Shown here: piece after piece, positions 1 to 37,495 of the stretch
Numbering within the stretch: the first letter of the stretch is position 1
Layout of the letters: every line of letters begins with the position of its first letter
NCBI GenBank assembly: GCA_005777415.1
Contig: SXMI01000160.1
Location: 1-37,495, forward strand
DNA length: 37,495 nucleotides
From: Actinomycetota bacterium
GTDB taxonomy: Bacteria > Actinomycetota > Acidimicrobiia > Acidimicrobiales > Microtrichaceae
Direction: 5' to 3'
Translations under genes and position numbers: made by a program
Notes under the pieces: generated by a model
Database searches by the model: none
Told to the model about the DNA's origin: nothing
What the model saw: only the letters and a program-made list of their open reading frames with translations

Positions 1-46
1 ATGAATATTCATGTCGCTCGCACCACAAAGCCGGCAAGCGGGTGGG

Positions 47-1081
47 TCAGGGGGTGAGGACCCGCGCCAAGGCCTCGGGGACCGAGCTCGGGCCGTCCAG
101 CGTGGTCCACCTGGCACCGACGGCGTCGGCCAGGGCCTCGGCATCCGCCGAGTCGCCCTCGGGTGCCACGACGACCAGTTCGGCGACGGCGGCGGCCTCG
201 GGCAGCGGGTCGCCGCCGGTCGTCGCCCGGCAGTCGGACAGGACGATCGCGATCCGCCGTCCCGCCTGCGACCGGTCGAGCTGTTCGCGGGCGGCCCGCA
301 TGGCCAGCGCCAGGTTCGTGACACCGAACCCCCGCAGGCGGAGCAGATCGCCGACCACCTCGTCGGCCGATCGGGACACACCCTGCGACTGCACGACCAC
401 GGCGTCCTCGGCGAACGCGACCACGGAGCAGTCGGTCGGTGCCCGGAACATCACGCTCGCCGCAGCGACGGCCGCTGCCGCCAGCCGATCGCCGGCCATG
501 GAGCCCGATCGGTCGACGAGCAGGCACAGGGCGGTGTCCGGGCGGTCCCAGGCCCGCACGGCCAGCTCGTCGGCCCGGACGCCCTGACCGGCGGCGACCG
601 CCGTCACGGCGTCGATCGAGGCGTCGAGGTCCAGGTCGCCCTCGGCCCGGTCCGCCCGGTGGGTGCGGAGCCGGCCCGTGCCCCGCCGTGCCGGTCCGCC
701 GGTCCGGGCGATCTCCACGAGCACCCGTCCGGCCAACCGACGGGCGAGCCCCCGGAGCCGCTCGTCGGTGGCTCCGGTCATGTCGGCGAGGAGTGCCAGC
801 GCCTGGTCCGGGTCCTCGGCGAGGGCGTCGTCGAAGGCCTGCTCGTCGAGGACACCCACCTCGGGCGAGACGTCCTCGAAGTGCTCACGGCGCTCCAGGT
901 GCCGCCGTGCCGTCGTCCGCCGGCCGGCCTCGGCGATCGCCTCCCGGGCCGCATCACCCTCGAGGACCTCGTCGTCGCTCGCCCCACCCCGAGGCGGGGT
1001 CAGGCTTTTCCCGAGTTCCCCGGCTCGGCGGGCACGCCGGGGTCGGCCGCTGCCACCGGTGGCCCGAGGAACCGCTCCCAC
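47..1081 (-). CDS. VWA-domain protein (CoxE/ChlD-like), partner of MoxR ATPase
   Basis: This is a 344-residue cytoplasmic protein with no signal peptide. Its C-terminal half is a von Willebrand A domain with the metal-binding MIDAS motif DRSGSM at about residue 190. A later threonine lies in GVTNLAL, and an aspartate follows in LSDCRAT. The N-terminal half is charged and helical. Proteins of this class work with MoxR/ChlI-type AAA+ ATPases to insert metals or cofactors or to remodel enzymes, and the gene directly upstream encodes such an ATPase. It is the third gene of the dehydrogenase-ATPase-VWA operon. The ATG start overlaps the ATPase gene by about 80 bases. I see no later in-frame ATG or GTG near the overlap, so this start is kept, but it is not certain. 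The client is inferred to be the alcohol dehydrogenase. Confidence 0.8.
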   Translation of the reverse strand: MGAVPRATGGSGRPRRARRAGELGKSLTPPRGGASDDEVLEGDAAREAIAEAGRRTTARRHLERREHFEDVSPEVGVLDEQAFDDALAEDPDQALALLADMTGATDERLRGLARRLAGRVLVEIARTGGPARRGTGRLRTHRADRAEGDLDLDASIDAVTAVAAGQGVRADELAVRAWDRPDTALCLLVDRSGSMAGDRLAAAAVAAASVMFRAPTDCSVVAFAEDAVVVQSQGVSRSADEVVGDLLRLRGFGVTNLALAMRAAREQLDRSQAGRRIAIVLSDCRATTGGDPLPEAAAVAELVVVAPEGDSADAEALADAVGARWTTLDGPSSVPEALARVLTP

Positions 1082-1977
1082 AGCTCCCGGACGACGTCCT
1101 CGGCCGACCGGCTGGATCCCTCACGGACCCGGATGCGGCCCGAGAGCGCCAGGAGCGCCGCGTCCAGCGTGACGCCGGGGTCGGAGGGCTCCTGCTCGCG
1201 GAGCGACCCGAGCTCAGCCGCGACGAGCGCCAGGTCGATGGCGCCGCGCACCGACGACCCGGTCCGCAGGTCCGGGTGGTCGCGGGTGGCCCGGACCAGG
1301 TCGACGACCGATCGGAGCGTCCCGGATCCGAGCGACCCGGCCGCCAGGGGTGCCGCGACGTCGACGATCCGCACCTCGTCGTCGGAGTCCTGGTAGCCGA
1401 CCGCCAGTCGGCAGCACCGGTCGTAGACGGCGGCGGCGATCCGGGCGGTCCCGACGGCGTCGAACGGGTTCATGGCGGCGACGAGCCGGAAGCCCGACGA
1501 CGAGCGGACCGGGCCCAGTCGGGGGACGTGCACCTCACCCTCGCTCATCACGGTGATGAGCACGTTCAGGGTCTCCTCGGGGATCCGGTTGATCTCCTCG
1601 ACGTAGAGCAGTGAGCCGTTGCGGAGCGCCCGGAGGAGCGGCCCGTCGACGAAGACCTCGGGGGAGTACCCCTCGGCGAGCACGGCGGCGGGGTCGAACG
1701 CCCCGATGAGTCGCGCCGGCGTCAGCTCGGCGTTGCCCTCGACGAACTCGAATCCGATCCCCGCCTCCTCGGCGACGGACCGGAGGATCGTGGACTTGCC
1801 GGTGCCGGGCGGACCCTCCAGCAGGAGGTGTCGGCGGGCGGCGAGCGCCGCCACGACGGCCTCCAGCTCGCGGTCCCGACCGACGACCCTCGTCTGGATC
1901 CGGGCGAGCAGGCCGGCGTCGAAGGCGCCGTCGGTGCCCGGTGCGGCGTTGTCCTGATCAGAACTCGATGACGCCAC
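1000..1977 (-). CDS. MoxR-family AAA+ ATPase
   Basis: This is a 325-residue AAA+ ATPase. Walker A is GPPGTGKS at residues 55-62 and Walker B is LLYVEEINR at 123-131, followed by the sensor segment LVAAMNPFD. The EEIN Walker B and the helix insert before it are typical of the MoxR/ChlI group. That group pairs with VWA proteins to activate or metallate dehydrogenases and other enzymes. The start codon lies inside the end of the upstream alcohol dehydrogenase gene (20-base overlap), so translation is probably coupled. The VWA gene follows with another overlap. The gene order implies a chaperone role for the mycofactocin-dependent dehydrogenase; that role is inference, while the ATPase assignment is firm. 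Confidence 0.9.
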   Translation of the reverse strand: MASSSSDQDNAAPGTDGAFDAGLLARIQTRVVGRDRELEAVVAALAARRHLLLEGPPGTGKSTILRSVAEEAGIGFEFVEGNAELTPARLIGAFDPAAVLAEGYSPEVFVDGPLLRALRNGSLLYVEEINRIPEETLNVLITVMSEGEVHVPRLGPVRSSSGFRLVAAMNPFDAVGTARIAAAVYDRCCRLAVGYQDSDDEVRIVDVAAPLAAGSLGSGTLRSVVDLVRATRDHPDLRTGSSVRGAIDLALVAAELGSLREQEPSDPGVTLDAALLALSGRIRVREGSSRSAEDVVRELWERFLGPPVAAADPGVPAEPGNSGKA

Positions 1978-3082
1978 GGATGTTCACGCCGTCGCGCATG
2001 TCCTGGTAGCCCTGGTTGACCTCGCCGAGCGCGTAGCGGTTCGTGATCAGCTCGTCGAGCTTGAGCTCACCCTCGCGGTACATGGAGAGGAGGGCCGGGA
2101 TGTCGGCGCGGGGGTTGCCCGAGCCGAACACGGTGCCCTTCACCTCCTTGTTCATCATCGACAGCATGAACAGGTTCATGGTGACGTCGGACTCGAACAT
2201 GTTCCCGATCGCGGTGACCACGAGCGACCCGCCCTTGGACACCAGGCTCAACGACGGCTCGATCATGTCCCCGGTGACCACGCCGGGAACGAGGATCACC
2301 GAGTCGCACATGTCGCCCCAGGTCAGCTCCGGGACGGCGAGCAGCGCCTCCTCGATCGACGAGTAGGTGTGGGTGGCGCCCATCTCCATGGCCTTCTCGC
2401 GCTTGAACTCGACCGGGTCGATGGCGATGACCCGCTTGGCCCCGGCCATGCGGGCGCCCTGGACCGCGTTGATGCCGACGCCGCCGATGCCGATCACGGC
2501 GACGTTGTCGCCGGGCTGCACGTTCGCCCGGTGCACCGCGGAACCCCAGCCGGTGGCGACACCGCAGGACACGAGTGCGGCCACGTCGAAGGGGAGGTCC
2601 GGCTCGATCCTCACGACGGAGTTCTCGCTGAGGAGCAGCTGCTCGGAGAAGGTGCCGAGCTGGGCGAAGCGCGCCACGTCGGTCTCGCCGATCGTGTGCG
2701 AGTGGGTGCCCTCGGTCCGCGTCATCATGTGGGTGTCGAAGAGCTTGGCGCCCTCGTCGCACAGGTTCTGCCGGCCGGTCGAGCACCACTTGCAGCGTCC
2801 GCAGGACGGGATGAACGACATGGCCACGTGGTCGCCCGGCTGCACCGAGGTCACGCCGGGTCCGACCTCGACCACCTCGCCGGCGCCCTCGTGGCCGCCC
2901 ACGAACGGGAAGTGGGGGATCATCATGTCGCCCTGGACGACGTGCTCGTCGCTGTGGCACATGCCGGCCACGGCGGTCCGGACCCGGATCTCGCCCGGGC
3001 CGGGGTCGTCGAGGACGATCTCCTCGATGGTCCAGTCCTGGTTCGGACCCCACAGCACGGCGGCGTTCGTCTTGGTCGGCAT
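1958..3082 (-). CDS. NDMA-dependent (nicotinoprotein) zinc alcohol dehydrogenase, mycofactocin-associated
   Basis: This 374-residue medium-chain zinc alcohol dehydrogenase has C42 in GMCHSD, H64/E65 in GGHEGAG and C173 as catalytic-zinc ligands. C94, C97, C100 and C108 bind structural zinc. GIGGVG at 198-203 is the Rossmann loop, and D222 at the end of the second strand favours NAD(H). The sequence matches the family described as NDMA-dependent alcohol dehydrogenases (Rxyl_3153 type). In that family the nicotinamide stays bound and is re-oxidised by mycofactocin rather than exchanged. The ATG at 3080-3082 is chosen over longer frames because AGGGGGA lies just upstream and the protein then starts like its relatives (MPTKTNA). 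It is divergent from mftA and heads an operon with the MoxR and VWA genes. The substrate is unknown, probably a primary alcohol. Confidence 0.92.
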   Translation of the reverse strand: MPTKTNAAVLWGPNQDWTIEEIVLDDPGPGEIRVRTAVAGMCHSDEHVVQGDMMIPHFPFVGGHEGAGEVVEVGPGVTSVQPGDHVAMSFIPSCGRCKWCSTGRQNLCDEGAKLFDTHMMTRTEGTHSHTIGETDVARFAQLGTFSEQLLLSENSVVRIEPDLPFDVAALVSCGVATGWGSAVHRANVQPGDNVAVIGIGGVGINAVQGARMAGAKRVIAIDPVEFKREKAMEMGATHTYSSIEEALLAVPELTWGDMCDSVILVPGVVTGDMIEPSLSLVSKGGSLVVTAIGNMFESDVTMNLFMLSMMNKEVKGTVFGSGNPRADIPALLSMYREGELKLDELITNRYALGEVNQGYQDMRDGVNIRGVIEF

Positions 3083-3228
3083 CGTGTCCCCCTGTGTCCT
3101 CGAGGCGCGTCCCGTTCCGTGCGCGACGCGCCCCGGTTCTACACCACCCACGGGTGCCGAGGTAGCCGGAGTCCGGGCCGCGCGGCGCATCACCGGGTCG
3201 GCGATCGGCCGCCGGTCGACGGGCGCGG

Positions 3229-3234
3229 TACGCT
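3229..3234 (+). promoter_or_regulatory. Putative -10 box for the mft operon
   Basis: TACGCT matches the actinobacterial -10 pattern TANNNT. It would place the transcript start about 45 nt before the mftA ATG, leaving room for the visible ribosome site. No clear -35 hexamer is seen. I found no TANNNT box on the minus strand for the divergent dehydrogenase gene. Confidence 0.4.
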
Positions 3235-3285
3235 CGCCACTCGACGCCGCAGGTGCGGCGGACCACGGACCAGGAGACGGCGACC

Positions 3286-3447
3286 ATGGAGACGACGACC
3301 GACATCCACCCGGAGACCCGGTCGGACGAGACCGTCAACGGCGTCGCCCCGGCGGCGGGATCGGCGGCGGGATCGGCGGAGGAACTCGTCGTGGAGGAGC
3401 TCCTCGTCGAAGAGGTCTCGATCGACGGGATGTGCGGCGTCTACTGA
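3286..3447 (+). CDS. mftA: Mycofactocin precursor peptide MftA
   Basis: This is a 53-residue ribosomal peptide ending in the hallmark IDGMCGVY. In the known pathway, MftC decarboxylates and crosslinks the C-terminal Val52-Tyr53 pair, and MftE then releases the crosslinked dipeptide as AHDP. The acidic segment before the core (VVEELLVEE) is the usual leader region bound by MftB. The ATG at 3286 is preceded by AGGAG nine bases upstream, so it is preferred over the GTG at 3253. An Ala/Gly/Ser linker (AAGSAAGSAE) is encoded by a perfect 12-bp tandem repeat at 3351-3374, which is unusual. It is the first gene of the biosynthetic run, with mftB 25 bases downstream. Confidence 0.97.
   Translation: METTTDIHPETRSDETVNGVAPAAGSAAGSAEELVVEELLVEEVSIDGMCGVY
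3351..3374 (+). repeat. 12-bp tandem repeat inside mftA leader
   Basis: Two perfect copies of GGCGGCGGGATC, followed by a partial third, encode AAGS-AAGS in the linker of the MftA leader. The unit keeps the reading frame, so copy number can change without destroying the peptide. Confidence 0.7.
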
Positions 3448-3472
3448 CGCCGCACCGAGCGCGTCGGCCGTC

Positions 3473-3739
3473 GTGGTCGTCCGAACCGAGGACCGGCTCG
3501 TCCTCCACCCCGACGTCGCGCTGCGACCCGAGCGGTTCGGCGCGCTGGCCTACCACTTCGGCAACCGTCGGCTGTCGTTCCTGAAGCACCCGGACCTGGT
3601 GGCCGTGGTCGAGGCGCTCGACGGTGAGCGCACCGTCGGCGAGGCGTTCGATCGGGTGGGCGTGGCGGAATCACGGAGGCCGGCCTTCCTGACGGCCCTG
3701 GGCACGCTGAGCGCATCGGAGATGGTCCGTGCCGCCTGA
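3473..3739 (+). CDS. mftB: Mycofactocin peptide chaperone MftB
   Basis: This 88-residue RiPP recognition element contains the family signature RPERFGALAYHFGNRRLSFL around residues 20-39 and a helical C-terminal half. MftB binds the MftA leader and presents it to the radical SAM enzyme MftC. The GTG at 3473 is the only plausible in-frame start after the mftA stop, and it gives the usual length for the family (about 90). No strong ribosome site is visible, so translation may depend on coupling with mftA. The 3' end overlaps mftC by 11 bases. The assignment is firm from motif and position; the exact start is less certain. Confidence 0.93.
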   Translation: MVVRTEDRLVLHPDVALRPERFGALAYHFGNRRLSFLKHPDLVAVVEALDGERTVGEAFDRVGVAESRRPAFLTALGTLSASEMVRAA

Positions 3740-4922
3740 GGTCGTCCATCAGCCCCCGGCCGCGACCCGGCCGCTCGTCGACGAGTTCCGGCTCGGCCTC
3801 GACGCTCCGATCTGTCTGACCTGGGAGCTCACCTACGCCTGCAACCTGAGTTGTTCGCACTGCCTGTCGAGCTCCGGCCGCCGGGACCCCCGGGAGCTGA
3901 GCACCGAGGAGTGCTTCGCCGTCGTCGACGAGCTCCAGCGGCTCCAGGTCTTCTACGTCAACCTCGGCGGCGGCGAACCCATGCTCCGCCCGGACTTCTT
4001 CCCGATCGTCGAGTACGCCATCGACCATCAGGTCGGTGTGAAGTTCTCGACCAACGGCACGTTCCTCGACCGTGACGCCGCCCGGCGGTTGGCGGCGATG
4101 GACTACCTCGACGTACAGATCTCGCTCGACGGAGCCACTGCTGCGGTCAACGACGCGGTGCGCGGCGCCGGCGCGCACCGGGCCTCGCTCCAGGCCATGG
4201 AGCACCTGGCGGATGCGGGGTTCGGGGCGTTCAAGGTGAGCGTGGTCGTGACCCGCGAGAACGTCGACGAGCTCGACGACCTGCGAGCCCTCGCCGAGTC
4301 GTTCGGGGCCCAGCTCCGGGTGACCCGACTGCGCCCGTCGGGTCGCGGGGCCGACACCTGGGACCGTCTCCGGCCGACCCAGGCCCAGCAGCGCCAGCTC
4401 TACGCCTGGCTGCTCGGACGGGACGACGTGCTGACCGGCGACTCGTTCTTCCACCTGTCGGCGTTCGGTGAGGCGCTCCCCGGGCTCAACCTGTGCGGGG
4501 CCGGCCGGGTCGTCTTCCTGATCGACACGGTGGGCGAAGTCTACGCCTGCCCGTTCGTCATCCACGACGAGTTCCTCGCCGGCAACGTCCGGGACCCGGG
4601 TGGCTTCACCGACGTCTGGCGGAGCTCCGAGCTGTTCGCATCGCTCCGGGAACCGGGGAGCGAGGGTGCCTGCACCTCGTGCGGCAGCTACGACGCCTGC
4701 CAGGGCGGGTGCATGGCCTCGAAGTTCTTCGTGGGACTCGACCTCGACGACCCGGACCCCGAGTGCGTGCTCGGCAACGCCGAGGAACTGCTGGACCGGG
4801 TGGGCGCCGGGGTGGGGGCCCACGGCGCACCGGTGCCGCGGCCGACGGCGGACCACTCCCGTCCCGGCGTGGCCGTGCCGTCGCCGGTCACCCTCCGGCC
4901 GACCCGCCGCACCCGTCCCTGA
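3729..4922 (+). CDS. mftC: Mycofactocin radical SAM maturase MftC
   Basis: This 397-residue radical SAM/SPASM enzyme has the 4Fe-4S cluster motif CNLSCSHC (C38, C42, C45) and the SAM-binding GGGEP at 80-84. The C-terminal SPASM cysteines are C256, C274, C315, C318, C324, C328 and C346. MftC carries out the oxidative decarboxylation of the C-terminal tyrosine of MftA and then forms the Val-Tyr C-C bond. The GTG start overlaps the end of mftB by 11 bases, consistent with coupled translation of the recognition protein and enzyme. The last 45 or so residues are proline/arginine-rich and low-complexity. In most actinobacteria mftD comes next; here a FadH/OYE-type enzyme follows after 46 bases. Confidence 0.97.
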   Translation: MPPEVVHQPPAATRPLVDEFRLGLDAPICLTWELTYACNLSCSHCLSSSGRRDPRELSTEECFAVVDELQRLQVFYVNLGGGEPMLRPDFFPIVEYAIDHQVGVKFSTNGTFLDRDAARRLAAMDYLDVQISLDGATAAVNDAVRGAGAHRASLQAMEHLADAGFGAFKVSVVVTRENVDELDDLRALAESFGAQLRVTRLRPSGRGADTWDRLRPTQAQQRQLYAWLLGRDDVLTGDSFFHLSAFGEALPGLNLCGAGRVVFLIDTVGEVYACPFVIHDEFLAGNVRDPGGFTDVWRSSELFASLREPGSEGACTSCGSYDACQGGCMASKFFVGLDLDDPDPECVLGNAEELLDRVGAGVGAHGAPVPRPTADHSRPGVAVPSPVTLRPTRRTRP

Positions 4923-4968
4923 GCATCGGGGTTCGCCCTCCGGCGTCGCGCCGCGGCAGCATGTCGCC

Positions 4969-6948
4969 GTGACGTCGCTGCTCGAAGCGCTGGTCGTGGG
5001 CTCGCGTACGGCCCGGAACCGTGTGGTGTTCGGACCCCACGAGACGAACCTGGGGCGGGACCGCTCCATCTCGGACCGGCACGTCGCGTACTACCGGCGT
5101 CGGGCCGCCGGTGGCGCCGGGATCATCGTGACGGAGGAGGCGTCGGTCCACCCCTCGGACTGGCCGCTGGAACGTGCGCCGCTGGCCGAGGACTGCGGAC
5201 CCGGATGGGCCGAGGTCGCGACGGCCTGCCACGACGAGGGTGCGCTCGTCCTGGCGGCGATCGGTCACAGCGGCGGGCAGGGCACCTCGCACTGGAGCCA
5301 GCGGGAGCTGTGGGCCCCCTCGCCGGTCCCGGAGGTCAACACCCGCGAGGTCCCCAAGGAGATGGAGGAGTCCGACATCGAGGCGGTGATCGACGGGTTC
5401 GCCCGGGCGGCTGCCCTCGCCGTCGATTCGGGATGCGACGGGGTCGAGGTCAACGCCGGCCAGCACTCGCTGGTCCGACAGTTCCTGTCGGGTCTCACGA
5501 ACACCCGCGGCGACGCCTGGGGTGAGGACCGCACCCGCTTTGCGACCCGGGTCCTGGAGTCGGTCCGCTCGGCGGTCGGACCGGATGCGGTGGTGGCGCT
5601 GCGACTGTCCTGCGACGAACTCGCACCGTGGGCGGGGATCACCCCGGAACAGGCGCCCGGACTGGCGGTCGAACTGGTCACGGGTGCGGGGCGGGTCGAC
5701 CTGCTCACGGTGGTGCGCGGGTCGATCTACTCGGTCGGGTCCACGCGGCCCGACGGACACACCCCGCCCGGGTTCAACCTGGACCTGTGCCGGTCGGTGC
5801 GCAAGGCCGTGCACCCGGCGACCGACGGTCGAGTCCCCGTGGTGGCCCAGGGGTCGATCGTGGACGTCGGCCAGGCGACGTGGGCCGTCGACGACGGGGT
5901 GGCGGACGCGGTCGAGATGACCCGGGCCCAGCTCGCCGACGCCCGTCTCGTCGACAAGCTGCGCTCGGGGACCCCGGAGCGGATCCGGCCCTGTGTGCTC
6001 TGCAACCAGCAGTGCGCGGTGCGGGACAACCGCAACCCCATCGTGAGCTGCACGGTGGACCCGTCGACGGGCCACGAGCTCGACGAGCCGGAACTGGTCG
6101 AACTCGACGTCCGGGAGCGAGACGGTGGATCGTCGTCCGGGGGAGGCCCCGCCCTCGTGGTCGTCGGCGGCGGGCCCGCCGGGTTGGAGCTGGCGAGGGT
6201 GGCGGCCGGAGGGGGCCGCGCCGTCCGCGTGGTCGAGCAGTCCGACGAGCCCGGTGGCCTGCTCGCCACGATCGCCCGACTGCCCGGCCGGGAGCGGTTC
6301 GCCGACCTGGCGTCGTGGTTCCGTGACGAGTGCGTCCGCGCCGGGGTCGAGGTGACCACCGGCGTCGCGGCCACCACCGAGCTGATCGAGGAGTGGATCG
6401 GCGACGGACTCGAGGTGGTGTTCGCCGTCGGCGGGTCCGACGGATCGACCGGCGTCCCGGTGGACCGGGCGACGAGGTGCTGGACCCCGACCGAGGTCTT
6501 GGCCGACGGCGGCGCGTCGCTCCCGGACGGTGCCGTCCTCGTCTGGGACCCGATCGGTGGACCGATCGGTGTCGGCGTCGCCGAGGTGCTCGCCCCGACC
6601 GGGCGGGTCGTCCACCTGGCGACGCAGGACTTCATCGTGGGCAACGAACTGGCCCGGGCCGGAGATCTGGCGCCGGCGAACGCCCGGCTGGCCCAGGCCG
6701 GCGTGGTGCTCCACCGCCGCAGCCTGCTGCGTGAGGTCACCCCGCTCGGGGCGACGCTCGAGGACCGGTTCACGGCGCGTCGCTCGTCGATCGAGGTCGT
6801 CGCCGTCGTCGACGCGGGCCACCGGCTCCCGGCGTCGCTCGAGCCGCGGGCGGACGGTCGGGACGTCGTCGTCATCGGTGACGCCGTGGCGCCGCGCACC
6901 GTCCACGAGGCGGTCCTCGAGGGCCGTCGGGCCGCCCTCGGCCGCTGA
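4969..6948 (+). CDS. Mycofactocin-system FadH/OYE family oxidoreductase 1
   Basis: This 659-residue iron-sulfur flavoprotein has three parts: an N-terminal FMN TIM barrel (about 1-330), a 4Fe-4S motif with C342, C345, C349 and C361, and C-terminal FAD/dinucleotide domains with GGGPAG at about 400. This is the layout of 2,4-dienoyl-CoA reductase and trimethylamine dehydrogenase. In the substrate segment before QFLSG (residues 163-171), serine S167 stands where dienoyl-CoA reductase has its catalytic tyrosine, and Q165 where trimethylamine dehydrogenase has His172 (alignment from memory). The family is known near mycofactocin loci but, as far as I know, its function is not established. The GTG at 4969 starts just before the conserved barrel; no good ribosome site is seen. 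A role in mycofactocin maturation or redox cycling is inferred. Confidence 0.88.
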   Translation: MTSLLEALVVGSRTARNRVVFGPHETNLGRDRSISDRHVAYYRRRAAGGAGIIVTEEASVHPSDWPLERAPLAEDCGPGWAEVATACHDEGALVLAAIGHSGGQGTSHWSQRELWAPSPVPEVNTREVPKEMEESDIEAVIDGFARAAALAVDSGCDGVEVNAGQHSLVRQFLSGLTNTRGDAWGEDRTRFATRVLESVRSAVGPDAVVALRLSCDELAPWAGITPEQAPGLAVELVTGAGRVDLLTVVRGSIYSVGSTRPDGHTPPGFNLDLCRSVRKAVHPATDGRVPVVAQGSIVDVGQATWAVDDGVADAVEMTRAQLADARLVDKLRSGTPERIRPCVLCNQQCAVRDNRNPIVSCTVDPSTGHELDEPELVELDVRERDGGSSSGGGPALVVVGGGPAGLELARVAAGGGRAVRVVEQSDEPGGLLATIARLPGRERFADLASWFRDECVRAGVEVTTGVAATTELIEEWIGDGLEVVFAVGGSDGSTGVPVDRATRCWTPTEVLADGGASLPDGAVLVWDPIGGPIGVGVAEVLAPTGRVVHLATQDFIVGNELARAGDLAPANARLAQAGVVLHRRSLLREVTPLGATLEDRFTARRSSIEVVAVVDAGHRLPASLEPRADGRDVVVIGDAVAPRTVHEAVLEGRRAALGR

Positions 6949-7015
6949 CCCCGCCGACGCGAGCGGGGCGGCCGGACCGGTGTGTGGGGGTCTATCGCTC
7001 GCACCGTGACCCGGG

Positions 7016-7021
7016 TACCCT
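7016..7021 (+). promoter_or_regulatory. Putative -10 box upstream of the small membrane protein gene
   Basis: TACCCT fits TANNNT and lies 58 bases before the ATG at 7080. It would give a short leader containing the GGAGG ribosome site. No clear -35 is seen. Confidence 0.4.
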
Positions 7022-7079
7022 GAGGGGAGTTCAGCGTGCCGTGGCAGGAACGGCACACGGGCCGGGCGCGGAGGCGACG

Positions 7080-7424
7080 ATGTTGAACACCACCAAAGAG
7101 GTGCTGGAGCGGACCATCGCCCAGGCCGTCGACCTGGCCAAGGCGGCGGACTCGGCGTTCCGGACCCACGAGGACGTCGCCGTCGCGCTCCCGGGCGGTC
7201 TCTACGGACACGTCCGCAACGGACGGTTCGTCGGGTTCGGGCTCGAGCCCGTCGGCGACGTCTACGTCGACAGCGACCGGACCGTCATGGACCTGCCGGA
7301 CGGCGGTCCCGGGCACTTCCTCTGGGGTCGTGTCGTGGCGGTGGCCGGTGGAGCGGCGGCGGCGGCGTCGACCGTCGCCGGGGTCGCCACGGCCCTGCTC
7401 CGCGGGCGTCGTCGCCCCGCCTGA
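7080..7424 (+). CDS. Small hypothetical membrane-anchored protein in the mycofactocin locus
   Basis: This 114-residue protein is one I do not recognise. Its N-terminal 85 residues are soluble: a helix (TKEVLERTIAQAVDLAKAAD), then a segment rich in Val, Gly and Asp. They are followed by a single hydrophobic Ala/Val/Gly stretch (about 86-108) ending in RGRRRPA, so the C-terminus should be cytoplasmic and the protein tail-anchored. The ATG has GGAGG seven bases upstream. It sits between the two FadH/OYE genes with its own candidate promoter, followed by an 18-bp palindrome. It could dock the soluble flavoproteins at the membrane; that is only positional inference. Confidence 0.7.
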   Translation: MLNTTKEVLERTIAQAVDLAKAADSAFRTHEDVAVALPGGLYGHVRNGRFVGFGLEPVGDVYVDSDRTVMDLPDGGPGHFLWGRVVAVAGGAAAAASTVAGVATALLRGRRRPA

Positions 7425-7425
7425 T

Positions 7426-7443
7426 CCGTCGGTCGACCGACGG
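7426..7443. other. Perfect 18-bp palindrome, possible terminator or operator
   Basis: CCGTCGGTCGACCGACGG begins two bases after the stop codon of the small membrane protein gene and lies 31 bases before the next -10 box. It could form a GC-rich hairpin, but there is no T run after it, so a protein-binding site is as likely as a terminator. Confidence 0.4.
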
Positions 7444-7474
7444 GATCGGCTTTCCGGTCCGCGCGCTCGGGTCG

Positions 7475-7480
7475 TAGCCT
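7475..7480 (+). promoter_or_regulatory. Putative -10 box, leaderless promoter of oxidoreductase 2
   Basis: TAGCCT ends six bases before the ATG at 7487, with no ribosome site between. The expected transcript start falls on the start codon, so the mRNA is probably leaderless. A weak TTTCCG lies 18 bp upstream. Confidence 0.5.
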
Positions 7481-7486
7481 GCCCCC

Positions 7487-9466
7487 ATGCCCGAGCAGCT
7501 CATCTGGTCGCCGCTGCAACTGGGTCCCGTCACGGTCCGCAACCGGATCGTCTTCTCGGCCCACCTCACCAACTACGCCCGGGACGGCCTGCCGACCGAG
7601 CAGCACGCCGCGTACTACGCGGCCCGGGCCGCCGGCGGGGCGGGGCTCATCATCACCGAGGAGCACTCGACCCACCCGACCGACTGGCCCTACGAGAAGC
7701 TGATCCACGGGTTCCACCCGGAGGTGATCCCCGGGTACCGGCGCATCACCGAGGCCGTCCACCGGCACCGCGTGCCGATCCTCGCCCAGATCAACCACAA
7801 CGGCGGTCAGGCGAGCTCCATGTACTCGCGGTTGCCCGTCTGGGCGCCGTCCCCGGTGGCCGACCCGCTGTTCCGTGAGGTCCCCAAGGCGGTGTCGCAC
7901 GCCGAGATCAGCGAGATCGTCGCCTCGTACGGGCTGGTCGCCGGGCACTGCGCCGAGGGCGGCTTCGACGGCGTCGAGCTCCAGTGCTCACACAGCTCGA
8001 TCGTGCGGGGGTTCCTGTCCCCGGCCACGAACCACCGCACCGACGAGTACGGCGGTCCACTCGAGCACCGGGCCCGGATCCTCCTCGAGATCGTCGCCGA
8101 GGTCCGTCGGGTGATCGGGCCGGACCTGGCGCTGGGCGTCCGGCTGTGCGGGGACGAGTTGATCGAGGGAGGCACCACGATCGACGAGGCCGTGCAGGTC
8201 GCCCGGATGGTCGAGGCCACCGGTCAGGTGGACTACATCAACACCTCGATCGGGGTGGCGACGGCGTCGCTGTTCATGATCGAGGCCTCCATGCACATCC
8301 CGCCGGGGTACTCCATGTTCATCCCCTCCGCGATCCGGGAGGCGGTCGACCTGCCGGTGGTCGGCGTCGGCCGGTTCAAGGATCCGCTCCAGGCCGAACG
8401 GGCGCTCGCCGAGGGCCAGTGCGACCTGGTCGGCGTGGTCCGCGGGCAGATCGCGGACCCGGAGTTCGTCGCCAAGGCCCGGGCCGGGTACACCGACGAC
8501 ACCCGGCTCTGCCTGTCCTGCAACCAGGAGTGCGTGGGCCGCATGGGGCTCAACCGCTGGCTCGGCTGCATCGAGAACCCGGCCGCCGGTCGGGAGTCCC
8601 TCGGCGTCGGCCGCGCCCGGCCGGTCCGGCTGGGCCGGCGGGTGCTGGTGATCGGCGCCGGTCCGGCGGGCCTCCAGACCGCGATCGCCGCCGCCCGCAA
8701 CGGGCACCGGGTGACCGTCCTCGAGCGGTCGTCCGCCGCGGGCGGGCAGGTCCGGCTGGCGGCCACGGTCCCGAACCGGGCCGAGTTCGGCGACCTGGTC
8801 CGCAACCAGCTCCACGAGTGCGGCCGGCTCGGCGTGCAGATCGAGTACGGCGTCGAGGCCACCGCCGACGAGGTCGAGTCCCGCGGCGCCGACACCGTCG
8901 TCGTCGCCACGGGGTCGGTGCCGTCCCGTCCGTGGTGGGCGCCGGGCGACGCCGAGTGGATCGTCGACGTCCGCGACGTGCTGGAGGGGACGGTGCAGCC
9001 GACCGGCAACGTCGTGGTGCTCGACGAGCTCGGGTTCCACCACGCCACGTCGGTGGCCGAACTGCTGGCCGACCGCGGCTGCCACGTCGAGGTGGTCAGC
9101 CCGGGCATGGTGGTGGGCCAGGACCTGGGCATCACCCTCGACCTGGAGAACTGGTGGATCCGGGCCGAGTCGAAGGGCATCCGGCAGTCCACCGAGCTGG
9201 TGCCGATGTCGGTGGACGGCCGGACCGTCACCTTCCAGCACCACCCGACCGGGAGCTCCGAGGAACGGACCGTCGACTGGTTGGTCCTGGCGGTGCCCTC
9301 CACCCCGGCCGACGCGCTCTACCACGAGCTCCGTGCCCGGGGGCTGCCCGTCGAGCGGGTGGGTGACGCCGTGGCCGCACGACGGGCGCACGCCGCCGTC
9401 ATCGACGGCGAGCGGGTCGGCGCCGCGGTCCCGGCCGCTGAGCGCGAACCGGTCAGGGTCCCGTGA
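7487..9466 (+). CDS. Mycofactocin-system FadH/OYE family oxidoreductase 2
   Basis: This second 659-residue FMN/4Fe-4S/FAD enzyme has the same plan as the gene at 4969: an FMN barrel, C342/C345/C349/C361 and a dinucleotide fold at GAGPAG (about 388-393). It is a divergent paralogue. H169 in CSHSS aligns with the active-site His172 of trimethylamine dehydrogenase, and S171 replaces the catalytic tyrosine of dienoyl-CoA reductase. GVGRFKDP also resembles the trimethylamine dehydrogenase group (comparison from memory). Trimethylamine dehydrogenase oxidatively deaminates amines and passes electrons to an ETF, and the next gene here, overlapping by four bases, is an ETF alpha subunit. That suggests ETF as acceptor. 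The amine-type substrate is a hypothesis. Confidence 0.88.
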   Translation: MPEQLIWSPLQLGPVTVRNRIVFSAHLTNYARDGLPTEQHAAYYAARAAGGAGLIITEEHSTHPTDWPYEKLIHGFHPEVIPGYRRITEAVHRHRVPILAQINHNGGQASSMYSRLPVWAPSPVADPLFREVPKAVSHAEISEIVASYGLVAGHCAEGGFDGVELQCSHSSIVRGFLSPATNHRTDEYGGPLEHRARILLEIVAEVRRVIGPDLALGVRLCGDELIEGGTTIDEAVQVARMVEATGQVDYINTSIGVATASLFMIEASMHIPPGYSMFIPSAIREAVDLPVVGVGRFKDPLQAERALAEGQCDLVGVVRGQIADPEFVAKARAGYTDDTRLCLSCNQECVGRMGLNRWLGCIENPAAGRESLGVGRARPVRLGRRVLVIGAGPAGLQTAIAAARNGHRVTVLERSSAAGGQVRLAATVPNRAEFGDLVRNQLHECGRLGVQIEYGVEATADEVESRGADTVVVATGSVPSRPWWAPGDAEWIVDVRDVLEGTVQPTGNVVVLDELGFHHATSVAELLADRGCHVEVVSPGMVVGQDLGITLDLENWWIRAESKGIRQSTELVPMSVDGRTVTFQHHPTGSSEERTVDWLVLAVPSTPADALYHELRARGLPVERVGDAVAARRAHAAVIDGERVGAAVPAAEREPVRVP

Positions 9467-10389
9467 CGTCCACCGTGGCCGTGCTGCCCGTCCGCGACGG
9501 CACGCTCCCGGCGGGGTCGCTCGATGCGGTCGCCGCCGCCGGTGGTGAGGTCCTGGTCGTCGGCGCCGGTGCCGACCGGGCGGCCGAACAGCTCGGGTCG
9601 CTGGCCGCCCGGGTCCGGGCCTGGGACACGCCCGGGTTCGCACCGGGACGCTGGGCGCCGGTTGTCGCCGAGCTCGTCGGGGACGGGCGCATCGTCGTCC
9701 TGCCCGGTTCACCCGACGGCCGCGACCTGGCTCCGCGGGTGGCCGCGTCGCTCGGTCTCCCGCTCGTGGCCGGGGTCGTGGAGGTTCGTGACGACCGGCT
9801 CGTCGCCGCCCGGTGGGGTGGATCCGTCATGGTCGAGGTTGCGTTGAGCGGCCCCGTCGTGGTGACGGTGCAACCGGGACTGTCGGCACCCGAGTCGCAC
9901 GAGCACGGCTCGGGACCCGCGGCCGAGGCCGTCGAGGCCGCCCCGGCGGGACACCGGGACGCCGAGGTGGTCGAACTGCTCGGACCCGACGTCGCCACGA
10001 TGGACCTGGCCGAGGCGCCCCGGCTGGTGGGTGGAGGAGCCGGACTGGATTCGCCCGAGCGGTTCGGGGAGCTGGCCGATCTGGCCGAGCTGATCGGCGC
10101 CGCCATGGGGGCGACGCGAGTGGTGACCGACCGGGGCTGGGTCGGTCACGAACGACAGATCGGGACGACGGGCGTGGTCGTGGACCCGTCGCTGTACCTG
10201 GCGTTCGGCATCTCCGGGGCGGTCCAGCACACCGCCGGACTGGGGGACCCGGACCACATCGTCAGCGTCAACACCGAGCCGCACTGCCCGATGATGTCGA
10301 TGGCGGACCTGGCGATCGTCTCGGATGCGAACGCGACCGTCGTGGAGCTCCTCCGCCTGCTCCGGTCCGAGGGGGCGGCGGCATCGTGA
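9463..10389 (+). CDS. Mycofactocin-associated electron transfer flavoprotein, alpha subunit
   Basis: This is a 308-residue ETF alpha subunit. The C-terminal FAD-binding domain is clear: RQIGTTG at 231-237 and LYLAFGISGAVQHTAG at 244-259, followed by IVSVNTEPHCPMMSMAD. The N-terminal domain is divergent and Ala/Val/Gly-rich. Its GTG start overlaps the stop of the FadH/OYE-2 gene by four bases, and its own stop overlaps the FixC-like gene in the same way. ETFs shuttle single electrons from flavin dehydrogenases to a quinone oxidoreductase. The beta subunit is two genes downstream rather than adjacent. The partners inferred from the locus are the FadH/OYE enzymes as donors and FixC/FixX as acceptor. 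Confidence 0.9.
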   Translation: MTSTVAVLPVRDGTLPAGSLDAVAAAGGEVLVVGAGADRAAEQLGSLAARVRAWDTPGFAPGRWAPVVAELVGDGRIVVLPGSPDGRDLAPRVAASLGLPLVAGVVEVRDDRLVAARWGGSVMVEVALSGPVVVTVQPGLSAPESHEHGSGPAAEAVEAAPAGHRDAEVVELLGPDVATMDLAEAPRLVGGGAGLDSPERFGELADLAELIGAAMGATRVVTDRGWVGHERQIGTTGVVVDPSLYLAFGISGAVQHTAGLGDPDHIVSVNTEPHCPMMSMADLAIVSDANATVVELLRLLRSEGAAAS

Positions 10390-11684
10390 GCGACTTCGAC
10401 GCGATCGTCGTCGGCGCCGGCCCGGCGGGTTCGGCCGCCGCGCTCGAGCTGGCCCGCGCCGGCCGGTCGGTGTGCCTGCTGGAGCGGGGACCCACGCCGG
10501 GCTCCAAGAACATGTACGGCGGGGTGGTCTACGGGCGGATCCTGGACACGCTCGTCCCCGGGTGGTGGGAGCAGATGCCCGTCCAGCGGTGGGTCACCCG
10601 GCGCAGCACCATGCTGATCCACGACGACCGGGCGCTGACGGTCGACTTCCGCCATCCCGGGTGGGGCGCGGCTCCGTTCAACGGTGCGACCACGTTCCGA
10701 CCCGACTTCGACGCCTGGCTCGCCGGACTGGCGGTCGATGCTGGGGCGTCGCTGGTGTGCTCGACCACGGCCACCGGCCTGATCCGCGAGGGTGGCCGCG
10801 TCGTCGGCGTCCGCACCGACCGGCCCGACGGCGACCTCCGGGCACCGGTGGTCATCGCCTGCGACGGGGTGAACTCGTTCCTGGCCAAGGAGGCGGGGAT
10901 GTACCCGCACACCGACGCCGCGAACTTCACCGTGGGGGTGAAGGAGACCATCTCGTTGCCCCGTGAGGTGATCGACGAGCGGTTCGGCGTCCGCGGTGAG
11001 GAGGGCGTGGACATCGAGATCCTGGGCTGCACCGGCGACGTGCCGGGGGGAGGGTTCGTCTACACGAACGCCACGTCGGTCGCCGTGGGACTGGTGCTGT
11101 CGCTCCCGGCGCTGGCGGCGGGCGGCGACCGTCCCGAGGAGCTGCTCCGCCGCCTGAAGGCGCACCCGGCGATCGCCCCGCTCGTGGAGGGCGGCGAGGT
11201 GCTCGAGTACTCGGCCCACGTGATCCCGGAGGCGGGCTACGAGATGATGCCCGAGCTCGTCGGCGACGGGATCCTGGTCGCCGGTGACGCCGCCGCCATG
11301 TGCCTGGCCGCCGGCATCTGGCTGGAGGGTGTGAACTTCGCGATCGGCTCCGGCGCGGCCGCCGGGCGGGCGGCGGCGCAGTGCATCGCCCGCAACGACA
11401 CGTCGGCCGCTGCGCTGGCGGCCTACCGGCGGGCGCTCGAGTCGTCGTTCGTCCTGGCCGATCACCGCAAGCTGCGGGCGGCACCCCACCTGGTCATGGG
11501 CGACCTGGCCCAGCGTGGCCTGCCGGCGGTCGCGTGCGGGGTGATGGAGGACCTGTTCACCGTCCGGAACCCCGAGCCCAAGCCGGGTGTCCGGCGGATC
11601 GTGCGGACGCAGATGCGGCGGCACGGGGTGCGGGCCCGGGACGCCGTCCGGGAGGGCCTGCGTGCGCTCCGGGCGTTCGGGTGA
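10386..11684 (+). CDS. FixC-like ETF:quinone oxidoreductase flavoprotein
   Basis: This 432-residue FAD protein of the FixC/ETF-QO family has the N-terminal dinucleotide fold GAGPAGSAAA at residues 9-18, followed by SKNMYGGVVYGR, typical of the family. A second FAD-contact segment is GILVAGDAAAMCLA near residue 300. Unlike mitochondrial ETF-QO it has no C-terminal 4Fe-4S domain; that part is supplied by the adjacent FixX-like gene. In FixABCX systems this subunit receives electrons from ETF and hands them to quinone at the membrane. The GTG start overlaps the ETF alpha stop by four bases. Context says it re-oxidises the mycofactocin-linked ETF, which is inference from order. Confidence 0.9.
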   Translation: MSDFDAIVVGAGPAGSAAALELARAGRSVCLLERGPTPGSKNMYGGVVYGRILDTLVPGWWEQMPVQRWVTRRSTMLIHDDRALTVDFRHPGWGAAPFNGATTFRPDFDAWLAGLAVDAGASLVCSTTATGLIREGGRVVGVRTDRPDGDLRAPVVIACDGVNSFLAKEAGMYPHTDAANFTVGVKETISLPREVIDERFGVRGEEGVDIEILGCTGDVPGGGFVYTNATSVAVGLVLSLPALAAGGDRPEELLRRLKAHPAIAPLVEGGEVLEYSAHVIPEAGYEMMPELVGDGILVAGDAAAMCLAAGIWLEGVNFAIGSGAAAGRAAAQCIARNDTSAAALAAYRRALESSFVLADHRKLRAAPHLVMGDLAQRGLPAVACGVMEDLFTVRNPEPKPGVRRIVRTQMRRHGVRARDAVREGLRALRAFG

Positions 11685-11701
11685 GCGATGCTGGAGCGAC
11701 C

Positions 11702-12004
11702 GTGACCGACTCGACCTACCCCGAGATCAGCTTCGAGGCCCGGATGGCCACTGTCGAGTTCCGCGTCGACGCGGACCGGGCCCACATCACCGTGGACGAC
11801 ACGGTCTGTCGTGACTGCACGACCCGGGGGTGCATCACGGCGTGCCCGGCGAACCTGTTCGTGCCCACGGCGGCCGGCGGGATCCTGTTCAACTACGAGC
11901 AGTGCTTCGAGTGCGGGACCTGCTACCTCGTGTGCAACGAGGAGGGCGCGATCTCCTGGACCTACCCCGAGGGTGGGCACGGGGTCGTGTTCCACCGGAG
12001 CTGA
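11702..12004 (+). CDS. FixX-like ferredoxin
   Basis: This 100-residue iron-sulfur protein has CRDCTTRGCITACP and CFECGTCYLVC cysteine groups, plus the FixX ending AISWTYPEGGHGVVFHRS. FixX is the 4Fe-4S partner of FixC, together equivalent to a split ETF-QO. The GTG at 11702 has GGAG eight bases upstream. A GTG at 11681 would instead overlap the FixC-like stop by four bases and add seven residues, so both starts are possible. ETF beta begins six bases after its stop. Confidence 0.92.
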   Translation: MTDSTYPEISFEARMATVEFRVDADRAHITVDDTVCRDCTTRGCITACPANLFVPTAAGGILFNYEQCFECGTCYLVCNEEGAISWTYPEGGHGVVFHRS

Positions 12005-12010
12005 GCGGTC

Positions 12011-12859
12011 GTGATCGTCGCCGCGTGCGTGAAGCTGGTCGACCTGCGCCCCGGGGTGGATCGACTCACCGGTGCCGTCACGCCGTCGACGACCCTCGGG
12101 TGCTCGGCGGCCGACCGGGCGGCGGTGGAGCTGGCGCTGCAGTTGGCGGACTCGTGGTCCGCCGAGAGCGTGGTCGTCTGCTGCGGCCCGGACCGGGCGG
12201 ACCCGGTGCTGCGGGAGTTCGCTGCGGCCGGGGTCGATCGACTCGTCCGCATCGACGCCACGGGTGCGCCGGACAGCGCCGACGTGGCCGGTCTGCTCGC
12301 CACCACCCTGGCCGGGCTCGGTGCCGACGTGGTCGTCTGCGGGGACCACTCCCTCGACCGCGGGTCGGGCTCGGTCCCGGCCTTCGTGGCCGGAGCGCTC
12401 GGTGCCGCCCAGGCCCTCGGACTCGTCGAGGTCGGCACCGAGGGGCCCGGAACGCTGCGGGCCACCCGGCGCCTCGACGGCGGTCGTCGCGAACGGCTCG
12501 TCGTGGATGCCCCGAGCGTGGTCTCGGTGGAGGGCTCGGTGGCGGAGCTGCGCCGGGCCTCGCTCGCCGCGACCCTGCGGGCGGGTGACGTCCCGGTGGA
12601 GGTCGTGGCCGCTCCCGGCCTGGTCGTCCCGCCAACGGTGACGACGCGGCCGTGGGTGCCTCCCACCCGGGTCCAACCGCCCCCGCAGGGGACCGCCGCC
12701 CTGGAGCGGGTGGTGGAACTGACCGGGGCGATGGTCGAGCGGACGCCGCCGCGCACCGTCGAGCTCCCCCCGGACCGGGCGGCGGCGCTGATCGTCGAGC
12801 AGCTCCGGGCCTGGGGCTACCTGGAGGCCGTACCGTCGGAACCGGCGACCGACGGGTGA
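12011..12859 (+). CDS. Mycofactocin-associated electron transfer flavoprotein, beta subunit
   Basis: This 282-residue ETF beta family protein has the alpha/beta core with VVVCGDHSLDRGSG (about 107-120) for AMP/FAD contact. The region equivalent to the partner-recognition loop of ordinary ETF beta (PRYATLPNIMKAKKK in the human protein) reads AELRRASLAATLRAGDVPVEV at 178-198. The central leucine is kept, but the proline and lysine cluster are lost. About 80 residues of Pro/Arg-rich C-terminal tail follow, longer than usual. This points to a dedicated partner rather than the general acyl-CoA dehydrogenase pool. It overlaps mftE by four bases. Confidence 0.85.
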   Translation: MIVAACVKLVDLRPGVDRLTGAVTPSTTLGCSAADRAAVELALQLADSWSAESVVVCCGPDRADPVLREFAAAGVDRLVRIDATGAPDSADVAGLLATTLAGLGADVVVCGDHSLDRGSGSVPAFVAGALGAAQALGLVEVGTEGPGTLRATRRLDGGRRERLVVDAPSVVSVEGSVAELRRASLAATLRAGDVPVEVVAAPGLVVPPTVTTRPWVPPTRVQPPPQGTAALERVVELTGAMVERTPPRTVELPPDRAAALIVEQLRAWGYLEAVPSEPATDG

Positions 12860-13611
12860 ACGACCTGGCGGCCATGACCTGGCCGGAGGTGCCGACGGGT
12901 GCGGTGCTGGTGGTCCCGCTGGGCAGCTGCGAGCAGCACGGGCCGCACCTCCCGCTCGACACCGACACCCGGATCGCCGTGGCGCTCGCCGCCGGACTCG
13001 CCGAGCGGGAGCCGGACCTGGTCGTGTCGCCGGCGGTGACGATCGGTGCATCCGGCGAGCACCAGGGGTTCCCGGGCACGCTGTCGATCGGCACCGCGGC
13101 GCTGGAGTCGGTCCTGGTCGAACTGGTCCGGTCCGCGTTGCCGCCTCCCGGGGCGGCGCGACCGCGGCCGTTCTCGGGGGTGGTCCTGGTGAACGGCCAC
13201 GGTGGCAACGTCGAGGCCACGACCCGGGCGGCGGCGCGACTTCGCCGCGAGGGTCGCGACGTCCTGGTCTGGCATCCCCGTGTGCCCGATGGCGACTCGC
13301 ACGCCGGTCGCACCGAGACCTCGGTGCTGTTGCACCTGCACCCCGAGGTGGTCCGGGTCGACCGTGCCGTCCCGGGGTCCACGGCCCGGTGGCGCGAGAT
13401 CCGCGAGGTCGTCGAGGCCGATGGGCTGGCCGAGGTCAGCCCGACGGGTGTGCTCGGTGATCCGACGCCGGCCTCGGCGGAGGAGGGCGAGCGGATCGTC
13501 GCCATGCTCGTCGATGACCTGGCGGGCGCAGTGCAGGCCTGGCGTGCGACGCTGTCGGACGTGGAATCGCCTGCCGACCCGTCGGCGTCTCGTTCGGGAG
13601 CGCCGACGTGA
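12856..13611 (+). CDS. mftE: Mycofactocin precursor peptide peptidase MftE
   Basis: This 251-residue creatininase-family metallopeptidase has metal ligands in PLGSCEQHGPHLPLDTD (E26, H28, D37), with NGHGGN and the later HAGRTETS completing the site. MftE cuts the MftC-modified MftA next to the crosslinked Val-Tyr and releases AHDP. The GTG start overlaps ETF beta by four bases, and its stop overlaps the SDR gene in the same manner. Its place after the electron-transfer genes, rather than directly after mftC and mftD, is unusual. Confidence 0.94.
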   Translation: MNDLAAMTWPEVPTGAVLVVPLGSCEQHGPHLPLDTDTRIAVALAAGLAEREPDLVVSPAVTIGASGEHQGFPGTLSIGTAALESVLVELVRSALPPPGAARPRPFSGVVLVNGHGGNVEATTRAAARLRREGRDVLVWHPRVPDGDSHAGRTETSVLLHLHPEVVRVDRAVPGSTARWREIREVVEADGLAEVSPTGVLGDPTPASAEEGERIVAMLVDDLAGAVQAWRATLSDVESPADPSASRSGAPT

Positions 13612-14384
13612 CCGCCCCCGTCGCCCTGGTCACCGGCGGCGCCCGAGGCATCGGCGCCGCAGTGTGCCGTCGGCTGTCGGCGAGCGGTCACCGGGTCGTC
13701 GTCGTGGACTGCTGCGAGGACCTGGCGCGGCTCGACTACCCACTCGCCACGCTCGCCGACCTCGAGGCGACGGTCGACGCGTGCGGCCCGGACGCCGAGG
13801 GCGTGGTCTGCGACGTGCGGGACGGCGAGGCGCTGGCGCAGGTCGTGGCCGACCTGGACCGCCTCGACGTCGTGGTCGCCGCCGCCGGGGTGGTGTGGGG
13901 CGGGGTGCCGCTCTGGGAGACGCCGGACGCCGTCTGGGACGTGCTGGTGGACGTCAACGCCCGGGGCGTGTTCAACACGGTGCGGGCCGCCGTGCCGGCC
14001 CTGTTGGAGCGTCCGGTACCCCGGTCGGGTCGCATCGTCGCCGTCGCTTCGGCGGCGTCGAGCCGTGGGCTCCTGCACCTGGGCGCCTACAGCGCGGCCA
14101 AGCATGCCGTCGTCGGGCTGGTCCGGAGCCTGGCGGCGGACCTGGCCGACAGCGGCGTGACGGTCAACGCGGTCGCCCCCGGATCGACCGACACCGAGAT
14201 CCTGGCGGCGTCGGCCGCCGTCTACGACCTGGACGCACCGTCCGACTTCGCTTCGCACCACCCGATCGGCCGACTGATCGACCCCGATGAGGTCGCCGCG
14301 GCGGTGGCGTGGCTGTGCGATCCGTCGGCCTCGGGCGTCACCGGCGCCGTGCTCGCCGTCGACGGCGGCATGACCGCGGTCTGA
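13608..14384 (+). CDS. Mycofactocin-coupled SDR family oxidoreductase
   Basis: This 258-residue short-chain dehydrogenase has TGGARGIG at 9-16, a catalytic serine in VASAAS (about 148-151) and Y161/K165 in YSAAK. After the second strand an insertion, CCEDLARLDYPLATLADLEATV (about 35-56), contains the PLAT..DL..TV pattern typical of SDRs tied to mycofactocin. In those proteins the extra segment is thought to bury NAD(H) and make it non-exchangeable. It overlaps mftE by four bases and precedes mftF by 12. The substrate is unknown. It is a second nicotinoprotein candidate in this locus besides the zinc dehydrogenase. Confidence 0.88.
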   Translation: MTAPVALVTGGARGIGAAVCRRLSASGHRVVVVDCCEDLARLDYPLATLADLEATVDACGPDAEGVVCDVRDGEALAQVVADLDRLDVVVAAAGVVWGGVPLWETPDAVWDVLVDVNARGVFNTVRAAVPALLERPVPRSGRIVAVASAASSRGLLHLGAYSAAKHAVVGLVRSLAADLADSGVTVNAVAPGSTDTEILAASAAVYDLDAPSDFASHHPIGRLIDPDEVAAAVAWLCDPSASGVTGAVLAVDGGMTAV

Positions 14385-14396
14385 ACCGCCGTCGCC

Positions 14397-15815
14397 GTGC
14401 GCTACCGGCCCGATCCGTCGACCCGGCTCCTCCCGGACGGACGGACGTTGATCGGCGGGTCCCCGCTGCGTCTCTTCCGCCTGACCGCCGGCGGTGGCCG
14501 GTGGTTCCAGTCCCTGGTCGGGGGCGAGGACCTCGATGTCCCCGGGCCGCGTGGTCCCGAGGGGTCCGCCGGGGTCGGCGGCGCGCTGCTCCGACGGTTG
14601 CTCGACGCCGGTGTCGTCCACCCCGATCCCCGCAGCGGACCGGTTGACCAGGTAGCCGGTGGGGCCCCACCGGCCTGCACCGTCGTCGTGCCCGTCCGTG
14701 ACCGCCCGGAGCAGTTGGCGTCACTGCTGGAGTCGATCGACCGGGCCGGCGGCGTGGCCGAGGTGGTGGTGGTGGACGACGGCTCGCTCGACGCTGCGGC
14801 GCACGAGCAGGTCGCCGAACGGTTCGGGGCCTCGTACCTGCGTCTGGAACGCTCCCGGGGGCCGGCGGCCGCGCGCGACGCCGGGATCCGGCTCGCCGGT
14901 CACGAGGTGGTGGTCCTCGTTGACTCCGACGTCGTGGTGACGGTCGGCTGGCTCGAACCGCTGCTCGCGCACCTCGCCGACCCGGTGGTCGCAGCGGTGG
15001 CCGCACGGGTCCGCACCGCAGCCGACCCGGCCGGTTCGGGGCGCCTCGCCGGGTACGAGTCCCGGCGCTCACCGCTCGATCTGGGTGATGTCCCGGCCCC
15101 GGTGGCAGCCGGCACCCGGGTCGCATACGTCCCGGCGGCGGCCCTCCTGTTGCGGCGGGCGGCCTACCTGGACGTCGGCGGCTTCGATGTGGAGCTCCGC
15201 TTCGGGGAGGACGTCGACCTGGAGTGGCGACTCGCCGATCGTGGCTGGACCGTCCGGTACGAGCCGGCGTCGGTCGTGTTCCACCCGCCCCGGCCCGACG
15301 TGGGGAAGTGGCTCCGCCAGCGGTTCGAGTACGGCACGGCCGCCGCGGCCCTGGACCGCCGGCACCCCGGTTCGGTCGCGCCCTGGCGGGCCTCCCGCTG
15401 GAGCCTCCTGGTGTGGCTCCTCGTCCTGGCGGGGCACCCGGGCGCAGCCCTGCTGGTGGCCGGAGGGACCGGGGCCGCGCTGGCGCGTCGACTGGACGAC
15501 CTTCCGGCGTCGGAGGCGGTCGCCATGGTGGGCCGCGGGCACCTGGCCGCCGGCCGCTCCCTCGCCGGGGCGCTGGTCCGGACCTGGTGGCCCCTGGTGC
15601 TGGTCGGCTCCTGCTGCTCGCGACGGATCCGGAGGGCCGGGGCCCTGGCGCTGGTCGTGGCGGTGCTCGATCGCTCCCGATCCGCCGGAGCGGGAGGTTC
15701 CCCGACCGACCTCCCGCTCGGGGTGCTGGACGACGTGGCGTACGGTGCCGGTGTGTGGTGGGGCTGTGTTCGGCACCGACGCTGGGGTCCGCTGGTCCCG
15801 ACGCTCGACCCGTGA
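14397..15815 (+). CDS. mftF: Mycofactocin glycosyltransferase MftF
   Basis: This 472-residue GT2-type glycosyltransferase has the nucleotide-sugar core VVVPVRDRPEQLASLL from about residue 96, the DxD-type motif DSD at 176-178 and GEDVDLEWRL further on. The C-terminal third has hydrophobic segments likely to touch or span the membrane. The first 90 or so residues form the MftF-specific N-terminal domain. MftF adds oligoglucose to premycofactocin, retaining the redox cofactor in the cell. The GTG start follows the SDR stop by 12 bases without a clear ribosome site. This is the last recognisable gene of the mycofactocin run. Confidence 0.94.
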   Translation: MRYRPDPSTRLLPDGRTLIGGSPLRLFRLTAGGGRWFQSLVGGEDLDVPGPRGPEGSAGVGGALLRRLLDAGVVHPDPRSGPVDQVAGGAPPACTVVVPVRDRPEQLASLLESIDRAGGVAEVVVVDDGSLDAAAHEQVAERFGASYLRLERSRGPAAARDAGIRLAGHEVVVLVDSDVVVTVGWLEPLLAHLADPVVAAVAARVRTAADPAGSGRLAGYESRRSPLDLGDVPAPVAAGTRVAYVPAAALLLRRAAYLDVGGFDVELRFGEDVDLEWRLADRGWTVRYEPASVVFHPPRPDVGKWLRQRFEYGTAAAALDRRHPGSVAPWRASRWSLLVWLLVLAGHPGAALLVAGGTGAALARRLDDLPASEAVAMVGRGHLAAGRSLAGALVRTWWPLVLVGSCCSRRIRRAGALALVVAVLDRSRSAGAGGSPTDLPLGVLDDVAYGAGVWWGCVRHRRWGPLVPTLDP

Positions 15816-15931
15816 CCGGAACCGGGCGGGGCCCGGGCCGGACGTCACACCGGAGGGAACTCAGGTCCCGGGCCGGGGATGTCGATGAACCCTCGGCAGG
15901 TCCGGACGGTCCGGGCAGGCCGAGGACCGAG

Positions 15932-18109
15932 ATGCACCAACGACTCGCCGCCGCAGTCCTCCTCATCGCCGGGTTCGCGGTCGTCGCCCCGCACGGCATC
16001 GTCGACGAGGCCGGCGCCGACGCACCGGCGGAGGTCCCGCCGATGGCCTCCGCCGTCCAGCCCCGGTTCACCCAGTCCTGGTCGCAGCAGATCACGGCCG
16101 GTCAGGCCGTCAGCACCTCGTCGCCGGTCCTGGTCGACAACGGGGGTGACCCGTTCGTCGTCGCCGCCGAGGTGACCGGCCGGCTCCGGGCCTTCGACCT
16201 GGACAACGGCGCTCCACGGTCGGGCTGGTCGTCGGCGTCCACGGGGTTCGAACCGACCCGTGCCCCCCTGTCCTCGGACGGCTCGAACGTGTACGTGCCG
16301 GTCGCCCAGGACGGTCACACCCGCTACCCCCGCTACCTGAAGTTCGACGCCGCCGGCCGAAGGGTGTGGGACTCCAACCCGACGACCAACCTGCAGGGTG
16401 CGGGCTTCATGCTCTCGGGCATGACGCTCGCCCGGGTGGGCGGCCAGTGGCAGGGCTTCGCGGGGTCGTCCTCCATGCAGGTCCACTCGGTCAACGCCGC
16501 GACCGGGGCCCAGAACTGGGGCTTCTTCAACGCCGACTCGACGATGGCCACACCGGCGGTGGCCGACCTCTACGGCATCGGCACGCCGCAGGTGGTGTTC
16601 TCCTCCGACACGAGCGCTTCCGGTGTGCCCGGTGATCGCAACGGCGGGATCCTCCGGGTTCTGACCGCCGACGGCAAGCAGGTGTGCAGCGCGACGCAGT
16701 TCGCGAACGGCGACACCTACCGGGTGTCGGGGTACAACAACTCGACCCCGGCGATCGCCCAGGTCGACGGTCGGCCGGTGATCGCGTTCGGTTCCACCGG
16801 GCCGGTGCAGTTCGGCGGGGGAGCCAACCAGGTGCTCGGCTACGACGCCGCGTGCCGGCCGCTCTGGGCGTCGCCGGCACTGGCCGGCCACGTCGACACG
16901 GCGGTGTCGTTCGCCGACCTGACCGGTGGCGGCCGTCCCAGTGTGCTGGCCGTCGTCGGGGTCGCCGACGGTGGGACCACCTACCCGAGGGTCTATGCAC
17001 TGGACCCGTCGACCGGCGCGATCCAGCGGGACTCGGGGACGTCGTTGCGTTCCTACGGTGCGCTCATCGCCTTCACGACCGGCACGTCGATCACGACGGC
17101 CGACGTCGACGGCGACGGTGGTCAGGACCTGTTCGTCCCCGCCCGTCAAGGGGGCCTGGTGGTGCTCGACGGCTCCACCTTCGGCGTGATCACGACGATC
17201 CCCACCGACGTCGTGCTCCAGAACACCCCGATCGTGACGGCCACGCCGACCGGTGTGCGCGTCACCGTCGCCGGGTACAACGGGCTGGGTTCCCGGGTCA
17301 GCTCCTACGTGTCCAACACGGGGTCGCTCGGCCAGCGCGGCTGGCACCACTTCGGGTCGAACCCGCAGTTGACCGGAGTGCTGGGGTCGGTGAGCGGCCC
17401 GCAACGGGACCTGCTCGAGGGCCAGACGCTCGCCGGCGGCGGCTCGCTCGCCCATGCGGGTGCGACGCTGGTCATGCAGACCGACGGCAACCTGGTCGCA
17501 CGGGCTCCCGGCGGGGCCGTCCGCTGGGCCAGCGGGACCAACGTGCCGGGATCCCGCATGGTGCTGGGCGTCGACGGCGACATCGAGATCTGGTCCCCGG
17601 GGAACGTCAGGCTCTGGCGGTCCGGTGTGGGTCTGGGCGGCGTGGAACGGCTGGTGCTGGACGCCGATGGTTCGTTCCGGGTGGTCTCCGGCTACTGGGG
17701 GCCCGGACGGCAGCTGTCGCAGTACACGACGATCTGGGTCTCGAACGGTGCGCAGCCGATCGTCGACGGGCTCTGGTACGGCCAGGTGCTCCCGGCGGGC
17801 CGCGCCCTGTTCTCGGCCGACCGCAGCCACGAGCTGCTCATGCAGACCGACGGCAACCTGGTGCTGTACCGGCGCCGCGACTCCCGCGTGGTGTGGACCT
17901 CCGGGACACTGCATCCGTCGGGCCGGGCCGAACTGGCGATGGGTCAGTTCGGCGAGCTCGTCGTCCGGGTACCGGGCGGGCCGATGCTCCGGGACTTCGG
18001 CACCGGGTTCAAGGGGGCGGATCGTCTGACGGTCCGCAACGACGGCCGGTTGACGGTCACCTCGCCGTACGGTCCGACCCTGTGGGAGTCGGCGCCGCGG
18101 GTGAAGTGA
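15932..18109 (+). CDS. Secreted beta-propeller protein with two bulb-type lectin repeats
   Basis: This 725-residue exported protein begins with a signal peptide (MHQRLAAAVLLIAGFAVVAP). Residues about 40-470 are PQQ/VCBS-like blades, for example GQAVSTSSPVL, TMATPAVADLYGIGTPQVVF and TADVDGDGGQDLFVP. The C-terminal part is a bulb-type lectin: MQTDGNLVARAP at about residue 515 and MQTDGNLVLYRR at about 637. The second copy keeps the full mannose-binding pattern QxDxNxVxY; the first lacks the tyrosine. The ATG has GAGGA seven bases upstream. It is same-strand with mftF but 116 bases away, with no -10 box seen. A cell-surface carbohydrate-binding role is likely; no enzyme motif is visible. Confidence 0.82.
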   Translation: MHQRLAAAVLLIAGFAVVAPHGIVDEAGADAPAEVPPMASAVQPRFTQSWSQQITAGQAVSTSSPVLVDNGGDPFVVAAEVTGRLRAFDLDNGAPRSGWSSASTGFEPTRAPLSSDGSNVYVPVAQDGHTRYPRYLKFDAAGRRVWDSNPTTNLQGAGFMLSGMTLARVGGQWQGFAGSSSMQVHSVNAATGAQNWGFFNADSTMATPAVADLYGIGTPQVVFSSDTSASGVPGDRNGGILRVLTADGKQVCSATQFANGDTYRVSGYNNSTPAIAQVDGRPVIAFGSTGPVQFGGGANQVLGYDAACRPLWASPALAGHVDTAVSFADLTGGGRPSVLAVVGVADGGTTYPRVYALDPSTGAIQRDSGTSLRSYGALIAFTTGTSITTADVDGDGGQDLFVPARQGGLVVLDGSTFGVITTIPTDVVLQNTPIVTATPTGVRVTVAGYNGLGSRVSSYVSNTGSLGQRGWHHFGSNPQLTGVLGSVSGPQRDLLEGQTLAGGGSLAHAGATLVMQTDGNLVARAPGGAVRWASGTNVPGSRMVLGVDGDIEIWSPGNVRLWRSGVGLGGVERLVLDADGSFRVVSGYWGPGRQLSQYTTIWVSNGAQPIVDGLWYGQVLPAGRALFSADRSHELLMQTDGNLVLYRRRDSRVVWTSGTLHPSGRAELAMGQFGELVVRVPGGPMLRDFGTGFKGADRLTVRNDGRLTVTSPYGPTLWESAPRVK

Positions 18110-18131
18110 CCGGCACCCGCCGCTGCACGTC

Positions 18132-18770
18132 TCAGCAGTCGGGGTCCTGCAGGAATCGGTCCTCGTCGCAGAACCCGTCGGGCGGATCCGAGTTCAGGTC
18201 GTCGGGGTCGAAGCTGCCGGAGCAGTCGGGGTCCTGGAGGTACCGACCCTGATCGCAGAACCCGTCGGAGGGGTCCGAGTTGATCTCCGAGAGGTCGCCC
18301 GAGGAGTCGGCCAGGACGAACACCGCCAGCACGAAGGCGATCGAGGCCAGGATCGCCAGGGCGCCGGTGACGATGCCGCCGATGGCGAGTCCGCGACCGC
18401 CCCGGTCGGGCTGCTTGGCGGCCGTGCTGAGGCCCACGAGACCGAGTACGACGGCTGCGATCCCGACCAGGGCTCCCAGTCCGCACAACCAGAAGGTCGC
18501 CAGACCGACGATCCCGCAGACCAGCGAGCCGATCGCGAGGCCGTTCGACCCGGCCGACGGGCTCGGAGGAGCGGGTGGCGGCGCGTACCCACCGGGCGGG
18601 GGAGCGAAGGACCCGGGCGGGCCGGGTGGGGGTGGCGTGAAGCCGCCGGGTGGGGGTGTGGTCGGTGGGCCGGGTGGGGGTGTGGTCGGCGGGCCGGGTG
18701 GGGGTGCGGTCGGTGGGCCGGCGGGAAGGGTCGGGTCGTCGCGGCCGGGGATGGGTGGCAGGTCGGTCAC
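18132..18770 (-). CDS. Proline-rich DUF4190-like membrane protein with Cys/Asp C-terminal duplication
   Basis: This 212-residue protein has an N-terminal cytoplasmic tail of PPG/TPPP repeats (about 15-70), then two hydrophobic segments (about 75-110 and 125-155) in the DUF4190 arrangement (LAIGSLVCGIVGL). A C-terminal domain carries two copies of NSDPxDGFCDxxRxLQDPDC with a 29-residue period. Each copy has two cysteines and many aspartates, suggesting disulfides or metal binding outside the membrane. The GTG start has AGGTGA nearby, and a TACGCT box lies 43 bases upstream. It is convergent with the lectin gene. Function is unknown. Confidence 0.8.
   Translation of the reverse strand: MTDLPPIPGRDDPTLPAGPPTAPPPGPPTTPPPGPPTTPPPGGFTPPPPGPPGSFAPPPGGYAPPPAPPSPSAGSNGLAIGSLVCGIVGLATFWLCGLGALVGIAAVVLGLVGLSTAAKQPDRGGRGLAIGGIVTGALAILASIAFVLAVFVLADSSGDLSEINSDPSDGFCDQGRYLQDPDCSGSFDPDDLNSDPPDGFCDEDRFLQDPDC
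18135..18291 (-). repeat. Tandem 87-bp duplication in the C-terminal coding region
   Basis: GCAGTCGGGGTCCTG on the plus strand recurs exactly 87 bases later (18135 and 18222), and the encoded 20-residue blocks are about 75 percent identical. It is an in-frame duplication. Confidence 0.7.
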
Positions 18771-18812
18771 GTCATCACCTCTGGATCCCGGGCCGCCCGG
18801 CCCGATGGCCTG

Positions 18813-18818
18813 AGCGTA
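18813..18818 (-). promoter_or_regulatory. Putative -10 box for the DUF4190-like gene
   Basis: TACGCT on the minus strand, 43 bases before the GTG start, fits TANNNT and leaves a leader with the ribosome site. Confidence 0.4.
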
Positions 18819-18873
18819 GGCCCGCTGTCGGGGGTGCTGCGGTAGTCGGGCGCGTCGACCGTGGTCGCCTGTC

Positions 18874-18879
18874 TAGGGT
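18874..18879 (+). promoter_or_regulatory. Putative -10 box for the beta-barrel protein gene
   Basis: TAGGGT fits TANNNT. The expected transcript would start near 18886, giving a leader of about 37 nt that contains AGGAGG. Confidence 0.45.
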
Positions 18880-18922
18880 GGCCACGCCGCTGCAGCGCGC
18901 AGTCGGGATCAGGAGGTCCGTC

Positions 18923-19489
18923 GTGCCGTTCGACGAGTTCGACAAGCTGGGGCCGCTCCGGGGCCTCGTGGGGACCTGGGAGGGCGAGGGTGGAGTGGAC
19001 TTCTCGTTCCACCACGCCGAGCAGGAATCAGCCGAGACCGTGTACCGGGAGCGCCTGACGTTCAGCCCGTTCGGCCCGGTGGACAACGGCGACCAGCACC
19101 TCTACGGATTGGACTACCGCATGGCGGCCTGGCGTGGCGACGAGGAGGACCCGTTCCACACCGAGATCGGCTACTGGCTCTGGTGTGCGGACTCCGGCAC
19201 GGTCATGCGGGGGTTCATGGTGCCCCGGGGGACGGTGGTCCTGGCGGCCGCGACCACGTCGGCCGACAGTCGGGAGTTCACGCTGCGGGCCGAGGCCGGC
19301 GATCCGGTCTACGGGATCATCGAGAACCGGTACCTGTCGCAGCGCGCGTCGACGGTCTCGTACGAGTGCACGGTGCGCATCGGTGACGACGAGTTCTCCT
19401 ACGACGAGGACACCGTCCTCCGGATGGCCGAGTTCGACGACCTGTTCCACCACACCGACCGCAACGTCCTGCGTCGAGTGGATGCCTGA
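18923..19489 (+). CDS. Conserved protein, possible nitrobindin/FABP-like beta-barrel
   Basis: This 188-residue soluble protein opens with LGPLRGLVGTWEGEGGVDFSF, like the first strand of nitrobindin-type and other lipocalin-fold barrels. Alternating strands follow, such as GYWLWCADSGTVMRGFMVPRGTVVLAAAT. I do not recognise the heme-ligand histidine with confidence, so ligand and function are open. The GTG has a strong AGGAGG eight bases upstream and is preferred to longer frames. It is a single gene with its own promoter box, 50 bases before the operator of the sterol module. Confidence 0.65.
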   Translation: MPFDEFDKLGPLRGLVGTWEGEGGVDFSFHHAEQESAETVYRERLTFSPFGPVDNGDQHLYGLDYRMAAWRGDEEDPFHTEIGYWLWCADSGTVMRGFMVPRGTVVLAAATTSADSREFTLRAEAGDPVYGIIENRYLSQRASTVSYECTVRIGDDEFSYDEDTVLRMAEFDDLFHHTDRNVLRRVDA

Positions 19490-19541
19490 TCGCTCCGTCC
19501 CGCCGCTCCAGCCGGTCCCAGTCGGGGTGACTTCGCCAGAA

Positions 19542-19559
19542 ACTGGAACCTGTTCTAGT
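19542..19559. promoter_or_regulatory. KstR-like operator, left end of the sterol module
   Basis: ACTGGAACCTGTTCTAGT is a near-perfect palindrome whose core 19544-19557 matches TnnAACnnGTTnnA, the consensus reported for the TetR-family repressor KstR of sterol catabolism. It overlaps a TAGTCT -10 candidate (19556-19561) of the plus-strand operon, which fits repression. In the same orientation it differs from the site at 24742 by one base. Confidence 0.72.
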
Positions 19560-19591
19560 CTGTGCCCGCAGGCCGGACCTCGGGGGTGACA

Positions 19592-20068
19592 GTGGCTGCA
19601 GACGAGATGGACGGCGCCGACAGCAGCGAGTTGCTGCGGGCGCCACTGGTGATCGAGTACCCGTTCAACCGCACGACGGGGCCGGTCGTGGGCGCGTTCG
19701 TCACGGCGCTGCGCAACCGCACGGTGCTGGGGATCCGCGACACCAGCGGGCGGGTGGTGTGTCCGCCGGTCGAGTACGACCCCCGAACCGGGGCGCCGCT
19801 CGAGGAGCTCGTCGAGGTGGGCGACGCCGGCGAGATCACCTCGTGGAGCTGGGTGCCCGAGGTGCGCGAGGGCCAGCCGCTGCAGACGCCGCACGCGCTC
19901 GCGCTGATCCGGCTCGATGGGGCGGACACCTCGCTGCTCCACGTGGTGGATGCTCCCGGCCCGGATTCGGTCGCCACCGGGGCGAGGGTGCGGATCCGGT
20001 GGGCCGATGAGCCCACGGGGGCGATCACCGACATCGAGTGCTTCGAACTGGACGGAGGAGCATCGTGA
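19592..20068 (+). CDS. DUF35/OB-fold acyl-CoA-associated protein 1
   Basis: This is a 158-residue OB-fold protein of the DUF35 type. RAPLVIEYPFNRTTGPVVGAFVTALRNRTVLGIRDTSGRVVCPPVEYDP is the N-terminal zinc-ribbon-like region, with most cysteines lost, and an OB barrel follows (GEITSWSWVPEV onward). DUF35 proteins form complexes with thiolase-fold lyases, as in ChsH2-Ltp2. The GTG at 19592 is preferred because GGGGG lies five bases upstream and the operator/-10 box covers the sequence just before 19562. GTG codons at 19562 and 19586 are alternatives. Its stop overlaps the second DUF35 gene by four bases. It is first in the operon and the partner is inferred to be one of the two thiolases. Confidence 0.8.
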   Translation: MAADEMDGADSSELLRAPLVIEYPFNRTTGPVVGAFVTALRNRTVLGIRDTSGRVVCPPVEYDPRTGAPLEELVEVGDAGEITSWSWVPEVREGQPLQTPHALALIRLDGADTSLLHVVDAPGPDSVATGARVRIRWADEPTGAITDIECFELDGGAS

Positions 20069-20643
20069 GCATCGATCCGAGCGAGGACCGCAGCGTCTCG
20101 ACGCTGCCCGAGGGTCTCTGGACCCAGCCGGTGCCGAGCGTGCCGGTCGACCTGGGCGACGATCCCGTCCAGCGTCAGGTCGTCCCGGCCTCCATGCGTT
20201 ACGACTACTCGCCCGGGCTCGCCACCTCGCGGTTCCTGCGGGGGCTCGCCGAGAAGCGGATCCTGGGCGAGCGCTGCCCGGAGACGGGTGAGGTGTACGT
20301 GCCACCACGGGGTGTCTCACCGGTGTCGGGCCTGCGGACCACCGAGCAGGTCGAGGTGGGACCGAAGGCGACGATCACCTCGTTCTGCGTGGTCCACATC
20401 GGTTTCGGTGTGAATGCGCCCCCCACGCCGTTCGTCTCGGCGCTCTTCCTCCCCGACGGTGCGGCGGTGTCCCTCTACGGGACCATGGGCGAGATCGCCC
20501 ACGACGAGGTCCGCATCGGGATGCGTGTCGAGCCGGTCTGGGTCGACGATGCGGACCTGACCACGAGCATGGAGAACATCCGCTACTGGCGGCCGATCGA
20601 CGAGCCGGACGTGCCCGCCGAGCAGCTGAAGGGACACATGTGA
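20065..20643 (+). CDS. DUF35/OB-fold acyl-CoA-associated protein 2
   Basis: This 192-residue protein has the DUF35 order: an N-terminal helix (YDYSPGLATSRFLRGLAEKRILGERC), a degenerate zinc ribbon (CPETGEVYVPPRGVSP, a single cysteine instead of four) and an OB fold from VEVGPKATITSFCVV. The GTG start has GGAGGAG upstream and overlaps the previous stop by four bases. The following thiolase begins at its last base. In M. tuberculosis the pair ltp4-ltp3 is also preceded by an OB-fold protein gene (Rv3521), as I recall. A scaffold role for the Ltp proteins is inferred. Confidence 0.85.
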   Translation: MSIDPSEDRSVSTLPEGLWTQPVPSVPVDLGDDPVQRQVVPASMRYDYSPGLATSRFLRGLAEKRILGERCPETGEVYVPPRGVSPVSGLRTTEQVEVGPKATITSFCVVHIGFGVNAPPTPFVSALFLPDGAAVSLYGTMGEIAHDEVRIGMRVEPVWVDDADLTTSMENIRYWRPIDEPDVPAEQLKGHM

Positions 20644-21698
20644 TGCGGGACGTCGCCATCGTCAGCGTGGCCCAGAGCCGGCACCGCCGGGCGGCCACCG
20701 AGCTCAACGAGGTCGAGATGATCCAGCCGGTGATCCGGCAGGCCCTCGACCAGATCGGTGCGTCCATCGCGGACATCGGCTTCACCTGCTCGGGCAGCTC
20801 GGACTACCTCGCCGGACAGGCGTTCAGCTTCGTGATGACGCTGGACGCGGTCGGCGCCTGGCCACCGATCATGGAGAGCCACGTCGAGATGGACGGCGCC
20901 TGGGCGCTGTACGAGGCCTGGCTGAAGATCCAGACGGGTGCTGCCGACACGGCGCTGGTCTACAGCTACTCCAAGGCGTCGCCGGGCGACCTGCCCCGGG
21001 TGATGAGCCGGATGCTCGACCCGTACTACGTGGGGCCGCTGTGGCCGGACTCGGTGGCGTACGCCGGCCTGCAGGCCCGGGCGATGCTCGACGCCGGTGC
21101 GATCACCGAACGGCAGATGGCCGAGGTCGCCCACCGCAACCGTGAGGCCGCCCGTTCCAACCCCCACGCCCAGGTCGTCGGCTCGGCGTCGGTGGACGAG
21201 CTGCTCGCGGCGCCGATGCTGTCGGACCCCTTGCGGGTCCACGACTGCCCGCCCATCTCGGACGGCGGGGTGGCCGTCGTGCTGGCCGCAGGCGACCGGG
21301 CCCGGGCCTGGGTGGACCGCCCGGCCTGGATCCGCGGCATCGACCACCGGATCGACGGTCACCAGATCGGGGCGCGCGACCTGACGACGGCTCCGTCGGT
21401 GGCCATCGCCGCACAGCACGCCGGTGTGGAGGGCACCTTCGACGTCGCCGAGGTCCACGCCCCGTTCACCCACCAGGAGCAACTCGTGCTCGACGGACTC
21501 GGCCTGGATGACGGAGTGCAACTCAACCCGTCCGGTGGTGCGCTCGCCGCCAACCCGATGATGGCCGCCGGGCTGATCCGGCTCGGCGAGGTGGCCACGC
21601 GGATCCTGGATGGCTCGGTCGGGCGGGGCGTGGCCCATGCGACCGCCGGACACCTGCTCCAGCAGAACCTGGTGTGCGTCCTCGAGGGAGGAGACTGA
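20643..21698 (+). CDS. Thiolase-fold lipid-transfer protein, Ltp4-like
   Basis: This is a 351-residue thiolase-superfamily protein. The nucleophilic-Cys loop of normal thiolases is replaced by HVEMDGAWALYEA (about 80-92), which has no cysteine. The GGGxGHP-type loop reads NPSGGALAANPMMAAG. Loss of the cysteine is characteristic of the Ltp2-type retro-aldolases that shorten sterol side chains. Length, and its place between an OB-fold gene and an Ltp3-like gene, match Ltp4, which in Rhodococcus is linked to side-chain degradation of C24-branched sterols. The ATG overlaps the DUF35 stop by one base; a GTG three bases earlier is also possible. Substrate specificity cannot be read from sequence. 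Confidence 0.85.
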   Translation: MRDVAIVSVAQSRHRRAATELNEVEMIQPVIRQALDQIGASIADIGFTCSGSSDYLAGQAFSFVMTLDAVGAWPPIMESHVEMDGAWALYEAWLKIQTGAADTALVYSYSKASPGDLPRVMSRMLDPYYVGPLWPDSVAYAGLQARAMLDAGAITERQMAEVAHRNREAARSNPHAQVVGSASVDELLAAPMLSDPLRVHDCPPISDGGVAVVLAAGDRARAWVDRPAWIRGIDHRIDGHQIGARDLTTAPSVAIAAQHAGVEGTFDVAEVHAPFTHQEQLVLDGLGLDDGVQLNPSGGALAANPMMAAGLIRLGEVATRILDGSVGRGVAHATAGHLLQQNLVCVLEGGD

Positions 21699-22870
21699 TG
21701 GCAGGCAATCGTGTGGCCGTGGTCGGCGTCGGCCAGACCAAGTACGCAGCCGTCCGCGGAGATGTGTCCCTGCCCGGACTGCTCCGCGAGGCGGTGTTCC
21801 GGGCGCTCGACGACGCCCACCTGACGATGGCCGACATCGATGCGATCGTCGTCGGCAAGGCCCCGGACTTCTTCGAGGGCATGATGATGCCCGAGACGTA
21901 CCTGGCCGAGGCGCTCGGCGCGGTCGGCAAGCCGCTGTTCCGCGTCCACACCGCCGGGTCCGTCGGCGGGTCCACGGCGATCGTGGCGGCGTCGCACGTC
22001 CAGTCGGGGGTGCACGACCGTGTGCTCACGATCGCGTGGCAGCAGCAGTCCGTGTCCGAAGCCATGTGGGCGCTGTCCTTCCCCATCCCGTTCCAGCAAC
22101 AGCTGGTGGCTGGCGCAGGTGGTTACTTCGCCCCGTTCATCCGCGAGTACATCCGGCGCTCCAACGCCCCCGACGAGATCGGCATCCTGGTCGCACTCAA
22201 GGACCGGCTGAACGCGCTCAAGAACCCCTATGCCCACCTGCACGAACCAGACATCACCTTCGACTCCATCCGGGAGTCGTTCATGCTGTGGGAGCCGATC
22301 CGCTACTCCGAGACCTGCCCGGGTTCGGACGGAGCGATCGCCCTGGTGCTCGCGTCGGAGGACGCCGCCGAGGCCTCGGCGGCCTCGTCCGGGGTCCCGC
22401 CGGCGTGGATCCACGGCACGGCCATGCGCTCGGAGCCGGCTACGGCGTCGGGTCGCGACCAGGTGAATCCGGATGCCGGCAAGGAGTGCGCCGCCGACGT
22501 CTACGCGCAGGCTGGGATCACCGACCCGCGTCGTCAGGTCGACGTCGTCGAGATGTACGTGCCGTTCTCCTGGTACGAGCCCATGTGGCTCGAGAACCTC
22601 GGCTTCGCCCCCGAGGGTGAGGGCTGGCGGCTCACCGAGGACGGCACCACCCAGATGACCGGCGACCTGCCGGTGAACTGCTCCGGCGGTGTGCTGTCGA
22701 CCAACCCCATCGGTGCGTCCGGGATGATCCGCTTCGGCGAGGCGGCGCTGCAGGTCCGGGGCCAGGCCGGCGACCACCAGATCGATGGTGCCCGGGTGGC
22801 GGTCGGCCACGCCTACGGCGGCGCGGCGCAGTTCTACGCCATGTGGGTGGTGGGGAGCGAGAAGCCCTGA
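21698..22870 (+). CDS. Thiolase-fold lipid-transfer protein, Ltp3-like
   Basis: This 390-residue thiolase-fold protein starts with the usual NRVAVVGVGQTKYA. The Cys loop is VHTAGSVGGSTA (about 83-94), again without the catalytic cysteine; later loops are EMYVPFSWYEP and NCSGGVLSTNPIGASG. It overlaps the Ltp4-like stop by one base (TGATG), with GGGAGGAG upstream. The two Cys-less thiolases and the two DUF35 proteins probably form one or two heteromeric aldol-lyase complexes acting on steroid acyl-CoA side chains. Function by homology only. Confidence 0.86.
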   Translation: MAGNRVAVVGVGQTKYAAVRGDVSLPGLLREAVFRALDDAHLTMADIDAIVVGKAPDFFEGMMMPETYLAEALGAVGKPLFRVHTAGSVGGSTAIVAASHVQSGVHDRVLTIAWQQQSVSEAMWALSFPIPFQQQLVAGAGGYFAPFIREYIRRSNAPDEIGILVALKDRLNALKNPYAHLHEPDITFDSIRESFMLWEPIRYSETCPGSDGAIALVLASEDAAEASAASSGVPPAWIHGTAMRSEPATASGRDQVNPDAGKECAADVYAQAGITDPRRQVDVVEMYVPFSWYEPMWLENLGFAPEGEGWRLTEDGTTQMTGDLPVNCSGGVLSTNPIGASGMIRFGEAALQVRGQAGDHQIDGARVAVGHAYGGAAQFYAMWVVGSEKP

Positions 22871-23613
22871 GCTCGCTGCCCCCCGGTCCTCCGTCCGGGC
22901 CACCCGCTGGGCCGCCCGCCGGGCCGCCGACGGGACCCGGTCCGAACCAGTGGGGCGCGCCGATCCCTCAGGCGGTGCCACCGTCCCGCCCCGGTCGGGG
23001 CTTCGTCATCGCGGGTTCCGTGCTGGTGGCGCTGTCCGTGATCGTCGGTGTCGCCGGGACGGCGCTCACGGTCGGCCGGTTCGACGCCGGTCAGTTCCAG
23101 CGGGATGTGGTGGTCGACGGACCGGACTCGGCACTGCTGCCCGGCGAGCTGACCTTCACGGTCGCTGCGCCCCTCGACCGGGATCGTGATGCGTCCATGA
23201 CCGTCGGTGTGGCGATCTCCCCGACGACGGCGAGCGACCCCGATTGCTCGTTGCGCAACGACGAAGGGGACCAGGTCCCTCTCGAGGCGCCGCTCGCCGG
23301 GACCGAGTTCCTCCGGCAGGGACCGGAGGAGGTCCGAATGGTGCGTCAGGTCGACCTGGGGCCCGGGACCTACACGTTGGAGTGCACCGTGTCCGGAGAG
23401 CCCGGAGCCGGTCGCGGTGGCAGCGTCCGGGTCGGCCGGGTGTTCGGCACCGACGACGCGCTGGGCCTGATCGGACCGGCGCTGGGGTTCCTGGCGGCGG
23501 TCGGCGTCTCGGTGGTGTCGTTCCTGGTCGGCGTGGTCCTGCTCGTGGTGGGCCTGGTCCGGGGGCGACGCTCCAGTGCCTCGGTGCCGCCGCAGTCGTG
23601 GACGCAGCGCTGA
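22843..23613 (+). CDS. Proline-rich two-helix membrane protein
   Basis: This 256-residue protein has a short Pro/Gly tail (PPGPPSGPPAGPP, about 13-40) and one transmembrane helix (FVIAGSVLVALSVIVGVAGTAL, about 54-75). An extracellular beta-rich domain of about 110 residues contains two cysteines (DCSLRND and LECTVSG). A second helix (about 215-240) and a basic tail follow. The GTG start lies inside the ltp3-like gene (28-base overlap) and has no good ribosome site; a non-standard start nearer its end is possible. M. tuberculosis has a membrane protein gene (Rv3524) at the matching place, as I recall, but I cannot claim homology. Function is unknown. Confidence 0.7.
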   Translation: MGGGEREALSSLPPGPPSGPPAGPPAGPPTGPGPNQWGAPIPQAVPPSRPGRGFVIAGSVLVALSVIVGVAGTALTVGRFDAGQFQRDVVVDGPDSALLPGELTFTVAAPLDRDRDASMTVGVAISPTTASDPDCSLRNDEGDQVPLEAPLAGTEFLRQGPEEVRMVRQVDLGPGTYTLECTVSGEPGAGRGGSVRVGRVFGTDDALGLIGPALGFLAAVGVSVVSFLVGVVLLVVGLVRGRRSSASVPPQSWTQR

Positions 23614-23624
23614 GGTCGACGGGT

Positions 23625-24695
23625 TCAGTCGGCGAAGGGGTCGGTACCGAACCGGCGTGACGCCGTCTCGATGGCCTCGAACTCCCGGGTCTCCGCCGGG
23701 ACGTAGACGAGTTGGGAGTCGTCGACGGGCTCGGCGTAGAACTGGGCGGCCCACCGACGGAAGGGTGTGAACGGGCCGTCGGTGTCGGCCAGCGCCGGTC
23801 GGGCGAGGAACGCCTTGTTCTGCCAGATGGGTGTGTCCTCCTGGACCTGCTTGTCGATCTCGTCGACGAATGCCTGACCGACGGTCGAGTTGACCGCGGC
23901 GTCGTCGCCGAGTTTCTTCACGGTGAACGTGAAGCGCATGTGGCAACGGTTGCGGGTGAGCGGCGTGTTGCAACCCATGAGGACGGTGTCGACGATCCCG
24001 GAGAATCGGATGACGCTGAAGCCGGGGCCGAAGGAGTCGGCGTCGATCCGTCCGTCGACGATCCCGCGGGGGGTGGGGAACTTCTGGATCGAACGCATCT
24101 TCGTCCGGGGGCCGTCGGTCTCGTAGCTCTCCAACTCGGGCACCATCTCGGTGTGGTGGACGTAGCGGAAGTGGGCCGAGTCGACCCCGTTCTCGGCCAG
24201 GTCCTGCCACGGGGCATCGATCACGTACTCGCGGGTCTCCACCGGTGTGTAGTGCTCGGGGTCGTTGAACTCGGGGACGTCCGGGATCTCCCAAGCGGGG
24301 GCGTCGCCATGCGGGTGGTACCAGGCCAGGATGATTCCGTTGCGTTCGGTCACCGGGTAGGAGGTGACGCAGGCCTTCTTGTTGGTCCGCTCCGAGTAGG
24401 GGATCAGCGTGTTGCGGCCGTCGCCGTCGAACCGCCATCCGTGGAAGGGGCAGGCGATGTCGGTGCCGTGGACGCTCCCGCCGTAGGCGAAGTGGGCGCC
24501 GAGGTGCGGGCAGAAGGCGTCGTTGACGTGGGCGCCGCCCTCCTCGTCCCGCCAGACGACGAGCTTCCGGTCGAAGTAGTCGAGGGGGGTGATGTCCCCG
24601 GGCTTCAGGTCGGCGGACCAGCAGACCTGGAACCAGCCGAAGGGGATGGGGAACGGTGAGCGGACGATCCTGCCGGCGTCATCGGTCGTGGGCAT
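23625..24695 (-). CDS. Rieske oxygenase, KshA-like (3-ketosteroid 9alpha-hydroxylase oxygenase component)
   Basis: This 356-residue Rieske non-heme iron oxygenase has the 2Fe-2S motif C62-H64...C82-H85. The mononuclear iron site is N169, D172, H175 and H180 in ENGVDSAHFRYVHH. The carboxylate-bearing segment is QEDTPIWQNK, followed by the KshA-like DGPFTPFRRWAAQFY. The ATG at 24693-24695 has GGAGG seven bases upstream. It needs a separate reductase; none of KshB type (FAD plus plant-type 2Fe-2S) is in the window, although a ferredoxin and reductase lie at 29.9-31.3 kb. Its promoter carries a KstR-like operator, and the gene faces the Ltp operon. It could also act on a steroid side chain or another ring. 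Confidence 0.85.
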   Translation of the reverse strand: MPTTDDAGRIVRSPFPIPFGWFQVCWSADLKPGDITPLDYFDRKLVVWRDEEGGAHVNDAFCPHLGAHFAYGGSVHGTDIACPFHGWRFDGDGRNTLIPYSERTNKKACVTSYPVTERNGIILAWYHPHGDAPAWEIPDVPEFNDPEHYTPVETREYVIDAPWQDLAENGVDSAHFRYVHHTEMVPELESYETDGPRTKMRSIQKFPTPRGIVDGRIDADSFGPGFSVIRFSGIVDTVLMGCNTPLTRNRCHMRFTFTVKKLGDDAAVNSTVGQAFVDEIDKQVQEDTPIWQNKAFLARPALADTDGPFTPFRRWAAQFYAEPVDDSQLVYVPAETREFEAIETASRRFGTDPFAD

Positions 24696-24741
24696 GCGAA
24701 CCTCCGGGCGGCTGGCGGCGGCTGCCGGCCAGACCAATCGA

Positions 24742-24759
24742 ACTAGAACACGTTCCAGT
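24742..24759. promoter_or_regulatory. KstR-like operator, right end of the sterol module
   Basis: ACTAGAACACGTTCCAGT contains a core (24744-24757) matching TnnAACnnGTTnnA. Read towards the Rieske gene it is ACTGGAACGTGTTCTAGT, one base different from the left site. A minus-strand TAGACT box (24757-24762) overlaps its edge, placing the transcript start within the operator, about 47 bases before the Rieske ATG. Confidence 0.75.
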
Positions 24760-24885
24760 CTAGCTGAGGGTCGCTGCGGCGGCGAGGGGTGGGCGCCCCT
24801 GTCGTCCGGAGTTTCCCCGATGCGGCGCAGCGGGGCCGCCGGCAGAGGGTTCCGGACAGCGGGCGGCGCGTGGCGGTCGGAGCGG

Positions 24886-24891
24886 TAGGGT
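24886..24891 (+). promoter_or_regulatory. Putative -10 box, leaderless promoter of the lipoprotein gene
   Basis: TAGGGT ends seven bases before the GTG at 24899. No ribosome site lies between, so a leaderless mRNA starting at that GTG is likely. Confidence 0.5.
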
Positions 24892-24898
24892 CCGCGTC

Positions 24899-25471
24899 GT
24901 GTCCTTCCCAGCCACGACCCCCGGACGGAGGTCCGAATCCGTCTGTGCCAGACCGTCCCGTTTTTCGGGACGCAACGGGCCGACTGGTTGGGTGGAACTT
25001 GCCAGACCGTCCCGTTTTTCGGGACGGGGCGGTCTGGTGGTGGTGGCGGTGGCAGTGGTCCTCCTGCTCGTCGGGTGCTCGTCCACCGATGATCCGGCTC
25101 CCTCAGCGGCCCCGGACTCGTCATCCACTGTTCTTCCGGCGGCGACCCCCGGTGCGGAGCCCTCGGGGACCAGCGAGTTCTGCCAGCGGGCCGAGTCCTT
25201 CAACCAGGTCCTCGCCAGCGTCGACGCCAACTCGATTGAGTCCTTCGACGTCATCGCTTCGGAGGTCGCCGGCCTGTCGGCGGCCGCCCCCGCCGAGATC
25301 GCCGGCGATCTGGCCACGATGAGCGGGTACTGGAACGAGCTGGCCGCCGTCGACACCGACGACCCCGCGCAGGTCGGTCAGCTGACCCAGCGGAACGACG
25401 ACGTGGTCACCGCCGGCCAGCGCGTCACGGCCTATCTGGTCGACGAGTGTGGGATCACCCCGGTCGAGTGA
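24899..25471 (+). CDS. Putative lipoprotein with repeat-expanded N-terminus
   Basis: This 190-residue protein has the hydrophobic stretch LVVVAVAVVLLLVGC, with the lipobox cysteine at residue 60, followed by a Ser/Pro/Ala linker and a helical domain of about 110 residues (FCQRAESFNQVLASV onward, second cysteine in DECGITPVE). The 45 residues before the hydrophobic stretch are too long for a normal lipoprotein signal. They contain ARPSRFSGR twice, each encoded by a palindromic DNA repeat. The start at 24899 is supported by the promoter box; an internal GTG at 24992 would give a normal-length signal. It overlaps the phosphatase gene by four bases. Function is unknown. Confidence 0.7.
   Translation: MSFPATTPGRRSESVCARPSRFSGRNGPTGWVELARPSRFSGRGGLVVVAVAVVLLLVGCSSTDDPAPSAAPDSSSTVLPAATPGAEPSGTSEFCQRAESFNQVLASVDANSIESFDVIASEVAGLSAAAPAEIAGDLATMSGYWNELAAVDTDDPAQVGQLTQRNDDVVTAGQRVTAYLVDECGITPVE
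24946..24972 (+). repeat. Palindromic repeat copy 1
   Basis: This 27-bp element contains GTCCCGTTTTTCGGGAC, a hairpin with a T5 loop. It is identical to copy 2, which begins 54 bases downstream, so the two are in the same reading frame. Confidence 0.8.
25000..25036 (+). repeat. Palindromic repeat copy 2 with extended outer stem
   Basis: The same 27-bp sequence occurs at 25000-25026. Here an outer pair CCAGACCG (25002-25009) and CGGTCTGG (25030-25037) also matches, making a larger self-complementary structure around the T5-loop hairpin. Confidence 0.75.
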
Positions 25472-26166
25472 GCGGCGCACCCGAGGCCGAGGATCACCCG
25501 GAGGGCATCCCCCAGCGGCCGTGGGCGCCGCCCGCCGATGCGACGACGATCCTGTTGGTCCGCCACGGGGCGACCATGCCCGAGCATCCCGATCGGCCCC
25601 ACCCGTTCCTCGACGGTCAGGGTGACCCCGACCTGGCGCCCGAGGGACGGGATCAGGCCGAGGCGGTCGGCCGCCGGCTCGCCGCCGAGCACGCTGCGGG
25701 CATCGGGTTCTCCGGCGTGACGGTCACCAACCTCCGTCGGACCCACCAGACCGCGGCCCCGCTGCTCCGGGCGACCGGCTTGCCCGTGACCGAGATCGCC
25801 GAGCTGCGCGAGGTCCACCTGGGGGAGTGGGAGGGCCGGTTCCGCCAGCGGGTGGCCGATGGCGACCCGCTGTTCGCCGAAGCGCTCCGGGCCCAGCGGT
25901 GGGACGTCATCCCGGGCGCGGAGCCGGCCGCGGCCTTCGAGGCCCGGGTCCGGGCCGGGATCGGCCGGATCGTGGCCGCTCACCCCGGTGGTCGGGTCGT
26001 CGCCGTGGTGCACGGCGGGGTGATCGGCCAGGTGATGTCCACCGCCACCGGCGCAGGTGTCTTCGAGTTCTCGGCCGCGGACAACGGATCGATCAGCGAA
26101 CTCGTCGTCGTCGCCGACGGTGGCTGGCGGGTCCGGCGGTTCAACGACACGGCCCATCTGAGCTGA
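25468..26166 (+). CDS. Histidine phosphatase superfamily protein (phosphoglycerate mutase-like)
   Basis: This 232-residue protein has the phosphohistidine motif LVRHGAT (about 30-36), TNLRRTHQTA, an acid residue in REVHLGEWEG and the second histidine in VAVVHGGVIGQ. This is the standard histidine phosphatase fold. Substrates in the family range from sugar phosphates to cofactor precursors and cannot be told here. The GTG at 25468 overlaps the lipoprotein stop by four bases and is preferred over the GTG at 25447. It is convergent with the esterase gene. Confidence 0.88.
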   Translation: MSGAPEAEDHPEGIPQRPWAPPADATTILLVRHGATMPEHPDRPHPFLDGQGDPDLAPEGRDQAEAVGRRLAAEHAAGIGFSGVTVTNLRRTHQTAAPLLRATGLPVTEIAELREVHLGEWEGRFRQRVADGDPLFAEALRAQRWDVIPGAEPAAAFEARVRAGIGRIVAAHPGGRVVAVVHGGVIGQVMSTATGAGVFEFSAADNGSISELVVVADGGWRVRRFNDTAHLS

Positions 26167-26231
26167 ACCCGCGTCGTCCGGTTCTCCGGCTCCAGCGCGC
26201 GACACGTAGGCCGCGCGCGACCCCTATATCG

Positions 26232-26265
26232 GTGCTGGGTGCGGTCGGGGGTGCCGGGTGCGGTC
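26232..26265. repeat. Short direct repeat in convergent intergenic region
   Basis: GTGCTGGGTGCGGTC (26232-26246) and GTGCCGGGTGCGGTC (26251-26265) differ by one base. They lie between the phosphatase and esterase genes, the second copy reaching into the esterase stop codon. No terminator-like hairpin with a T run is seen. Confidence 0.5.
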
Positions 26266-27409
26266 AGGCGCTGGCAGTCTCGGCAGCACGGGATGCGATC
26301 CCGGCGGTCCGCCGGGCCTCCCGCAGGAAGTTCCGGTCCACGCCCGAGATCGTGAACCCGAACGACAGCCCGGACCCCGGGTCCGCCCAGGCGATCTGAC
26401 CGGCGGCGCCGTTGTGGCCGAACGCCCGGGCCGACACGCCATGTCCCATGCCCCGCAACGACGACATGCCGTCGTCCCCGGCCACCACCAGCCCCAGTGT
26501 GCGGTTGCTCGGGATCCCCGTCAGCGGCACCGGGTGGGTGCAGCGCACGTGCTGGGTCCCGTCGTCCAGGACCTGCGGGTCCCACATCCCGTCGGGGTTG
26601 TGGAGCAGGGCCTGGTAGAGCAGCGCCAGGTCGGCGGCAGTCCCCAGTCCACCACCACCCGGAACGCCCACCGTCCGGTGCCTCGGGTCGTTGAAGGCGA
26701 GCAGTACATCGGGAGTGATCTCGCCCAGCGGCAGGTCGGCGGTCCCGAACAGTTCCACGAGCTCGGCCTCGGTCGGCAGCTCACCCACCGACACCAGCTC
26801 GGCCACGTCGTCGGCCTCCTCGGCACCCAGCCCGAGCAGGAACGTCGGCAGCGCCAGCGGTTCGGTGATCCGCTCGCGCACCACGGCCCGGAAGTCGCGC
26901 CCCGTGACCGTCTCGATCATCTCGGCGGCCACCCAGTGGGCCGAGGTTGCGTGGTACTCGAACTGCTCGCCGGGCTCCCAGCTGAGCCGCCAGCGCTCCA
27001 TGGCCCGGAGCCGCTCACTGCGGTCCGACCACGTGGGCGGGCCCAGGGGCGCGTACGGGAACCCGCCGGTGTGGGTCAGCACGTGCTCGAGCGTGAGCCG
27101 CTGGACCGCATCGGCCGACCTGCCCGCCGAGCCGAACGATGGCAGCAACTCCACGACCCGGGTGTCGGGGCCCAGCAGCCCCTCTCCGATCAGCTGCCAC
27201 ACCGTGGCCGCGATCCAGGCCTTCGTGCACGAGAAGAGCGAGAACCTCGTCGAGTCCGTGGCGGTCCCGAACGCCTCGAACGCCAGGAGCTCACCGTCGC
27301 GGGCGAGCGCGAACTGCGCTGCGGGGGCCAGACCGTCGTCGACCTCGCGGCGGATCCGGTCCCGAAGTTCCTGCAGGGCGGTCGGGTCGAGTCCACTGCC
27401 GGTGCTCAC
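26264..27409 (-). CDS. Serine beta-lactamase-fold hydrolase (class C / esterase family)
   Basis: This 381-residue protein has the SxxK nucleophile in FSLFSCTKAW (about 57-66). The second motif is EYHATSAHW in place of YxN, and HNGAAGQIAW replaces the KTG motif. Such changes are usual in EstB/LipE-type carboxylesterases rather than true beta-lactamases. No signal peptide is present, so it acts in the cytoplasm, where relatives in sterol degraders hydrolyse esters. The GTG at 27409 is chosen because the minus-strand box TACCGT ends seven bases before it; a GTG at 27433 is excluded if that promoter is real. It is divergent from the SDR gene. Confidence 0.85.
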   Translation of the reverse strand: MSTGSGLDPTALQELRDRIRREVDDGLAPAAQFALARDGELLAFEAFGTATDSTRFSLFSCTKAWIAATVWQLIGEGLLGPDTRVVELLPSFGSAGRSADAVQRLTLEHVLTHTGGFPYAPLGPPTWSDRSERLRAMERWRLSWEPGEQFEYHATSAHWVAAEMIETVTGRDFRAVVRERITEPLALPTFLLGLGAEEADDVAELVSVGELPTEAELVELFGTADLPLGEITPDVLLAFNDPRHRTVGVPGGGGLGTAADLALLYQALLHNPDGMWDPQVLDDGTQHVRCTHPVPLTGIPSNRTLGLVVAGDDGMSSLRGMGHGVSARAFGHNGAAGQIAWADPGSGLSFGFTISGVDRNFLREARRTAGIASRAAETASA

Positions 27410-27416
27410 CTCGGGG

Positions 27417-27422
27417 ACGGTA
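27417..27422 (-). promoter_or_regulatory. Putative -10 box, leaderless promoter of the esterase gene
   Basis: TACCGT on the minus strand ends seven bases before the GTG start at 27409, placing the transcript start at the start codon. Confidence 0.45.
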
Positions 27423-27433
27423 GTCGCGACCAC

Positions 27434-27439
27434 TACGCT
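27434..27439 (+). promoter_or_regulatory. Putative -10 box for the SDR gene
   Basis: TACGCT fits TANNNT. It is only 12 bases from the esterase -10 box on the other strand, so the two divergent promoters must interfere with each other. Confidence 0.4.
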
Positions 27440-27492
27440 GCGGCCCCGTCGTCGCCCGGGTGGCCGGGCCGCACGTCCCCCGGGAGGCACCC

Positions 27493-28248
27493 GTGTTCGA
27501 CCTGACCGATCGCGTCGTCGTGGTCACCGGCGGCAACGCCGGGATCGGCCTGGGCATGTCCCGGGCGCTCGTCGGCGCCGGGGCGACGGTGGTGGTGTGG
27601 GGTCGTCGGGCCGACCGCAACGCCTCGGCGGTCGACGAACTGCGGGCGCTGGGTGGGCTCGCCGGGTCGGTCGAGGTCGACGTGGCCGACGAGGAGCAGG
27701 TCGACGCCGCGACGGCGGTGACCCTGGAGCGGTTCGGTCGCATCGACACGATGATTGCGAACGCCGGAATCGGAGGCGCCGCACCGTTCACCGAGCAGAC
27801 GCTCGAGGGCTGGCGCCGGATCCTGTCGGTCAACCTCGACGGCGCCTTCCTGTGCTTCCGGGCGGCGGCCCGGCACATGGTCGAGCGAGGCGACGGGGGC
27901 GCGTTGATCGGTGTGTCGTCGACCAGCGCCATCCACGGCGCCCCGGCCAACCAGGCGTACTCGGTGTCCAAGACCGGGGTGCTGTCGCTCGTCAGGGGCC
28001 TGGCGGTCGAGCTGGCCCGTCACGGGATCCGGGCCAACTCGCTCGTGCCGGGATGGACCGAGACCGACCTGACCGCGCCGTTGCTGGGCTGGGAGAAGTT
28101 CGTGGACGCCACGACCGCCCGCACGCCCGTGCGCCGCTGGGGGACCCCCGACGACTTCGGCGCGGCCGCCGTGTTCCTGTCCGACCCGACGCTGACCTTC
28201 CACACCGGCGACTGCGTCGTGGTCGACGGCGGCTACACCGTCTTCTGA
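27493..28248 (+). CDS. SDR family oxidoreductase
   Basis: This is a 251-residue classical short-chain dehydrogenase with TGGNAGIG (about 12-19), NAG in MIANAGIGG, a catalytic serine in GVSSTS and YSVSK. It ends with the usual VVVDGGYTVF. WGRRADR after the second strand suggests NADP(H). It lacks the mycofactocin-type insertion of the SDR at 13608. The GTG at 27493 has GGGAGG upstream and is preferred to the GTG at 27460. The substrate could be a 3-oxoacyl or hydroxysteroid compound; sequence alone does not decide. Confidence 0.88.
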   Translation: MFDLTDRVVVVTGGNAGIGLGMSRALVGAGATVVVWGRRADRNASAVDELRALGGLAGSVEVDVADEEQVDAATAVTLERFGRIDTMIANAGIGGAAPFTEQTLEGWRRILSVNLDGAFLCFRAAARHMVERGDGGALIGVSSTSAIHGAPANQAYSVSKTGVLSLVRGLAVELARHGIRANSLVPGWTETDLTAPLLGWEKFVDATTARTPVRRWGTPDDFGAAAVFLSDPTLTFHTGDCVVVDGGYTVF

Positions 28249-28351
28249 TCCGGAGGTGTTCGGACCCGCAGGAACTGCACGCGTTGCTGACGTTCAGATC
28301 CGGCTCGACCGCCCGTCACCCACCGAACAACTGCTGGACACGGGCCGCACG

Positions 28352-28357
28352 TAGGGT
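28352..28357 (+). promoter_or_regulatory. Putative -10 box, leaderless promoter of the MFS gene
   Basis: TAGGGT ends eight bases before the GTG at 28366 without an intervening ribosome site. Confidence 0.45.
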
Positions 28358-28365
28358 CACCCGTC

Positions 28366-29754
28366 GTGAGTCGGCTCGACACGATGCTCGACGAGGCAAC
28401 CATGTCCCGCCTCCACTGGCGGGTGTGGCTGCTGTCGGCGACCGGCATCATGCTCGACGGGTTCGACTTCTTCATCATCGGCGTGGCCACGCCGCTGATC
28501 GCCGAGGACCTGGGTGCGTCGCCCACCGAGATCGGTCTCGTCTCCTCGGCCGCCGTGGTTGGAGCGATCTTCGGTGCATTCGGGCTCGGTCGGCTCACCG
28601 ACCGCATCGGTCGCAAGCTGGCGTTCCGACTGGATCTGGGATTGTTCGTCGTGTTTGCGCTGCTGTCGGGTGTGGCGTGGAGCATCCCCGTGCTCGTCGC
28701 ATTCAGGTTCATCCTCGGGGTCGGGGTGGGTGCCGACTACCCGATCAGCGCGTCGTACGTCTCCGAGATCGCGCCTGCTCGGCTCCGTGTCCGACTGCTC
28801 GTGGGTGCGTTCGCGTTCCAGGCCGTGGGCCAGGTGCTCGGAGCGCTCGTCGGGCTGCTCATCCTGGTGACCACCGAGTCGGTGGGTTCCTGGCGCTTGA
28901 TGCTCGCCTTCGGTGCGGTGCCGGCGCTCCTGATCGTGGTCCTGCGGCGTGGCGTACCCGAGAGCCCTCGCTGGTTGGCCAGCCAAGGACAGCACGAGGA
29001 GGCGGCGCTCGTCGTCGGGTCGTTCCTCGGTCACCCTGTCGACGTCGCCGTGCTGGAGGAGGCCGAGGCCGAGGGCTCTGCGCCGGCGGCGTCGATCCGT
29101 GAGCTGTTCCGGAGCGGCCTCCGAAGGTTGACGGCCCTCACCACCATTCCGTGGTTCCTGATGGACGTCGCCACCTACGGGGTGGGGGTGTTCACCCCGA
29201 CGATCCTCGCTGCGCTCGCGATCAAGGGGAACGGGACGTTCCTGTCCGATGACATCGCCTCGACGCAGGGTGCCGTGGTCATCGACCTCTTCCTGATCGT
29301 CGGGTTCGCTCTGGCGATCGTCCTCGTCACCCGGTTCCGCCACACGAGCATGCAGATCGTCGGCTTCGGTCTGATGGCCGTCGGGTTGGCGGCGCTCGCC
29401 GTCTCGACCGGACTGCCCGGCGGTGGCGACCAGCACCTGCTCCTGGTCTTCGGTGGATTCATCCTGTTCAACGTGGCCATGAACGCCGGACCGAACTCCA
29501 CGACGTTCCTGCTCCCGGCCGAGGTGTTCCCGACACGGGTCCGGGCCACCGGCCACGGCGTCGCCACGGCCGCCGGGAAGTTCGGTGCGGCGGTCGGGGT
29601 GTTCCTCTTCCCGATCGTGCAGGCCGACCTGGGCCTGCCGGTGCTGCTGCTCGTCGTCGCCGGGGGGTGCGTGGTCGCTGCCGTTGTCACCGCCGTGGCC
29701 CGGGTCGGCGTCGGTGCTGCCGACGGGGTCTTCGCCGGCCAGTCCCCACCCTGA
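28366..29754 (+). CDS. MFS transporter (sugar/organic-acid:proton symporter type)
   Basis: This 462-residue membrane protein has about 12 hydrophobic helices. The N-terminal helix contains LDGFDFFIIGVATPLI, and the loop signature between helices 2 and 3 is GRLTDRIGRKLAFR. RFILGVGVGADYPISASYVSEIAPARLR around helix 4 and PESPRWLASQGQ after helix 6 follow, both typical of the sugar-porter/phosphate/aromatic-acid groups. The second half has the matching PAEVFPTRVRATGHGVA. The start is set by the -10 box immediately upstream. It stands alone between the SDR and ferredoxin genes. The substrate is not predictable; uptake of an organic acid is plausible. Confidence 0.88.
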   Translation: MSRLDTMLDEATMSRLHWRVWLLSATGIMLDGFDFFIIGVATPLIAEDLGASPTEIGLVSSAAVVGAIFGAFGLGRLTDRIGRKLAFRLDLGLFVVFALLSGVAWSIPVLVAFRFILGVGVGADYPISASYVSEIAPARLRVRLLVGAFAFQAVGQVLGALVGLLILVTTESVGSWRLMLAFGAVPALLIVVLRRGVPESPRWLASQGQHEEAALVVGSFLGHPVDVAVLEEAEAEGSAPAASIRELFRSGLRRLTALTTIPWFLMDVATYGVGVFTPTILAALAIKGNGTFLSDDIASTQGAVVIDLFLIVGFALAIVLVTRFRHTSMQIVGFGLMAVGLAALAVSTGLPGGGDQHLLLVFGGFILFNVAMNAGPNSTTFLLPAEVFPTRVRATGHGVATAAGKFGAAVGVFLFPIVQADLGLPVLLLVVAGGCVVAAVVTAVARVGVGAADGVFAGQSPP

Positions 29755-29817
29755 GGGGCCGGACCGGGACGGCGTCGTCGGGGTCGACCCGGACGAGGGT
29801 CGGGCCTTCGGCTCGGG

Positions 29818-29823
29818 TAGGGT
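29818..29823 (+). promoter_or_regulatory. Putative -10 box for the ferredoxin operon
   Basis: TAGGGT fits TANNNT, about 60 bases before the ferredoxin ATG. The leader contains GAGGGGAG. Confidence 0.4.
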
Positions 29824-29882
29824 CTGGCGAGTGGCGACACCTGCCGTCGCCGAGTCCGACCGAACCTCCGAGGGGAGTCGAC

Positions 29883-30074
29883 ATGAAGGTGGTCGTGAAC
29901 TTCGACCTGTGCGAGTCCAACGCCGTGTGCATGGGGATCGCACCCGAGGTCTTCGAGGTGCGGGACGACGACTTCCTCTACGTGCTCCAGGAGGAGCCGG
30001 CCGAGGAGCTGCGCGGGAAGGTCGAGGAGGCCGCCCGCCGCTGCCCCAAGCAGGCCATCACGGTCGAGGACTGA
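29883..30074 (+). CDS. 3Fe-4S-type ferredoxin
   Basis: This 63-residue ferredoxin has C10, C16 and C54 (CESNAVC then CPKQAI). Three cysteines with CxxxxxC and CP spacing indicate a 3Fe-4S cluster, as in ferredoxins serving cytochrome P450s in actinomycetes. The ATG has GAGGGGAG upstream. A ferredoxin reductase gene follows 48 bases later, so the two make a reductase chain. No P450 is in the window; possible clients are a P450 elsewhere or, less likely, the Rieske oxygenase at 23.6 kb. Confidence 0.93.
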   Translation: MKVVVNFDLCESNAVCMGIAPEVFEVRDDDFLYVLQEEPAEELRGKVEEAARRCPKQAITVED

Positions 30075-30122
30075 GTCCGGGCCCCGGTTCGGACCGGCGT
30101 CATCGAGGGCAGGGGGGTCACG

Positions 30123-31319
30123 GTGCCACCGATCGTCGTGGTCGGCGCGTCGCTGGCCGGGTTGAGTGCCGTCGATGCCGTCCGGAGTGGCGGCCACGAC
30201 GGTGACGTCGTCGTCCTCGAGGCCGCAGCGGCGCTCCCGAGCGATCGGCCGCCCCTGTCCAAGCAGGTGCTCGCCGGCACGATGGAACCGTCGGCGGCCC
30301 ACCAGCCGCTCGCCGGGCGGCTCGACGAGCTCGCCGTCGACCTGCGCCTCGGCCTCCGGGTGGATCACGTCGACGTCGCCGGGCTCCGCCTCGACCTGTC
30401 CGACGGTTCGTCGCTCTCGGCGTCCGGGCTGGTCGTGGCCACGGGCGCCAGTCCGCGGACCCTTCCCGGCCCGCCGCTCGCCGGGGTCCACGTGGTCCGC
30501 ACCCTGGACGACTCGCTCGCGCTCCGCCGCGACCTGGATGCCGGTCCCGATCGGGTCGCCGTGATCGGCGCCGGGTTCATCGGCGCCGAGGTGGCGGCGA
30601 CCTGCCGGGGCCTGGGCCTCGAGGTCACGCTCATCGAGGCGGCACCCGCTCCCATGGTCCGGGTCCTCCCCGAGGCCGTGGGCGCGTTCGTCGCCGACCT
30701 CCACCGGGCCCACGGGGTCGACGTCCGGCTGGGGGTGGGCGTGGAGGGGCTCGTCGCCGACGGCGACCGGGTCCGGGGCGTGGCGCTGGCCGACGGCACC
30801 ACCGTCGACGCCTCGGTCGTCGTCGTCGGGATCGGCGTGGCGCCCGACGTGGCCTGGCTGGAGGGCTCGGGTGTCCCGGTCGGCAACGGGGTGACCTGTG
30901 ACGAGACCTGCCTGGCGGCGCCGGGCGTGGTCGCGGCCGGTGACGTCGCCGAGTGGTTCAACCCCCACTTCGGCGAGCGCATGCGGGTCGAGCAGTGGGA
31001 GCACGCCATCGAACACGGTGCCGCCGCCGGTCGCCGTCTGCTCGCCGGCGACGGGCCGGGCGAGCCCTTCGGAAGCGTCCCGTGGTTCTGGTCCGACCAG
31101 TACGACCGCAAGCTGCAGCTGGCCGGCCGACCGGCGGCGACCGATGAGGTCCACGTGCTCGAGGGTTCGCTCGAGGAGCAGCGGTTCGTGGCCGCCTTCC
31201 GGCGGGGCGAACGCTGCACGGGCGTGCTGGGGGTCAACCGGCCGCGTCACGTCGTGCAGGCCCGGATGCGCCTGACCGAGTCGCTGGACTGGGCGCCGAT
31301 CGAGGAACTGCTGTCGTGA
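30123..31319 (+). CDS. NAD(P)H:ferredoxin reductase (FAD-dependent)
   Basis: This 398-residue FAD oxidoreductase of the rubredoxin/putidaredoxin-reductase type has the FAD site VVVGASLAGLSAVDAVR at the N-terminus. The NAD(P)H site is VIGAGFIGAEVA near residue 146, and the second FAD contact is GVVAAGDVAEWFNPHFGERMRVEQWEHAIEHG. The C-terminal reductase domain carries VPWFWSDQYDRKLQLAG. The GTG has a G-rich site upstream. It overlaps the lysoplasmalogenase gene by four bases. It should transfer electrons from NAD(P)H to the preceding ferredoxin. Confidence 0.92.
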   Translation: MPPIVVVGASLAGLSAVDAVRSGGHDGDVVVLEAAAALPSDRPPLSKQVLAGTMEPSAAHQPLAGRLDELAVDLRLGLRVDHVDVAGLRLDLSDGSSLSASGLVVATGASPRTLPGPPLAGVHVVRTLDDSLALRRDLDAGPDRVAVIGAGFIGAEVAATCRGLGLEVTLIEAAPAPMVRVLPEAVGAFVADLHRAHGVDVRLGVGVEGLVADGDRVRGVALADGTTVDASVVVVGIGVAPDVAWLEGSGVPVGNGVTCDETCLAAPGVVAAGDVAEWFNPHFGERMRVEQWEHAIEHGAAAGRRLLAGDGPGEPFGSVPWFWSDQYDRKLQLAGRPAATDEVHVLEGSLEEQRFVAAFRRGERCTGVLGVNRPRHVVQARMRLTESLDWAPIEELLS

Positions 31320-31954
31320 CGGTGTTCTGGGCACTGATCGCGGTGACGCTCGTCGTGGCGGTCGCCGACTGGTGGGCGGTGTACGCCGCACGTCGACCGG
31401 TGGAGTACGTGTTCAAGCCCCTCACCATGGTGGTGTTGATCGGGGCCGTCCTCGCACTGGGTGACCCGGCCTCGGAGGCGGCCCGGTGGTGGCTGGCGGC
31501 CGGGCTGGTCTGCTCGCTCGCCGGCGACGTGTTCCTGATGCTGGACGATCTGTTCGTCCCCGGGCTGGCGTCGTTCCTGGTCGGCCACCTCTGCTACATC
31601 GCTGCGCTCGTCAACCTGGGCCTCGACCGCAACGCGCTCCTGGTGGGGGTCGCCGTGGTGCTGGTCGCCTCGCTCCTCGTCGGCCGGATCGTGGTGCTCG
31701 GGGCCCGCCGCACGGACCGTCGCCTGACGGTGCCGGTCGCCGCGTACATCACGGCGATCTCGGTCATGGTGGCCTGCGCGATCGGGACGACCATCCCCGT
31801 CGCCATCGCCGGCGCGCTGTTGTTCTACCTGTCCGATGCGTGCATCGGCTGGAGCCGGTTCGTGGGGGACTTCCCGCAGAGTCGCATGGCGATCATCACC
31901 ACGTACCACCTGGGCCAGATCGGCCTGGTCCTGGGACTGGCGGCGGCTGCGTGA
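31316..31954 (+). CDS. Lysoplasmalogenase-family (YhhN/TMEM86) membrane protein
   Basis: This 212-residue protein has about seven to eight hydrophobic segments and the family landmarks VEYVFKPLTM, LVCSLAGDVFLML, FLVGHLCYI, LLFYLSDACIGWSRF and TTYHLGQIGLVLG. YhhN/TMEM86 enzymes hydrolyse the vinyl-ether bond of lysoplasmalogens. Bacterial members are poorly characterised, so the activity here is only family-level. The GTG start overlaps the reductase stop by four bases and the stop overlaps the M20 gene by four, an unexpected combination of translationally coupled genes. Confidence 0.85.
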   Translation: MTVFWALIAVTLVVAVADWWAVYAARRPVEYVFKPLTMVVLIGAVLALGDPASEAARWWLAAGLVCSLAGDVFLMLDDLFVPGLASFLVGHLCYIAALVNLGLDRNALLVGVAVVLVASLLVGRIVVLGARRTDRRLTVPVAAYITAISVMVACAIGTTIPVAIAGALLFYLSDACIGWSRFVGDFPQSRMAIITTYHLGQIGLVLGLAAAA

Positions 31955-33147
31955 GCGCCGTGACCGGCCTCTCCGTCGACGACGTCGTCGGCGACGTGGT
32001 GGCGCTGCGCCGCCGCATCCACGAGCACCCCGAGTTGGGCCTCGACCTGCCCCGCACCCAGGCCGAGGTGCTCGAGTCCCTCGACGGCCTCGGGTTCACG
32101 GTCAGCACGGGGACCACCAGCTCCTCGGTGGTGGCCGACCTGGACGGCGGTGACGGGCCGACCGTCCTGTTGCGGGCCGACATGGACGCGCTCCCGCTCG
32201 AGGAGCACTCGGGCGAGGCGTTCTCGAGCCGTGAGGCCGGTCGCATGCACGCGTGCGGCCACGACGCCCACACGGCGATGCTCGTCGGCGCCGCACGCGT
32301 GCTCGCCTCCCGCCGGGCCTCCCTCGGGGGCCGGGTCCGGTTCCTGTTCCAGCCGGGCGAGGAGGGTCACGCCGGGGCGCGTCACGCCATCGAGGACGGC
32401 GCGCTCGACGGCGTGGACGCCGCCTTCGCGCTGCACGTCGGCCCGAACCTCCGCTCGGGGTGGGTGGCCTGGCGACGAGGCCCGGTCATGGCGTCGGCCG
32501 ACGAATTCGAGATCGATGTGCTGGGCCGGGGCGGCCACGCGTCGACCCCGCACTGGGCGGCCGACCCGGTGCCCGTGGCCTGCGAGATCGTGGTGGCGCT
32601 GCAGACCATGGTCACCCGGACCGTGGACGCGTTCGACCCGGCGGTCGTGGGGGTGAGCCGGATCCGGGCCGGTACCACCCACAACGTGATCCCCGAGCGT
32701 GCGTCCATGCTCGGGACGATCCGCACGGTGAGCGAGTCGACCCGACGGAACGTGTTCGATCACATCAACCGGGTGGCCGAGGGGGTCGCCGCGGCTCACG
32801 GGTGCACCGCCGAGGTGCGCCGACACGACGGCTACCCGGTCACCGTCAACGACCACCGGGCGGCGACGTTCCAGGCCGGAGTGGCCCGGACGGTCGTGGG
32901 GGACCGTGCGGTGGTCGAGCTGCCGAACCCGCTCATGGGGGCCGAGGACTTCTCCTACGTGTTGCAGGTGGTTCCCGGTGCCATGGCCTTCCTGGGTGTC
33001 TGCCCGCCCGAGGTCCGGGATCCGTCCACGGCGGCCGCGTGCCACTCGGACCGGATGCGGCTCGACGAGGGCGCTCTCGGCACCGGGGTGGCGCTCCACG
33101 TCGAGCTCGCCACGACGTTCCTGGACCGGGGCGGCTCCCTCGACTGA
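31951..33147 (+). CDS. M20-family amidohydrolase (hippurate hydrolase / IAA-amino acid hydrolase type)
   Basis: This is a 398-residue dimetal amidohydrolase. Metal and catalytic motifs are LRADMDALPL, MHACGHDAHTAML, FQPGEEGHAGA and the distal GAEDFSYVL; the dimerisation lid contains GRGGHASTPH. The family removes acyl groups from N-acyl amino acids and also cleaves peptides. The GTG at 31951 overlaps the lysoplasmalogenase stop by four bases; a GTG nine bases later is possible. It is last in the ferredoxin operon and convergent with pepN. Confidence 0.92.
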   Translation: MSAVTGLSVDDVVGDVVALRRRIHEHPELGLDLPRTQAEVLESLDGLGFTVSTGTTSSSVVADLDGGDGPTVLLRADMDALPLEEHSGEAFSSREAGRMHACGHDAHTAMLVGAARVLASRRASLGGRVRFLFQPGEEGHAGARHAIEDGALDGVDAAFALHVGPNLRSGWVAWRRGPVMASADEFEIDVLGRGGHASTPHWAADPVPVACEIVVALQTMVTRTVDAFDPAVVGVSRIRAGTTHNVIPERASMLGTIRTVSESTRRNVFDHINRVAEGVAAAHGCTAEVRRHDGYPVTVNDHRAATFQAGVARTVVGDRAVVELPNPLMGAEDFSYVLQVVPGAMAFLGVCPPEVRDPSTAAACHSDRMRLDEGALGTGVALHVELATTFLDRGGSLD

Positions 33148-33182
33148 TCGGGCCGCCGGAGCATCGGTGGGGGACGGTCCGA

Positions 33183-35777
33183 TCAGCCGGCGCGCAGTCG
33201 TTCCGCGACCATCACCGACACCCACATCCGCTCGAGGTGCTGGTCGACGGTGCGGGCCGTCGCCTCGGGGCGGTGCTCGACCAGGAAGGCCCCGATCCGC
33301 CCGGCCAGCGCCCGGTCCGTGCACCGGGTGACCCCCTCGAGCATCCGGGCGAGTCCGCTCGCCGAGCACCCGGCTGTGACCTCGGGCCACCTCGACTCGA
33401 CCTGGTCCCAGACGAGGGACCCCAGGGTCGGGTGCTGCAACGCGCGGCGCAGCAGGTAGGGCCGGTCCTGGGCCCGGACCTCGGCGAGCGCCAGGTCCAG
33501 CGTCCGCCGGAGATCGTCAGGTTCGGGCGTGTCGGCCAGGTGGTGCAGGTACCGGATCTGGTCCTGCGGGTTGTCGGCGGTCCGCCACCGCCGTTCGATC
33601 TCCCGGTGCTCGGTGGGCGTGGCCATCCGGGCGACCACGGCGAGGGTCGCCGACCGCAGCGCCGCGTCGCCGACACCGAGCTCGAACCTCCGCCGGGCGT
33701 CGGCCCGGATCTCCGGGTCGGCCCCGGTCCCACCCGCCAGGGCGACGGCGACGGCACGAACGGTCCGCACCCGTTCCTCGTCGGGCTCGGTGCCCTCCGG
33801 TGTGGCCCGGGCGATCGCCTCGAGCCGATCCCGGGACAGGCGTCCGGCCAGGTCGGCGGTCCGCCGGGCCAGTTCCGGCCCCGCCAGCCGGTCCAGGTCC
33901 TCCAGGATGCCCGCCACCCGTCGCCAGACGGACGGGTCGTCGGAGCGCGGCGCAACCTCCGCCACCAGGTCGAGCAGATGGTCCGCGGAGGTGTGCCCGG
34001 CGAGCAGGCCGGCCCAGGCGTCGTCGAGCAGCACGAAGCGTTCGAGCGCAGGTCGGTCCGCACTCGCCAGACGCAGCGCCGCGTCCGGTTCCATCCGGGT
34101 CCGGAGGAAGCCGTCGCCACCGGTGTTCGGCTGCACCCACTCGGGCCGGCCGCCGAGGTCGAGCTCGGCCGGTTCCTCGAGCAGGACCCGGTCGGTTCGC
34201 ACGACGCCCCCGACCGAGCTGGTCACCACCAGCGGTACGGGCCAGGGCGGGTCGTCGGCGGTGCTCGTCGGCCCGGCCGTGGCCCGCCGCTGGTCCAGCC
34301 GGACGCCCCGGTCGGTGGGCTCGACGAGCACCTCGGGGTGCCCGCCCCGGAACACCCAGGCGTCCATGGTGCGCCGGACCGGCTCGCCGGTCGCGGTCTC
34401 GAGTGCGTCCCACAGGTCCGTGGTCTCGGTCGTGGCGAACGCGTGCTGTGCCAGGTACGAGCGGATGCCGTCACGGAACCGCTCAGGGCCCAGGTACCGC
34501 TCGAGCATCCTGACGACCGAGGCACCCTTCTCGTAGGTGAGGACGTCGAACATGGCCTCGGCGTCGGCGGGTGTGAGCACCGGGTACTCGATCGGGCGGG
34601 TGCTCGGCAGCGAGTCGGTGTCGAACGCCGCGGCGCGCAGCAGGCCGAACCCGGTCCAGCAGTCCCAGTCGGGGCGGAACGAGTCGCTGGCGGTCACCTC
34701 CATGAACGGGGCGACCGCCTCGTTGAGCCACAGCCCGTTCCACCACCGCATCGTGACCAGATCGCCGAACCACATGTGGGCCAGCTCGTGGTTGATCACG
34801 TCGGCCACCCGCTGCAGGTCGGCCGGTGTGGCCTCGTCCGGGTCGACGAGCAACAGCACCTCCCGGAACGTCACGCACCCCAGGTTCTCCATGGCGCCGA
34901 AGGCGAAGTCCGGTACCGCGACGAGGTCCAGCTTGTCGCCCGGGTACGCGAGCCCGTAGTAGTCCTCGAGGAAGTCGATCGCCGCGGCCGCGACCCGGAA
35001 GGCGAACCCGCAGAGGTGGCCCTGGCCCGGCCGGTGCACGAGCCGGATCGGCACCCGGCTGCGGCGCCGGACGTCAGGGGGCAGCTCGGTGACCTCGAGC
35101 GGCCCGACGACGATCGCCACCAGGTAGGTCGACAGCACCATGGTCCGGGCGAAGTCCACCCGCACCCGGCCGTCGGTCAGTGCGGTCCGGCCGGTCTCGG
35201 CGGCGTTCGACACGACGAGGTGGGACGCGTCGGCGACGACCGAGACGGAGAAGGTGGCCTTCAGCGCCGGCTCGTCGAAGCAGGGGAACGCCCGGCGGGC
35301 GTGGGTGGACTCGAACTGGGTGACCGCCAGGGAGCGGACGCGCTCCTCACCGTGGTCGTCCACCTCGGTGTAGGTCGAGCGGTACAGGCCCACGAGCTCG
35401 TTCGACAGCGTGCCGCGCCACTCGAGCTGGAGGGTGACCGGACCGGCCCCGATCGGCGACCCGGTGCCGACGACGATCTGCTCGTCGTCGGGGTGGGCCG
35501 TCACCGTGGCGGCCGTCGGACCCTCCAGGGGCGAACGGACCGTGGCCGAGACGACCTCCAGGTCGATGGCGTGCAGCCGCAGCGCGTCGACCGCGGTGCC
35601 GAGGACCAGGGTGATCTCGACCGTTCCGCCGGTGGTGCCCCGCTCCACGTCGATGTCGAGCAGCAGGTCGTAGTGGACCGGCCGGACCGCCGGGTCGAGA
35701 CGCAGGGGGAGCTGGTCGGGTCCCGCTCCGGAGGAGGTGTCGGCCTGCTCGGGCGGTGCGGTGTCCTCGGGCTCCAC
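33183..35777 (-). CDS. pepN: Aminopeptidase N (M1 family)
   Basis: This 864-residue zinc aminopeptidase has the substrate-binding GAMENLG near residue 290 and the zinc motif HELAHMW near residue 330. The third ligand is the glutamate in WLNEAVAPF, 18 residues further on. The N-terminal beta domain starts with LRLDPAVRPVHYDLLLDIDV and the C-terminal helical ERAP-like domain has normal length for actinobacterial PepN. No signal peptide is present, so it is cytoplasmic. The GTG at 35777 is chosen for its GAGAGGAA site and the family N-terminus. It shares a short intergenic region with the divergent crotonase. Confidence 0.95.
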   Translation of the reverse strand: MEPEDTAPPEQADTSSGAGPDQLPLRLDPAVRPVHYDLLLDIDVERGTTGGTVEITLVLGTAVDALRLHAIDLEVVSATVRSPLEGPTAATVTAHPDDEQIVVGTGSPIGAGPVTLQLEWRGTLSNELVGLYRSTYTEVDDHGEERVRSLAVTQFESTHARRAFPCFDEPALKATFSVSVVADASHLVVSNAAETGRTALTDGRVRVDFARTMVLSTYLVAIVVGPLEVTELPPDVRRRSRVPIRLVHRPGQGHLCGFAFRVAAAAIDFLEDYYGLAYPGDKLDLVAVPDFAFGAMENLGCVTFREVLLLVDPDEATPADLQRVADVINHELAHMWFGDLVTMRWWNGLWLNEAVAPFMEVTASDSFRPDWDCWTGFGLLRAAAFDTDSLPSTRPIEYPVLTPADAEAMFDVLTYEKGASVVRMLERYLGPERFRDGIRSYLAQHAFATTETTDLWDALETATGEPVRRTMDAWVFRGGHPEVLVEPTDRGVRLDQRRATAGPTSTADDPPWPVPLVVTSSVGGVVRTDRVLLEEPAELDLGGRPEWVQPNTGGDGFLRTRMEPDAALRLASADRPALERFVLLDDAWAGLLAGHTSADHLLDLVAEVAPRSDDPSVWRRVAGILEDLDRLAGPELARRTADLAGRLSRDRLEAIARATPEGTEPDEERVRTVRAVAVALAGGTGADPEIRADARRRFELGVGDAALRSATLAVVARMATPTEHREIERRWRTADNPQDQIRYLHHLADTPEPDDLRRTLDLALAEVRAQDRPYLLRRALQHPTLGSLVWDQVESRWPEVTAGCSASGLARMLEGVTRCTDRALAGRIGAFLVEHRPEATARTVDQHLERMWVSVMVAERLRAG

Positions 35778-35811
35778 GTCGGCCGGTTCCTCTCGGTGGT
35801 GGTCGCCCGGC

Positions 35812-35817
35812 AGCGTA
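35812..35817 (-). promoter_or_regulatory. Putative -10 box for pepN
   Basis: TACGCT on the minus strand lies 35 bases before the GTG start, leaving a short leader with the ribosome site. Confidence 0.4.
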
Positions 35818-35868
35818 GCGACGCCGCGCGACCTGTCGGCTCCGTCCGGTTCGCTCCGTCCGGTCCGG

Positions 35869-35874
35869 TACCCT
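35869..35874 (+). promoter_or_regulatory. Putative -10 box, leaderless promoter of the dienoyl-CoA isomerase gene
   Basis: TACCCT ends six bases before the GTG at 35881. No ribosome site fits between, so the transcript is probably leaderless. Confidence 0.5.
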
Positions 35875-35880
35875 GCCGGC

Positions 35881-36723
35881 GTGTCCGACTGCTTCGACCT
35901 CACCGTCTCCGACCACGTCGCCCACCTGCGGCTGAACCGACCCGACGAGCTCAACACGATGGTCCCCGAGTTCTGGGGTGAGCTCCCGCGGATCGTCCGG
36001 GACCTCGACGCCCGGGCCGCGGCCAGGGTGCTCGTCATCTCGTCGACCGGTCGTCACTTCAGCGCCGGTATGGACCTGTCGGTGTTCACCGGTGGGTCGG
36101 GGATCGGCGGCGGCAGCGGGGTCCAGGAGGCCGGCCGCCAGCGCGCGCACGTCTGGATGCTGGTCCAGCACCTCCAGGACTCCTTCACGGCGCTCGAGGC
36201 CTCCCGCATGCCGGTGCTCGCCGCCGTCCAGGGCGGCTGCATCGGCGGGGCGGTCGACATGGTCACCGCCGCCGACGCCCGCTACTGCACCGAGGACGCG
36301 TTCTTCTGCGTCCAGGAGATCAACATCGGGATGACCGCCGACGTGGGCACCCTCCAGCGGCTCCCCAAGCTCATCCCCGAGGGCATCGCCCGTGAGCTCG
36401 CCTACACCGGCGACCGGATGCCCGCCGACCGGGCGCTCGCCTGCGGGTTGGTCAACCGGGTCTACCCCGACCACGCAGCGATGCTCGACGACGTGCTGGC
36501 GATCGCCGATCGGATCGCCCGGCACTCGCCGCTGGCGATCTGGGGCACGAAGGAGATGCTCAACTACACCCGCGACCACTCGGTCGCCGACTCGCTGCGC
36601 TACATGGCCGGCTGGCAGTCCGGCATGTTCCAGCCCGGCGACATGGTCGAGGAGTTCTCGGCGAAGGCCGAGGGGCGGGACCCGGTCTTCGAGGAGCTCC
36701 CCGCCCGTCCCGACGACCTCTGA
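35881..36723 (+). CDS. Crotonase, delta3,5-delta2,4-dienoyl-CoA isomerase-like
   Basis: This is a 280-residue crotonase. The first oxyanion segment is GRHFSAGMDLSVF and the second is GGCIGGAVDMVTAADARYC (about 118-136). E146 and D154 in VQEINIGMTADVGTLQRLPK match the two acid residues and the ADVGTLQRLPK block of mammalian ECH1 dienoyl-CoA isomerase, rather than the two glutamates of enoyl-CoA hydratase. It would therefore move conjugated double bonds during breakdown of odd-position unsaturated or steroid-derived acyl-CoAs. It has its own leaderless-type promoter and is convergent with the next crotonase. Confidence 0.9.
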   Translation: MSDCFDLTVSDHVAHLRLNRPDELNTMVPEFWGELPRIVRDLDARAAARVLVISSTGRHFSAGMDLSVFTGGSGIGGGSGVQEAGRQRAHVWMLVQHLQDSFTALEASRMPVLAAVQGGCIGGAVDMVTAADARYCTEDAFFCVQEINIGMTADVGTLQRLPKLIPEGIARELAYTGDRMPADRALACGLVNRVYPDHAAMLDDVLAIADRIARHSPLAIWGTKEMLNYTRDHSVADSLRYMAGWQSGMFQPGDMVEEFSAKAEGRDPVFEELPARPDDL

Positions 36724-36768
36724 GCGGCCGGCGGTCCGATCGACGGTCCGGCGCCCCCGGCCGGGTGG

Positions 36769-37495
36769 TCAGGCCTGGGACCGACCCCGCTCGACCACGG
36801 CCCGCCGACGGTCGTCGAAGTCGCCGGTGTCGCGGGCGCTGAGCCACTCGGCGCTGCGCTGCTGCTCGAGGTCCAGGGCCTCGCCGGCGGTGAGCAGCGC
36901 CCCCTCCCGGTAGGTGGCCACGAGCTGGGCGACCCCGGCGGGGTCGTTGCTCGCCACGTCCTCGGCCAGACCCCGTGCCCTGGCCAGCAGGTCGTCGTGG
37001 GCGACCACGTGGTTGACCAGCCCCCACTCGAGCGCGGTGGCGGCGTCCAGGAAGTTGCCGGTGGTCGACATCTCCAGGGCCCGGCGGAGCCCGACCGCCT
37101 GGGGGAGCAGCACCGTCATGCCCCAGCCGGGCATGATCCCGACCCGGGCGTGGGTGTCGGCGAACCGGGCCCGCTCCGAGGCGACGAGGAAGTCGCAGGC
37201 CAGGGCCAGGTCCAGCCCACCGGTCACGGCGACGCCGTTGACGGCGCCGATCACGGGCGTGCGCATCCGCGGGAACGGTCGGCGGAAGTCGCTCGACCCG
37301 CCGAAGCCGGCACCGAGCGAGTCCGGTGCGGCCGAGAGCTCGACCAGGTCCAACCCGGCGCAGAACGCCGGATCCGAACCCGTCAGCACCACCGCCCGGA
37401 CCGACTCGTCCGCGTCGAGCTCCGACATCGTGCGGTGGAGCGCCTCACGCAGGGCGGCGTTCAGGGCGTTGCGGGCCTGCGGTCGGTCCAGCGTG
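36769..37495 (-). CDS. Enoyl-CoA hydratase/isomerase family protein (5' end outside window)
   Basis: This crotonase is cut by the window edge. The frame stays open to base 37495, and its first visible residues (TLDRPQARNALNAALREAL) are the standard crotonase opening. The ATG at 37428 is therefore internal, and the real start lies a few residues beyond the edge. The oxyanion segments are DPAFCAGLDLVEL and NGVAVTGGLDLALACDFLVAS. The position of the second hydratase glutamate reads HARVGIMPGWGMTVLLPQAVG, without a clear pair of glutamates, so the reaction may not be simple hydration. It is convergent with the dienoyl-CoA isomerase gene. Confidence 0.9.
   Translation of the reverse strand, partial: TLDRPQARNALNAALREALHRTMSELDADESVRAVVLTGSDPAFCAGLDLVELSAAPDSLGAGFGGSSDFRRPFPRMRTPVIGAVNGVAVTGGLDLALACDFLVASERARFADTHARVGIMPGWGMTVLLPQAVGLRRALEMSTTGNFLDAATALEWGLVNHVVAHDDLLARARGLAEDVASNDPAGVAQLVATYREGALLTAGEALDLEQQRSAEWLSARDTGDFDDRRRAVVERGRSQA

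What the first reader, a model, noticed from the sequence alone, without database searches (positions are those of the whole stretch)
7487..10389. FadH/OYE-2 looks like an amine-type dehydrogenase coupled to ETF and could replace MftD
Seen: H169 sits where trimethylamine dehydrogenase has active-site His172, the catalytic tyrosine of dienoyl-CoA reductase is serine, and the gene overlaps an ETF alpha gene. Known: trimethylamine dehydrogenase (FMN, 4Fe-4S) uses ETF as acceptor and acts on amines; MftD makes premycofactocin by oxidative deamination of the amine AHDP. Inference: this enzyme could perform the same deamination with ETF as acceptor. The alignment is from memory.
Basis: inference. 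Interest (0 to 1): 0.75.

Follow-up and report, generated by a model that had tools for sequence, protein, structure and literature searches.

The report
Alternative enzyme set finishing mycofactocin cofactor
In many actinobacteria the standard enzyme that turns the precursor of the redox cofactor mycofactocin into its working form (MftD) is missing, and a two-flavoenzyme plus electron-carrier gene set, including this one, sits in its place and probably does that job while passing electrons to the respiratory chain.

Summary
The gene is real: 659 aa, NCBI family TIGR03997 'mycofactocin system FadH/OYE family oxidoreductase 2' (975 bits). It overlaps an mft-type ETF-alpha gene by 4 nt inside a mycofactocin cluster with mftA, B, C, E and F but no mftD. 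H169 does align with TMADH His172, but also with YqjM His167. TMADH Tyr169, Asp267, Cys30 and the aromatic bowl are absent, and the tree keeps this protein out of the TMADH/histamine dehydrogenase clade. The inference that it could replace MftD gets much stronger support from comparative genomics. Among 131 MftC-bearing genomes, 66 have only MftD, 39 only this enzyme, 23 both and 3 neither. No mftC locus (0 of 136) has both nearby. On the MftC tree the two types interchange about 20 times. The precursor ending IDGMCGVY, MftE, MftF and mycofactocin-coupled dehydrogenases are kept. The NADPH motif of FadH is lost; ETF plus FixC/FixX (ETF:quinone oxidoreductase-like) are adjacent. Best reading: OYE_2 with ETF/FixCX oxidises AHDP in place of MftD. 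It is untested. A 2024 paper already noted 'mftD missing, TIGR03997 present' in Saccharopolyspora. Caveat: 19 Pseudonocardiaceae genomes also keep an unlinked MftD.

The parts
1958..3193 (-). NDMA-dependent (mycofactocin-coupled) Zn alcohol dehydrogenase, TIGR03989: a likely client of the finished cofactor
   Evidence: 540.6 bits, cut-off 440
3286..3447 (+). mftA, precursor peptide ending ...VSIDGMCGVY
   Evidence: TIGR03969 50.5 bits, cut-off 25
3494..3733 (+). mftB chaperone domain (in ORF ending 3739)
   Evidence: TIGR03967 96.7 bits
3729..4922 (+). mftC radical SAM maturase
   Evidence: TIGR03962 589 bits, cut-off 265
4975..6948 (+). OYE_1 paralogue (TIGR03996); differs from OYE_2 at Q101, H169 and R296; role unknown, possibly a partner subunit (start uncertain)
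   Evidence: 737 bits, cut-off 628; residue table
6984..7424 (+). small conserved ORF between OYE_1 and OYE_2, present only in close relatives (start uncertain)
   Evidence: no Pfam or NCBIfam match; conserved in most of L004-L017
7487..9466 (+). OYE_2: FMN + 4Fe-4S + Rossmann-domain oxidoreductase, proposed AHDP dehydrogenase (MftD replacement)
   Evidence: TIGR03997 975 bits; invariant 4Fe-4S cysteines 342/345/349/361 and H169
9463..10389 (+). mft-type ETF alpha; starts in a GTGA overlap with OYE_2
   Evidence: NF038209 351 bits; sequence
10386..11684 (+). FixC-like FAD protein, proposed ETF:quinone oxidoreductase
   Evidence: FixC-family hits; PF21162 ETF-QO ubiquinone-binding domain above cut-off
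11681..12004 (+). FixX-like ferredoxin, partner of FixC
   Evidence: Fer4 domains
12011..12859 (+). mft-type ETF beta
   Evidence: TIGR04503 235 bits, cut-off 200
12850..13611 (+). mftE peptidase (start approximate)
   Evidence: TIGR03964 278 bits, cut-off 172
13608..14384 (+). mycofactocin-coupled SDR, a likely client of the cofactor
   Evidence: TIGR04504 333 bits, cut-off 250
14397..15815 (+). mftF glycosyltransferase
   Evidence: TIGR03965 412 bits, cut-off 280

Best explanation
This is a mycofactocin cluster of a second type, in which the cassette OYE_1-OYE_2-EtfA-FixC-FixX-EtfB stands between mftC and mftE, where mftD often stands in the classical cluster. Shown: presence, linkage and exclusivity with MftD at the mftC locus. 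Inferred: after MftA/B/C/E have made AHDP (or its glycosylated form), OYE_2 oxidises the 3-amino carbon with its FMN, and the imine hydrolyses to the alpha-keto lactam (premycofactocin), which is the job of MftD. Electrons pass FMN -> 4Fe-4S -> mft-ETF -> FixC/FixX -> menaquinone. OYE_2 is the likelier catalytic subunit; OYE_1 is a divergent partner.
For: Complementarity: 80 MftC genomes, mostly of the window's order, give MftD only 47, OYE_2 only 28, both 2, neither 3 (Fisher p = 6e-16). One of the 'neither' genomes is an OYE-type contig that breaks off in OYE_1. Second sample, 51 genomes of the Amycolatopsis xylanica family: all 11 MftD-less genomes carry OYE_2. Combined, 0 of 136 mftC loci have both within 15 kb, 49 have MftD and 50 OYE_2; two genomes with two clusters have one of each. 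The types interchange about 20 times on the MftC tree, 9-10 forced by starred branches, with a sign test on independent pairs of median p 0.008. The rest of the pathway is kept: MftA ...IDGMCGVY, MftC, MftE, MftF and mycofactocin-coupled SDR and Zn-ADH clients in the window. OYE_1 and mft-ETF are never found in an MftD-only genome of the first sample. The FadH GCGGIG motif is lost, as are FadH Tyr166 and His252. Some complete or near-complete genomes are OYE-type without MftD (G457, one contig; G302 and G334, seven contigs). A paper (PMC11162802) cites evidence that S. erythraea makes methylated mycofactocin although Saccharopolyspora clusters lack mftD and carry TIGR03997.
Against: No enzymology. 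In 19 of 51 Pseudonocardiaceae genomes an unlinked, bona fide MftD coexists with an OYE-type cluster, so there MftD may still make premycofactocin, and the same may hold for S. erythraea. Only one of TMADH's catalytic residues is kept. Kinship is nearer FadH than TMADH. Co-occurrence alone cannot tell OYE_2 from OYE_1 or from the cassette as a whole. Many genomes are MAGs, including the window's own (67% complete).
Confidence: 0.6

Rival explanations
1. OYE_2-ETF-FixCX is a mycofactocinol dehydrogenase: it re-oxidises reduced mycofactocin and feeds electrons to quinone, the role published for MftG, and has nothing to do with deamination.
For: The electron chain ETF -> FixCX -> quinone fits a respiratory role, and MftG does this in M. 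smegmatis (PMC11778925). MftG is absent from the OYE-type genomes examined (none above cut-off). Some OYE-type genomes keep an unlinked MftD.
Against: OYE_2 tracks absence of MftD, not of MftG: MftG passes its cut-off in only 7 of 80 genomes, so dozens of MftD-type genomes lack both MftG and OYE_2. MftG shows no pairing with OYE_2 on the tree. It leaves AHDP deamination unexplained in MftD-less genomes.
Confidence: 0.17
2. OYE_1, or an OYE_1/OYE_2 heterodimer, is the deaminating enzyme; OYE_2 alone is not sufficient.
For: The two genes lie together in nearly every cluster complete enough to tell (G236 is the exception seen) and co-occur in 28 of 30 OYE_2 genomes by HMM.
Against: OYE_1 evolves faster (tree branches), has Gln for H169, Ser for R296 and Ala/Ser/Gly for Q101, and some copies have lost 4Fe-4S cysteines. 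G236 has OYE_2 with etfA/fixC/fixX but no OYE_1.
Confidence: 0.12
3. OYE-type clusters make a different cofactor: AHDP is not deaminated, and the OYE enzymes modify it otherwise or use the amine form.
For: MftD is absent and the substrate of OYE_1 and OYE_2 is unknown; two OYE paralogues suggest more than one step.
Against: Precursor, MftE, MftF and mycofactocin-coupled SDR and Zn-ADH clients are the same. S. erythraea is reported to make methylated mycofactocin.
Confidence: 0.07
4. An NAD(P)H-dependent ene reductase or dienoyl-CoA reductase that merely travels with the mft genes.
For: Closest solved folds are NCR and FadH, and the tree puts it on their side of the TMADH clade.
Against: The second nucleotide-binding motif is degenerate (VVVLDELGFHH for VAIIGCGGIGF), Tyr166 and His252 of FadH are replaced, it lies in mft/ETF clusters, and it alternates with MftD.
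Confidence: 0.04

Closest known systems
TIGR03997 mycofactocin system FadH/OYE family oxidoreductase 2 (NCBIfam)
   Same: Full-length match far above cut-off; same mft neighbourhood. The protein is a member.
   Different: The family carries no assigned reaction; the MftD-replacement role is not part of its published description as far as the held literature shows.
MftD, premycofactocin synthase (TIGR03966)
   Same: Proposed same reaction (oxidative deamination of AHDP) and, where linked, the same place in the cluster between mftC and mftE.
   Different: Unrelated protein: MftD is an LldD-like FMN enzyme; OYE_2 is an FMN/4Fe-4S OYE-type enzyme with a dedicated ETF.
Trimethylamine dehydrogenase, histamine dehydrogenase, 6-hydroxypseudooxynicotine amine oxidase (6l6j)
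   Same: Domain plan, 4Fe-4S cysteines, His at position 169, His at 26, degenerate second nucleotide site, ETF partner (for TMADH from established knowledge; for the nicotine pathway genes etfAB/euo adjacent in PMC5500553).
   Different: Not in that clade; no 6-S-cysteinyl Cys30, Tyr169, Asp267 or aromatic bowl.
E. coli FadH and 2-naphthoyl-CoA reductase NCR
   Same: Closest folds and same CxxCxxxC spacing of the 4Fe-4S motif.
   Different: Lacks FadH catalytic Tyr166/His252 and its GxGGxG NADPH motif.
BGCFlow report on Saccharopolyspora clusters (PMC11162802)
   Same: Already noted mftD missing and TIGR03997 present in 17 clusters, with the canonical MftA C-terminus.
   Different: Left TIGR03997 as function unknown; no ETF/FixCX link, wide survey, exclusivity test or mechanism in the passages read.

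Membership tests
TIGR03997 mycofact_OYE_2 | Whole-protein score above the curated cut-off (793 bits) | tested here: met
   975.4 bits
Trimethylamine/histamine dehydrogenase family | Falls in the TMADH/HADH clade | tested here: not met
   Tree, TMADH clade separated with 100/100 support
Trimethylamine/histamine dehydrogenase family | Catalytic Tyr169-His172-Asp267 | tested here: not met
   Q166, H169, M264: only the His is kept
Trimethylamine/histamine dehydrogenase family | Cys30 for covalent 6-S-cysteinyl FMN | tested here: not met
   L27 in 85 of 85; 6l6j of the same clade also lacks it
Trimethylamine/histamine dehydrogenase family | FMN domain + 4Fe-4S cysteines + ADP/Rossmann domains | tested here: met
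Trimethylamine/histamine dehydrogenase family | ETF as electron acceptor | not testable with these tools
   only gene linkage shown
2,4-dienoyl-CoA reductase FadH | Catalytic Tyr166 and His252 | tested here: not met
   S171 and A258
2,4-dienoyl-CoA reductase FadH | Second Rossmann GxGGxG motif for NADPH | tested here: not met
   VVVLDELGFHH versus VAIIGCGGIGF
Functional equivalent of MftD (works like, not member) | Alternates with MftD among mycofactocin gene clusters | tested here: met
   0 of 136 mftC loci with both; 66/39/23/3 genomes; but 21 genomes of one family carry both at genome level
Functional equivalent of MftD (works like, not member) | Converts AHDP to premycofactocin | not testable with these tools
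   needs an in vitro assay

The most novel reading that the evidence does not exclude
A second, non-homologous premycofactocin synthase exists: an OYE/ETF/ETF-QO electron-transfer cassette deaminates the RiPP-derived amine and sends the electrons straight into the respiratory chain, and it has exchanged with the LldD-type MftD about twenty times across Actinomycetota.
Probability: 0.57. Interest if true: 0.75.

Novelty: new variant of a known kind. Interest (0 to 1): 0.62.

Why it matters
The last chemical step that makes mycofactocin redox-active is known only for MftD. If about a third to a half of the MftC-bearing actinobacteria sampled here use a different enzyme linked to ETF and quinone, genome-mining rules that require mftD (as antiSMASH 6.1.1 does, PMC11162802) miss them. 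It would also give a function to named but unassigned families (TIGR03996, TIGR03997, mft-ETF) and tie biosynthesis of the cofactor directly to respiration. It is testable with known chemistry.

Tried and rejected
H169 as a TMADH signature: rejected, because YqjM has His in the same column. TMADH kinship: rejected by the tree and residues. Replacement of MftG: not supported by distribution. A hidden divergent MftD: in 49 of 50 OYE_2 genomes the best match to TIGR03966 is at most 306 bits (cut-off 471), and many give none above about 35 bits. Strict genome-level exclusivity: held in the first sample but rejected in the second, where 21 of 51 genomes have both. The structure model has weak confidence in the active-site loops (105-134, 256-275), so no pocket or docking argument was made from it. 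Promoter/terminator scan found nothing.

Full report
What is there. ORF 7487-9466 (+) is a 659-aa member of TIGR03997 (975 bits). It sits in a compact run of genes: mftA 3286-3447, mftB, mftC, OYE_1 (TIGR03996), a small ORF, OYE_2, mft-type ETF alpha, FixC-like, FixX-like, mft-type ETF beta, mftE, a mycofactocin-coupled SDR and mftF. An NDMA-dependent alcohol dehydrogenase of the mycofactocin-coupled kind lies beside mftA. OYE_2 and etfA overlap by GTGA. MftA ends in IDGMCGVY, the usual Val-Tyr core. There is no mftD in the window, and none above cut-off in the host assembly, a 67% complete MAG.

The residue argument. H169 does align with TMADH His172 and is invariant in 85 orthologues. But YqjM, an ordinary ene reductase, has His167 in the same column. 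TMADH Tyr169, Asp267 and Cys30 correspond to Q166, M264 and L27, all different (the Asp267 column is in a loop where the alignment is less sure). FadH Tyr166 is Ser171 and FadH His252 is Ala258. So the protein has lost the FadH catalytic pair without having the TMADH triad. Its active site is its own, with invariant H26 (84 of 85), E58, E59, H60, N103, H104, N105, Q108, Q166, H169, S170, S171, R174, R219, N252 and E266.

Kinship and electron route. In a 45-sequence tree OYE_2 is a tight clade separate from TMADH/HADH/6l6j (100/100), on the side of FadH and NCR, with OYE_1 nearby; deep branches are long and weakly supported. The predicted fold (mean pLDDT 78) matches NCR and FadH slightly better than 6l6j, HADH and TMADH. 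All four 4Fe-4S cysteines are invariant. The second nucleotide-binding motif, GCGGIG in FadH, is degenerate in OYE_2, as in TMADH, HADH and several plasmid-borne relatives. With a dedicated ETF and a FixC protein carrying an ETF-QO quinone-binding domain next door, the likely route is substrate -> FMN -> 4Fe-4S -> ETF -> FixCX -> quinone. This is inferred, by analogy with TMADH (established knowledge) and with the nicotine pathway of Agrobacterium S33, where etfAB and euo genes accompany the TMADH-like Pno (PMC5500553). That FixABCX-type systems can also run as electron bifurcators was not tested.

Does it replace MftD? Sample 1: MftC was searched in 296 genomes across the phylum and 198 of the order. 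Of the positives, 80 (about one per genus) were searched for MftD, OYE_2, MftG, ETF alpha and OYE_1. MftD only 47, OYE_2 only 28, both 2, neither 3; Fisher p = 6e-16. OYE_2 here includes fragments and one full-length match of 755-787 bits per piece, close to the cut-off. The exceptions were inspected. G490 is an OYE-type contig that ends inside OYE_1. G404 has the MftD-type layout without an mftD found. G458 is unresolved. G398 has separate loci of both types. G511 is the assembly with the highest contamination (6%). The four OYE_2 genomes without an HMM-level ETF alpha do have divergent etfA, fixC and fixX next to OYE_2. Sample 2: 51 MftC genomes of the family of Amycolatopsis xylanica: MftD only 19, OYE_2 only 11, both 21, neither 0. 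OYE_2 there includes five matches of 680-706 bits, below the cut-off of 793, that lie beside mftC. Thus genome-level exclusivity fails in that family, but every MftD-less genome there has OYE_2. At cluster level, none of 136 mftC loci has both genes within 15 kb: 49 have MftD, 50 OYE_2, 37 neither. Two genomes with two clusters have one of each kind.

Independence. On a tree of MftC proteins from sample 1 the MftD/OYE type changes about 20 times, 9-10 of them forced by well supported branches. In pairs of rows on independent, well supported paths that differ in MftD, OYE_2 goes the opposite way in about 8 of 10, with a median sign-test p of 0.008; without the long branch G236 it is 6 of 8, p 0.03. 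MftG shows no such pairing. So the pattern is not one ancient event inherited by many.

Genes of the second type. In 80 further loci the usual order is mftA-B-C-OYE_1-OYE_2-etfA-fixC-fixX-etfB-mftE-(SDR)-mftF where the contig is long enough, with variants. A complete linear plasmid of Streptomyces sp. NBC_00564 has the same arrangement, annotated mftR, A, B, C, OYE_1, OYE_2, ETF and mftE, with no mftD in the stretch. Of 50 genomes with OYE_2 from those loci, one has MftD above cut-off.

Which subunit. OYE_2 is the better candidate. It is strongly conserved and present in all 30 OYE-type genomes of sample 1. OYE_1 diverges faster, has Gln, Ser and Ala/Ser/Gly for H169, R296 and Q101, and has lost cluster cysteines in a few copies. 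A heterodimer is possible.

Known before. Haft 2011 wrote that the MftD, MftE and regulator families occur in most but not all species with the cluster. PMC11162802 (2024) found 17 Saccharopolyspora clusters without mftD and with TIGR03997 of unknown function, and cites evidence that S. erythraea makes methylated mycofactocin. MftD in M. smegmatis is needed for premycofactocin: the mutant accumulates AHDP species (PMC7491314). I found no held paper that assigns the OYE/ETF cassette to this step, but most subscription papers are not held.

Verdict. Observation confirmed; the amine-dehydrogenase-kinship argument is weak; the replacement idea is well supported by comparative genomics and remains to be shown biochemically. 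Main caveat: unlinked MftD genes in Pseudonocardiaceae, one seen beside a mycofactocin-coupled SDR, which could supply the step there.

Noticed in passing
window 6984-7424 (+): Small ORF between OYE_1 and OYE_2, conserved in the closest relatives (most of L004-L017) and not found elsewhere; no Pfam or NCBIfam match.
   Followed up: partly
L214, L216 (also L212, L213, L215, L217): Solo MftD genes in Pseudonocardiaceae that also have an OYE-type cluster; in L214 the neighbours are a mycofactocin-coupled SDR and a glucosylglycerate hydrolase, and in L216 a protein related to that hydrolase family but below its cut-off.
   Followed up: partly
L218-L221 (G567, G597): Genomes with two mft clusters, one MftD-type and one OYE-type.
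   Followed up: partly
L123 (G236): Divergent cluster with mftC (42%), OYE_2 (43%), etfA, fixC and fixX but no OYE_1 or recognised mftE; possibly a sister system.
   Followed up: no
L014, L015, L048, L049, L053, L080: Metagenome bins titled 'Bifidobacterium breve' carry mft loci close to those of Acidimicrobiia; the record titles look wrong.
   Followed up: no
L010, L012, L017: In some close relatives the block mftE-etfB-fixX-fixC-etfA is inverted relative to OYE_2, so OYE_2 and etfA are not always co-transcribed.
   Followed up: no
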